Shown: positions 1 through 64,000 of the stretch, in pieces | How positions within the stretch are numbered: position 1 is the stretch's first letter | How the letters are laid out: every line of letters starts with the position of its first letter | From: Synaphobranchus kaupii | Taxonomy: Eukaryota > Chordata > Actinopteri > Anguilliformes > Synaphobranchidae | Reading direction: 5' to 3' | DNA: 64,000 nt | Assembly: GCA_029718625.1 (NCBI GenBank) | Contig: CM056376.1 | Span: 94,407,945 to 94,471,944, forward strand | The notes under the pieces: model-generated | The model's input: only the letters and a program-made list of their open reading frames with translations | What the model was told of the DNA's origin: nothing | Database searches by the model: none | Translations under genes and position numbers: made by a program

Positions 1-180
1 ATTCTATTGTGAGGTCTCTCCGGTTTTCCTTATGAAATATCAGGCTACTGTAAGTCACGTAACATCTTTTTGCGCGCAACATTTCCATTCTATTTTGAAG
101 TACGTCTCTCCGGTTTTGCTGATGAAAGATCAGACTTTAACGTAGGCTGTCGTGTCTTTTTTCTTCTTAGAATCATTCTC
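1..180. repeat. Degenerate two-copy tandem repeat, about 87-bp period
   Basis: The string attctatt, followed by gtctctccggttttcct-like sequence and a tatgaaa/gatgaaa-atcag block, occurs at position 1 and again from about 87. The copies have diverged, and the first may begin outside the window. No coding potential was recognised. Confidence 0.45.
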
Positions 181-1430
181 TCAGAGACAGGAGCTTGTCA
201 TTTTTGAACGACTTTATTAGTGATTAACAAAGCCGGGTGAGTTCATGAAGTCACACCCTTTCAGCCTTTTTCCACAGGTTTTATACAATTAGAACATGTA
301 TATGCCCTCCTATTCTAGAATGTCCGATGGCCAATCACCTACTGCATATATTGAGACCTCCTTAATATATGCCTGACTTCAGCTTTTTTAATTTATCAAT
401 ATTACAAATGTCTATATTATTGATGTGCACCTCTGGTTGTTATTTTCTGAGTATTGTCTTAGTCCTATGACTAACTGCTTACTTAAGGAATTTCCCTGAC
501 CTTCTGTCACACAGATCATCACATGTTGTTGTTCTCTCAGTTTTATCTCCAACTGGCCACCTGGACACTCTCTTGACCTTTAATCCTACAGGTCCACGTT
601 CTCTCCTTCAGACACACATTCATATAAACCTGCTTATACGTCAATTCCCTATATATATATATTCATTAGAGTCCCACACTATTTTAACAGAAATTATTCT
701 ATAAGGCTAGGCCTACTCCTACGTTAGAACTTCTTGTAATATGCGACCTTATGAGTGCAAAATATATCGGTAAATTACGTTGTAACGTTAGTCCTAAGTA
801 GTGGCTTTGTTTTCATGTAGCCTATGGCTTGGCCTAGCTACTCTTTTGCGTACCCCGGGAAGAAATCGTGCGGGCGCCCCTGTTGAGGAGAACTGGCTAC
901 ATGTGATGGCAATGAGTAATTTGTGAATTAAACGCCGATGTAGCCTATTGTTAATCAAGGAAACTGATTGAAAAATCATTGAGACCAATAATCAGTTTAA
1001 GGGGAAGTTTTCTGCCTCCTCAATTTTCAGCTCAGGAGCCGCCACTGATAAGTAAGTATATAGTTCTGTGGTTTGTAGAGTCGGAGTCGCGAGTTTTAGG
1101 TTCTTCCGGTTAATACACTCCCGTTTGTTTGTTTGATTCTTCCGAACTACCCCAGCCGCATCTCTTTCTCCCAGTGGCGCGAGCTGGAATTTGAAGCCGT
1201 TTCAGACAGCAGAGTCTTGCTGGTAGCAAATCAAGTTAGTAAACTAGCTTTGATAATTTATTCAGACCAAAATCACCTGATTGATGCTCATTTTTAATAG
1301 CCTATGCTCAATGTTTTCTGTTCACTCTCCCTTACTTTTCAAGCTAGTTTACAATCGCATCCATTTTACATTTATTTACGACTTTCTCATCTCCAATATT
1401 TTGGCATAAGTTTAACGTTAGGCCTATAGC
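181..1430. other. Unassigned AT-rich stretch
   Basis: I see no gene or recognisable mobile element here. The only open frames are short and have no family resemblance. A short AT run (tatatatata) lies near 650. Confidence 0.4.
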
Positions 1431-1647
1431 CTAAAATTACATTACATTTATTTGGCAGACGCTTTTATCCAAAGCGACGTACAATAAGTGCATATTGAAG
1501 GTCGTTGACGCGACTAGGTTTAGGAAAAAATCTTTATTTCCCAAGTTACCCCTATGAGGGCCCCTTGGGAAAGAAAAGTTTGCACTGGCCATTCAGTGTA
1601 CTGCAGCCTTTAAGTAGGAAGAATTTGGTCCCTCTTGTGTTGATGTT

Positions 1648-3774
1648 TTACCAGCGTTTGTTTAATCCGCCTGGGAATATGGTGTTGAGTTTTCTAATCC
1701 AATGTCTTTCTGTCCTACGTCTGTCCTCCTGTGTCCAGTTAATGTTTGAATGGAGGCCCGATATTTCTACTGCTTCAAGTCCATGGTGTAGGAAATGAGC
1801 CACTATGTGTGTGTCTGTTTTCCTATGATTTCTTATGTTATATATGTGTTGTGCCAATCTGGTCTTGATTGTATTTCCTGTCTCTCCTACACATATAATG
1901 TTGCAGTGTTTGCACTTTGACATATATGCAGTTATATGTGTTAACTGTGAGTGTTTGTTTAATAAGGTATGTTGTGTTTGTAGTGTTGTTTTTCACTGTT
2001 GTGGCCTGTTTGTAAAATATCGGGCCTTGTGTGGGTAAAATGTTGATTTCCGGTAGTTTACTACTTACCAGATGATTCTTAAGGTTTTTTTTTTTTTTTT
2101 TGTAGGCCGAAACGATTTTGTATTCCTGAAGCAAGTCTGTGTTTTGCAGAATCTTGGCCAGGTTCTGTTTAATTTTTCTGTTTGCTATTTGGCTGAATGT
2201 CGAATAGGTGGTGATAAGTGGAATTATTTTTCTAGTGTCCTGTTGTTTTGTAGCCAATAAGGTTTTCCGAATCTGTCTGAGGAACGATCTGGAATACCCC
2301 CTTGGTTTTAATGCATTGAAGAGGGTTTTGGTAGCCTCCTCAAAATCTGTAATCTGTGTGCAGATTCTGTTGAACCTTAGAAATTGGGATTTAATCAGGC
2401 CTCTGAATGTATGTTTCGGGTGGAGACTGTCCTTGTGTAAGAGTGCATGTGTGTCTGTGTCTTTAAAGAAAACTTTAGTGTCTAATGTGTGTGTTTGGGG
2501 AAATGAGGGCCCCTTGTATGTGGTAGTGTCCAAAAAATCAATATGTTCATAGTGTGTGGTGTGTTTAATTGTGATAGATGTATGGTGCGTGTTGAGGATC
2601 TGAATGAAGTGTTTGAACTCTTCTGAGCTATGTGTCCATGTTCCCCAGATGTCATCTAAATACCTGAAATAATTTGTGGGAAGTTTGGGACATTTTTCAA
2701 AAACAGTCTCCTCCCAATGTGCCATGTAAATGTTGGCATAAACCGGTGCAAATTTTTTGTCCATAGCTGTGCTGCTGGTCTGTAAGAAGAATTCTTTATT
2801 GAATTCAAAGTCATTTTTGGTGAGGCTTATCTCCAGTAATTGCAGGAGGATTGTATCCGGTCGATTGTTGTCCGGGTACTTTTCCATCCATGTTTTTACC
2901 GCTGTTGTGTTTATGTTGGTGTATAGACTATCTATGTCTATGGTGAACAGGATGGCTTCTTCCGGTATTTTGGCATTTTTTATTTTGTTTATGAAATCAT
3001 ATGTGTCTTTGATGTAGCTTTTGTGTTTTGTGGACAGTGGGTTCAGAAAAAAGTCTTAAGTATTCAGCTATCCTATAGGATTCGCTGTTGCAGTCTGAAA
3101 TAATAGGCCTCCCTGCTGGGACCTTATATGGTATGCTCCAGGATTCTGGTGGCTTGTGTATTTTAGGGAGGAGGTAAAAAATCCTAGGTCTCGAGTTGTC
3201 CTCTCCCCTCAGGTAAAAACTTTGTTTTTTAGTGATGCATTTGTTTTCTACTAGTGTCTGTATGATGGCACTTATTTCCTGGGCCGTGTCTGGGTATATG
3301 GGTCCATCTAATTTTCTGTAATGTGTTATGTTGTGAAGTTGTCTATAGGCTTCCTGTGTGTATTGTGTTCTGTCCATAATAACTATGGCACTTCCCTTGT
3401 CTGCTGGTTTGATAATTATTTGCTTGTTTTTAGCCAGCTGTAGTAGTGCTTGGCTCTCCCCTCTGCTGAGGTTGTTTTGGGGTTTGTGGGTTCAGTGCCT
3501 TAATTACTGTGTTGTCCTCTTTAATAATCTGTGCAATCTCTTCTGGGATTTGTTCTGGTCTGGGTTCCCAGATGGATCTTGGTGTGAAGGCTATCTGTTC
3601 CCTGGTTTCCGCTCCCTCAAAGAAAGCTGCCAGCTTCAGTCTCCTGTGGAACTCCTGGACTTGTCCTTTGAGGGTTTGTTTTTGTTTTCTGCGGATATTT
3701 ACTGTGGGTATAAATGACAGACCCCTGTCCAGCAGCTTAAATTGGTCTTCTGTAGGTGTAAAGTTGTTACTCAA
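1648..3774 (-). pseudogene. Penelope-type reverse transcriptase with GIY-YIG endonuclease, frameshifted
   Basis: The protein is spread over three frames: 3774-3430, 3377-2997, then 2887-1838 and 1923-1648. Visible motifs are LLDRGLSFIPT near the N-terminus, FYLLPKIHKP, GRPIISDCNS, MDKKFAPVYANIYMAHWE, the catalytic FRYLDDIWG (about 2646-2670) and IDFLDTTTY. The GIY-YIG module contains VGETGNTIKTRLAQH (about 1895-1850). Penelope elements are defined by this RT plus GIY-YIG order. The frame breaks are near 3400, 3050 and 1870, so no intact product is encoded. Confidence 0.85.
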
Positions 3775-3839
3775 TAGTATAATGTTTTTGTTCCCCTCCC
3801 TGTTTGTGCTTGGGCTTGTGGGGATTGTCAGTTTAAATG

Positions 3840-5023
3840 GTGCAGCCAGTGGTTCAGTATGTTTGTTGCTGTCCTATCTGTCCAGTGGATGTTGTCTTGT
3901 GCGGTGCAGAAGTCCTCCTCTGGAAGCTTAGGGACATGGGGCATGTTCTTGCGGATGTCTTCATTTATCTCTTCCAAATTGGACCTCTGGCAGGGTTCTA
4001 GGTTCACAGATTGATGAGTGGAATCCAGATCTCCGCTGATGGAAAGGTGGTTTTGGCCATCCTCAGCGTATTCTGCAACTGCTTGATAGCTGTTTTCTTT
4101 GGGTGCTGGTCCTTGTTATTGATTCCAAAGGATAGGGTGACTCTCTGTACCTTGGGATCCGCCACTGTCTTTTCCAGGAGGCATGCCGCATGTTGGAATG
4201 TTGCCCCGGGGTAGCTGTCAATCTGAAGATCCCCCCCTGGAGTAGGACTGGATCTGGATCCTGGAGAGGTTGGAGTCCCCTAAGATGATGTTTGGTTTTC
4301 TGACCGTGATTTTCCATTCCTGGATCTTTCTGGTGGACCTGGGATGTCGTGTGGGGTGGAAGGTGTGTAGGTGTGGAGCCAGAGTTGTAGCGTTCCTGTG
4401 TGGTCCTTGGGGGTCGTTGCGGCAGTGGTACCGGTTCCCAGTCCCTATGGTGCCCTGTGATCCCACTGCTTGTCCTGTTTCTCTGGTGGTGTAGTGCTTC
4501 CTGAGGCAGAATCGTCCTCTCAGCGTTCCGTCTTGGTGCCGGGCTTCCGGGGGGATATGTCTGCCTCAGAGCTGGCCACTCCCTCTGGTACTGGTCCTGG
4601 GGTGGTGTGACCGTGGTTCTCCCTGTTGTGGATGGTGGAGTGTCAGCCAGTACTGAAAATCTGTTGTTTGTGGAGACTGCGCTTGTAGTGCTCCTGGGAG
4701 TGAGGATGGGGGTGAATGTTTTTTCGGCAATGTCCAGGGTGATCTGGTGCAGTCTTTTTAGTGAGGTGTCCCTGGTTCTCCAGGTAGTGTTCTTCCAGGA
4801 TCTGCATGCATGTGTGGAGCCAGTTGAGGGCATTCCCCGCCAGCTTCACCATGGTGTTGTCTGTCGGGGAGGCCGGTCTCACCAGGGTGGCCAGTTCCTG
4901 CATCTTCTTTTGTAGGCTGGCTGGTGAAGTAGTCCTGCCTCCAGACACTGCGGTGTTCTGCAGGTGGTGTGTCGTCTGGATGATCCTGAAGAGAATCCTG
5001 GTAGCCTCCGCAAAGGCTGCCAT
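3840..5023 (-). pseudogene. N-terminal region of the PLE protein with SGNH-hydrolase-like domain
   Basis: A frame starting at 5023 (MAAFAEATRILFR...) opens the region and then breaks by frameshift. Further along are the four landmarks of the SGNH/GDSL fold: ILGDSNLSR (block I serine, about 4285-4262), SYPGATF (block II glycine, about 4200), LSFGINNKD (block III, about 4135-4110) and DNIHW (block V Asp-His, about 3896-3882). A stop lies near 4010. Related esterase-like domains are known from ORF1 of CR1 LINEs. Assigning this one to the PLE is inferred from shared strand and continuity inside the target-site duplications. Confidence 0.65.
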
Positions 5024-5435
5024 AGCTCTGGGTGTATGTGTGGTGTTGTTTAGTTTTTGTGGTTGTTTTTTTGTGTGTTTTTTTTAGTGCAAGCGGCGGT
5101 GCGCGGTTTGGCTGATTGATAGCGTGCTTTGTTAACTCAAGGTTAACGCATACCAATGCAGCCTATACATACCCAGACTGGTACCTTGTAGCTTAGTTGA
5201 CACCGTTAGGTTTCCACTACAAGATGGCACTACAGAGACTGTACTGTGTCTGTAGTATACCCGATCTGTGTCCTGTAGCTGGTGTCTCCAGAAATAATTT
5301 GCAGTTAAAACTGCCGTTTTGTGTAATAAATGTATCCTTTTTTGCTTTTTAGGGAGGTTTTTTTCAGCAGAATAGGTTCTTCTGTTTCTCTAGAAGAGTG
5401 TCTGTAGTCCTTGCTGTTTCTCCAAAGCTGTAGTG

Positions 5436-5476
5436 TGCACACAACGTTTCGCCCAGTCTCAGGCTTCTTCAGGTGT
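5436..5476 (-). ncRNA. Hammerhead-ribozyme-like motif at the PLE 5' region
   Basis: Read on the minus strand, the sequence is CTGAAGA, then a short hairpin (GCC...GGC), then GAAAC followed by GTTGTGTGC. The order CUGANGA, helix II, GAAA is the hammerhead core, and hammerheads are known from Penelope-like elements. The core differs from the usual CUGAUGA at one position. I did not establish helices I and III or the cleavage site. Confidence 0.5.
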
Positions 5477-5875
5477 GAGTGTGGTTCTGCTTCTGCTCTG
5501 GCAGACCTGAGACCTGTGGAGGGAGGAGCCCCTTTTGTCTCTGTGAGCCTAGCCTAGGTGTTACATTAAGGAATCCTTTGTAACCTTTCTGTCTTTAGTA
5601 TCCGTTAATGTGTCACAATCTTTAAAATCTTTTATTCTTTTGTATCCTTTGTATCGTTGATGCGACTAGGCTACAAAGCAGATCCGACAAAGCACAACTT
5701 TCTCACAGCGTAGGAGCTATCCCTAGTAATGAACATGAATAGTACACACAGTCAGCTATACATTCTGAACTATAAAATAAATACTACAAATAAATAAATA
5801 AATAAATAAAAACACAAGTTAAATAGAACAAGCAAAAAACAGGAAGAGTACTATAGAATGGCCCTATATAGGTAG

Positions 5876-6508
5876 TTAGTCGAGGTGTAGTCTGAAAAAG
5901 TGCATTTTCAGACCATGACGGAAAACAGACAGTGTTTCAGCTGAGCGCAGCAGAGTGGGGAGTTCGTTCCACCACTGGGGAGCTAGGGTGGAAAAGCTCA
6001 GTCGGGACGAGCGGGAGCCGTTAACATGGAGGGAGGGAAGTGCAAGTCGCCCTGCAGCAGCAGAGCGAAGTGGTCGAGCAGGAGCGTAGTGCTGGATTAA
6101 GTCCTGTAGGTAGGAGGGGCCTGACCTTTTGGCTGCAGTGTAGGCCAGTGGAGTGACGTGTGAGAACGTCGGGAGATTGAACACAAGCCGAGCAGCCACG
6201 TTCTGGACCAGTTGTAGGGGCAGAATGGTGCAGGCTGGTAGGCTTTCAAGAAGGGAGTTGCAGCAGTCCAGACGTGAGGTGACCATTGTCTGGACAAGAA
6301 GCTGGGTGGAGTAGGTGGTCAGGTACGGCCGAATCCTCCTGATGTTGAGGAGGAACTTGCAGGACCGTGCCGTTGCCCTGATTTGTTCTTTGAAGTCCAG
6401 CTGGTCGTCCAGGACCACCCCCAGGTTCCTTGCAGAGCGGGAGGCGTTCACCGTGCTTCCGTCTACGGTGATGGACAGATCTAGGAGCGGGGAGGTCTTG
6501 TATGGCAT
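5876..6508 (-). pseudogene. LINE reverse transcriptase C-terminal fragment
   Basis: This 210-codon open frame contains the post-RT region typical of L2/Rex-type fish LINEs. Landmarks are NLGVVLDDQL, the block TSRLDCCNSLL, QLVQNVAARLV and the terminal APQWWNELP...FRHGLKMHFFRLHLD. It ends at a stop immediately before the 3' UTR, so it is the natural C-terminus. The catalytic part of the RT lies beyond the 5' truncation, so the fragment cannot be active. Confidence 0.85.
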
Positions 6509-6540
6509 GAAGAGCAGCTCAGTAAAATAACGCTGTTGGT

Positions 6541-7600
6541 CATTGATTGTATCGTTAGATATTACGAGGCCTAAGAATAGACATTGAATGGTTATATTTG
6601 CATATAGCTATTTTATTAGTCTATGCAAATATAAATCTTATTTTTTCTAAGATCCTAGAATCCAGGAGCCTACTAAAAATGTGGTGGATGGATGGCTGTA
6701 TAGGAGAGATAGCCACTAGCCAGCCAAATCTGACAAACAAGCCAGATCTTGATGCGTGTGTCTGTGTACAGGAACCTGTTTCGTTTATTAGTTTTAAATG
6801 GCATTTGGTAAAGATTTATTTGGACACCATAAAATATGTTTATTTGAACCATTGGGCTATTTATTTCTTCTATTATACAAAATTGTATTTATCTGTTCAC
6901 TGTTGTTGTTGGGTTCTAAAATAAAAGAGTTCTAAAATAAAAATGCCACCACTTTAAATAAGAAGTGGCCTATTTGCTGTCATTAGCTGAACACAATCGC
7001 ATATTAATTATGTTTTATACTGCAATTCGGTTGCAAACAGTCACGTAATCATTTCGTAATAAAAAGTAGGCTATTAAAGTGTTGGCGTCTCGGAATATCA
7101 TTTGATATCAAGGTTTCTGGTTCATCCACGCTGAGTAGCTAGGCTAAACCCGATTATTAATGGTGTAGGCTACAGCATTTTCTCTCTGTTAAAACTCTAA
7201 AAAACTTTGGTTTGTATCACGGCTCTGGAGCCGTGGAATATTGCCGCAGCTCAGGGCTCGAGTTGAGGAGTCGAGTTGATTTCGTGCTGAGAGTTGGGTA
7301 GTAGGCGAATGTATACACCTGTGATCCTGTATCTAATAGGCAATTGAAATCTTTTCCAGCAATGTAAACTTGTGCAGTGCACTTGGACCCTATTAACCCT
7401 TTTGGTAGGCTTATTTGTCGTGTGCGTGCGTGCTTCAATTCAACATATTGCTTGGCTAGTGTGGGACATTTCCAGTACCTACCAGTCCCTGTGTGCCCCT
7501 CCTGACAATGCACCTAATTCCTCATTAGTCGAGTCAAAGAGGGCTGACCTGAGAGGGAAGCAACGCTTGTGGGATCTGTATTTCTGGCAGCAGAGTGATG
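6541..7600. other. Unassigned AT-rich stretch
   Basis: No gene was recognised. An open frame at 7217-7513 (minus) reads weakly like retroelement protein (QVYIAGKDFNCLLDTGSQV, with an aspartic-protease-like LLDTGS) and could be a small gag-pol relic. It is too short to assign. Confidence 0.35.
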
Positions 7601-7639
7601 GTTTAAGGCTTGTTTGATACGTCAGACAGATGAATAGCC

Positions 7640-8096
7640 ATTTAGCCAACCATGTGTTCCATATTGTTCCAGTGTAATTTACAGCTAAATCTAGTCCCAC
7701 CCCCCAATTCCCATAGAGATCCATTTAAATGCATAGAGGTTATAATATCACTTGCAAGAGTACCAGAAAATAAGATATCAAGAGTCTTTTGATATTGTTG
7801 GGTCACAGACAACAGGAAGTCATGGCATGCAAAGGATATGCGACCAAATATTAAAAATTTAAAGGCACAGTCAACTTGTATGTAAACTTCTGACCCACTG
7901 GAATTGTGATAGTGAATTAAAAGAGAAATAATCTGTCTGTAAACAATTGTTGGAAAACTTACTTGTGTCATGCACAAAGTAGATGTCCTAACTGACTTGC
8001 CAACACTATAGTTTGCTAACATGAAATCTGTGGAGTGGTTAAATATGAGTTTTAATGACTTCAATCTAAGTGTATGTAAACTTCTGACTTCAACTG
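7640..8096 (-). mobile_element. Tc1 fragments: one family fragment joined to a Sleeping Beauty-type terminal repeat
   Basis: Positions 7870-8096 match the layout of a Sleeping Beauty-type IR/DR end in reverse. The inner direct repeat (tgtaaacttctgacccactgg) and outer direct repeat (gtatgtaaacttctgacttc) are separated by about 200 bp, and the end is caactg next to TA. Positions 7640-7865 are a different Tc1-like sequence. It recurs in reverse at 23460-23650 and with the same orientation at 60000-60190. No transposase remains. Confidence 0.75.
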
Positions 8097-8235
8097 TATA
8101 ACAGCTGAAGGAAAGTAGCCTTAGTCAGTTGGAGTTGGTGAATAAATTTGTCCTCTTATTTTTGTGCTGGCGGTTCCTTGTGCGTTTCCTTTTGTTCCTG
8201 TTCAGCTGGAGGAGGGTAAATAATATTGGAAATTT

Positions 8236-8680
8236 GGCTTATCTGGCTCTCTCTCTCTTTACTGGTATATTCAAATTAATGTCTGGTTTAATGTCTTATT
8301 TTTTGTAATTTAAGTAATTAGCCTACATTCATTAATGAATGCATGATCTTAAGTCATTATTGTAATTGACTGTTTTTCATTTAATAAAATTATTTAATCT
8401 TAAGACCTGATTTAGACCTTGTTTTAGCTTGTTGGTTGATTCCACCAGGTTACTGTTCGACTTACCTATCAAAGAATTCGGCGATTTAATTGATGCTTGT
8501 CATTTTTAATAATAATTATTAAATTAAATAACGTAAAACTTATTTTGAATGTAGGTTAATGAGGGGTTCTAGCACGCAATATCACTTGTGTTCAGTATTC
8601 AGAGTGCCGAATGTTTTCACAAGGTCATTGACTGTTGGAACCGCTAGATTCAGAAAATACACATTTTACCTAATCCTCAC
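8236..8680 (+). repeat. Dispersed repeat, copy 1 (about 440 bp)
   Basis: This block begins with ggcttatctggctctctctc-like sequence and runs to cacattttacctaatcc. It recurs with small differences at 21768-22210, inside intron 5 of the galnt8-like gene. I could not assign it to a known family. It has no open frame and no obvious terminal inverted repeats. Confidence 0.7.
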
Positions 8681-9671
8681 TTAACCGACAGTGCAAAACT
8701 AATACCATGACCAATCACTGGTTTTGCATGTGCTAAAATGTTTTGCACATGCTAAAGGTCTTAGTAAATCAGGCCCTTAATATCATAAGAGAGAAATATC
8801 TTCCCGTTTGTCAAAATGATTAAGAGATTTGATTGATGAGTTCATGACCTTTATGATTAATTTAATATATTTTTATTTCTACATTTCAGACCGAATGTGT
8901 TAACATGGTGCCTGATGCCTCATGGCGTAATCAATTATTGACATGTCATAACCCCAGGTATCAATTTTTGGCCGATCATAATCATAAATAATAAAATATT
9001 GTGGCCCCATCAATCATAAATCTGTCAATCATTTTGACATAAACTGTCGGATATTTCTCTCTGCCATAGTATTTGATTAAGTATGTTCTTTACGTGCAAT
9101 TTAAAAGTTTACAAAACCTGCCAGTTCCTGTTCATCATTTCCAGATGTAAGGCAGGGCTTTGTTTGCTTATGGGTGCTCCATTTGTTTATTCATGATGAA
9201 GGTATAGGCACAAGCAGATTTCATTGAACATTGAAAATGTAAGCTTTTAATAAAATATTTTACAGCTGATCTAGCTTACAGTAGCAGTACATCTAGCCTT
9301 GATACATACTTTGTATATTCAACTGAAGCATTTAGGCACAGAAATATTTTTGTCTAATGAAACATTGAATACATATTTACGAATGGTGCATTTTATTTGT
9401 GGACATTTATTCCATTATAAAAGTTGTGTAAATAGCACTGGAAATTCTTCAGAAATTTTTACAAATATTTTGCTTGATTTTATTCCCATATCTTCTAAGT
9501 TGGAATGCTACATTTAATTCACAAACTCTGTCCTCACTGATGACCTTAGTCATCCTAGGAAGTTGCAGGCAAGCACACACACTCTTCTCAAGCAGCCTAT
9601 CTTTTCTCTCTGTGGTTCATCAGTGATTGCACCAGAGATGTTAATTTCATTACAGCTGGTAAAGGCTGACT
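8681..9671. other. Unassigned AT-rich stretch
   Basis: No exon-like sequence or recognisable element was seen. The only open frame (9299-9517, +) is AT-rich and without motifs. Confidence 0.4.
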
Positions 9672-10003
9672 GGGCGGCATGGTGGTGCAGTTGGTAGAGC
9701 ACTGTCACCTCACAGCAAGAAGGTACCGAGTTCCCATCCCGGCTGAGGGCTTTTCTGTGTGGAGTTTGCATGTTCTCCTCGTGTCTGTCTGGGTTTCCTC
9801 CGGGTATTCCGGTTTCCTCCCACAATCCAAAGACATGCAGGATATGCTAATTGGAGACACTAAATTGCCCGTAGGTATGAGTTTGTTAGTGAATGGTGTG
9901 TGTGCCCTGCGATGGATTGTGTGTGCCCTGCGATGGATTGGCAATTCCAGGGTGTATTTCTGCGCCTCGTCCAAAATGCATGCTGGGATAGGCTCCGCCT
10001 ATT
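9672..10003 (+). mobile_element. Mermaid/DANA-type tRNA-derived SINE
   Basis: It starts with ggcggcatggtggtgcag, a tRNA-like head with box A/B-like segments (gagttcccatcccgg). The conserved body follows: tgtggagtttgcatgttctc, ggtttcctcc and ccaaagacatgcag. It ends with a gctgggataggctccgcc-like tail. A 20-bp piece (gtgtgccctgcgatggattg) is tandemly duplicated at about 9898-9940. Confidence 0.85.
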
Positions 10004-10648
10004 ATTTGGTTAATTTAAAACGAAGTTATCCGTGTCTACCATCTGTCCATTTGTATCATGTGCATTTGCTTGGCAAACAAAGGCTAGGCCAACCTACATT
10101 TGTGTGCAGATGTTGTAACCTATGGAACAAGTGGTAGATCCATACACAACAAAAAATCTAGATGGACCATGTGTCAAAAAATATTAAGGTGTAATTTATG
10201 TCACTGGCTGTTGTTACTCTCCATTTCCTTTACTGTGTGCACAGAAGAACACATTATCCTGGTGTTCAAAAGCCTCATCTTTGTCCTGCCCCCTAGCAAC
10301 AATGTATTTTTCTCTAGTCATAGAATCTCTGTACAAAATCAAACTGGTGTACAGAGACCTCCGAATGCTTAAGAGTTTCACTCATTTTACATGCTAAATG
10401 CACTGAGACTAACACAGTTGTGTACTAGCCTGAAGGTGTCATAAGCACGCTGCAATCGTCTGGCTTTAATGAGTGACTACAGCATTGAGAAGCATTCTGT
10501 GGGGAAAAATGTGAGCAAATAGTGAGGAATAATCTGAGCAAATAAAACTAAATATTTATTCAGGATATGGTTTAACAGGATTTGCTCAAGCAGACTGAAC
10601 ATGCTTCCTGCCCTGTCTAGTATTTCTTAATATGTGTATTCCAATATA

Positions 10649-10750
10649 CACTACATGGCCAAAAGTATATGGACACCTGCTCCCGCCTTTGCTGCTATAA
10701 CAGCCTCCACTCTCCTGGGAAGGCTTTCCACTAGATGTTTGAACATTACT
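10649..10750 (+). mobile_element. Truncated Tc1-like terminal repeat
   Basis: The sequence cactacatggccaaaagta, followed by ggacacctgctcccgcctttgctgc, is a typical fish Tc1 terminus preceded by TA. The matching other end is not nearby. Confidence 0.7.
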
Positions 10751-11129
10751 GTGTGTATTTTTGTTCATAAACTTTTACTTATACTCTAGTAAAGTGTTTG
10801 TTGTGTTGAGTGAGTTCCTGCATTGGATTATTGAGAAAGAAGCTGGTTCCTACCAAGTGATTAGCGAGAGGTAGGAATCCCTTTTAATCTGTGTGCACTG
10901 TGGGGTGTGAAATAGTCACTGACTTTTATGTATGATTAGCATTCCTATCTTTGAGAATCAGAATCATATCAACCCACAACCCATGGTGCCAGAAAAAGAC
11001 CCACCCACCTGAGTGAGACGGTGGTATTTTTAAACCAACCAATCAAACAAACCATTCATCCTGGCAGGTACGCCTAAAGGCGCTGGCATTGGGGCAGGCT
11101 TGTGGTCTGGACAGCACACACACAGAAGG

Positions 11130-11325
11130 ATGATGCGGCCTGGCTTTCTCCGGTTGGCGGCCATTGTATTGGTGGCTACTACAGCCGTGTTCTACATAGT
11201 GTCTATCAAGAGAGAGATGCGCTCCTATGGGGACAGTCTGCGGCACGCTTATCAGAACAACACAGCATGGAATCGGGAGGCAGTCAGGAGGCTGGAGCAG
11301 ATGGAGACTCACATCAACAAGCTGG
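11130..11325 (+). CDS. galnt8: galnt8-like exon 1 (signal anchor and stem)
   Basis: ATG ATG at 11130/11133 is followed by [19 protein letters not shown], a hydrophobic signal anchor typical of type II Golgi enzymes, and then a helical stem ([16 protein letters not shown]). The exon ends at g|gtgagt in phase 1. Confidence 0.85.
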
Positions 11326-14300
11326 GTGAGTTCCCCCTAAGTAGCTCCTCAGTGTCCTGAAGTCGTCTCCCCTCCACAGGGCAGGTAGGAAGAAGAGTTC
11401 CCAGGGCTCTTCTCTCCAGGTATATCTATGAAAGCAAAGCACATGTAGTATTGTATTGGACATACTGATACGGTCAGGTATTTTAAATTCAGAAGCATGT
11501 CAGTGCTGGTCACATGATTGTCAAATAATTACTAATTAGTAAAAATTGGGACTAGCTTACCAAATTAATTTAATTCTCAATAATTTTACGATGATGATGA
11601 TTAGTAGTAGCAGTAGCAGCAGCTGTAATAGTTGCAGTAGTTTGAAAACTTGGATTAGAGTTATTAAACAAACAATAAAAATACAATTCCATAACTTAAC
11701 AATACAGTATACTGGTTTAATTTACCAGGACTTCTGTAGTTAAAAGGATATAGGTAGGCTATTCATGCAACAATGTGTTACGGTTCCGAGTATGAACTGG
11801 ACTCAAATGCACGACTCCATACACAGGAAGTTCAATAACTCCAATAATTTATTGCTTCGACCAGAATTCCTCCTGAAGCATAGGGAGAACAAGAATAGGC
11901 AGACAATCGGAATGAGTTCAGCAGGGGATCAGCAGGAACGGGGAGGCCAGGGACTGGTGGTGGTGGCAGGGATGCGGACAGGCTGAGCAGAGGAGGAGCG
12001 GGGAGAGGGAGACAGGGCAGAGTAGAGTGGCAGGAACAGCAGCAGGTTGGCAGCAGCAGCAGCACAAGCAGGAGGCACGCACCGCCACCGGTTAGCAGAG
12101 CTGGAGCACCGGCTGCATGCACACACAGCAGCTGGTTGGCAGGAACAACAGCACAAGCAGGATGTACGAACAACTGCAGGCTGGTAGACTCAGAGCAGGC
12201 AAAAGTTAGTACAGCGAGGCAGGACAGACTGAACAGCGTGTTTGCGCCGTTCCTGGCGAGAGCTGATCGAAGCTGGACAGAGCTGGAAATGGCGAGTTAA
12301 CGCAGAATGCAAGACAAGGCTTTTGAAATGGGCAAGACAGGACTAGATACAGTATATATCCATGAGACAAGACCAGAGAGTTACTACAAGGAGACTTAAC
12401 GAACTGGCACAGGACAAAGAACACCGGGTGACTAAATACAAACATTAACAAGTATCAATTAGGTGCCGCGTGCGAATGTATGCGTGAGTGATTAACGGAG
12501 CAGAGAGTGTGTGGGATGCATTCGGAAGGGAGGAAAGGGATAGGCGTGTAGTGGAACAGAGTGACACGAAAGGGAAAACCACGTCCAACCTGCAGCACGA
12601 GGGAAACAAACAGGAAAAAACAAACATGATACGAGAGGGAACAAGTAAAACACGGGACACAGCAGGACGGGAGTGAACATCACACAATGGTTGTTTATAT
12701 GTCTGGAGGACTGTAAAACAAACAAGGAGTTATGATATGAAGAGGTTGACTGAGGAGGGTGTGCTCCATTAAGTGCCATTTATGTAACAATGTAACAGCA
12801 GTGCTCTTTTTACAATAGTCACTGGAACTGGAACATGGACAAAAAAGAAAAGAAAAGAAGCTGTTCCAGGTTTTACTCAGTGCAGTTATCGAGCTACCTC
12901 AGTAATCCTGCTTCATGGTATACCTCCCAGGCGAACCCACTATCCAGCAATCAAATGGTTAGTGGTAAACAAATGAAGTGAACTGAATCAATTGAGCACT
13001 TTTGTTTTCATAAATGGCTCATAGCATGTCGTCAGATCAGTGATAATGATGAGACGGCTGAATTAAAGGGAAGACTCGAAACACAAATGTGCACACAAGT
13101 TAGATACCTGAGGATCAGAACCAGAAACAGTACTTTGCTTGCAGTCTACTAAGGATGACAGAAACAAATTAGTCTATTGCAATAAAATATAACTCAAGCG
13201 TTCTGTCCGGTGCTATTTCCCTGCAAACGGAAATTTTTAGCACGTACATGAAATATGTAAATACAAAGTGTGTATTAAGGACAGTGATAATCATATCTTT
13301 TCTTGCCACTGAGTGGATCTCATACAGACTCATTGTAGCCTCAGACAATAAAGGATTATGTTGTATAAAGTAACATATTTGACCTTTAAAATACTTTATT
13401 GCAGCAACGCCCTGTTAACACCCCCCCAATTAGCCTAAACCTGCATGTTTTTTGCCGTTGCACCCGTCATGCATAGTACCCACTGTACAAGCCTCTATAG
13501 GCAGTGTTTTATTTTACCTTTATTTATACAGGGTAGGTTGACTGAGCACACATGCTCTTTTGCAGCAATGCCCTGTTAACACCCCCCCAATTAGCCTAAA
13601 CCTGCATGTTTTTTGGATTGTGGTAGGAAACCGGAGTACCCGGAGGAAACCCATGCGGACATGGGGAGAACATGCAAACTCCACACAGAAAGGACCCTTC
13701 GGGGATTTGAACCCGGGACCTTCTTGCTGTGAGGCGACAGTGCTATCCACTGCACCACCGTGCCTCCCAATGTGTTATGGTCTGGGGTTGCTTCAATTGG
13801 TCAGGTCTTGACTCAGCAACATTATGCAGCAATACAATGAAGTCAGTCGAGTACCTGAATGTACTGAATGACCAGGTTATCCCATCAATGGGCATATTCT
13901 AGGACGACAATGCCAAGATTCATCGGGCTCAAATTGTGAAAGAGTGGCTCCGGGAGCATGAGGAATCATTTTCACACATGAATTGGCCACCAGAGTCCTG
14001 ACCTTAACCCCATTGAAAGTCTTTGGGATGTGCTGGAGAAGACTTTATGGAGTGGTTAGACTCTCCCGTCGTCAATACAAGATCTTGGCCAAAAATGAAT
14101 GCACCTCTGGACTGAAATAAATGTTGTGACGTTGCATAAGGTTGTCGAAACAATGCCACGACAAATGCGTGCCGTAATAAAAGCTAAAGGCAGTCCAACT
14201 AAATATTAGTGTGCCATTTTTTTTTTTTTTTTGGCCAGGCAGTGTATGTTGACATCATTAGTTTCCATTGGATGCCTTCTCTTCCACGGAAACCATCCCC

Positions 14301-17300
14301 CCATAAAACCTCATTTTGAACATGTACGGGCTCCTCAAATAATGGAAAAACTAAATATTTGTGTTGTCAGGACAGAAAAGTCACTATTCCATTCTATTCA
14401 GTAGTATGATTGTTATCATCAAGCTGTCATAATGGGATGCCAATCTTTAAGATACAGTACAATAGGATTTTTTTTCTTTCATATAGCAGTGCTAGTCAAA
14501 TAAAAACTGCAACATATTCAAATATCTTGGTGAGTGACCAGCATAATTTCTTACAATAATTTTCTCAAATTTAGTTTATTCTGTAATATGCTGTATTGGT
14601 GACTTGTGCATCTAAAGGTTACTTCTGCATTTGTGTTGTTTTGACCACAGTGAAATCCATTAAAATGACTGATCATGGAAAAGGACAAAATAACAAGGAT
14701 CCAGCAGTGAAGTTGGAGAAGAAGGTGGTGAAGAAGCTGTATCCAAATTCAACCCTATTCTCAAAGTGGGGGGAGGAGCTCTCGGAGGAGGAGCAGAAGG
14801 AAGCAGAAGAGCTCTTTCGGAGATATGGGTACAATGCCTTCCTGAGCAACAAGCTGCCCCTCAACAGAGAGATCCCAGACACCAGAGATGAGAGGTAAAA
14901 TCACAAAAGATGCATACAATTAAGTTGAGCCCTCAAACAATATGTATGATGAATGATGTCCGTTTTGAGTGTATCTAGCAAATGTTTTATGCATGCTTAG
15001 TTGCATGTGTAATAATACTACTTGCCCCCACCCACTGTCAACAATGCTTAATAAGTGCACTGTAGCATATCACTTTAGCAGTCTATTTAGTTGTAAAGAA
15101 AATATTTATTTAAACACTTAGTAGTGCTCCTGATGTTCGGTCATCTGATAATCCAGTGTTTCATAATCCAGGCAGTGTTTCCATGACAATAGTATCAGAT
15201 ACAATTGATGTACTTTAGTTGTATATCAGGAAATAATGAATCAAGACATTCTGTTTCAGTGACTTGTGCAAATATGAACTAGCCCATTCCTGTGTTGGCT
15301 ATACCTAATTGAACTCCTCCTATATTTACATTACTGGCAATGTAGCCAAACAAGTTTATGAAAGATGGTTGTGCTTCTTTAGAACTTAACACAATTGTGT
15401 TAGGGCGCTTTCTCACCTAATAGTCCAGCTTACAGTTTTCCCCAAACGTTTAAACACATTTCCAGAAACTGTGGCTCAATTTCTCAAAACTCTAAACACA
15501 AAACTGAAAAGAGTTACCCACTTTGTCAAAACTCCACAAATCTCTTGCAAAATGAAACACAGCACTCAAAACCATGTTCTCTCTTCTCGAAACTGATTCT
15601 TTCCACCAAAACAATACACACAGCTATTATACACTGCCTGGCCAAATAAAAAGTCGCCGTTGCACCCGTCATGCATAGTGCTCACTATACAAACTTCTGG
15701 AGGCAGTGTTATGATCTGGGTTTGCTTCAATTAGTCAGGTCTAGGCTCAGCAACGTTATGCAGCAATAAAATAAAGTCAGCTGAGTACCTGAATGTACTG
15801 AATGACCGGGTTATCCCATCAATGGGCATATTCCAGGACGACAATGCCAAGATTCATCAGGCTCAAATTGTGAAAGAGTGGTTCAGGGATCATGAGGAAT
15901 CATTTTCACACAGGAATTAGCCACCAGAGTCCTGACCGTAACCCCATTGAAAGTCTTTGTGATGTGCTGGAGAAGCCTTTACGGAGTGGTTCGACTCTCC
16001 CGTTGTCAATACAAGATCTCGGCCAAAAATGAATGCAACTCTGGATGGAAATAAATGTTGTGACGTTGCATAAGGTTGTCGAAACAATGCCACGACGAAT
16101 GCACGCCGTAATCAAAGCTGAAAGTGGTCCAACGAAATATTAGTGCGACTTTTTTTTTGGCCAGGCAGTGTATGTTTATGTCTTACAGAGCATCAATTAC
16201 TGTAATCCAAACCAGCTTCATGTTGATGCATTGTTAGTTATTTATTGCTTTCACACAGCTCCAAACCAAGCAGACCAGGATGCGTATTTGTTTGCAAATG
16301 TCGTTCGTTCATTGGTCAAGAATTGAGCGGGTACACAGAAAAAAAAACATCCACTTCTACCCCTACCACAGAAAATCACGGAAACCCATTTCGTTGTTGC
16401 ATTTATCACCGTTATCCTCCTTTGGTGCTCAAAGGTGGAGGTATGAGGAGGATAAATGGGAAAGACTGTCAAGACAGGGGCCCTATCTTAAACCCGGCGC
16501 TAACCCGAACACAAGTGTCTTTCGTCTTTGCTATCTTACACCCGGCGCAGGGTTCATTATAGCGCCTAGCGCTCACGTCGTTTAAATACCATGGGCCCTA
16601 TCTTACACCCGGCACTAACCCAAGCGCAAGTGACTTTGCTATTTCACACCAGGCGCAGGGTTCATTATAGCCCCTTGCGCTCACATCGGTTAAATACCAA
16701 GTGATGTTGCACCCATAGCAAGTGAACTGGGCGTGTTGGTCTTAAAATGAGGTGTGGCCAGGATTATTTTTGGCGTATTGCTATCTTGAGCCAGCAGAAA
16801 GCCCACTGGAATTGTGATATAGTGAATTAAAAGTGAAATAATCTGCCTGTAAACAATTGTTGGAAACATTACTTGTCATGCACAAAGTAGATGTCCTAAC
16901 TGACTTGCCAACACTATAGTTTTCTAACATGAAGTCTGTGGAGTGGTTAAAAATGAGTTTTAAAGACTTCAACCTAAGTGTATGTAAACTTCAGACTTCA
17001 ACTGTAGATGTATATTTATAAAACAAGTAAAAGCAAAAGACAAGTAAAAACTAAAATAGGATACAATCAAGTAAAAGCCATCCTAAAGAAGTACATTTTC
17101 AGAAGGCTTTTAAAACGTGCTACATTTGGTGCCTCTCTGATCTGTCTGGGCAAGCTATTCCATAGTATGGGGGCATAGAAATAAAAAGAAGCTTCTCCAC
17201 TTCTTTTGGAATGCATAACAAGTTATCACCAGAAGATCTGAGGGCACATTTGGGCTGATATCTGTTCAGCAGGTCAGATATGTAAAGTGGTGCTTAACCA

Positions 17301-20300
17301 GTCAGAGATTTATAAACAAGTAAAAGAATTTTAAAATCAATTCTAAATTTCACGGGCAGCCAATGCAGAGATGCAAGTACAGGTGTGATGTGAGCTCTCT
17401 TCTTGGTTCGTGTCAGGATTATTGCAGCTGAGTTTTGCACAAGTTGTAGCTGCTCTATATATTTTTTTTGGAAGACCAGAGAAGAGAGCATTACAGTAGT
17501 CTAATCCAGTGGTTCCCAAACTCGGTCCTCGGGGACCACTGTGTATGCTGGTTTTCGTTCCAACCGCAATTGCAATCCCGGAATTTTAACAAGCTGTCAA
17601 TTGTTCTTAATTAGGTGTTTGTCATATTTAGAGGGATTATTTACCTTCTTAAGTCACATTATGTTAGCAATAGCTAAACATTTTTTAACTGATTAAAATT
17701 AAAGACTGAGGTGAATCAATATGCTCCTAATTGGTGAAATTGGTGAAACATGGCAACTAAAACAAACCATTTGATAAATAATGAAGAAAAGACAGAGAAT
17801 GAAAACGAGCCAAACCTGCATTGTGTTAATACATTTAAGAAACAAATGATGAGGGAACTTAAAAACACACGTGTTCAACTACCTAATTAGGAGCCAATTG
17901 ATTCACCCCAGTCTTTAATTTGATCAGTTAAAAAAAAGATGTTACCTATTTGCAATATAGCCCAATAAAGCACAGTAGGAACATGGGAATTTTATTCTTC
18001 ATGGCATGCTTAGCTATTTCTGACATGATGTGGCATAAGAGGGTAAATAGGCTAATCCCTCTAAACATGAAAAGCAACTAATTAAGAAAAATTAACAGCT
18101 TGTTAGAATTTTGGGATTGCAATTGTGGTTGGAACGAAAACCAGCATACACAGTGGTCCCCGAGGACCGAGTTTGGGAACCCCTGGTCTAATCTACTTGT
18201 AACAAAGGCATTATTAATCATTCAGCATCAGCTTGCGTGAGGAAAGGCCTTACTTTAGTAATGTTTCGCAAATGGAAAAAGGCTACCCTTGTTACATTTC
18301 TTATATGTGGCAGAAAGCTTAGGTCAGTATCCAAGATTACACCTAGATTCTTAACTTGAGGTTTATTGTTTGACACTAGTATGTTCATTTGTTGTTTGAC
18401 ACTATAATGTTCATGTGTGGATTGTCTCAAAAATCCGCGAATAAATTCACATTACATTACATTAATTTAGCAGACACTTTTATCCAAAGTGATGTACAAT
18501 AAGTGCATACCGAAGGTCATTGGAGCAACTACAAACCAGATCAAAGCACATCTTCCTCATAATGTAGCAGCTATAGTAATGGATATTGAATATAGAACAT
18601 GCAGTAAGCTATAAGTTAGCTATACATTATAAACTATAAAAACAAAGAGAAACAGGAAATAAGCAAAAAACAGGAAACTCATGCTATGAAATTCTTAGGT
18701 CAGTCAAGGTGGAGTCTGAAGAGGTGTGTCTTCAGAATACGACAGAAAGTGGGCAGTGTTTGAGCAGAACATGGGGAGTTCGTTCCACCACTGGGGAGCT
18801 AGGGGTGGAATAGCTCCGCATTCGGGACGAGTGAGAGCTGTTTGACACAGAGGGAAGGAAGTGAGAGTCACCCTGCTGCAGCAGAGCAAAGTGGTCGAGC
18901 TGGAGTGTAGTGCTGCAGGTGGGAGGGGCCTGTTCTTTTGGCTGCAGTGTAGGCCAGGGTCAGAACTTTGAACCTGATACTGGCCGGGTCGGGCAGCCAG
19001 TGGAGTGACCTCAGCACAGCAATGGAGAACAACAGAACAGAACAGACTCAGTACAGAACCCTGCTGGACTCCTGTAAAAAGGGGATGAGGTGCAGAGACC
19101 AAGCCCTTCCAGGAGACTTGATAGGATCTATCTGTGAGCTTGGATACAAACCAAGAGAGGACAGTCAGAGAAATGCCCATCTCAGCGAGTGTAGAGATCA
19201 GAAGGTCATGGTTGACCGTGTCAAACACTGCAGACAGGTCAAGGAGAATCAGGACAGAAGAGAGGGAGGAGGCTCTATCAGCGGCGAGTGCCTCCGTCAC
19301 AGCCAGGAGAGCAGTTTCAGTTGAATGCCCAGTTCTGAAGCCAGACTGATGAGGGTCGAGCAGGTTGTTCTGGTGGAGAAAAACAGATAGTTGGTTAAGG
19401 ACAGCAATAGGAAGGGCAAAAGAGATACAGGACGATAGTTCCTGACATCAGAGGGGTCCAAGTTAGGTTTCCTAAGGAGTGGGGTAACACAGGCAGTCTT
19501 AAAAACATCAGGAACATGGTCAAAGTCTAGGCTGTCAGCAGAGTGTGATACGAGGCCAAGTCATCTGGGAATCTGGATTTCCTCCACTTTCTCTCAGTGG
19601 CTCGCAGCATGGTTCTGCTGAATCGGAGATAATCCGTCAGCCCCGGGCAGGGGGGTGATGATCAAGCTGATTTGGAGACAAGAGGACATAGTGAGTCAAG
19701 AGACTGAGAGAGGCAGGAGTTAAAGGTGCATACAATTCCACACGTTATTTATGGATCAGTTGCATTTATTTGTGGATGAGATGTATTTATTTGTGGATCA
19801 GTTGCATATATTTGTGGGTCAGTTGCATTTATTTGTGGACCAGTGCATTTATTTGGATCAGTTGCATTTATTTGTGGATCAGTTACATTCATTTGTGGAT
19901 GAGTTGCATTTATGTATTTCTGAGACAATAATACCTCCATACAAAAACATTATAGGTGCTTTAAAAAAATCAGAAATTATGAAAACTCCAATTTTACACA
20001 TTTTATGGGTCCTTGAGGCAAATCTTACACCTTATGAGGTAAGGAACCCATATGTGAAGATTTGTGACCGTGTGTCAAATGGGTCAAGGGTTTTGCAATT
20101 TCAGTTGTTTGCTATAGCACGACCATTTGGCTGACTGCTTGGTGTGGTCCACTACAAACTTGCCAAATTTCTGTTGAGTTTTGGGGGGTAGTCATTTTTG
20201 AAAAAGTCTCAGAAATAAAATAATAATAAAACAGTACAATAACAATAGGGTTCCAGAAATTTACAAAAGAAAAATGGAATTACTTTACTTGACCATGAGG

Positions 20301-23300
20301 GAAAATGGGAGGTATAAATAAAGACCATGATAAATGTCAGAATGGTCTTTGTGTTAATTGCCATATAGCATTGTTTAATATTTCTATATTTAATAACTAT
20401 TATTATATTTAATAATTAGGTTATAGTTATGTGACCAGTGTTTTACCCTCCTCACAATTATGGAGGAAATAGCCAGCCCATAAATGTACATCCATACACC
20501 TGTAGAGAATTATTATCATAATCATTTCAACACCCACCACCAGATGCTTGGAAAGAAAATACCCAACGAACCTCCCCACTATCAGTGTGGTGCTGATCTA
20601 CCTGGATGAAGCCCTGTCCATCATCAAAAGAGCCATCCGCAGTATCATGGACAAGACACCTCCTCACCTGCTTAAGGAGATTATACTGGTGGATGATCAC
20701 AGTTCTAATGGTAAGATGCTAAATTTACAGTCAAAACTACTACTATACACTTAACATAAAGCAGCAACTCATCTGGGTTTGGAGTTCTTGTGAATCAAAA
20801 TTATGAATTATAGAATAGAAATTCTTCTAAAGAAACTAGACTCAGTCATCAATCATATTTCAATCTGAAGCTATGTAAGAAAACAGTAACCTTACAAATG
20901 TCCTCAGTTATTCTGGCTCATGAAGTGGTCCAATTTATCCACTGCAGAGGATCTGATAGGCAAGTTGGATGCCTACGTCAGCTTCATCCATGATGAGCGG
21001 CCAGGCCTGGTGAAGAGGGTAAGGCACAAGGAGCAGATGGGACTGACACAGGCTCGCATCTCAGGGTGGAAGGCTGCAACAGGGGATGTGGTGGCCATCC
21101 TCGATGCTCATATTGAGGTCCACGTGGAATGGTAGGTTCAGACACAGCAGGTCCGGGCTTTCACCAGTCATGGTAAAAATTCATCAGAAAAAACCCTAAA
21201 GGGTTGTTTTCCTACTGTCAAGTACATTTCAGGACACATATTTAAAAGGTATTCATGAGTCTTATGTATCTTTGAATAGGCATTGCTTTCTCAATGTGTA
21301 TCTGTAGGGCAGAGCCGCTGCTGGCACGAATCAAGGAAGACCGGACTGTGGTTCTGAGCCCTGTGTTTGACAGGGTGAATTTCGATGACCTGAAGGTTAT
21401 ACGATATATTTCGGCAGCACATGGTTTTGACTGGGCCCTGTGGTGCATGTATGAGTCCTTCAGACCTGAATGGTACAAGCTCAATGATGAGGCACAACCA
21501 GGGAAGTAAGTGCCCATGACATTAACATGACCACACACACACAATCTCCACAGACTTTCTCTCATAATCTTGAATTTACCTTCAACATGCCATGTGGGCA
21601 TCATGATGGTAAAATAATGCTATTGTGATTTAGAACATTGTAAACTACTGTAGGATATCTAATATTTAGATATAAGTACCCCCCCCCCCCCCCCCCCCCT
21701 TCTCTCTATCTCTGTTGCTCTCTGTCTCTCACTCACTCACCCCCACAAACATCAAAGATAATATTTGCAATTTCTGGCTTATCTCTCTTTACTGGTATCT
21801 TCTACTTAATGTCTGGTTTAATGTCTTCCCTTTTGTAAATTATAAGTAGTCAGCCTACATTCCTTAGTGAATGTATGATTTCCAGTCATTATTCTAATTG
21901 ACTGTTTCATTTAATAAAATTATTTAATCTCAAGACCTGATTTAGACTTTGTTTTGGCTTGTTAGTTGATCCACCAGGTTACTGTTCGACTTACCTATTA
22001 ACAAATTTTGCAATTTAATTGATGATTGTAATTTTTAATAATAATTATTAAATGAAATCACATAAAACTTATTTTGAATGTAGGTTAAGTGAGGGGTTCT
22101 AGCACGCAATATCGCTTGTGTTCAGTATTCAGAGTGCCGAACGTTTTAACAAGGGCATTGACTGTTGGAACCGCTGGATTCAGATAATACACATTTTACC
22201 TAGTCCTGACTTACACAACACTACCAATGACTTGTTCATTAAATGTATGGTCATAGGTTTATGACATTTAAAGGAATTTCAATTTTACTTGAGGTGACTG
22301 TAGGTCAAATATATAATGTATATTACATGGTTGATGTCTTGGTGAAGATGTTATACTGTTCATGTAAAAAAAAATAATAATAATAATACGGATATTGACA
22401 TACCACTGCCCTCTCTCTCCCATTTCTAGGAGTCCCTCCATCATGGGTATTCTAGTGGTTGACAGACTTTTCTTTGGGGAAATTGGAGTGCTGGACGGTG
22501 GGATGAAAATATATGGTGGAGAAAATGTAGAGCTGGGAATACGAGTAAGTGAAGTTTTGCCGTTTACAACGTTTAGGTTTAATGTGTTTACTGCGACAAC
22601 ATGAATATGACAATGCGCATGGATTATAATTCCAGCTATGTCTGGGAGACGAGTACCATGCCAGTTGCAAAATCACTTTCTGAGCTCTACCTTGTCTGGG
22701 GCCTGCCCCAGGTGTGGCTGTGTGGGGGCAGTATAGAGGTGGTGCCATGCTCCAAGATTGCCCACATTGAGAGAGCCCACAAACCCTACCTGCCCGACCT
22801 TAGTATCACCATGAAGAGGAATGCGCTGAGGGTGGCTGAGGTCTGGATGGATGAGTACAAGGACAATGTCAAAATTGCCTGGAACCTTCCATTAAAGGTG
22901 TGCCCCTGATATCATGATGTTCTAATAGAGTGCACTCCAAAGGTGTTAGGACAGTGACATATTTTTTGTTGTTTTGGCTCTGTATTCCAGCACATTGGAT
23001 TAGAAATGGAACAGTGACTATGGGGGTGAAGTGCAGACTTTCAGCTTTAATTTGACGGTTGTTACATCCATATCGGGTGAACCGTATAGCAAGAAACTAT
23101 TTTTACACATAGTCCCCCCATTTTAGGGAACCAAAAGTAATTGGACAAATTAACATAAACTTAAAGGAGCTATATGTAACAAATTTACTGTACTAAATCA
23201 TAAAATGACCATGATATGTCATCAGAGATTAAGGAAACATGCTAAATCGAAATACTGGCTTCTCCAACAACAATGCTACAGCCAGTATGTTCTCCTTTGA

Positions 23301-26300
23301 AATTTCCATTCTGGGTCAGAACGTCTGTATTTGTTTTGGCCTGTGTGATTCACTATTCTGCGAGTTGACGCCGCCCACTGCCCATTACGAACAACCAGTA
23401 CTGCAGTACCCATTTTAAACGCTCGGTGTCAATGCTACATATAGCTCCTTTAAATAAAGTAATCATATTTAATCTTTGGTTGCATATCCTTTGCATGCCA
23501 TGACTTCCTGATGTCTGTGACCCAGCAACATCAAAAGGCTCTTGCTATTTTATTTTCAAGTACTCATACAAATTATACTATAACCTCTCTGCATTTGAAT
23601 GGAATTTGGGGGTGGGACTAGATTAAGCTGTAAATTACACTGGAATAGTATGGAGCACATAGCTGGCTAAATGGCTGTATGTCATCAAGGGTCTGAGGTA
23701 TCAAACGAGCCTCAAACCAGCACTCTGCTGCCAGATACAGTGCCCTCCACTATTATTGGCACCCCTGGTAAAGATGAGTTAAAAGGGTATTTTGTTTCTC
23801 ATAATAAATTTACTTCAATTAAAGGTTGGATTTTTCTCATTTTTTCAGTGTGAGATTAAGCTAATTCACCAAATGGTGAATTTTTCATAACCCTTTTTAC
23901 TCATCTTTACCAGGGGTGCCAATAATAGTGGAGGGCACTATATGTAGTATCAGATATGGATGGATCACTAAGGTTTCTCCTGACTCATTTTCCTATTGAA
24001 CTCTATGGAAAAATAAGTAAATTTTAATATTCATTTCCAGATTTACCTATCTATATATTTTGTATTTTATTTATTCATTGTTTTATTCATTTCCAGATAA
24101 AACTTTTTAATAAGTTTGAGTTTTTATATTTCAACATTTATTAATTCTCTTATATATTCATTTATCATTGTGGCACTCTCTGTGTTCCATGTACATCACC
24201 ACAAGTGAAGGGATTGGCAAAATATTCTAATAAAAGTTTGCACGCATCCTTTGTGTTTTCATATGCATAAAATGTTTTCACATCAGTTTCATGTTTTATA
24301 AATTTCAATATGGGCATTGATTTTCATGTAAGATCAAATCTATTGAACTTATGATCAAATGTGCCTGCGACCATTTCATAAATGAGGCCCTTGGCTCATA
24401 TCTGTTGTTTCCTACCTACACTTTCAATGTATTTCCTTTACCTCTGTTTTCTGCTACCCTGTTTCCACTCAGGATCACGGGATAGACATTGGGGATGTGT
24501 CAGAGAGAAAGAAACTCAGAGAAAGGCTAAAGTGTAAACCCTTCAAGTGGTACCTGGACAATGTTTATCCGCAGCTCGACACCTGGAATGACCTGGTGGC
24601 CTATGGCACTGTGAGTTACTTATGTTTACGGTGTTTACTGTATCCTTGAAATATGCACGCACACTTTTGTCCTTGAGGGTAGCTTCAGTATAAAAAGAAG
24701 AGATGCTTATTTTTAGGAGCATATGTTTTATATACGGCACTTAGAATTAAGAGATTCACCTGGAATTCTCGTTAGAATTTGATTCTAACAACATGCAAAA
24801 CTAGATGGTCTACTATTCCAGTGTGAATAAAACCTTGAGCATAGCCGAAACAGGATTCTGCCTTGAATTTGTCAAGATGGACCAGGTATTCTTTAATATA
24901 TTCTAACCAGTAAATGTCATGGTTTTGCAGCCTGTTTCGTTTCTGCTGATGTTGCCACTCGGGGCCATGAACAACAGGGCGCTCCTGTCTTCCGTGACTC
25001 ATTATGATTATTGGTTTTAGGTTTTTTGCTGGTTACATAAGCTCAGCGCCTTCTTTGTTCGGTGCTTTTGTGTTGTTACCCTTTTCTCCTTTTCCTCCTT
25101 GTTTGAGCTTATTTGTATTTTATTGAGCTGGTTTTTCTTTCACTTTCTGTCTATTTCCACTCGAGTCTTCGAGTCTGTTTTCGCCCTCTTTTCTGGGTTG
25201 TTTTCTGTTGGCTGATACGCCGGGGGTTATTTCCCCTTTGTTTATTTTTTGTTTTGTCAGGGTATTCCTGTTCTTTCCCCCAACTTGTGGTTATCCCACG
25301 TTTGTGGGTAGCTTTTAGATCCCCTTTCAGTCGCGTCTGGTTCTCCGACACCTTCCCCTCCCTCACAGTACACAAAAGCCATAATGGAGGTACCAGCGAC
25401 CCCGTCGGGGTTCGAACAAGTCGTGGCCACCCAGCACGCGGCTTTGGCCACTCATGAGGGGGTTATTCGCGCACTCCAAGCGCAGCAGCTGGTCATGCAG
25501 AACCAGCAGGTTGATCAGCTGCGCCGCCAGGAGGACTGTCTGCGCGATTTGGTGGACAGTGTTCACCTACTTGCTGGAGCGGCAGAGCCCACAGTCACCC
25601 AAGCATCTCCCCTTGAAAATCCCCATCACTGCATCTTCCACTCATATGGAGCCTAAACTCCAGCTCCCCCCTCCCATTATGACGGAGAGTCTGGGGGTTT
25701 CTGTCCCAATGTTAAATTTATTTTAAAGCGCAGCCTTCCCGCTTCTCCTCCCAGGACTCACATGTGGCACTCATCTTGTCGCTGCTTACCGGGACNNNNN
25801 NNNNNNNNNNNNNNNNNNNNNNNNNNNNNNNNNNNNNNNNNNNNNNNNNNNNNNNNNNNNNNNNNNNNNNNNNNNNNNNNNNNNNNNNNNNNNNNNNNNN
25901 NNNNNNNNNNNNNNNNNNNNNNNNNNNNNNNNNNNNNNNNNNNNNNNNNNNNNNNNNNNNNNNNNNNNNNNNNNNNNNNNNNNNNNNNNNNNNNNNNNNN
26001 NNNNNNNNNNNNNNNNNNNNNNNNNNNNNNNNNNNNNNNNNNNNNNNNNNNNNNNNNNNNNNNNNNNNNNNNNNNNNNNNNNNNNNNNNNNNNNNNNNNN
26101 NNNNNNNNNNNNNNNNNNNNNNNNNNNNNNNNNNNNNNNNNNNNNNNNNNNNNNNNNNNNNNNNNNNNNNNNNNNNNNNNNNNNNNNNNNNNNNNNNNNN
26201 NNNNNNNNNNNNNNNNNNNNNNNNNNNNNNNNNNNNNNNNNNNNNNNNNNNNNNNNNNNNNNNNNNNNNNNNNNNNNNNNNNNNNNNNNNNNNNNTCGCT

Positions 26301-29300
26301 GCTTACCGGGACCGCTCTGGCCTGGGCGGATCCCCTTATACGGTCTCACACACCCATCATGGACAATGCCGATAGACTCATGAAAGAAATGGCATTGGTA
26401 TTCGACGATGACATTTCGGGTCAGGAAGCAGCAATGAGGCTAACCCACCTCCGCCAGGGTAACGACACGGTAGCGTGGTTTTACATCGCATTTTGAGCAT
26501 TGGCAGGTGAGACAGGTTGGGCCGAAGGTCCACTCATCACTTTGTTTACCAACGCCCTCTCGGACCCCGTTAAAGACGCCTTAGCAGTGCTCGAACCACC
26601 TGCTATGTTCAATGCTCTGGTGATGACCGCTATTCGCATAAACAACCGTGTCAGGGAACATGAGAGAGAGAGAGGTGAGGGGAGAGACCGTTCCGCTCTG
26701 TACCTTCCCCAGCTTCCGGCTACACCTCCTGTTTCTCCCTCTGTCCGTGGCTCCCTGAGTAGAGATGAGCCTATGCAGGTTGATAGCTCTTCTCTACCCG
26801 ACACTCGGGAATCAAGACCGCATACAGAGTGGTGTCGTTATTGTAGGCGCGGGGGACACACTAAGGCTCAGTGCCCTAAGTTATCGGGAAACTAAGGGTC
26901 TTGCTAGTGGAACGAAAGACACTAGCGAGACATAATAAAACAATCTTTCGTACCCCGTTGCCTGTTCAATTGCTGTGGAATCAACGCTTGGTCAGAATCA
27001 ATGCGTTTATAGATTCTGGAGCGGTTGCATGTTTTGTGGATGCCAAGTGGGCTAGGGAATTGAAAATGCCTGTTCACCGCCTCTCACGACCCCATTATGT
27101 CACGGCTCTCGATAGTCGCCTGTTGGGCACCGGTATAGTTAAAGAGGCTACGGGTCTTATTGGTATGTGTGCCTTTTACGGGGGTCATTTGGAACGAATT
27201 TAGTTCTTCTTGGTCGACTCCCTGGCTTATCCCCTCATCTTAGGGCATTCCTAGCTAGTCCAACACAGTCCGCATGTCAATTGGGGCAAGAATAAAAACA
27301 TCATTCTTCAATGGGGCTCCCAATTTGCATCTCACTGTTGGCTGACGTCATCACCTGTTTCTGGTGGCTGTGGGTACGATTCTGAGCCTGATTCGGTCAG
27401 CGACAATGAGGCTGATCAGGTTAGGCCTTTTTTTCCCCTCAGATGATAGAGAGGAGAGTTTGGCCTGGGACTCGCTAGCTGATGGGAATACTCCTTGGGA
27501 CGATTTCTCCCTGGACAGGTTCTCTGAGTCTGAAATCATGTGGGACTCCCCCTGCCAGCTAACATACCAACCGATTATGCGGGCCTCGCTGAGGTTTTTA
27601 GCAAACAGCGAGCCAGTACCTTGCCACCTCACCGACCCTATGACTGTGCTATTAATTTATATCTGGTCACAGTACCTCCTAGGGGTTCTCTGAATTCCTT
27701 GTCGGCTCCAGAAAGTGCCTGCATGAGGGAATACATTGAGGAAGCTCTAGCTAATGGCTTCATTAGACCGTCTACCTCACCGGCTGGTGCTGGTTTCTTT
27801 TTTGTTGAAAAAAGGCCATGGGGTTTGAGGCCATGTATAGATTATCGAGGCTTAACTAGCATCATGGTAAAGAACCGTTATCCGCTGCCACTCATGAATT
27901 TCACATTCGAACATCTCCAGGGGGTATCTGTGTTCACTAAACTCGACCTCCGGAAAGCTTATAATTTGGTGTGTATGCATGAGGAGATGAGTGGAAAACA
28001 GCTTCCAATACCCATAGCGGACACTGAGTATCTTTTCATGCCGTTCGGTCTCACTAGTGCCCCCTCTGTTTTTCTGGCGCTAGTGAATGACTCAGGGAGA
28101 TGTTGGAGAAATTTGTATTTGTCTATTTGGACGACATTTTCATTTTATGTCAGCCAGGTGTTACAGGCGCTTCTTAAGGCTCAATTATATGTCAAGGCTG
28201 AGAAGTGTGCCTTCCATACGGACTGTTTCTTTCCTGGGTTTATAATAACGGAAGGGAAGATCCAAATGGACCCGAGAAAGTTTCAGCGGTCATGAATTGG
28301 CCTACCCCTGAGTCGGTCAAACAGGTGCAGCGTTTTCTGGGGTTCGCTAATTTTTACCGGCGTTTTATATGCAATTTTAGCTCCGTGGTCGCACCTATCA
28401 CGGCTTTGACCAAGAAAACAACACCGTTACGGTTCCAATAGAATCCTAGAGCCCAGGCAGCTTTTACATAGTTAAAAAAAACATTTAGCTCTGAGCCCAT
28501 CCTAACTACTCCCAACCCTTCACTCCCATTTGTGGTGGAGGTTGACGCCTCTGAGTTGGGAGTGGGGGCTTTACTGTCTCAGCGTTCTCCCCAAGATCAG
28601 GAGATGCATCCGTGTGCCTATTTCTCTCGGGGCCTGACGCCGGCCGAGAGGAATTATGACATGGGTGACCGGGAGCTTTTGGCTGTAAAATTTGCGCTGG
28701 AGGAGTGCCAACATTGACTCGAGGGAGCTGTTTCGTTTCTGCGGATGTTGCCACTCAGGGCCGCGAGAGGGCGCTCCTGTTGTTTTTTCTGCCTTCTGTG
28801 ACTCATTATGGTTATTGGTTTCAGGTGTTTTGCTAGCTAAATTAAGGACAGTTAGGACAACCAGCTTCTAGATGGCAACAGGATTGGAAAGCAAATCATT
28901 TCACCATGCAATTGCATTTAAAATTCTAAACTTTAAATATGAATGTGTTCCACTCTTTACACTAAACAGCTGGTTAATGACCTTAAGAAGGATCAATGTA
29001 TTGACCAAGGACCTGCTCCTGGAAGTAAACCCATTCTCTATGGATGTCACGTCTTTCCTCCTCAGGTTTGTACAATTTCCCAATGTGTAGCCTTTAATAT
29101 GTGCGTATATGGTTTTTAGCTGCAAACGTAATGTAAGGTAACATGTTATTCTTTTCATACAGCGCTGCTACTACCGCACAACTGGACAGATTTATGTTGG
29201 GGGCATTAAATCTCACAAATACAACAGAAATCGCTGCCTGGTGGATACCGGCAATGATGATTCCCCTTCACTGCATGAATGTAAATTAGCCAAGGAAAAA

Positions 29301-31088
29301 GGATTCCACATGTACTGGGACTTCAAACAGGTGAAGATGCAGGTTAACTCAAGAACAACTTGGATTTTATATTGTGACTAATGCAATTATAGTCATTTAA
29401 TATATGAGTTGCAGCCTACATGTCAGTTTTACTGAAATATTTACGCAGTAAATATGAGTAGTAGCCGGTAGCTCTGTTTGAGTGGTTTCATGGATACAGG
29501 CCTGGCGGACCAGCCAGGCCAACGAGAACCCCCACCAGGCCAACACGAGTTTTGCTTGGGAGCCTCTCTGTGACACTGTTCCTAAGCATGAGTCAACCTG
29601 TCATTTCCTGGGACACTTGACACGATGAGAGTGCCACTGCTGTCAGAGTGCTGTACAACAAAGGCCGATCCGTTTCATGATTTTGTACCAACCTCTGCTC
29701 TTAATTATTTAATTGGCACAATCTTAATCTGACATTTGTATAAGCACCAGCTACAGCCGCAGACTGCAAGTATATCGGAAAGATTTAACTGTGCTCAAGT
29801 ACAAGACTGAACCAACATAGATTATAGCTTTCAGAGAAATAAATGTATTTGTTTGGGGGGGAAAAAAAAAAAAACAGGACTGGACCTGCGCACCCATGCT
29901 TTAACACCAGTTAATCAGCCTTGTAATAGTACTATAAAACAAAAAGTACAAGAGATCCCACTCTGTAGTTTTGAGAGAGATTATTTATTTTAATTCTCAA
30001 TTATTTAATGCAAAGAATTAAGTCAGTATTCAAACATGACCCATGTTGTAGAGCAGGGGTCCCCAATCGTATCCAGAAAGGGTCGGTGTGGGTGCAGGCT
30101 TTTGTTCATTTACATTTACATTGTACCTTGTTCCAACCAAGCAGTCCCTTATGGAAATGTAATATACTGCAGTATATTTTGAATATACTGTGAAGATAAT
30201 TTTGATATATTTACAATATACTGCAGCATATTCTTTTTCCATAAGGGGTTACACACCTGATTCTACTAATCAACCACTAGAGTCTTAACGCCCAAGCCCC
30301 ACAGAAAGCGGTTAAATCGCATGCCATCGCTCTCGCCTCCCACAATCTTTAATCTGATTGGTTATTGCGCCACGTTCCCCGTCTCGTCTGGACACCTCGC
30401 ATCGCAAGCAATCCCAACCTGCCTTCCTTAAAAACGAATGTAGGCGGTGTCATCGTACGAGAAATCCACTCCACATCGCTTTCTGTGGGGCTTTGCTGTT
30501 ACTAAGGACCTTGATTAGTAGAATCAGGTGTGTTCCTGCTTGGTTAGAACAAAAGCCTGCACCCACACCTGCCCTTTCTGGATAGGTTTGAGGACCCCTG
30601 TTTAGAGCAAGTCTTTGTGATTACAATGAGACCAACATATTGTTTTACCATTTATGGTTGTCAAACTGTAGGTCTCAATTAGAGGTGGCTATAGGCCAAA
30701 AGTAGACTGAAAATGGACACGGTCCCTAATTTTGTGTTTTTTTCCTGAAAAGTATAACAATGGTCAATACCTCAAGGTTACATTATGAGTGTCATATAAT
30801 CAAAATATCAGAGAGGTCAAGGTTTAAAAGGGTCCATTTTCCCCCAGAATAACCCAATTGAGGCATAACACATTTGTCTGTCAATTTTTTTTTAACTGTC
30901 CAGGTGGGCAGTTCCTTTGTGTATTGACACAATCTTACTGGAATGTTTTACAGGGGCAGGCCATAAGGAACAGAGAAACAAAGAAATGTCTTGAGATTGC
31001 TGTGGGAAAAGATTCATACTTTCATCTCATCATTCAAGAGTGTAGTGGACAACACTGGAAAATACAGAAAGTGATTAAGGACTTCTGA
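11130..31088 (+). CDS. galnt8: GALNT8-like polypeptide N-acetylgalactosaminyltransferase, 11 exons
   Basis: Exons: 11130-11325, 14651-14894, 20544-20710, 20948-21131, 21308-21505, 22430-22544, 22712-22897, 24473-24610, 28970-29065, 29163-29330 and 30954-31088. All introns are GT-AG and all phases agree, giving 608 residues plus a stop. The protein has a short cytosolic tail, a signal anchor (about residues 7-26), a stem, a GT-A catalytic domain with DxH (LDAHIEV, DAH at 255-257) and the later metal-ligand His (KIAH, 386), and a C-terminal ricin-type lectin domain (about 490-608, with KKCLEI and QHW). Polypeptide GalNAc-transferases start mucin-type O-glycosylation in the Golgi. The usual WGGEN loop is YGGEN (358-362), the form seen in the GALNT8/9/17/18 branch, where activity is less certain. 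Assignment to GALNT8 rather than a paralogue rests on recalled similarity. An alternative start is 11133. Confidence 0.88.
11771..12790. repeat. Unassigned GC-richer block with AGC-rich tandem tracts
   Basis: This block differs in composition from its surroundings. It has imperfect CAG/AGC-rich repeats around 12030-12160 and is bounded by gtgttacggttcc at 11774 and tgtaacaatgtaacag near 12785. It resembles an inserted retroelement fragment or LTR-like unit, but no coding domain was recognised. The open frames on both strands look like by-products of its low-complexity composition. Confidence 0.35.
13385..13772 (-). mobile_element. Reversed Mermaid/DANA-type SINE with duplicated tail, inserted in a Tc1 relic
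   Basis: Positions 13616-13772 are the Mermaid body in reverse (ccacaatccaa, ggtttcct, gcatgttctcc, tRNA-like head ending near gtgcctccc). Its tail, gccctgttaacaccccccca followed by attagcctaaacctgcatg, occurs twice, at 13402-13452 and 13565-13615. Between them lie a Tc1 piece (gccgttgcacccgtcatgc) and ttacctttatttatacaggg. Confidence 0.7.
13453..14244 (+). pseudogene. Tc1-like transposase relic, copy 1
   Basis: Interrupted by the SINE at about 13510-13772, the sequence continues with [20 protein letters not shown] coding (about 13900-13950) and a [17 protein letters not shown] block after a frame break, which are the second Asp and the Glu region of the DDE catalytic core. It ends at the terminal repeat ttggccaggcagtg next to TA. 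The 5' terminal repeat is missing. Confidence 0.75.
14651..14894 (+). CDS. galnt8: galnt8-like exon 2 (stem and start of luminal domain)
   Basis: The exon enters in phase 1 after ttgaccacag and leaves in phase 2 at gag ag|gtaaaa. It contains [20 protein letters not shown] and ends with [14 protein letters not shown], the conserved segment before the catalytic domain. Confidence 0.88.
15632..16170 (+). mobile_element. Tc1-like element, internally deleted, both ends present
   Basis: Terminal repeats cactgcctggccaaataaaa and ttttttttggccaggcagtg are flanked by TA. The 539-bp element keeps only the 3' part of the transposase: [16 protein letters not shown], then an in-frame TAG, and a frame-broken NPIESL block. 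It is a sister of the copy ending at 14244. Confidence 0.85.
16477..16740 (+). repeat. Dispersed repeat with an internal tandem duplication of about 115 bp
   Basis: The unit gggccctatctta...cccggcgc...gggttcattatag...cgctcac...gtttaaatacca occurs at about 16477-16590 and again at 16592-16702. This type of sequence is common in fish genomes as part of non-autonomous DNA elements. I do not assign a superfamily. Confidence 0.6.
16795..17004 (-). mobile_element. Sleeping Beauty-type Tc1 terminal repeat, solitary
   Basis: The sequence runs from cccactggaattgtgatata to gtatgtaaacttcagacttc and aactg next to TA, nearly the same as 7880-8096. The inner direct repeat is truncated and no transposase is present. 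Confidence 0.75.
17040..18440 (-). mobile_element. LINE reverse-transcriptase fragment split by a hAT MITE
   Basis: Minus-strand coding blocks at 18430-18218 ([16 protein letters not shown]...[18 protein letters not shown]) and 17491-17294 ([14 protein letters not shown]...[20 protein letters not shown]) belong to one LINE RT C-terminal region. It differs from the LINE at 5876-6508. The 17507-18185 insertion separates them. Confidence 0.8.
17507..18185. mobile_element. hAT-type MITE, 679 bp, with 8-bp target-site duplication
   Basis: Terminal inverted repeats are cagtggttcccaaactcggt and its near complement ending cgagtttgggaacccctg. The target-site duplication gtctaatc is exact at 17499-17506 and 18186-18193. 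Inverted similarity continues about 90 bp inward (ccagcatacacagtggtccc and gttggaacgaaaacc). There is no coding capacity. Confidence 0.9.
18446..19560 (-). mobile_element. L2-like LINE, truncated and internally deleted
   Basis: The 3' tail at 18446-18500 (acattacatt, then tttagcagacacttttatcc) belongs to the same LINE family as 1431-6540. Coding blocks at 19300-18704 include [19 protein letters not shown] and [11 protein letters not shown] of the RT, joined by deletion to the [10 protein letters not shown]-terminus. The copy is non-functional. Confidence 0.8.
19748..19920 (+). repeat. Minisatellite, about 21-bp unit
   Basis: About eight imperfect copies of ttgcatttatttgtggatca are present, some with deletions. 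The open frames over it on both strands are by-products of the repeat. Confidence 0.85.
20544..20710 (+). CDS. galnt8: galnt8-like exon 3 (start of GT-A domain)
   Basis: The exon completes the split Arg codon and reads [20 protein letters not shown], then [20 protein letters not shown] and [14 protein letters not shown]. This is the nucleotide-binding start of the glycosyltransferase fold, including the VDD motif. It ends at aatg|gtaaga in phase 1. Confidence 0.9.
20948..21131 (+). CDS. galnt8: galnt8-like exon 4 (DxH motif)
   Basis: It contains [20 protein letters not shown] and [15 protein letters not shown]. The DAH triplet binds Mn2+ and UDP-GalNAc in this family. It ends at gaatg|gtaggt inside the Trp codon. 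Confidence 0.9.
21308..21505 (+). CDS. galnt8: galnt8-like exon 5
   Basis: It encodes [20 protein letters not shown] and [20 protein letters not shown]. It begins after ctgtag, which completes the Trp codon, and ends at gggaa|gtaagt in phase 2. Confidence 0.9.
21676..21725 (+). repeat. Poly-C run followed by a CT-rich tract
   Basis: A run of about 20 C from 21679 is followed by tctctctatctctg, in galnt8-like intron 5. The run is prone to length error. Confidence 0.8.
21768..22210 (+). repeat. Dispersed repeat, copy 2
   Basis: This is the same block as 8236-8680, including the shared strings taatgtctggtttaatgtct, cttacctatcaa/cttacctattaa and ggggttctagcacgcaatat. It lies in galnt8-like intron 5. 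Confidence 0.7.
22430..22544 (+). CDS. galnt8: galnt8-like exon 6 (YGGEN loop)
   Basis: It encodes [20 protein letters not shown] and [18 protein letters not shown]. The loop residue before GGEN is Tyr, where most active GalNAc-transferases have Trp. It ends at acga|gtaagt in phase 0. Confidence 0.9.
22712..22897 (+). CDS. galnt8: galnt8-like exon 7
   Basis: It starts [20 protein letters not shown], which includes the third metal-ligand His, and continues [20 protein letters not shown]. It ends at aaag|gtgtgc in phase 0. Confidence 0.9.
23165..23449. mobile_element. TTAA-flanked MITE, 285 bp
   Basis: Inverted termini aggagctatatgta and tacatatagctcct are directly flanked by TTAA at 23161-23164 and 23450-23453. 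TTAA target sites point to the piggyBac or Kolobok superfamilies. Confidence 0.8.
23738..23940. mobile_element. Tc1/mariner-type MITE with long inverted repeats
   Basis: The ends cagtgccctccactattatt and aataatagtggagggcact are inverted over about 50 bp, through the aagatgagtaaaa-like stretch. TA lies on both sides. Confidence 0.85.
24473..24610 (+). CDS. galnt8: galnt8-like exon 8
   Basis: It encodes [20 protein letters not shown] and [20 protein letters not shown], the end of the catalytic domain before the lectin linker. It ends at cact|gtgagt in phase 0. Confidence 0.9.
25384..26895 (+). pseudogene. Gypsy Gag, broken by frame errors and an assembly gap
   Basis: It starts [20 protein letters not shown] with a helical, Gln-rich N-terminus ([20 protein letters not shown]). 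Beyond the gap it reads [14 protein letters not shown], typical of gypsy capsid. A stop (TGA, near 26495) precedes the C-terminal capsid and nucleocapsid part, which ends in a CCHC zinc knuckle. Confidence 0.75.
25796..26295. other. Assembly gap of 500 N
   Basis: Exactly 500 undetermined bases. The 17 bases before it (tcgctgcttaccgggac) are repeated directly after it, and the Gag reading frame would continue across an overlap of that string. The true gap may therefore be zero or even negative in length. Confidence 0.9.
26901..28717 (+). pseudogene. Gypsy protease, reverse transcriptase and RNase H remnants
   Basis: Protease: [62 protein letters not shown] and [13 protein letters not shown]; the YLDDIF catalytic site (about 28120) lies out of frame with its upstream part. 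Then [20 protein letters not shown]. RNase [17 protein letters not shown] and [18 protein letters not shown], where it stops. Several frameshifts are present and integrase is missing. Confidence 0.85.
28970..29065 (+). CDS. galnt8: galnt8-like exon 9 (start of lectin domain)
   Basis: After actaaacag it reads [20 protein letters not shown] and [12 protein letters not shown], with lectin-domain cysteines. It ends at cag|gtttgt in phase 0. The exon is intact although a retrotransposon ends about 120 bp upstream of it. Confidence 0.85.
29163..29330 (+). CDS. galnt8: galnt8-like exon 10 (lectin domain)
   Basis: After tcatacag it reads [40 protein letters not shown] and [11 protein letters not shown], the usual ricin-like repeat with paired cysteines. 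It ends at acag|gtgaag in phase 0. Confidence 0.9.
30054..30600. mobile_element. hAT-type MITE, about 547 bp
   Basis: The ends caggggtcc...atccagaaagggt...ggtgtgggtgcaggctttt and its complement (aaaagcctgcacccacacc...ctttctggat...ggacccctg) are long inverted repeats. The flanks gtagag and tttagag suggest a diverged duplication. It sits in galnt8-like intron 10. Confidence 0.8.
30954..31088 (+). CDS. galnt8: galnt8-like exon 11 (end of lectin domain, stop)
   Basis: It reads [20 protein letters not shown] and [20 protein letters not shown], then IKDF and TGA at 31086-31088. The QxW motif (QHW) and CLE cysteine of the last lectin repeat are present. Confidence 0.9.
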   Translation, partial: GQAIRNRETKKCLEIAVGKDSYFHLIIQECSGQHWKIQKVIKDF

Positions 31089-32640
31089 AGAAGCATACAA
31101 TTAGAACAACTGGTCAGGCAGATTACACAAACTAGAGGAAGCCCATTTAAGCCTGAGGGAGTAAAACCCTCCCTAGAAGTGAAGTGGACTATGTTAAATT
31201 GTCAATTTAATCAACTCAGCAGCAGTTTGACAAACTGGGCTGGCAAATTGTTTCTCGTGAGGACCATAACGGGAAATGCCATAAGCACCTATAATGCACC
31301 AGAAGGTGCTGTCTTAGACAATACATTTACTATATTATACTATACTATTTGCTATATATTGTTCCACAAAACTAAAGCACTGATTTATTTTCAAGAAAAG
31401 TGGGTTCAACCCAACTCAGTGGCTCTGGTGAACAACCCCTTAAACTGTAAAATATTGTACCATAATAGCAAACCTGAAAGACGGGGACCAGAAGCAAATT
31501 AAGGTTTTGATAGACTTAACTGATCAAAATATTGGCTGCAATGAACACCAGCATACCAAGGGATCTGAGGGAACAAATACCAGCATACCAAGGAGGCCTC
31601 AGGTCCATGTTTGGAAGGGCTGATCTTGTGTATTTTGGAGCTTAGCACAATATAGAAATACAAATGGTTACTTTAATGTAAGCATGGAATTAAAATCAGT
31701 GAAACCCACCTGTGTTGCACCTGCTTGTATTTTCTTAGAACAAAGACCTTGGCCATAAAGGTCTTACACTTGCTTTTCAGATGGAAATGACTGACAGAAT
31801 AGGGCTATTATCACAATGACTTATTTTGTCATCGTTTTTTCAGCGATTAAAGAATAAAATGGGCGTTTGAGTATGGCAATTCATAGTCATGTGAACGAGC
31901 TTCCTAACATACGATCAAGTCTGATTTCTCATACATTTATGCTCAGATCAGTGATTTACACAAGTTTGATGAATCACACGTGAGAATTTCGTACTCAAGC
32001 TGGATCCGGCAAATATAGCCTACGCTACTTTTTACGACCATATTGATGAGGCCCAGTGTATGGTGCTGGATTTCTCTCAGAACAGTTATTTATATGATTG
32101 CTACCAACTAAGCATGACTGCTCCCCAATATTTTTTATTTTAAAACGTTGCATGCTCTAGCTTTAATTAGTTGCGCCATGATCTGTTACATAAGGTTAAT
32201 GTTGTGTTTCGGTGGAATTACCCTTTAAGTTTCTTGTCACATGAAGGTATAGAGACATGTGTATATAGCCTAAATATTCACCTTCATGCACCTTTAGGCA
32301 CTCCATACCATGCATACTTAATAGGTGCCATATGTTGATATTTAGAGTCAATGCTAAATGCTATTTAGAAATTGTGTTTTACTAGGGGTTGTAGGTTGGC
32401 ATGAGGGTTTTGAACCTGAGAAACCTGTCCAACATAAGAAGAACAGATATACTGTCTAAGATGAACTAAGAATCATTATGCAAAATTGGTTAACATTGCC
32501 TGTGTGTATTCAGGAGTCAATATCTAAAAAATCACTTTATTCACATCTAGAGGCAATTACTGATACCTGTGGTCAGTGCAAGGATTTGGTGTCTGTGACA
32601 ATGTATTTGCTGACACTGATGTAGGGCTAGATTTAACTGT
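31089..32640 (+). other. Probable galnt8-like 3' UTR and flank
   Basis: No further gene or element was recognised. An aataaa hexamer near 31853 is a candidate polyadenylation signal, unconfirmed. Short inverted palindromes occur around 31330-31370. Confidence 0.4.
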
Positions 32641-32940
32641 AAATTATGCTGGAACAGTATGGAATACATGGTTGGAAAAGTGGCTGTAAGTCATCAAGGG
32701 CCTGAGGTATCAAATGAGCCTCAAACTATCACTCTGCTGCCAGATATGCAGTAGATATGGATGGATTACTTTAAGGGTTGTTTCTCCTGACAAATTTTCC
32801 TATTGAACTCTATGGAAAAATAAGTCAGGAGAAGAAACCCTTCAAGTTATCCATCCATATCTACTGCATATCTGGCAGCAGAGTGATGGTTTTAGGCTCA
32901 TTTGATACCTCAGACCCTTGATGACACTTACATATTACAA
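32640..32940. repeat. Palindromic dispersed repeat
   Basis: The arm from aagtcatcaagggcctgaggt to tggatggattactttaaggg is repeated in inverse up to cctcagacccttgatgac, with a short loop around 32800. Full or half copies occur at 7600-7640, 23650-23990 and 59700-59980. It looks like a non-autonomous DNA element. Confidence 0.75.
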
Positions 32941-34093
32941 ATGCATATATGCTTATATTTGTAATGCAATTGGCCACGTGCACCTCAAATCTGAATAATA
33001 TGGGGAATTTGAACGGTGACTGAGAAAAATGCTAATTACTTTAATTAGTTTGCTGGGTAATTGCAACCAAAATAACATACCATTAAAATCAACAAATCTT
33101 TTTTTTTTGCTAATGTCACTTATTTTTCCAGAAAGTAAACGGTGAACCAAAAGCACACATCAATTTCCTTCCTCTGGCATCCTCTGCTGTTGAATCTTGC
33201 TTTCAGGCAATTGCAACTTGTTGCCAGGGCCGTTTCTTGCTATATGCGGACTACGCGGTTGCATAGGGCCCCCGAGCCACCAGGGGCCCCCCAAGCTGCC
33301 ATTTTAGCCTTTTTTCGAAATTAAAATGACCGGTTTCTCTTGGTAGCCAAGCACCCTCGTGTGTTGAGTGAAAGCACCTATATGCTCAAAAAAAAAAAAA
33401 AAAGGCTTTAGGGATGTGACAAATCATCAGTTTAAAAAATTTAACCGTGTAAGCAATACTGCTTATGACCGTAAGTGGGCGTTTCTTATTTATATATTTA
33501 AACAAACGTAGGTAGCTTACTGACAAAAATGTAATTGCATTTTCAAACTTTATTTTCAGCCATCTTAAATAGTTCCATTTAAATTTAAATATTGTAAGCC
33601 AGATAATTGCCTAATTTTCAAATCAAAATAACACAGATGTCCAGCAGTTGGTAGCCTACTTATTTGACTTTAGTGAGCTGGCGTTTTGCACCAACAGAAA
33701 GGTTATAGTTTCTCGAGCTGGGCTGTCACGGTATTCCAACAAGGGATTTTGTAGTCGGGTTCTAAGTCTCATTAATTTGTTGAAGCCGACATCATCAAAG
33801 ATTGAAACTGGCTACAAATCAAGTGCAGCCATTTTGGTAATTAGCTGCACGTAATTCGTTCACTTCGTCCTTTGTCACACTTTTTGCGGGTAGCCTAAAT
33901 GTAAACATGGACTGCTAAACTGTAATCATTGAGGGCTTGCGTTGCTAGCAGTCGTTTCTGTAGCATTAATATCTAGCTGAGAGAGTTTGCATCTCACAGC
34001 TGAGGATTGTACCCGCATTAATATGGTGACGATGAAAGATATATGATTGGACTGTCAGCCGCAAGTCAGTGAGGAGAATAACGAGGAGACTAA

Positions 34094-34493
34094 GGCCTAG
34101 TACATACTCTACGCAAGGAACATGAACGCCAACGCATATTCGGGACATATGCGAGGTCTTTGCTTACATACTATACGCGCGTTTACCGGCTTCTTTTCGC
34201 CCTGTCCGCTAGTTGGCAGCCTAGGCTAATCTGGTTGGAGCGAGTAACCTTAAACCGGAAATTATTACTTCTTTGTGTGTAATTATTACTTTCTTTGTGT
34301 CTGCAATTCTGCAGTTATTGAACAGTATTTACATTTAACACCTCTAACGGAAACGCGTGGAATTGCACCACACGTTTGCGTCGCGTTACAAAATTTGGAC
34401 TGCACATTTTGCTACGCAAGAACGCGAGAAACGCCCCCTGCGTTGCTCTTTGCGTCGTTGCGCGCGTTCCTTGCGTAGAGTATGTACCAGGCC
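34094..34493. mobile_element. Harbinger-like MITE, 400 bp
   Basis: The inverted ends ggcctagtacatactctacg and cgtagagtatgtaccaggcc are flanked by TAA at 34091-34093 and 34494-34496. A TWA target site fits PIF/Harbinger. There is no coding capacity. Confidence 0.8.
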
Positions 34494-34934
34494 TAAGTTG
34501 GTGGCGTGTGGGTTGACCATAGACTGTATAAAAATAGGGGTTCACAGATAAGCGTTGAATTGCAGTGGCTTCAGTAGAGGGTGATAGAGTATGGCGGCAT
34601 ATCAATGCCAAAAATCGAGAGAGAAAATAAAATATACGCGCGTGGAAATTGAGGAGCCGTGTGCACAGTCCGAAACTCCTGCATGCAAATTGTTTTGCCG
34701 TTTGCTTTTACAGAACTCACGCGCGAGTAAAATTGTTATCCGAGCACAGCTATGTACTCGCGCTCGCGTTTTTCTTTCTTGCTCGCGGTTCTCTTTTCTG
34801 CTCGCGCAAATATTTTATATATATTTTCTTTTTGACAGTGGTGGGCGGGGCCATAGATACAGTCGGTGTTCTGTCATAGTTGGGGGGAGAAACAATGCCG
34901 CGTCTGTCACTGTTCAGAGTACACTGTAAAAAAA

Positions 34935-35446
34935 CAGAAACATTCTGGCAGCTGGGGTGCCAGAAAAAAATCAAATAACAGGAAAGTACTGTGAAACCAA
35001 AAAACACTGATAAACTGTAAAAAAGCAGTAATCTTTCTACAGTATAATTCTGCAATATTACATTATAAAACCCTTGAAAAAGTTTAAACAACGGTTTTAT
35101 GATGTTAAATTACATGACCTTTTTTCTATTTTTAGTGCAAGTGATCATAAATTTAGTTTTTTTGTTGTAATTATTGCCGAGACTGTTTTTTAAATGTATT
35201 TCACTCGTTTTTTAAAGATAATTATTACGTATTTTTAGGTGAAAATGTCTGTCTGTCTTGCATTTATTTTCAGTTAATTGAAGAAGATATCACTGGCATA
35301 AAACAGGATTTAATGTAATATTGCAGAGATATACTGTAGAAAAAGTACCACTTTTTTAGTTTATAAATGTTTTTTGGTTTCACAGTACTTTCCTGTTATT
35401 TGATCATTTTTTTCTGGCACCCCAGCTGCCAGAATTTTTCTGTTTT
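34935..35446. mobile_element. Inverted-repeat element (MITE-like)
   Basis: About 75-bp arms: cattctggcagctggggtgc...caggaaagtactgtgaaacc at 34940-35008, and the complement ggtttcacagtactttcctg...gcaccccagctgccagaat at 35376-35436. The boundaries and target site are unclear because both flanks are A/T-rich. Confidence 0.65.
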
Positions 35447-36632
35447 TTATGATATATATATATTTTTTTTTTACAAAAATGTGGCATGGAGTATGGAATT
35501 AAATGCTCTGAATCTACACATACAGCACTGGAGTAAGAGCCTGAAAATTGCAGCCATTGTCTTTGCTCTGCAGGGCGTATGGAGCAATGATTAAACAAGG
35601 TAGACCGTAGGAAAAAATTTATAATATTTTTGCTACACCCAATTTCAAACAGGTACACAGTGAAAACTGAGAAGGGAAATGTTCAGTGTGTAATGTATTT
35701 ATTTTTTTATTGAACACACACACACACAAACACACATTTTACAGAAAACACTTTATGCTCCAGAATAACGTTAGATAAAAAGCTCAACAATAACACAATG
35801 TTAGACTACTTAGCATAATGCCCATCAATGTAAAAGTTTGTTTTGAATGAACAGACCTAAATCATCAGTGACATTGGCTCAACTGAATGATGTCTTTTTG
35901 TCATATTTGTCTAAACAGGCTAATCTTTCCATGTCAAAAACGTGAGTCAGAAAATAAAACTTGAGGCTGACTGTCTTTAGTAAATGTTTGCTGTTTAGTT
36001 CCCTTCTCCATTCACTTTCGACAGGACTGATCAACAACAAGTTCAAATTTAGACATAACATTATGTTAAAACACTAAGTAGTTAGTACTTGCTATTGATA
36101 AGACCAATAGTTGAGTATAACATTTATAAAGCTAGCAAGACAGACAGCAGAGCTAACGTTACAAATTCGGAAAACAAAGACGCTTCAGAAAATAAAACGG
36201 CTGTTCGCGCCGATACGCTGACAGCTCGCTGTTAGACTAATGTTACTGGTTTTAGCTTTAGTTAGCTATTATTTAGTTATCAAAGTCTACACTAAATACG
36301 GAAAATATTCACATCTAACGTTATCACTTCACTTGTATGACAGACTTTTTCACAATTTCATCTCGAAACGAGCTGGGGGAAGAATAACACAGTGGCATCA
36401 TTTGAAGCCAGAACCGAACGTTAGGTACCTTAGCGAATTTCAAGTGAAAATCTGAGAAAGTCTGCGGTACTAAAACAGGATTTTATTCAAAATAAAATTG
36501 TTTCTGAAGTAATATCAATGGTTAATTATTATCTTAAATACTTCTTACCTCAGGGGGTTTACTGGCTTTCCCTCAGTCGCAGTAAAGTCTTCAGACGATA
36601 GTCTTCTGCCCAAGGTGGTCAGCACCGCCCGT
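35447..36632. other. Unassigned stretch inside the hAT-like nest
   Basis: AT-rich, with a CA run (acacacacacaaacacaca) near 35715. No gene was recognised. Confidence 0.4.
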
Positions 36633-36837
36633 TAGTGTTGTGTCGTTCGCGAACGATTCGTTCAAAAGAACGAATCTTTTGGGTGAACGAACTGAACTGA
36701 ATCACTTACTGAAAAGATCCGTTCATTTCTCAGTTCAGTTCAGTTCACGAACGGATCTGATCAGCAGCGAGCGTGCACCGTGCAGGGAGGGGGAGGGACT
36801 GCCGCGAGCGAACGTGATTCGTCCCTTGCGAACCCAG

Positions 36838-37619
36838 GGGCCGGTTGCACCAGCTATACGTAAGTTCAAACGTAGGCTAGTTATAACGTAAGTGTTTACT
36901 AAATTAAGGTTTACACATTACTAAATAAAAATGGGTTGCACCACACAAACTAGTTTGTACGTTGAGCTTAGTAGCTACTAAATATTTACACCTACCCCTA
37001 GGTATAAAAAAAATACACAAACTGTAACCGTCTGTTCATCTAATTGGCTACCTCCGCCGTTTCTTCAGCAAACACTGTAAAAATAGTTGACGCGTGGAAA
37101 ACGTTCAGTTTCAAAACAAAGTTCTTTATAGTTCAAAAGAGAGGCAAACAGAACAGTCCTGTAACTTAGGCTAAGTTTCCATATATTTTCAAAGCACATA
37201 ATGGCTGTAACATAAATAAATAGGCTAAACAAACAAATAAGGATATTTTGAATTTTATTCGTAAAAACATAAACATGCACACATTGTAATTCTGTTCAAT
37301 GTTCTATTTTTTTTTCCCATGGAATGCAAAATAAGTAGCCTGTTAAACTCAATGCAAGTTGATTTCCGTGTTTACATTGTAGCTTATTGATTGATTGGTT
37401 ATGGATTTGTTATCGTCATGATAAAGCGACAATGTTTACCTTAGTATTGAACTAAGCATTACTTAGTTTTCACTAGCTAAGACATTACTTACGTATTGGT
37501 GGTGCAACCGAATTTAGTAAAGCGATAGTTTGAAACTAACTAGTAGCAACTAAGGACCTAGTAAATACTTTACGCGCAAACTTAGTCACAAACTTACGTA
37601 TGACCGGTGCAACCCAGCC
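36838..37619. mobile_element. Nested inverted-repeat element
   Basis: The ends ggggccggttgcacc...tacgtaagttcaaac and, in inverse, gtcacaaacttacgta...ggtgcaaccc form terminal inverted repeats. A second pair of motifs (actaaattaagg; ctaaggacctagtaaat) lies further in. No clear target-site duplication. Confidence 0.65.
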
Positions 37620-37896
37620 CAGTTCTGCTGTGCTGAACGAATCATTCGCATTTGCTTCTTCCTATTCCATTTCGGACGTATTGTTCTAAGTAGGCTATTG
37701 TATAGCCGAAATGAGTACCGTGTTTACGTGTTGTATACTAGAAAGTTTTTTTTTCTTTTTTTTCTCTAATTTGTTTCCTAAATTGTTCGAAATAAAGTTT
37801 ATATTAAAAAAAAAAATTATAAAAAAATTCACGGGCGGGCGGGCGCCGAGCGAGGCAGCGAGCGTGCAGAGTGGACTGATTCGTTCACTGCGTGAC

Positions 37897-38461
37897 GTGA
37901 CGTGATCCTGAGTGATAATCAGTGGCTCAAACTGCCAGAATCAGGCCCAGCAAGTTAAGACTTAAAAGTCATTGAAAACCAGCGTTCATCTCCAATATTG
38001 ATATTCAACGAGGAAACTTTTAAAATATCAAGATTTGTAAACGGAGTTTGGCGCATTTGTCAAAGCGACAGCACTTCCGCATGAACTGTTCGGCCGTCAG
38101 TTCACTGAGTGAACGAACTGTGACGCAACGGTGCAAGTTCGTTCACTCGGTGAACTGACGGGCCGAACAGTTCACTGAGTGAACGAACTGTGACGCAACG
38201 GTGCAAGTTCAGTGATCCGTTCACTGAAGCTACTAGACACAGTGAGTTAACGTGACGTGATCCTGAGTGATAATCAGCGGCTCAAACTGCCAGAATCAGG
38301 CCCAGCCAGTTAAGACTTAAAAGTCATTGAAAACCAGCGTTCACCTCCAATATTGATATTCAACGAGGAAACTTTTAAAATATCAAGATTTGTAAACGGA
38401 GTTTGGCGCATTTGTCAAAGCGACAGCACTTCCGCATGAACTGTTCGGCCGTCAGTTCACT
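37897..38461 (+). repeat. About 210-bp direct duplication, 354 bp apart
   Basis: The block gtgatcctgagtgataatca...caaactgccagaatcaggcc...cgcatgaactgttcggccgt occurs twice, almost identical. A 60-bp gaacgaactgtgacgcaacg unit is itself doubled between the copies. Confidence 0.85.
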
Positions 38462-39239
38462 GAGTGAGTCGGACTACGCAGTACGCAGTCGGAGCTCCGC
38501 CCAAGCACTGAACGATTCGGTGAACGAATCTTTTGAACGAATCTTTTTAATGAACTGATTCTAGTGATTCGTGTCACTGAAGTGAACTGTTTTGCCCATC
38601 ACTACCGCCCGTGGTGAGGCAAATGGAGATTTAAGTGGTTGACGTGCGGTTTAGAAATAAATCCCCGCCCACTAAGCTAATGAACCAATTATATGCAATT
38701 GTAGCTTATTTTGTCATCTGTAACTAGCATTTTTCAAAAAGAAAATCAGTGATTGGACGGCAGAGATATTATACGTCAAACCATCAGAACAATTGTTCTG
38801 AATGCTCCAGCATTCTCCAACACTCAAGGCCTTGCCCAGGTATATGATCCATCACCATATTGTCCTATCCCACAAGCAGGGCCTATTGGGCCATCACGGT
38901 GGCCTGAAAAATCCTGTAAGACATCCTATTGAAAACGTTTTAGGCCTAGAGCAGCTAACTTAGTTATTCAACTAAGTTGATGTGGATGAATGAATAGGCT
39001 AATGATAGCCATTTTTGTTCATACACAACAGCTAGTTGATGATTAGATTTATAAACACATGTAGTCTCACTGACATCACTAACACCAGCAGCATGGGAAC
39101 ACAATATCACCATATCAACACCATGACGGCTAGCTTTCAAGTATGATCTAGCTAGGCTTCAGTGAGTAACTCCCTTGCTAGTCATCGCCAGCTACTACAC
39201 AGCTGTGTGTACAATAACAAAATGTAAATAGTCAATTTA

Positions 39240-39700
39240 AGCAAAATAATAGAAAACATCTTTCTTCTTAGTTGTTCATCTTTGCTTTTAACAGTTTTTA
39301 ATCAATTATCAACCACACTTAGCCTACTAGTATTTAAGAAGCCATTTTTCTTTAAAATGAAAATAAATACAGTATCTAGCTAAATATACAGCTGGCTTTG
39401 ATAAGGTAAAATTCTGTATTTTAACAGTAATTGTTTGTGAAAATCTTATTAATTGTTGAAAAATGACTAAAAAATAACAGTGAAATAACAGAAAATATCT
39501 TTATCATGTTTTATCTTTGCTTTTAACAATTTTTAAGCAATTATTAACAACAATTACTAGTATTTAAAAAGCCATTTTCTGTACAATGAAAGTAAATATC
39601 TGTAACATTATGGTAAATACAGCTGGCTTTGATAAGGTAAAACTATGTATTTTAACAGTAATTGTTTGTGAAAATTGTATTAATAATTGTAAAAAGGGGG
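39240..39700 (+). repeat. About 250-bp imperfect tandem duplication
   Basis: The unit containing atctttgcttttaaca, ctagtatttaa, gccatttt, agctggctttgataaggtaa and tgtattttaacagtaattg occurs at about 39240-39450 and again at about 39480-39690. Confidence 0.8.
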
Positions 39701-40802
39701 AATTTTAGTGTAATTTTTATTTACTTTTTTTTTCTGTTGTTTTAAATTAGATAAATACATTTACAGTTTATCCTTGTAATTTTCCTCAGTATTTCCAGTA
39801 ATTCAGAAATACAAAAAAAACCTGCAAAAATTTACAGAAAAAGTACCGTAAAAAAACTTTTTTTTTTTTTACAGTGTAGGGACACATCGTAGATCAAGCT
39901 AACTATCGTTGTTATTTTATAATAAACTTACATTGACACATTGTCTCAATGCTATAATCAGTATCAATCAGGAGATTGGCAAGTAGCTATCATACGACGA
40001 CATCATCGACAACTTTGCTTCTAAAAAAGCCAGGAATCAGAAGTTTTGAAGACATGAGACTGTGATCATGCATATCTCTGCTAGTGAGGGGATACCAGCT
40101 TCCACCTGCTGACTCACAAGAAACCAACCCAAAATGGTCATGAAGGCCCTTCAGAAGGGGGCTTAGTGTTACATGTTCCACATTAACCGCAACATATATA
40201 TATTTATTATTGGTTTATGTGTTTTTATCATTTGCACTTTTATATGGATGCTAGTGTCATTATTTATGTTTATTCTGTGCAATGGCCTAATTTTATGTTC
40301 ATTCTGTGTTTTGGGGGGAAAGGGATATTTTTATATGTTTAGTATGTATCAGTTGCAATGTTTGCCTTAATTTTGATTCCTTAACAAATTTGTTCCCAAC
40401 CTTTAAAATAAACATTTTAAGGAAAATTCAGCATCTGTCTCATTAATGTGCATTTGGGAGATGTTATAATGCAAATTCTGTAAATCCTGTAAGTTTTCAG
40501 GAGTTTCTTGATGTAGGAGAGCTCCAGTGTTTCCCATTTATTATAATTTTTTGTCATTGCTGGAGTCAACTTGAGATGTTTGATTTGAATTCGAGAGATA
40601 AAAATATGTTAAGAGTTTTTCACGGATCTAGCCTCTTTTCCTCTTAAAGTGCACCAGACTGATGCATTTAAATGTTAAATGCATGCCCCCGGACCACCTT
40701 AAAGGGTTTGGAATCCCCCCGCCATAGTTTCACAAAATAGGGGCCCCCAAACAAAATTTCGCATAGGGCCCCCAAAAAGCTAGAAACTGCCCTGCTTGTT
40801 GC

Positions 40803-42298
40803 TCTTCTTTGTTGTTGTACTCGACCAGTGCCGGCACTACATTTGTAGGTAATGTAAAGTATTGCTCTGCTGCCGTACTTCCACAGAGAATATAGGTCAG
40901 CACAAAGTAAAGGATCCAACGATAGTTTGACTTCAAAAATGATGGTATAAACACTCAAAATAACCCTGATAGACTGTCGTCATATTTTAATTGCTTTGGG
41001 TGCACTGTGGAGTGTTTAAGTGCGTTTGGTAGTGGATGCTATGGTTACCATAGAGTTGCGCTAGTATTAGCAACATGTGTTTGTCCAAAAGAAGGGACAG
41101 CATGGAATTAGCTGAAATGGTTTCCATCAATCAACTACATCATGGGTAAGTTGTAATTGAGACAAGATAGAGCCTCTGCTGGAGTTATAAAGCCTTAAGT
41201 GGAACACCCCCTAAATAGGACCTCTGTCAAGCTATCCACTCTTTAAAAATGCACGGTCAAACTATCCGCTCATCAAATTTGTGTGCGCAGCTAGGCTACA
41301 TTGTGTATAGTGGTCGTCTGGGAAGCGCAACGTCTTTAGGTAATGTCAGAAAAAGACAGAAAGAGCGATTTCTTGCCAAGACACCTGATAAAAATGTGTG
41401 GTGCCGTCTTTTTAACTAAAATTTTGAAAATGTAATAATATAGTAGGAAAGTAATTTAATAGGCTACTGTACTGTTGAAACGTAGCCTACTTGTGATTGA
41501 AATATTTTCAAATAGCCTAATTAGCTTCTCCAGAGTCCACACATACATTAAGATTGTATGAGGCTGAACACAAACTTACAGGTGCACACCCAACATGAAA
41601 ATGTTCCACAGCAGCCATTTGGAGATCTGGAAAAATGACCAATTAATGTTGTTATAATTGACCCTTCGCTAAACCCCTCCGCCAAGCGGCGATAGTCCAA
41701 TCATAGCCTAGCAACCATTACTAGGCAGTGGACCTCCGTCAAGCTTTCCTAGTTGTAGGTTAGCTTGTCATCATGGTCAAAAAATATTTGTACAAACTGG
41801 CAGATAAACGCTACTATCCACTGTGTGTGTCACAGATGGGTAAGTACAGTTGCAAGTGAGACTGGGTGGGGGGTTGGTAAATGCACTAATTACACGACAA
41901 CAGTGGCATTTAGAAACTCTGTATTCGGTATTGTTGTCACAAATTGTGTAAAAATAAAGCTAGAACATGGAGTTTGTTGTTTCCACTCAAAGTGTGGTTG
42001 CAAGAGCAATTAATTTCTCAATCAGGGGACCAGGGATTGAAATTCTCCTTGAAGCTCACAAACTGCAGTGGCCCCTGGAGGTATTGCAGGCTCTGGTGCC
42101 AAAAAGCAAATTTACCCATTGAAGTCTACGAAAAACTACGAAATTACCCAGGCCAAATATATACTATTTTGAACAGTTCTTTTAAATTCTAAAATTTCTT
42201 CACATCGAACTACAAACCCCAGTTCCAAAAACGTTGGGACAGTATGTAAAATGCACGTAAAATCAGAAAGCAGTGATTTGTAAATTCTCTTTTACATA
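40803..42298. other. Unassigned intergenic stretch
   Basis: No gene was recognised. The end (42215-42297, cccagttccaaaaacgttggg) resembles another fish Tc1-type terminus. Motifs such as gacctctgtcaagctatcc/gacctccgtcaagctttcc recur within the stretch. Confidence 0.35.
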
Positions 42299-43829
42299 CA
42301 CTACTCACAAAAAGTTAGGGATATTCGGCTTTCGGGTGAAATTTCAGGATGAACCTAAAATGCACTATAACCTTTACAGGTGAAATTAATTTGACCTTCT
42401 CTAAACTTTTGAATGCACATGTCCAACTATTCAATGTTTCAGTACTTTTTGCACAACTTTCTGTTCTCTAACAAGGAGCTGAACGGCAAAATTCACAACA
42501 GGTGTTTGATCCATGAATCGACCAATAAATTTCCTGGTTCAATTAGAATTGGTATTTAAACAGTCCTCTTCATCATGCTGTTCACATTTTGACATCATGA
42601 GACCAAGACGACACCTAACAATTGATCAACAGTACCTCGCCATTGCGAGGCTTCAAACAGGATGTTCTCAGAGGGAAGTGGCCACTGAGCTTAGAGTGTC
42701 ACAGAGTGTCATCAGCAGGTTGCAACAGAGATACAGAGAGACTGGAAGAGTCACAGAAAGGCATAGAAGTGGACGTCCTTTGGCCACATCCCACACTGAT
42801 GACCGCTTCATTGTGAACAGTGCCCTGCGGAACCGGATGATGAATGCCACTCAACTCCAGGCACATTTAAGGGAGGTGAGAGGCACCCAAGTGTCACGTC
42901 AGACCATTCGAAACCGTTTACATCAGCGTGGTCTGCGTGCTAGACGACCTGCAAGGGTACCTGACCACACCACCAGGCACAGGCGTCATCGTCTTGCATG
43001 GGCCAGGGAGCATTTACGCTGGACGAGGGACCAGTGGGCCTCAGTGCTGTTCTCTGATGAAAGTCGATTCACGTTGAGCAGAAATGATGGCCGCCAACGA
43101 TGTTGGAGACGTCAAGGAGAGCGCTATGCATCAGCCACTGTTGTCACCAGACGACCCTTTGGTGGTGGCGGTGTTACAGTGTGGGCAGGTGTGTCTAGTC
43201 AATACAGAACTGCCCTACACTTTGTGAATGGTACAGTGACAAGCCCATACTACCTGAATAACATCATTAATCCAGTCATTGTGCCCCTGCATGAACAACA
43301 CAGGCCTAATTTCATCTTCATGGACGACAATGCTCCAGCTCATCGAGGTCGCATCATTAGGGAAAGGCTGCTGGAGACTGGGGTACCTCAAATGGAGTGG
43401 CCTGCACTTTCTCCAGACCTGAATCCCATAGAAAACCTATGGGATCAGCTGACTCACCGTGTAGAGGCTCGTAACTCTGTACCCCAGAACCTCAATGACC
43501 TGAGGGCCGCCCTTCAAGAAGAGTGGGATGCCATGCCTCAGCAGACAATAAGTCGACTTGTGAACAGCATGAGACGTCGTTGTCAAGCTGTAATTGATGC
43601 TCAAGGGCACATGACAAGTTATTGAGACATTGACATTTTTGTTGTGGTATACCCACCACTGTTGTTGGCTTTTGTTTCAATAAATTGTTTGAGATGAGGA
43701 AATCACCATTGCATGCTTCTACTTAAATGCCCTACTTTCATGATACGTATAATATCACTGTAGCGTGAACTTACATTTTCCATAAATTTCACCCGAAAGC
43801 CAAATATCCCTAACTTTTTGTGAGTAGTG
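42299..43829 (+). mobile_element. Full-length Tc1/mariner element, 1531 bp
   Basis: Terminal inverted repeats cactactcacaaaaagttag and its complement are followed by ggatattcggctttcgggtg on one side and the matching inverse on the other, about 50 bp in all. TA flanks lie at 42297-42298 and 43830-43831. The internal transposase frame is uninterrupted. Confidence 0.93.
42597..43625 (+). CDS. Tc1-family DD34E transposase, intact
   Basis: The protein is 342 residues from the ATG at 42597. An in-frame ATG at 42513 would add 28 residues, but 342 is close to the usual Tc1 length. It has a paired-like bipartite helix-turn-helix DNA-binding region ([20 protein letters not shown] ... [19 protein letters not shown]), then a GRP(L) linker. 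The DDE core comprises VLFSDESRF (first Asp), [11 protein letters not shown] (second Asp) and [13 protein letters not shown] (Glu). It catalyses cut-and-paste transposition into TA. No stop or frameshift was seen, so it could be active or recently so. Confidence 0.93.
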
Positions 43830-43860
43830 TATATTTAATTGAAAACAGTAGCCTACAAAC

Positions 43861-44220
43861 AGCGCTGGACTGGTAATCTGGCATACCGGGCATTTTCCCA
43901 GTAGGCCGTCGCACCTTGGGGCCGATATAATTAAATGTATAATTTTTAATTTAAAAAAACAAACATTTTTTTGGCCAGCCCATAAAGCAGGGACAGTGGC
44001 CCATTGGTTAATTTTCTATTCTGACACTGGGCTGGCCCTCCCCCTCTGCCCCCAGATGCTGTGGCTGGTGGCTCAGAGCCAAAAATCTGTGGATGGATGA
44101 GGGCGTTAAAATGGATAAACAAAAGCGCAAGGAGGTTGCGGAGAAGTTGCGGGCCAAAAAAAAAATCTAGAGGTGGATGTCGCCAAATGTGCAAAAATAA
44201 CAGACATGTTTGCTGCACTG
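43861..44220 (+). mobile_element. hAT fragment with the N-terminus of a transposase
   Basis: It begins with cagcgctggactggtaatct, a known type of fish hAT terminus. A short coding relic at about 44109-44216 reads MDKQKRKEVAEKLRAKKK, and after a frame break LEVDVAKCAKITDMF, resembling the N-terminus of hAT transposases. The rest is missing. Confidence 0.55.
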
Positions 44221-44848
44221 TAAAACCTAACAGTAAAGATTACCAAATGAAATGAGTACGTTTTACTCAAATATTACAAAAAGTTACATTTACTTAACTG
44301 TAGTAAGTTACGAGAACACAATCACTGATAATTATTTGTAGAACTCAATCATATTAAAGGGTAAGTTCGCTATTTTGGACCTTGGACCCTATTTGCGGTC
44401 CGTCTTCCATGAACCTGACCCATGAAGTCCATTTTTTCGCTGATCGGTCCAGTATTGAGTTCGGTACAGATTTCCTGTAGGCTCTCACTGGGCTACAATG
44501 GAAGTGAACGGGGCAATCAGAAATGTTATGGAAAAACAACGATAAATGTGCTTTTATAGCTCAGTGTGTATTCTTACGGTCTCAGTATGCTCTCCTGTGA
44601 AATGTAGGCTATCGCAAACGCAAACCGAACGTTGAAACAACAGTTCCATTTGAAACAGAACTATTTCTCCGACCGCACTACCTCGCACTGTAAACTTCCG
44701 CAGTCTAGCTACGTTGTAGAGAGGCCGCTTGAAAAGCAGTTGATCACAAATCCTGACCTCCCGTTGGAGTTTACTAGCTAGTAGCCTACAGCAGAAATAT
44801 TTGTAACGCAGTTTTTGTAATCATCATTTGTAATAATTCATCACAGCA

Positions 44849-45145
44849 ATGGTGCGCGAATGTGCAGTCCCCGGTTGTGGGAATAAAATGTCTGGACGCT
44901 CAAATACCAGTTTTCACAGGCTCCCGTTCTCTGACCCAGAAAGATTGAGACTTTGGCTGGTTGTCTTACGGATCGACATAAACACTCCAGTCAATCAACT
45001 CCGTTTGGCAGACTCGCGAGTTTGTGGAGCGCATTTCGACGCTACTGATTTCTGTAACCGCAAATCAGAAGCAAAACACTGGTTTCTAAAGAACACAGCT
45101 GTTCCTCGTGTCGGACCTGCAGCACTATCAAGCACCGGAGCGGAG
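44849..45145 (+). pseudogene. THAP-domain first exon of a Kolobok-type transposase, rest missing
   Basis: It starts MVRECAVPGCGNK and carries the C2CH zinc-binding pattern (CAVPGC ... VCGAHF), TSFHRLPFSDPERLRLWL and the closing AVPRV motif. These features define the ~90-residue THAP DNA-binding module. A donor site ggag|gtaagt ends the exon at 45145. No continuing exon with a catalytic domain was found before the right terminus, so the element is non-autonomous. Confidence 0.8.
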
Positions 45146-45384
45146 GTAAGTTATATTTAGCTATAACGTTACTAACATTTTTATTTTTTTTGAGCGCGTC
45201 CTCTGACCCAGCACTCAATACCAACTAACAAAATCCGAGCTTGACATAAGTTGTTTTCTTGTAACAAAACTGTCGGAAACGTTCATCAACTATAACTTTT
45301 TACAATTCTATAATGTTTTATTTACAAATGCTTGACGCATGGTGTCCTGTCCAAAGTTCTCATCTATCACATATCTGTTGGCAG

Positions 45385-45744
45385 TCATAGTGTAATGGTA
45401 ATCAATGGAGATGATCCAGTGTCATCCACGGATACATCCAGGTTTTCAATGGCATTCGGTAGCAACAGATCCCACTCCCTACAACACAAACTTTCCTCCT
45501 CTCTAGGCATCTGCTTGCACCTCTTGCAAGAACACCAAAAGTCCCCCGAAATTATTGGTCTAGCCTCGGCAGCGACTTCGGATAACATTACCTGCGCAAC
45601 TTCAGCCTCTCTCTCTTCTCTTGCTCTCTTATCATCCATCTCTTGTAGTTCCGTGTCCGTGTATTCTGGCTCAAATCTGTAGCCAGTAACGTCAAAGTCA
45701 AAATCGAATTCTTCGTCTTCGTAATCATTATAGTCATCCATCAT
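45385..45744 (-). CDS. Small ORF with P2X7-tail-like Cys motif inside the Kolobok element
   Basis: From the ATG pair at 45744/45741 the ORF encodes about 119 residues. It has an acidic start (MMDDYNDYEDEEFDFDFD), then GYRFEPEYTDTELQEMDDKR, a charged helix, and the pattern FWCSCKRCKQMPREEESLCC followed by REW. The CxCxxCxxMPxxxExxCC spacing resembles the zinc-binding part of the P2X7 receptor intracellular domain, which is common in fish mobile-element proteins. The ORF is open and short for a two-domain protein. Its role in transposition is unknown. Confidence 0.6.
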   Translation of the reverse strand: MMDDYNDYEDEEFDFDFDVTGYRFEPEYTDTELQEMDDKRAREEREAEVAQVMLSEVAAEARPIISGDFWCSCKRCKQMPREEESLCCREWDLLLPNAIENLDVSVDDTGSSPLITITL

Positions 45745-46212
45745 CCAAGTTTTTTTGTGGAAATTGTAGCCTACGTTGCTGCAGGTAAACAAACGCAGAC
45801 TGCTCAGCTAGATAGTTTCGTAAACGGCCGGCACACCTTCCCGCTCCCCTACCCCCGACACATAGTACTCCGCGAGTGCAGCGCAAACAAGCAACAGAGA
45901 AATGCTTACTTCCAAGCCATGCCAAGTACGTAAAAATGTTCGGATAGAGATACATTTCACAGGAGAGCATACTGAGACCGGTAACAATACACCCTGAGCT
46001 TCCCGTCTCATTTATTGTACATGAAAGCACATTTATCGAACATTTCTGATTGCCCCGTTCACTTCCATTGTAGCCCAGTGAGAGCCTACAGGAAATCTGT
46101 ACCGAACTCAATACTGGACCGATCAGCGAAAAAATTGACTTCATGGGTCAGGTTCATGGAAGACGGACCGCAAATAGGGTCCAAGGTCCAAAATAGCGAA
46201 CTTACCCTTTAA

Positions 46213-46605
46213 GTGTTATTAATTTGTTGTGGGAATTTAAGTAAACACAACTTAATCTAATTACATTGCAATTAATTAATTTAATGTAGTTTAAAACCCC
46301 TCTTCCTTGTTCAACTCTCAATTTACTTATTGACAAAAAATGACATTTTCCCCTCATATTTATAATGTTTGTCTCAAGTAGATTAAGTTGATGTGAGTGA
46401 GCATATCTGAACCATAGATCTGTATATTAGAAACTAATATGCATGTCTACAGTGCTGCCTGAGAAACAGTTGCCATGTCTTGATGAAGTAGCCTTCTCCT
46501 TTAAGCATTTTTCCTAATTTCTGTACTGCACCAGAGACCCTCCCCCAGGGGGAGACAACAATCATTGGCCTAAATTGAGTGCCAACGCAGAGAAGTCTTG
46601 TTGTA
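46213..46605. other. Unassigned stretch
   Basis: No gene or element was recognised here. Confidence 0.4.
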
Positions 46606-46739
46606 ACATTAGCTAAAACTGTTGTTAAGACCCCCCTCCCCCTCAAGTTAATGTTGTATTTATAATTCTTTATTCTGCAATATGTAGTGTGCACAAAGCC
46701 AACTTAGCTATTTTTGTTCTAGCTCAGACAGCCAGTTAA

Positions 46740-46908
46740 TGTGTTTCTGAAGCATTGGGTCTTTTTGGCGCCCTTTATTTTACTTGCTAACTTCAACTGC
46801 CTGCTCGTCGAGACTCGACGCAGAGAAGGAAGAGTTGGGGAGAAATTCTTAACTCTGGACAACTGGAGCCGTTTTCTATACAGCCTGCTCCTCTTCATTT
46901 GCAAGGTA
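46740..46908 (+). other. Possible first exon or promoter-proximal sequence of the downstream gene
   Basis: A segment (gtgtttctgaagcattggg to ttgctaact) recurs at 58207-58261, directly next to the second gene. It is followed by a candidate donor, tgcaag|gtaact, at 46908. An open frame runs through it but resembles no known protein, so a non-coding first exon is the better guess. Confidence 0.3.
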
Positions 46909-47460
46909 ACTTTATTATTTGTATGTGTGGTTGGTGCTTTAGCGTTTTATTCTCACTTTGCCAGCTAGCTAGCTGCCATCGTCAGGTAATTTACTAACGT
47001 GAACGTTAGTTCGCTACGTTCCTAGTGCATGCATTGCAGGCAGTTAATCACATAGCCTAAGTTACTTCAACATGTAACTGTTAGCTAGCTGTATTTCGAT
47101 AATTTATAATATCTACTGTAGCTTTAATGTTTTCTGAAACTACTTGATGTTTAGCTCGGTAGATAGCACTAGTAACGTTAATTTCAGTTGAATTTGGTGT
47201 CCAGCCATGCACAGCTAGCTAGCCAGCAACAGTATTTAGGCGCTAACTTTAGCTAGCTAACTTAAATAATCTTCCGTGGGGATGATTTTTCACAAGCTGT
47301 TTTTATTCGGATGAATGGTATGTGTGGAGTTCTTGGCCTCGTCATTGAAAAGTTTAGTAGCTAAGTAATCTGATTAGTGGAGTTCGCAGGGTGCGCATCG
47401 TGTTACTGTTTGCTTGCTAACGTGCTAGCAACCTGGCTAACCTAACATTATAGCTAAAAC

Positions 47461-47496
47461 TGTTGACACCCCCCCCCCCCCCCCCTCCCCCCCTCA
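47461..47496 (+). repeat. Poly-C tract
   Basis: A homopolymer-like C run with single T interruptions. It is a likely source of length error. Confidence 0.85.
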
Positions 47497-47756
47497 AGTT
47501 TGTTATATTTATAATTATTTATCATTTATTCTGCAATATGTAGTGTGCACAAAGCCAACGTTGCTATTTTTGTTCTAGCTCAGACAGCAATTTAAACGAC
47601 AATGAAGTTGGCTCCCGATTCGCAGCTCCCGATTCGGAATTGCCGGTCCACCTTAAATCGGTCGCGAAAAGCGATTGTGTGCTTTCACGGTCATCCTTCC
47701 GCTTTTTTCTCCGCTAAATGTAATTGGCTCAACATTCTGATAGCCTAGTTGTGTGT

Positions 47757-47764
47757 ACATACAT

Positions 47765-47852
<88 letters not shown>
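47757..47852. repeat. (CATA)n(CA)n microsatellite
   Basis: Six catac-type units are followed by about 38 CA dinucleotides. The corresponding place in the right arm (58003-58047) has aaaaataaa repeats and a short tatgtatacacacac tract. Confidence 0.95.
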
Positions 47853-47854
<2 letters not shown>

Positions 47855-50800
47855 CACCGTTTTGAAATAATCGCACTCCAAACTTCCTATGTCCACCAAT
47901 GTAAATTGCTGAAAAAGGTGAAATTTTGAATAGGATTTTCTTGCCAATTTTAGAACGTCTCAAACTTTTGACACTTGGGTATGAGAGAAGAGGTTCTCCA
48001 CTATATCTGACCCGAGTTGGGTGAAATATTACTGTAGCATTTTGAAATAATCCCACTTCAAACTTTCTATGTAATCCAATGTAAATCGACTGAAAAAGGT
48101 GAAATTTTGAATAGGATTTTCTTGCCAATTTTAGAACGTCTCAAACTTTTGACACTTGGGTATGAGAGAAGAGGCCCTCCACTATATCTGACCCGAGTTG
48201 GGTGAAATATTACTGTAGCATTTTGAAATAATCCCACTTCAAACTTTCTATGTAATCCAATGTAAAACGACTGAAAAAGGTGAAAGTTTGAATAGGATTT
48301 TCTTGCCAATTTTAGAACGTCTCAAACTTTTGACACCTGGGTATGAGAGAAGAGGTCCTCCTCTATATCTGACCTGAGTTGGGTGAAATATTACTGTAGC
48401 ATTTTGAAATAATCCCACTTCAAACTTTCTATGTAATCCAATGTAAATCGACTGAAAAAGGTGAAATTTTGAATAGGATTTTCTTGCCAATTTTAGAACG
48501 TCTCAAACTTTTGACACTTGGGTATGAGAGAAGAGGTCCTCCACTATATCTGACCCGAGTTGGGTGAAATATTACTGTAGCATTTTGAAATAATCCCACT
48601 TCAAACTTTCTATGTAATCCAATGTAAAACGACTGAAAAAGGTGAAAGTTTGAATAGGATTTTCTTGCCAATTTTAGAACGTCTCAAACTTTTGACACTT
48701 GGGTATGAGAGAAGACGTCCTCCACTATATCTGACCCGAGTTGGGTGAAATATTACTGTAGCATTTTGAAATAATCCCACTTCAAACTTTCTATGTAATC
48801 CAATGTAAAACGACTGAAAAAGGTGAAAGTTTGAATAGGATTTTCTTGCCAATTGTAGAACGTCTCAAACTTCTGACACTAGGGTATGAGAGAAGAGGTC
48901 CTCCTCTATATCTGACCTGAGTTGGGTGAAATATTACTGTAGCATTTTGAAATAATCCCACTTCAAACTTTCTATGTAATCCAATGTAAAACGACAGAAA
49001 AATGTGAAAGTTTGAATAGGATTTTCTTGGCAATTTTAGAACGTCTCAAACTTTTGACACTTGGGTATGAGAGAAGAGGTCCTCCACTATATCTGAACCA
49101 AGTTGGGTGAAATATTACTGTAGCATTTTGAAATAATCCCACTTCAAACTTTCTATGTAATCCAATGTAAATCGACTGAAAAAGGTGAAATTTTGAATAG
49201 GATTGTCTTGCCAATTTTAGAACGTCTCAAACTTTTGACACTTGGGTATGAGAGAAGAGGCCCTCCACTATATCTGACCCGAGTTGGGTGAAATATTACT
49301 GTAGCATTTTGAAATAATCCCACTTCAAACTTTCTATGTAATCCAATGTAAAACGACTGAAAAAGGTGAAAGTTTGAATAGGATTTTCTTGCCAATTTTA
49401 GAACGTCTCAAACTTTTGACACCTGGGTATGAGAGAAGAGGTCCTCCTCTATATCTGACCTGAGTTGGGTGAAATATTACTGTAGCATTTTGAAATAATC
49501 CCACTTCAAACTTTCTATGTAATCCAATGTAAAACGACAGAAAAAGGTGAAAGTTTGAATAGGATTTTCTTGGCAATATTAGAACGTCTCAAACCTTTGA
49601 CACTTGGGTATGAGAGAAGAGGTCCTCCACTATATCTGACCCAAGTTGGGTGAAATATTACTGTAGCATTTTGAAATAATCCCACTTCAAACTTTCTATG
49701 TAATCCAATGTAAAACGACTGAAAAAGGTTAAAGTTTGAATAGGATTTTCTTGCCTATTTTAGAACGTCTCAAACTTTTGACACCTGGGTATGAGAGAAG
49801 AGGTCCTCCTCTATATCTGACCCGAGTTGGGTGAAATATTACTGTAGCATTTTGAAATAATCCCACTTCAAACTTTCTATGTAATCCAATGTAAATCGAC
49901 TGAAAAAGGTGAAATTTTGAATAGGATTGTCTTGCCAATTTTAGAACGTCTCAAACTTTTGACACTTGGGTATGAGAGAAGAGGCCCTCCACTATATCTG
50001 AACCAAGTTGGGTGAAATATTACTGTAGCATTTTGAAATAATCCCACTTCAAACTTTCTATGTAATCCAATGTAAATCGACTGAAAAAGGTGAAATTTTG
50101 AATAGGATTGTCTTGCCAATTTTAGAACGTCTCAAACTTTTGACACTTGGGTATGAGAGAAGAGGCCCTCCACTATATCTGACCCGAGTTGGGTGAAATA
50201 TTACTGTAGCATTTTGAAATAATCCCACTTCAAACTTTCTATGTAATCCAATGTAAAACGACTGAAAAAGGTGAAAGTTTGAATAGGATTTTCTTGCCAA
50301 TTTTAGAACGTCTCAAACTTTTGACACCTGGGTATGAGAGAAGAGGTCCTCCTCTATATCTGACCTGAGTTGGGTGAAATATTACTGTAGCATTTTGAAA
50401 TAATCCCACTTCAAACTTTCTATGTAATCCAATGTAAAACGACAGAAAAAGGTGAAAGTTTGAATAGGATTTTCTTGGCAATATTAGAACGTCTCAAACC
50501 TTTGACACTTGGGTATGAGAGAAGAGGTCCTCCACTATATCTGACCCAAGTTGGGTGAAATATTACTGTAGCATTTTGAAATAATCCCACTTCAAACTTT
50601 CTATGTAATCCAATGTAAAACGACTGAAAAAGGTTAAAGTTTGAATAGGATTTTCTTGCCTATTTTAGAACGTCTCAAACTTTTGACACCTGGGTATGAG
50701 AGAAGAGGTCCTCCTCTATATCTGACCCGAGTTGGGTGAAATATTACTGTAGCATTTTGAAATAATCCCACTTCAAACTTTCTATGTAATCCAATGTAAA

Positions 50801-52690
50801 TCGACTGAAAAAGGTGAAATTTTGAATAGGATTGTCTTGCCAATTTTAGAACGTCTCAAACTTTTGACACTTGGGTATGAGAGAAGAGGCCCTCCACTAT
50901 ATCTGACCCAAGTTGGGTGAAATATTACTGTAGCATTTTGAAATAATCCCACTTCAAACTTTCTATGTAATCCAATGTAAAACGACTGAAAAAGGTGAAA
51001 GTTTGAATAGGATTTTCTTGCCAATTGTAGAACGTCTCAAACTTTTGACACTAGGGTATGAGAGAAGAGGTCCTCCTCTATATCTGACCTGAGTTGGGTG
51101 AAATATTACTGTAGCATTTTGAAATAATCCCACTTCAAACTTTCTATGTAATCCAATGTAAAACGACAGAAAAATGTGAAAGTTTGAATAGGATTTTCTT
51201 GCCTATTTTAGAACGTCTCAAACTTTTGACACCTGGGTATGAGAGAAGAGGTCCTCCTCTATATCTGACCCGAGTTGGGTGAAATATTACTGTAGCATTT
51301 TGAAATAATCCCACTTCAAACTTTCTATGTAATCCAATGTAAATCGACTGAAAAAGGTGAAAGTTTAAATAGGATTTTCTTGCCAATTTTAGAACGTCTC
51401 AAACTTTTGACACTAGGGTATGAGAGAAGAGGTCCTCCTCTATATCTGACCTGAGTTGGGTGAAATATTACTGTAGCATTTTGAAATAATCCCACTTCAA
51501 ACTTTCTATGTAATCCAATGTAAAACGACAGAAAAATGTGAAAGTTTGAATAGGATTTTCTTGGCAATATTAGAACGTCTCAAACTTTTGACACTTGGGT
51601 ATGAGAGAAGAGGTCCTCCACTATATCTGACCCAAGTTGGGTGAAATATTACTGTAGCATTTTGAAATAATCCCACTTCAAACTTTCTATGTAATCCAAT
51701 GTAAAACGACTGAAAAAGGTTAAAGTTTGAATAGGATTTTCTTGCCTATTTTAGAACGTCTCAAACTTTTGACACCTGGGTATGAGAGAAGAGGTCCTCC
51801 TCTATATCTGACCCGAGTTGGGTGAAATATTACTGTAGCATTTTGAAATAATCCCACTTCAAACTTTCTATGTAATCCAATGTAAATCGACTGAAAAAGG
51901 TGAAAGTTTAAATAGGATTTTCTTGCCAATTTTAGAACGTCTCAAACTTTTGACACCTGGGTATGAGAGAAGAGGTCCTCCTCTATAGCTGACCCGAGTT
52001 GGGTGAAATATTACTGTAGCATTTTGAAATAATCCCACTTCAAACTTTCTATGTAATCCAATGTAAATCGACTGAAAAAGGTGAAAGTTTGAATAGGATT
52101 TTCTTGCCAATTTTAGAACGTCTCAAACTTTCAACACTAGGGTATGAGGTAGGACACTGCCGTTGTACCCTTGAGCAAGGTACTTAACCTGAATTGCTTC
52201 AGTATATATCCAGCTGTATAAATGGATAATATGTAAAACATGATTAAAAAAAAAGTTGTGTAAGTCGCTCTGGATAAGAGCATCTGCTAAATGCCTGTAA
52301 TGTAATGTAATGTAATGTAATGAGAGAAGAGGTCCTCCACTATATCTGACCTGAGTTGGGTGAAATATTACTGTAGCATTTTGAAATAATCCCACTTCAA
52401 ACTTTCTATGTAATCCAATGTAAAACGACAGAAAAATGTGAACGTTTGAATAGGATTTTCTTGCCAATTTTAGAACGTCTCAAACTTTTGACACTTGGGT
52501 ATGAGAGAAGAGGTCCTCCTCTATATCTGACCCGAGTTGGGTGAAATATTACTGTAGCATTTTAAAATAATCCCTCTTCAAACTTTCTATGTAATCCTTT
52601 GTAAATCTACTGAAAAAGGTGAAATTTTGGATAGGAATTTCTTTCCTATTTTAGAAGGTGTCAAACTTTTGACACTTGGATATGACAGAC
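47853..52690 (-). repeat. 181-bp satellite array, left arm, about 26 units
   Basis: Strict 181-bp periodicity, for example starts at 48067, 48248, 48429 and 48610. Each unit contains gtagcattttgaaataatcc, cacttcaaactttctatgta, ggattttcttgccaatttta, gaacgtctcaaacttttgac and gggtatgagagaagagg. Higher-order structure is visible: the five-unit block starting at 49153 is repeated nearly unchanged 905 bp later, from 50058. The innermost unit (about 52560-52680) is diverged. A SINE interrupts the array at 52149-52319. Confidence 0.95.
52149..52319 (+). mobile_element. V-SINE-type SINE inserted in the satellite
   Basis: It reads gtaggacactgccgttgtac, ccttgagcaaggtacttaac, then the conserved gtcgctctggataagagcat and ctgctaaatgcctgtaatg, with a (TGTAA)n tail. 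The interrupted satellite resumes with atgag, which also precedes the SINE (52144-52148 and 52320-52324), a short target-site duplication. Confidence 0.85.
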
Positions 52691-53099
52691 GAACGAGGTT
52701 CTATTTCATATCGGTCAACACGCCACACTATGGGGCATCCTCGCTGAGAGGAAGAGCTGCTGGGAAACTGAATAGCAAATTAACCACCACTACGGGCGGA
52801 ACCACGTCACGCCATAAATATGGCGCTTGTACGCCACCCGGCCTCTTTTGCCGACTTGAGGGCACTTGCCATCCTGAGGGTGCAAGGTTCCCCGCCTGAC
52901 CACGGTATTGGTCACAGAATACCAAATAACGTTGGGCGCGGTATATAGTGGGGTACCAGGACCGCAGGTCATTGCATTAGTGCGAATCCTGTAAAAAACA
53001 AAATGCACTATTGGCTGCTGTTCTTACCAGAAGAGCAAGCTCAAGTGGGAAACGTGGAAAATAACCACCGGGTAATAGAAACCCTAAATCATCACAAAA

Positions 53100-54264
53100 T
53101 TACATACAAGGTTGCTCCGCTGCCCTGAGGACAGAGGAGGCAACTGATGCCGATGATGCTATGTCCAGGTGATAAAACCTGTTGAAAGTGAGTGATGAGG
53201 CCCAGCCCGCTGCTGCGCAAATGTCAGCAATTGTGGCGCCACGTAGTAAGGCCCAGGAGGTAGCTACGCCCCGAGTGGAGTGAGCTACCACGCCTGTGGG
53301 AGGGGATGTGTCAGAACTGCTGTACGCCATGGAACCGTCTCTATGATCCAGAGGGCCGCGTGCTGTACAATAGGGCAAAGCCCTTCATAGCCCCACCAAA
53401 ACAATAAAAGGATTTCTGGTCTTCCTCACTGCACTTGTGCAGGAGATATAAGACCGTAGAGCCCGGACGGGGCACAGTGAGTGCAGCCTGGCTTCTTCAG
53501 GGGTCTCGTGGGGAGGATGGTGAAACGGCTCCAACACCATAGACAGAGATGTATGACCGCGAGAGGACCTTTGGCTGAAACACAAGGTTAAGAAGCAGAA
53601 AGACCGATGAGCTACTGTCACCCAACCGCATACAGGAGGGTTTTACTGACAGTGCATGCAGCTCGCTCACACGCCTCGCGGAGGCGATAGCGAGCAGGAA
53701 TGCAGTCTTCAAGGTTAGACTGAGTCCATCCAGCTCGAAGGGCGGCTCAGTGAGTGGATTCAAAGCCAGTTGTAAGTCCCACGAAGGGACTAAGTTAGAC
53801 CTGGGTGGGCAAAGCCACCTGGCTCCTCAGGGAAACTGGCTGGCGAGAGGGTGAGACCCCACCATCAGGCCCTCAATACGCTCATGGCTGTCAAATATGG
53901 CTGCCAGATAACACCTTAGCGTGGACTCCACTAGCCCCTCTTTGAAGAGGGACTGGAGGAATGCCAAAACGACTGAACTGTCATAATTGGGTAAACCCAT
54001 TATTGTGGTACCAGCAGCTAACATCTGCCCACTTCCCAGCATAGAGCGCCCTCGTAGATGGGGCTTTGATGCCTGAAATGTTTCCAGTACTGCTGGCCCC
54101 AGGCCCTGTGGCCACTCCCACCTAGGGGCCAAGCAGGTCATACAACTGTGGATTTGGTTGCCATAGCAGACCTGCGGCAGCAAATCCGCTCTGGTCGGGA
54201 GGCGCGAAGGGGTGCCCACTAGCAACTCCCTAAATGAACTGCACTGTCTGGGTGCAGGCACCAT
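53100..54264 (-). pseudogene. DIRS tyrosine recombinase, frameshifted
   Basis: The N-terminal part is at 54264-53827. The catalytic domain starts FELDGLSLTLKTAFLLAIAS, with the first Arg in ARRVSELHALSV (about 53690-53650). The C-terminal part has AHSTRGVATSWALLRG (His-x-x-Arg, about 53295-53250), ICAAAGWASSLTFNRFYHLD and the likely Tyr nucleophile in FYHLD. Three frames are needed, so no functional recombinase is made. In DIRS elements this enzyme integrates a circular DNA copy without target-site duplication. Confidence 0.8.
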
Positions 54265-54294
54265 TTCCCCGCTCTCAGGCCACCCCTGGACAGC

Positions 54295-55480
54295 CTATCG
54301 GCTTCCACATTGATTGTGCCCAGTACATGTACTGCCTTCGGGGACATACCCTAGGCCTGTGCCCACAGCAGGAGTTGACATGCTTTGCATGTCGAGTTGG
54401 AGACCAAAGCCCACCCTGTTGGTTGAGGTAGGAGACCACAGTGGAATTGTCTGTCCGGACAAGAACCTGTCTGTGTCGGACCACTGGGAGGAATGGGTCA
54501 ATGCCTGATGCACTGCCTCCGTTTCTGGCAGGTTGATGTGCTTCCCGACCCATGAGTGCCTCCACAACCCTTGCAGGGAATGACCCTCTCCGACCGCTCC
54601 CAGCCAGTCTTGGAGGCGTCCGTGGTGGTCGTCACCCTAGGTAACACACTGGGTAAATAGGGAGGAGTCGCCGCCTGTCCTCGTGCGGGCTTACTCCCTG
54701 TGCTGCCGCCCAACGCTGTAATGGACACGTATGCAGCAGCCCAAGTGGCACCACCTGGGCCGCTGAAGCCATCAAGCCAAGCAACCTCCGGTTAATGTTT
54801 ACTGTCACCTGCTGCGCTGCAGCAAAGTGGGACAGACTGTCCATCAAAAACATGCTAAAAAACCGGGCCCAGGAAAACCCTCTCTCTGGAGGGGGTGAGG
54901 TGGCTATTTTCCCCTGTTCAGGGTCAGGCCCAAGCTAGCTAAGTGGGCCAGTACTGACCTTGTATCCCTTCTGGCTTGCTCCTCTGAAGGATTGCAGATT
55001 AGCCAGTCGTCCAGGTAGTTCGCAATGCGAATCCCTTAGTGACAGAGTGGGATCAGCGTGTCTCCTTGCACTTCATAAAAAGTGTGTGGGGCCAGGGCTA
55101 GGCCGAAGGAGAGGACCGAGTGATCGTACCCTTTGCCTTGGAAGGAAAAGCGGAGGTACTTCCGGTGATCCCGGTGTATGGGGATATGGAAGTATACATC
55201 CGGCAGGGACACAGATGTGAACCAATCGCTGTCTCCCACCAGTAGGGGGAGACTGGAACGGCAGAGCATGTGCAAGGGCAGGCGCTTTAGGAAGCAGTTG
55301 AGCCCTCTCCGGCCGCGTGTGAACTGGAGCTTGTACCCCGACTCCAAGGTGCTGAGCACTGAAGGACATCGGGTACGTGGGCGCCATAGCAAGGTTACAG
55401 GGGGTAGCGGAGGACATATCCTGCGGAAATCTCTCCAACACACCACAGGCAGCGTAGTGTCGGCTAGCTAAGCCAACCAA
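54295..55480 (-). pseudogene. DIRS reverse transcriptase and RNase H, broken
   Basis: The RT part contains DWFTSVSLPDVYFHIPIHRD, HRKYLRFSFQGKGYDHSVLS and FGLALAPHTF, typical of DIRS/Ngaro-type RTs. The RNase H part has VLVRTDNSTVVSYLNQQGG. Frame changes occur between the segments, and the stretch between 55036 and 54567 is only partly recognisable. Confidence 0.8.
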
Positions 55481-55830
55481 GCAGAGGCCTAGTAGGCTGG
55501 CGCAGGTGGCTAGCAGTAGGCCTGAATCAGTAGCACTGAAGGGCTGCCAGAGACCGCTAAAACCTCAGGTAGCGTGTGTCCACTGACACAGAGGCTACTT
55601 CCGGCTTGTCCCTTTTCCCTTGCTTAGTAACAACAAGGAGAAAGAAAATTCAATGCCTCAACAGGACAAAATACAATCAGAAGATATCGGCATAACCCGA
55701 TCTACTTCTGCAAGGAAAACCGGCAGTGAACTGCCTAACAAAAGGTAACAACTCTACCGAGTAATGGTAGCCAAACAAACAGCAACAAACCGTGATTCCG
55801 TGTTGCTGGGGAGGGAAAGCCCCAGAAAGC

Positions 55831-58002
55831 CAACTCACCCAACTCAGGTCAGATATAGAGGAGGACCTCTTCTCTCATACCCAGGTGTCAAAAGTTTGAG
55901 ACGTTCTAAAATTGGCAAGAAAATCCTATTCAAACTTTCACCTTTTTCAGTCGTTTTACATTGGATTACATAGAAAGTTTGAAGTGGGATTATTTCAAAA
56001 TGCTACAGTAATATTTCACCCAACTCAGGTCAGATATAGTGGAGGACCTCTTCTCTCATACCCAAGTGTCAAAAGTTTGAGACGTTCTACAATTGGCAAG
56101 AAAATCCTATTCAAACTTTCACCTTTTTCAGTCGTTTTACATTGGATTACATAGAAAGTTTGAAGTGGGATTATTTCAAAATGCTACAGTAATATTTCAC
56201 CCAACTCAGGTCAGATATAGTGGAGGACCTCTTCTCTCATACCCAAGTGTCAAAAGTTTGAGACGTTCTACAATTGGCAAGAAAATCCTATTCAAACTTT
56301 AACCTTTTTCAGTCGTTTTACATTGGATTACATAGCAAGTTTGAAGTGGGATTATTTCAAAATGCTACAGTAATATTTCACCCAACTCGGGTCAGATATA
56401 GTGGAGGACCTCTTCTCTCTTACCCAAGTGTCAAAAGTTTGAGACGTTCTAAAATTGGCAAGAAAATCCTATTCAAACTTTCACATTTTTCTGTCGTTTT
56501 ACATTGGATTACATAGAAAGTTTGAAGTGGGATTATTTCAAAATGCTACAGTAATATTTCACCCAACTCAGGTCAGATATAGTGGAGGACCTCTTCTCTC
56601 ATACCCAGGTGTCAAAGGTTTGAGACGTTCTAAAATTGGCAAGAAAATCCTATTCAAACTTTCACCTTTTTCAGTCGTTTTACATTGGATTACATAGAAA
56701 GTTTGAAGTGGGATTATTTCAAAATGCTACAGTAATATTTCACCCAACTCGGGTCAGATATAGTGGAGGACCTCTTCTCTCATACCCAAGTGTCAAAAGT
56801 TTGAGACGTTCTAAAATTGGCAAGAAAATCCTATTCAAACTTTCACATTTTTCTGTCGTTTTACATTGGATTACATAGAAAGTTTGAAGTGGGATTATTT
56901 CAAAATGCTACAGTAATATTTCACCCAACTCGGGTCAGATATAGTGGAGGACCTCTTCTCTCTTACCCAAGTGTCAAAAGTTTGAGACGTTCTAAAATTG
57001 GCAAGAAAATCCTATTCAAACTTTCACATTTTTCTGTCGTTTTACATTGGATTACATAGAAAGTTTGAAGTGGGATTATTTCAAAATGCTACAGTAATAT
57101 TTCACCCAACTCGGGTCAGATATAGTGGAGGACCTCTTCTCTCATATCCAAGTGTCAAAAGTTTGAGACGTTTTAAAATTGGCAAGAAATTCCGATTAAA
57201 AATTCAAAGTTTTATTCAGTAGATTGACATTGGATTACATAGAAAGTTTGAAGAGGGATTATGTGAAAATGCTACAGTAATATTTCACCCAACTCAGGTC
57301 AGATATAGGGGAGGACCTCTTCTCTCATACCCAAGTGTCAAAAGTTTGAGACGTTCTAAAATTGGCAAGAAAATCCTATTCAAACTTTCACCTTTTTCAG
57401 TCGTTTTACATTGGATTACATAGAAAGTTTGAAGTGGGATTATTTCAAAATGCTACAGTAATATTTCACCCAACTCGGGTCAGATATAGTGGAGGACCTC
57501 TTCTCTCTTACCCAAGTGTCAAAAGTTTGAGACGTTCTAAAATTGGCAAGAAAATCCTATTCAAACTTTCACATTCTGTCGTTTTACATTGGATTACATA
57601 GAAAATTTGAAGTGGGATTATTTCAAAATGCTACAGTAATATTTCACCCAACTCGGGTCAGATATAGTGGAGGACCTCTTCTCTCATACCCAAGTGTCAA
57701 ATGTTTGAGACGTTCTAAAATTGGCAAGAAAATCCTATTCAAAATTTCACCTTTTTCAGTCGATTTACATTGGATTACATAGAAAGTTTGAAGTGGGATT
57801 ATTTCAAAATGCTACAGTAATATTTCACCCAACTCGGGTCAGATATAGTGGAGAACCTCTTCTCTCATACCCAAGTGTCAAAAGTTTGAGACGTTCTAAA
57901 ATTGGCAAGAAAATCCTATTCAAAATTTCACCTTTTTCAGCAATTTACATTGGTGGACATAGGAAGTTTGGAGTGCGATTATTTCAAAACGGTGCAGTAT
58001 CC
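55831..58002 (+). repeat. 181-bp satellite array, right arm, about 12 units
   Basis: It is the same unit as the left arm but on the opposite strand, with starts at 55912, 56093, 56274, 56455, 56636, 56817 and 56998. One unit (about 57160-57300) is diverged. The next starts at 57362, and a 3-bp shorter unit follows at 57543. The first unit is cut at caactcaggtcagatatag, at the DIRS junction. Confidence 0.95.
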
Positions 58003-58535
58003 AAAATAAAAAAATAAAAAAATAAAAAAATAAATATATGTATGTATACACACACAGAACTAGGCTATCAGAATGTTGAGCCAATTAGATTTAGCGGAGA
58101 AAAAAGCGGAAGGATGACCGTGAAAGCATACAATCGCTTTTCGCGACCGATTTAAGGTGGACCGGCAATTCCGAATCGGGAGCCAACTTCAGCGTCGTGC
58201 CATACAATGTGTTTCTTAAGCATTGGGTCTTTTTGGCGCCCTTTATTTTACTTGCTAACTTAAAACACTGCATGATATAAACTTGTCACACAAAGCTAAC
58301 TGAAGGTAGATGACACAATTTTTTGTGCTTGGTATAGCCTTAACTAGGCCAATTGTGTGCTTATTTCCATAGCCAATAAGGGTCTGTGCTCGCCCCCCCC
58401 ATTTTGACTTTTAATGCATCTTTGATTTTGAAGCAGTTGCAGTATTATCACAAGCTTCAAGACTAAAGAGACAGACCTCAAGGCCAGAAAATGCTGTGGA
58501 AATGTAAGTTATGCCAATTTTCTTGCTCTGTCAAG

Positions 58536-58924
58536 GTTTTGATGGCTGGAAAAACTCACTGAAATTTAAAATGGGTAATTACAGGAGCAAACTGAGAAGA
58601 GCCGGATGGCCAGAGGTTGCAGTGAATGGTGGTAAACGGAGCAGGAGCAGCCCAGATGGAGAACCCTCACGTGCCAACATTAAACGACCAAGACGAGCTG
58701 AGATTAACTTTCTCCCAAACTATCCTCAAGGCTTAGATGCCACAAGCCTGGAAGCTTTAAGGCAGGAAATGGTGGAAGAACTAAAGAAAACAGAGAAAGA
58801 TTTAATGATGATAAACCACCATATGCAAAGGACATTTGCACTCAGACGTCAGGAAATTGTGCAGTCCAGTCTCCCGATAGAGGACTTCAAGTCAAGATGG
58901 CCGGCACTGTTTCTTGAAGCTCAG
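58536..58924 (+). CDS. SAMD3-like family exon (core)
   Basis: The acceptor is gctctgtcaag and the donor is gctcag|gtaagt. It enters in phase 1 and leaves in phase 0. It contains the WKNSLKFKMGNYRSKLR block and an Arg/Lys-rich, possibly nuclear-localising segment. A splice from the candidate donor at 58503 would leave a 32-bp intron, too short for a vertebrate, so the true upstream exon is elsewhere. Confidence 0.7.
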
Positions 58925-59044
58925 GTAAGTATTCTAATAGACATACATGTCAGGTTAGGTAATTGTCCAGTTAGTGTCTTGTGAATGAACTATTCTTTTT
59001 TTTCTGTGTGTTCACCTGTGTTTACAATTTGTCTTTTGCTTCAG

Positions 59045-59212
59045 GTGTACGCAGAATTTCACCGAATCACCAATCAGAATCTTCCCCAGACTTTTTTCTC
59101 CTCCTTGAACAAATACACACCTCAACTCCTCAGTCTTTACAAAACTAAGGCAGGGAAGAGTGGTGCTACTGCTGACAAGATGGCTGCAATCCTGAATGAC
59201 TATGAGGAAAAA
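59045..59212 (+). CDS. SAMD3-like family exon
   Basis: It encodes VYAEFHRITNQNLPQTFFSS, LNKYTPQLLSLYKTKAGKSG and KMAAILNDYEEK, with clean phase 0 at both ends (cttcag; gaaaaa|gtaagt). Confidence 0.75.
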
Positions 59213-59302
59213 GTAAGTAATGTCTAATTAGTGCCAGAGTGCTGCTTACTCTTGGTGATCTTATTTGTTAATCAGTTGGAATTTTGTGTTTTGTCTTAAT
59301 AG

Positions 59303-59398
59303 GACAAGAACGGCATCTGTACAGTCCGAACTGCAGTCCTGGCAGGTCTCCCTGTGTACTTCAAAGAAGACGCATCAGAGGTTTTCAGGACCAGCAAG
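59303..59398 (+). CDS. SAMD3-like family exon
   Basis: It encodes DKNGICTVRTAVLAGLPVYF and KEDASEVFRTSK, in phase 0 at both ends (cttaatag; agcaag|gtaaca). Confidence 0.75.
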
Positions 59399-59633
59399 GT
59401 AACAAATACACTAGACAATTGATTCAGTATTCCTTTATTTGCCTAATGTAAATGGAGCTGGTTACATAAACACGAGAAGGTGGCCGTGATAATATATTAC
59501 TAACAAGACTGATGAATTAAGAATTTAAACAATGGATAGTAAAGCAAACAATGACGTACCATCTGCACTCAAAAGTAATTCTAAAGGGGTAAATCAAAGA
59601 ACGAATTATTAAAACAAGGGAGCTGAGCATATA

Positions 59634-60423
59634 CAGTGGCTTCAGAAAGTATTCAGACCCCTTCACTTTTTGCACACTTTACTGTTGTAGATTTTTTACA
59701 TACAGTATAGAACACATTTGTTGGCTAAATAGCTAAGTCATCAAGGGTCTAAGGTATCAAATGAGCCTCAACACATCACTCTGCTGCCAGATATGCAGTA
59801 GATGTGGATGGATCACTTCAAGGGTTGTTTCTCCTGAATAACTCCTACTGAACCCAATGGAAAAATTATCCAGGTTAAACAACTGCAAAAGTAATCTCTC
59901 TTTATCTGCTGCATATCTGGCAGCAGCATGATGGTTCAAGGCTCATTTCATACATTGGACCCTTGATGACTTAAAACCAGTTAGCCAACAAATGTGTTCT
60001 ATACTGTATCAGCATAATTTACAGCTGAATCTAGTCCCACCCCCCAATTCCCATAGAGATCCATTCAAATGCAAAGAGTTTTAATATAGCTTGTAGGACA
60101 ACCTGAAAATAAGATATCCAGACTCTGATGACGTTGATAGGTCACAGACATCAGGAAGTCATGGCATGCAAAGGATATGCAACCAAGTATTAAAAATGAC
60201 AATTTAATTTAGGGTCTGAATATTTATACAAATGAGAATTTTTTTTTTTGATTTTTAATAAATTTGCGAAAAAAGTCTGAAAACATGTTTTTACTTTGTC
60301 ATTATGGGTTATTGAGTGTAGATTGATGGGCAAAAATGGCAGTTTTATCCATTTAAAATTAAATCTATAACACAGTAAAGTGTGCAAAAAGTGAAGGGGT
60401 CTGAATGCTTTCTGAAGCCACTG
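59634..60423. mobile_element. Tc1-like MITE with nested repeat, in an intron of the SAMD3-like gene
   Basis: The ends cagtggcttcagaaagtatt and its complement near 60400-60423 (tctgaagccactg) are flanked by TA, and ttcactttttgcacact is mirrored inward. The interior holds a copy of the palindromic repeat (59700-59980) and the Tc1-related block also seen at 7640-7865. Confidence 0.85.
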
Positions 60424-60503
60424 TATATCTGAAATGTTTGTTTTTTCTCTTAGACATTGTAAGCTGTCCTTTGAAATGTGTTTTTTATATTTATTACTTT
60501 CAG

Positions 60504-60817
60504 GAGGAGGAGCTTGACCAAGCATGGAGGGTGCAGTGTCAATCACAGCTGTGATACGTGAAGATGGAACTTCAGGGGTGCCCTTCAATCCGCTAGACAT
60601 ATCCATTGTGCTCGAGGATCAGGTTGCTATATGCAATGTCAAGTCTTGGCCTGATGCAGTGGTGCTACTGTTTGGCTTATTGTATGCCCTTCACTTAAGC
60701 TACCCAAAGAAACTGGTCACGTTTTTTGAGTTTGTCCAGAAAGTGTTGTTGAATCTTGAGGATGGCAAGTTGAGGCCTAAGTTGCTAGCATTGAAAAATG
60801 AGCTTGTGTCTGAGTAG
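60504..60817 (+). pseudogene. SAMD3-like family last exon, frameshifted
   Basis: The acceptor is actttcag. The first codons in phase 0 (EEELDQA) fit, then the frame shifts near 60522, after which SITAVIREDGTSGVPFNPLD, IVLEDQ and the conserved C-terminus run to TAG at 60815-60817. Confidence 0.7.
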
Positions 60818-60820
60818 GTA

Positions 60821-60993
60821 CAGTGGTGTTAAAAAAAATAGCAGTACAACATCAATAACCTGATGAACCACTGTTATTAGTAGTGATATTTCTGCATGGC
60901 AAATAATTTACTTGTAGATGTAGTAGTGTAATAGAAAAACAACAGACCCAACTGTCATGACATGTTGTACTGCTATTTTTTTGAACGCCACTA
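60821..60993. mobile_element. Tc1-like MITE, about 170 bp, three bases after a stop codon
   Basis: The ends cagtggtgttaaaaaaaata and gcagtacaacat are mirrored as atgttgtactgc...ttgaacgccact, with TA outside. It abuts the end of the SAMD3-like last exon. Confidence 0.85.
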
Positions 60994-61860
60994 TATGTTA
61001 GGACAGAAGACACCTAAATATATTGATTTGACTTGCAGTTCAGTGTTTGATTGTGTGAACCTTGTAGGAGGGGAGTCAATGTGGAATGCAGGAAAAGATT
61101 GACATTTTGAAAAGACCTGAGTACTGGGATTTGTCATGCGCATCAAAGGACCAGGCGGTCTTGGAATAACATTTGGCGACCAGGATGTCCCTTGGATGGA
61201 TGGGCCATTTGCTCACAGGAATGTCCCCATCTGGGGAAAAGACTGATAAGGAACTGTGTTGTGAGTGAATATGTGTGTTTTGGGGGCATTTAGGGCAGAA
61301 GGGGTCATTAGCCCCTGGCCAAACTATGGTAAAGGAAAATAGGAAATGGCCGACCCGGCCATCTGTTGACCTCTCCCGTAACCTCATACCTAGGTCAGTC
61401 CTAAGGGAAAAACTCCAGACAGTACCACAGTGCCCCCATGGTGGCACATCTGTCATTACACATTTTACTTCTCTTCTGGAGTAAGACTCAAAACTTCAGT
61501 TGAGATGGCCAACAAACTCCGTATAACTTTGTACATGTGATCCTTATATTGTTACATTACGTCTTATGTAATAAGAATAGGAATTACATGTAAAATGATT
61601 CATCAGGAGGGAATTTTCATGACAACTGCAACATAAATTAATCTGTGAATAATTATCATAATGGTAATCTGTTTGGTATGGATGTAATCCGGTAAAATCA
61701 AGGAATCAAATGAGATACATTTCATACCAAATGGAGTTTAGTAAAACATAGTTTCTATAACTCAGGGAAAAACTGTAACATTGGAATGTCCTTATCTGGT
61801 AATCATCTCCTTTTCCCCTCTCCCTAGACAGGAGATTAGCTAAATTCCTTTTTGACCACC
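60994..61860. other. Unassigned stretch
   Basis: No supported gene was seen. An open frame on the minus strand (61456-61076) has no recognisable motif. Confidence 0.4.
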
Positions 61861-62640
61861 CTTCCAGGTTAATTTATGACACTGCCTGGTTCAAACGCAT
61901 GATTTGGCATAAAAGAAGGGGAGACAAGCCCATCTGGGAGCATCGTATCCGATCTCCCACACCGTGCAGATTGTGTATTTTGGGTAGGGAGCATCGTATC
62001 CGATCTCCCACACCGTGCATATTGTGTATTTTGGGTAGGGAATATCGCAATTCGATTTCCCACACCTGTGCAGATTTCTGTGTGTGTGTGTAGCTGAAGC
62101 AGGCCGGTAAGATATTTACTCTGTGTTTTCTTTTCTTAATTTCTATGTTTTGTAATTGACCTAATTTTAAGATAATGACCTACCTGCCTGTGAATAAATT
62201 CTTATTATTTTAACTTGCGTGGTCTCCATGACTCTAATCCATTTTTTACCCTTTCAGCCTAAATTACGACTGAATACTCGGGGAAAATTCTGACCAATGA
62301 CCAACTGATCAGTGGCGGGGTACAGAAAGTGGAGATTCTAAGTTGGTAGGCGGCTAAGGTCGGTCATTAACAGGTTTAGTGAATGTACGGCTCTGGGAAT
62401 TTGACGTGGAGAGCCCATGGACGTTTTTACGTCGGTTCTTGTCAAATTCGCCTTAAGGAGCCCATTTAGTGCGCGCTAACCTGGGCTCGCAACTATCGAT
62501 GTAAAATATAATACATGTATTGTGTTAGCCAGACCCCAACCTCTGAGTTTCTCCACCGAACCGAGATTCGGCAATAGTGTTAATCCCGGGAGCATATATT
62601 GAGTAATGGTGGCATACATGGATGAGTCGAGTGTAACCAC
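61861..62640 (+). other. LTR-like stretch with three 51-bp repeats
   Basis: Three head-to-tail copies begin near 61937, 61988 and 62039 (gagcatcgtatccgatctcc, cacaccgtgcagattgtg, tattttgggtag); the third is diverged. A TATA-poor stretch and an aataaa (62193) followed by taacttgcgtggtctcc then resemble the R-U5 part of a retroviral or other LTR. No coding domain follows in the window. This is a tentative call. Confidence 0.35.
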
Positions 62641-63220
62641 TCTGAGCTTCACGCATGATTAAAGTAAATTCTAAATTCTATTTTAATAATTACGAGTAAA
62701 CCAATTGTAACTGTTACGCTTACTGTTTGTGATTATAGATATATTTGATGTGTCGTTCAGCTCCTGTGTGAGTGTTCTAATGCTCTCATTAGAATATTGT
62801 CATTTGGACGATAGGTCGGATATATCCGTGATGACAACATGGCCCCGTTTACGAACGGAGAATAAGACTCATACTGATCCGTTTCAGGCCTGTCTTAAGC
62901 GGGATATGGAGCAGCGCATTCATATCTGACTCATGGCGACGGACTCAGTATCTTCTTAAATGTACATGTAATATATTCATGAACGGAGGATAAATCACTA
63001 AACTCTTTTATTTACATCACAACAGCAGAGGACAAACATATTTACTCCTTCCCCTCCAGCTATTCCCTCATTGGTCTAGCTGTGCAGGGTTCTACAACCT
63101 GTTAGTCATGTTTTGGGTGTTCAGAATTCTGTTGGTTCAGTTTGTACAAGGGCTATTAAAATACATGCATTTTAAGAGGCTACATGTGATTTTGGAAAGG
63201 CGTTGGCACTAGATCTAAGA
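62641..63220. other. Unassigned stretch
   Basis: No gene or recognisable element was seen. Confidence 0.4.
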
Positions 63221-63227
63221 ATATATA

Positions 63228-63500
63228 GTTGCACTCAAAATTATTCAAGCCCCTTCACTTTTTGCACAATTTATTGTGTAGTAGATTTAATTTTAAATGG
63301 ATAAAATTGCCATTTTTGCCCATCAATCTACACTCAATAACCCATAATGACAAAGTGAAAACATGTTTAGAAATATTTGCACATGTATTAAAAATCAAAA
63401 ACTGAAATCTCATGTGCATAAGTATTCAAACCCTTTGCTTTAATGTATTTTTAAAGTATCATATTTGGTCGCATATCCATCTTTGTTGTGAGCACCAAGT
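63228..63500 (-). mobile_element. Tc1-like terminal fragment
   Basis: The sequence gttgcactcaaaattattca, agccccttcactttttgcac and cacaatttattgtg, then acccataatgacaaagtgaa, is related in part to 60230-60410 in inverse. Only one end of the element is evident. Confidence 0.6.
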
Positions 63501-63718
63501 ATTTTATCAGTGATTTATTTTTCTGTTGGCAGCTGTGTGGATAAATTTTGGCATAATTTGTAATGTGGTCAATAAATCACATTGGTTAAAATAAATTATT
63601 TTATTTGTAAGTATTTGTATTGAGTTAATGCAACTTTAAAGGTTCCAGGCAATCGGTTTCCTTAAATGAATTGAGTAGCTGCTATACCATTTTGAGTTGT
63701 TGTAACACAAGCTATTTA

Positions 63719-64000
63719 ACATTACATTACATTTATTTAGCAGACGCTTTTATCCAAAGCGACGTACAGTAAGTGCGTACAGAGACATCATCATCATTAC
63801 AGAACAGACAAGGCAAAGCACATCCTTTGCATAATGTAGCAGCTATCCCTAGCAATGAACGTTGACTGTAGTTCACAGTAAGCAAATCAGCAACACCACA
63901 CTTCCATTCCAAATACTATTATAAACTATACTATTATAAACCATTCCAAATACTATTATAAACTATGCTATTATAAACCATTCCAAATCTATTATAAACT
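63719..64000 (-). mobile_element. 3' end of the L2-like LINE, running off the window
   Basis: The tail acattacatttatttagcag, acgcttttatccaaagcgac and the UTR motifs (gcaaagcaca, ataatgtagcagctatccct) match the LINE copies at 1431-6540 and 18446-19560. A short attccaaatactattataaac unit is repeated three times at 63904-64000. Confidence 0.8.

Follow-up and report, generated by a model that had tools for sequence, protein, structure and literature searches.

Several transposons with tandem repeats in their arms have been described. Tetris of Drosophila virilis has fold-back arms in which an outer flanking domain is followed by tandem repeats of ~220 bp; the available extract of its description gives target-site duplications (TSDs) of 8–10 bp and no transposase, with a repeat number that varies between alleles and repeats that have also built longer satellite-like arrays (PMC4079207). 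Tm1 of Meloidogyne, titled a Mutator/fold-back family, has composite terminal inverted repeats (TIRs) with tandem repeats and, in the extract of its report, TSDs that are mostly 9 bp long (PMC3169594). Galileo of Drosophila, in the excerpted accounts, has long TIRs, with internal tandem repeats of ~210 bp in the F subfamily that are unequal in number between the TIRs of one copy; repeat number has changed independently in the two arms, and the repeats contain transposase binding sites (PMC3573991, PMC3688188). For Xenopus, a study by Hikosaka and Kawahara of tandem repeats 'riding on' a MITE is cited by title in PMC12628747, and to judge by that title the presence of tandem repeats on a DNA element has a precedent among vertebrates. 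None of the titles listed from the open-licence literature, which leaves most subscription journals outside, concerned a fold-back element of fish or vertebrates in which the arms are made of satellite.

Here we set against these systems an element of ~10.6 kb at positions 47596–58198 of the window, that is, of the whole 64-kb stretch of DNA that was analysed. We think it likely that this element is a non-autonomous fold-back DNA transposon, set in one of the copies of a sequence that is duplicated locally. Compared by architecture, Tetris is on our best reading its nearest known counterpart: as in the extract of PMC4079207, there are fold-back arms, an outer domain followed by tandem repeats, a TSD (here a probable one of 9 bp) and no transposase to be seen. 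In contrast to Tetris, whose units have a 37-bp stretch in common with the flanking domain according to the same extract, the unit here is 181 bp long and without detectable similarity to the TIR; a single copy has 26 and 12 units, a DIRS-like fragment forms the core and the host is probably a fish. Family copies and genomic arrays are shown for Tetris in the extracted text, whereas the present element is known from a single copy in 64 kb. We class it as a further Tetris-like fold-back element, one that has long arrays and whose loop is a retroelement fragment.

The other systems stand further away. Unlike the element here, Tm1 has repeats of ~14 bp, copies of 1,080 and 2,593 bp and a known member that encodes a putative transposase, as given in the extract of PMC3169594, and Galileo belongs to the P superfamily, with a THAP transposase and two or three repeats per TIR in the excerpts of its reports. 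The Xenopus MITE case, as far as its title in PMC12628747 goes, is alike in being a vertebrate DNA element with lineage-specific tandem repeats.

Architecture of the arms

From outside inwards, each arm consists of a TIR, a microsatellite linker and 181-bp tandem units, and the arms are mirror-oriented:

47596–47756, plus strand: left TIR, with a 14-bp internal duplication that is extra relative to the right TIR
47757–47853, plus strand: left linker, a CATA/CA microsatellite
47860–52692, minus strand: left arm array, 181-bp units L01–L26 (TRF 47860–52689, 26.7 copies)
55835–57999, plus strand: right arm array, 181-bp units R12–R01 (TRF 55835–57989, 11.9 copies)
about 58000–58051, plus strand: right linker, AAAATAAA and a TATG microsatellite
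58052–58198, minus strand: right TIR, an inverted match to the left TIR

The preliminary description of this locus had recognized a fold-back architecture, with near-matching TIRs of ~150 bp and a 181-bp repeat in minus orientation on the left (~26 units) and in plus orientation on the right (~12 units). All of this is borne out. In BLAST alignments the TIRs are 97.7% identical over an inner part of 132 bp (left TIR 47625–47756) and 92.6% identical over the outermost 27 bp (47596–47622), the match ending exactly at 47596/58198; with the 14-bp indel left out, they differ by ~2–3%. The unit matches listed are all in minus orientation on the left and in plus orientation on the right, with none in the 64-kb window outside the two arrays. 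The element has the long inverted arms with tandem subrepeats by which fold-back elements are recognized. Two details of the earlier account needed correction. The arrays do follow the TIRs, but the TIRs do not lead directly into them, as microsatellite linkers intervene that are different in each arm; and the left array, although present as described, has its 24th unit split by an L2/UnaL2-tailed insertion:

52149–52319, plus strand: L2/UnaL2-tailed insertion in unit L24, flanked by ATGAG

The TIR was rejected as the source of the 181-bp unit, since the two have no detectable similarity (best local scores of 15 and 14 against shuffle means of 15.6 and 15.8). No MULE transposase was found in the nine minus-strand core pieces that were scanned against Pfam, out of 53 stop-to-stop frames listed, and the TIR-bounded element occurs in one copy in the 64-kb window.

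The insertion site

A second copy of the sequence into which the element is set lies ~850 bp to the left of the insertion:

46604–46796, plus strand: uninterrupted paralogue of the insertion site, from self-comparison with the arrays masked, plus local alignment
47587–47595, plus strand: left copy of the probable 9-bp TSD, GCAATTTAA
58199–58207, plus strand: right copy of the probable 9-bp TSD, GCCATACAA

The left half of the paralogue (46631–46739, extended back to 46604 by local alignment) matches 47480–47595 (86.4%; E 4e-31), the right half (46738–46796) matches 58206–58264 (96.6%; E 8e-21), and the two halves overlap by 2 bases in the uninterrupted copy. Because the paralogue is continuous across the point where the element sits, the stretch from 47596 to about 58198–58205 is inserted relative to it. 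Insertion as a unit with an empty site, in this case a paralogous and not an allelic one, is as expected of a fold-back element. The paralogue was absent from the preliminary description.

If the element ends where its inverted repeats end, a 9-bp target duplication in degenerate form is probable. The counterpart of the duplication in the uninterrupted copy is GCCAGTTAA; the left copy agrees with the right at 6/9 positions and with the empty site at 7/9, and the right copy agrees with the empty site at 6/9. Among random 9-mers taken from the flanks, agreement of 6/9 is reached with P=0.012 (for the 9-bp length only), and the chance that the seven right-hand bases show GCCA and at least 4/7 matches is P=0.0044 (for that TSD length only), values that are suggestive rather than proof. 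Given that the TSD copies differ at 3/9 positions while the TIRs differ by only ~2–3%, either conversion of the TIRs or a spurious TSD must be assumed. Together, the uninterrupted site and the probable TSD support insertion of the whole unit as one piece.

The same observations bear on whether the element is a transposon at all. An origin in which a segment with a TIR-like sequence and a tandem array was duplicated locally in inverted orientation (palindrome formation) would sit well with the lack of a visible transposase in the core pieces scanned against Pfam, with the lack of another known copy in the 64-kb window and with TSD copies that are only 6/9 alike; the microsatellites beside the arrays could have mediated such a rearrangement. 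We nevertheless consider this origin unlikely, since the paralogous site runs on through the insertion point without any piece of the element, the ends are symmetric at 47596/58198, and neither outer flank has an inverted match among the matches listed in the window.

For the fold-back transposon that we favour, the probable 9-bp TSD and the long TIRs would suggest, by analogy only, a Mutator-like affinity. A Galileo-like element of the P superfamily is a very unlikely substitute. Galileo, in the extract of PMC3573991, also has ~210-bp tandem repeats in some TIRs that are unequal between the arms. An open reading frame with a THAP domain does lie ~2.4 kb to the left of the element, but it belongs to an inverted-repeat element of its own, flanked by TTAA. 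P-type elements give TSDs of 7–8 bp, as against the 9-bp distance set here by the TIR ends and the paralogous site.

Misassembly is common in tandem arrays, and a 500-N gap is present elsewhere in the window (25796–26295), but an assembly artefact, in which the two arrays are really one or the arms stem from a hairpin read, is most improbable. Neither arm duplicates the other: their linkers differ, they have 26 and 12 units and their interior is not mirror-ordered. On each side the sequence reads through the TIR–linker–unit 1 junction, the paralogous site agrees with both flanks, and the element is free of N. Even with the orientation right, the assembled unit numbers may be wrong.

History of the two arms

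We compared 26 left units (L01–L26) and 12 right units (R01–R12), numbered from the outside, of which L01, L24 and L26 are partial; a short stretch after the insertion in L24 (52320–52363) was left out of the comparison. Three features of the arrays are central to it:

49081–50906, plus strand: exact 921-bp tandem repeat in the left array (49081–50001 = 49986–50906; offset of 905 bp, or 5 units)
52545–52692, minus strand: divergent unit L26, the innermost on the left, which groups with R05
57102–57284, plus strand: divergent unit R05, with 4 exclusive variants in common with L26

The outermost units, L01 and R01, share one private variant of the repeat: they have 0 differences over shared columns, and differ from the other 36 units by 8–23 (L01) and 11–26 (R01). 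L02 and R02 have 2 differences, and the longest exact match between the arms, of 287 bp, lies at the outer ends. The unit tree, in which the bootstrap had not settled, unites L01 with R01 at 100/100 and the divergent L26 with R05 at 92/86. Exclusive sharing of variants is confined, in the unit alignment, to four unit pairs, the strongest two of which join the arms (L01/R01 with 8 variants and L26/R05 with 4); with variants placed at random, the four that are exclusive to L26 and R05 have P=0.0003.

Beyond these units the arms do not mirror each other. The sum for mirror order over all 12 ranks was 79, where permutation gave a mean of 95.9 (P=0.066); for ranks 3–12 it was 77 against 71 (P=0.93); clear mirror order is limited to the outer two units only. 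A perfect palindrome was rejected, as the interior units are not mirror-ordered. A simple recent copying of one arm from the other was likewise rejected: the tree mixes the arms, with 9 label changes against 10.1 in shuffled data. Mean unit differences are alike within and between arms (7.6 within the left, 8.7 within the right and 8.4 between them), and R12, the innermost right unit, is identical to L03, L09 and L14, indicating that unit types are common to both arms. Even so, 27.7 of the 38 units have their closest unit in their own arm, compared with 21.2 in shuffles (P=0.0115). The exact 921-bp repeat and the unit comparison support the view that the 181-bp units sit within the arms and, on the left at least, have multiplied in place. 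The wider role proposed earlier for the element, as a carrier and expansion site for a satellite, is a putative one, the unit being known only from this one copy in the 64-kb window.

In our reading, the pair of arms is old and has boundary units common to both sides; the interiors changed separately, the left one recently. R05 is the fifth unit from the outside and is separated from the core by seven units; were it a former inner boundary, the right array would have gained units inside it, which is a conjecture. The low divergence of the outer ends, as against the divergent L26 and R05, fits conversion between the arms; a shared recent origin of the ends could alternatively explain their likeness.

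The DIRS-like core

Between the arrays lies the core:

about 52690–55834, minus strand: core, a frameshifted DIRS-like fragment, with reverse transcriptase (RT) matches within 55233–54904 and a recombinase region, delimited by eye, within about 54050–53100

In the extract of PMC3266345, YL/IDD and HSTR are given as motifs of the DIRS1 pol and recombinase, HSTR being present in only 13/28 annotated elements, and the parts of DIRS1-like elements include gag, inverted terminal repeats and internal complementary regions. The core resembles the DIRS1-like retrotransposons of that source in its RT region and putative recombinase region, which share one orientation and carry the motifs YLDD and HSTR. 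It differs from them in that inverted terminal repeats and internal complementary regions were not found, and no gag was recognized by eye.

The RT region falls into two open pieces on the minus strand, which match PF00078 weakly (E=0.0034 and 0.0002; neither match reaches the curated cut-off), and contains YLDD, in agreement with the YL/IDD of DIRS1-like RTs; HSTR occurs further along the core, in other frames from the RT. Four core pieces had no recombinase match in Pfam, PHROGs or NCBIfam (the NCBIfam scan covered six pieces and the PHROGs scan four), so that the recombinase label, drawn from motif and order, is tentative. The core is frameshifted and has stops. No gag was recognized by eye in the three minus frames, nor a gag-like frame in the ~0.6 kb that separates the right array from the first RT match (55233); one frame of this stretch, at 55073–55564, matched no Pfam family. 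Searches of a protein database with two core pieces returned 0/18 and 0/62 candidates at E≤0.001, a result that says little as only proteins of similar length were admitted. The core has no other match in the 64-kb window.

End-to-end and end-to-interior scores for DIRS inverted terminal repeats and internal complementary regions were within the shuffle range, and besides satellite units the only inverted pairs listed for the core are two short internal ones (23 and 19 nt, 78–79%). As no DIRS terminal repeats were found, what is there now is a fragment and not a clean, complete DIRS insertion; and since the flanking arrays run oppositely, the core does not simply interrupt one array. The preliminary view that a tyrosine-recombinase retroelement fills the centre holds for the DIRS-like RT and HSTR motifs, but what carries them is decayed, without recognizable ends or a recombinase profile match. 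It had also been proposed that a DIRS element either inserted at the centre or was captured there. An intact insertion is not seen now, the fragment being without recognizable terminal repeats, but insertion followed by truncation and capture as a fragment are both compatible with the core.

Possible origin and significance

In the mechanism that we propose, a transposase supplied in trans, Mutator-like by analogy, would have moved the element as a unit, and the arrays would grow by unequal exchange or replication slippage. The outer ends would either be kept alike by gene conversion between the arms or simply be the youngest shared part, and the DIRS-like core would be a dead fragment, captured or else inserted into the spacer and then truncated. 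By analogy with the Galileo repeats, the 181-bp units may once have been transposase binding sites. It is conceivable, albeit doubtful, that the element is a vertebrate fold-back transposon serving as a satellite nursery, its outermost units kept identical by conversion between the arms, its interiors growing freely by block duplication and part of a retrotransposon swallowed as the loop. If copies exist, such an element would spread ready-made inverted satellite seeds.

Its anatomy makes the locus a clear example of an inserted DNA element, in an apparent vertebrate, within whose arms satellite-like units grow. For Tetris, a route that leads from transposon arm to satellite has been proposed; should free arrays of the 181-bp unit exist as well, that route could be tested directly outside flies. 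The boundary units common to both arms (L01/R01 and L26/R05) may make it possible to separate arm conversion from array growth within one locus.

Additional sequence observations

A stable hairpin in one strand of the unit was rejected (z=0.92; 165/200 shuffles fold as well). A 21-base unit pattern had 0 matches in viral and prokaryotic contig collections and the TIR pattern had 0 in the viral collection, sets that say little here. Six 20-base strings from the unit and the TIR were absent from the texts of the paper library, and no literature match for a 181-bp fish satellite concerned fish, judged by title.

The observed/expected CpG ratio is 1.38 in the left TIR, compared with 0.44–0.46 in the arrays and 0.52 in the window; this could reflect a young or unmethylated TIR, which at 161 bp is too short for the point to be pressed. 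Two Rfam matches to UnaL2, a LINE 3' end, were found; together with the general repeat content they suggest a ray-finned fish as the host. The insertion in L24 contains a match to RF00436 (UnaL2) at 52247–52300 (66.8 bits). UnaL2 is of eel origin.

Duplicated sequence at the insertion site

A sequence of ~190 bp occurs in two copies within ~1 kb of one another, the first uninterrupted (46604-46796) and the second (47443-47595 and 58206-58264) split by the fold-back element, a putative transposon whose arms consist mainly of tandem 181-bp units. The CpG observed/expected ratio of the element's left terminal inverted repeat (47596-47756) is high, at 1.38 versus 0.52 in the window.

Other elements and open frames in the window

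Other features of the window
25796-26295, assembly gap (a run of 500 N), away from the fold-back element
42296-43832, Tc1/mariner-type element with near-identical (98%) inverted ends of 49 bp
44354-46212, separate element with TTAA on both flanks and a pair of inverted repeats of 174 bp that are 99% complementary
58508-58981, open frame of 158 codons, starting ~310 bp right of the fold-back element
61936-62076, tandem repeat, 2.7 copies of a 51-bp unit

Inside the TTAA-flanked element lie convergent ORFs, of which the one on the plus strand encodes a THAP domain (PF05485, E = 3.5e-15) and the one on the minus strand a P2RX7_C domain (PF20478, E = 1.9e-5). No transposase was recognised in the four of its frames that were scanned or read; judging from the TTAA and the THAP domain, we take this element to be Kolobok-like. 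The Tc1/mariner-type element, which may be recent, contains an open stop-to-stop frame of 371 codons (42510-43625) matching DDE_3 and HTH_Tnp_Tc3_2.

The 158-codon frame to the right of the fold-back element had no Pfam match above the cut-off; it appears to be exonic and to belong to a SAMD3-like family of fish genes. Several repeat pairs, both inverted and direct, are common to the regions at ~7.5, 23, 32 and 59-63 kb of the window and are probably dispersed repeats.
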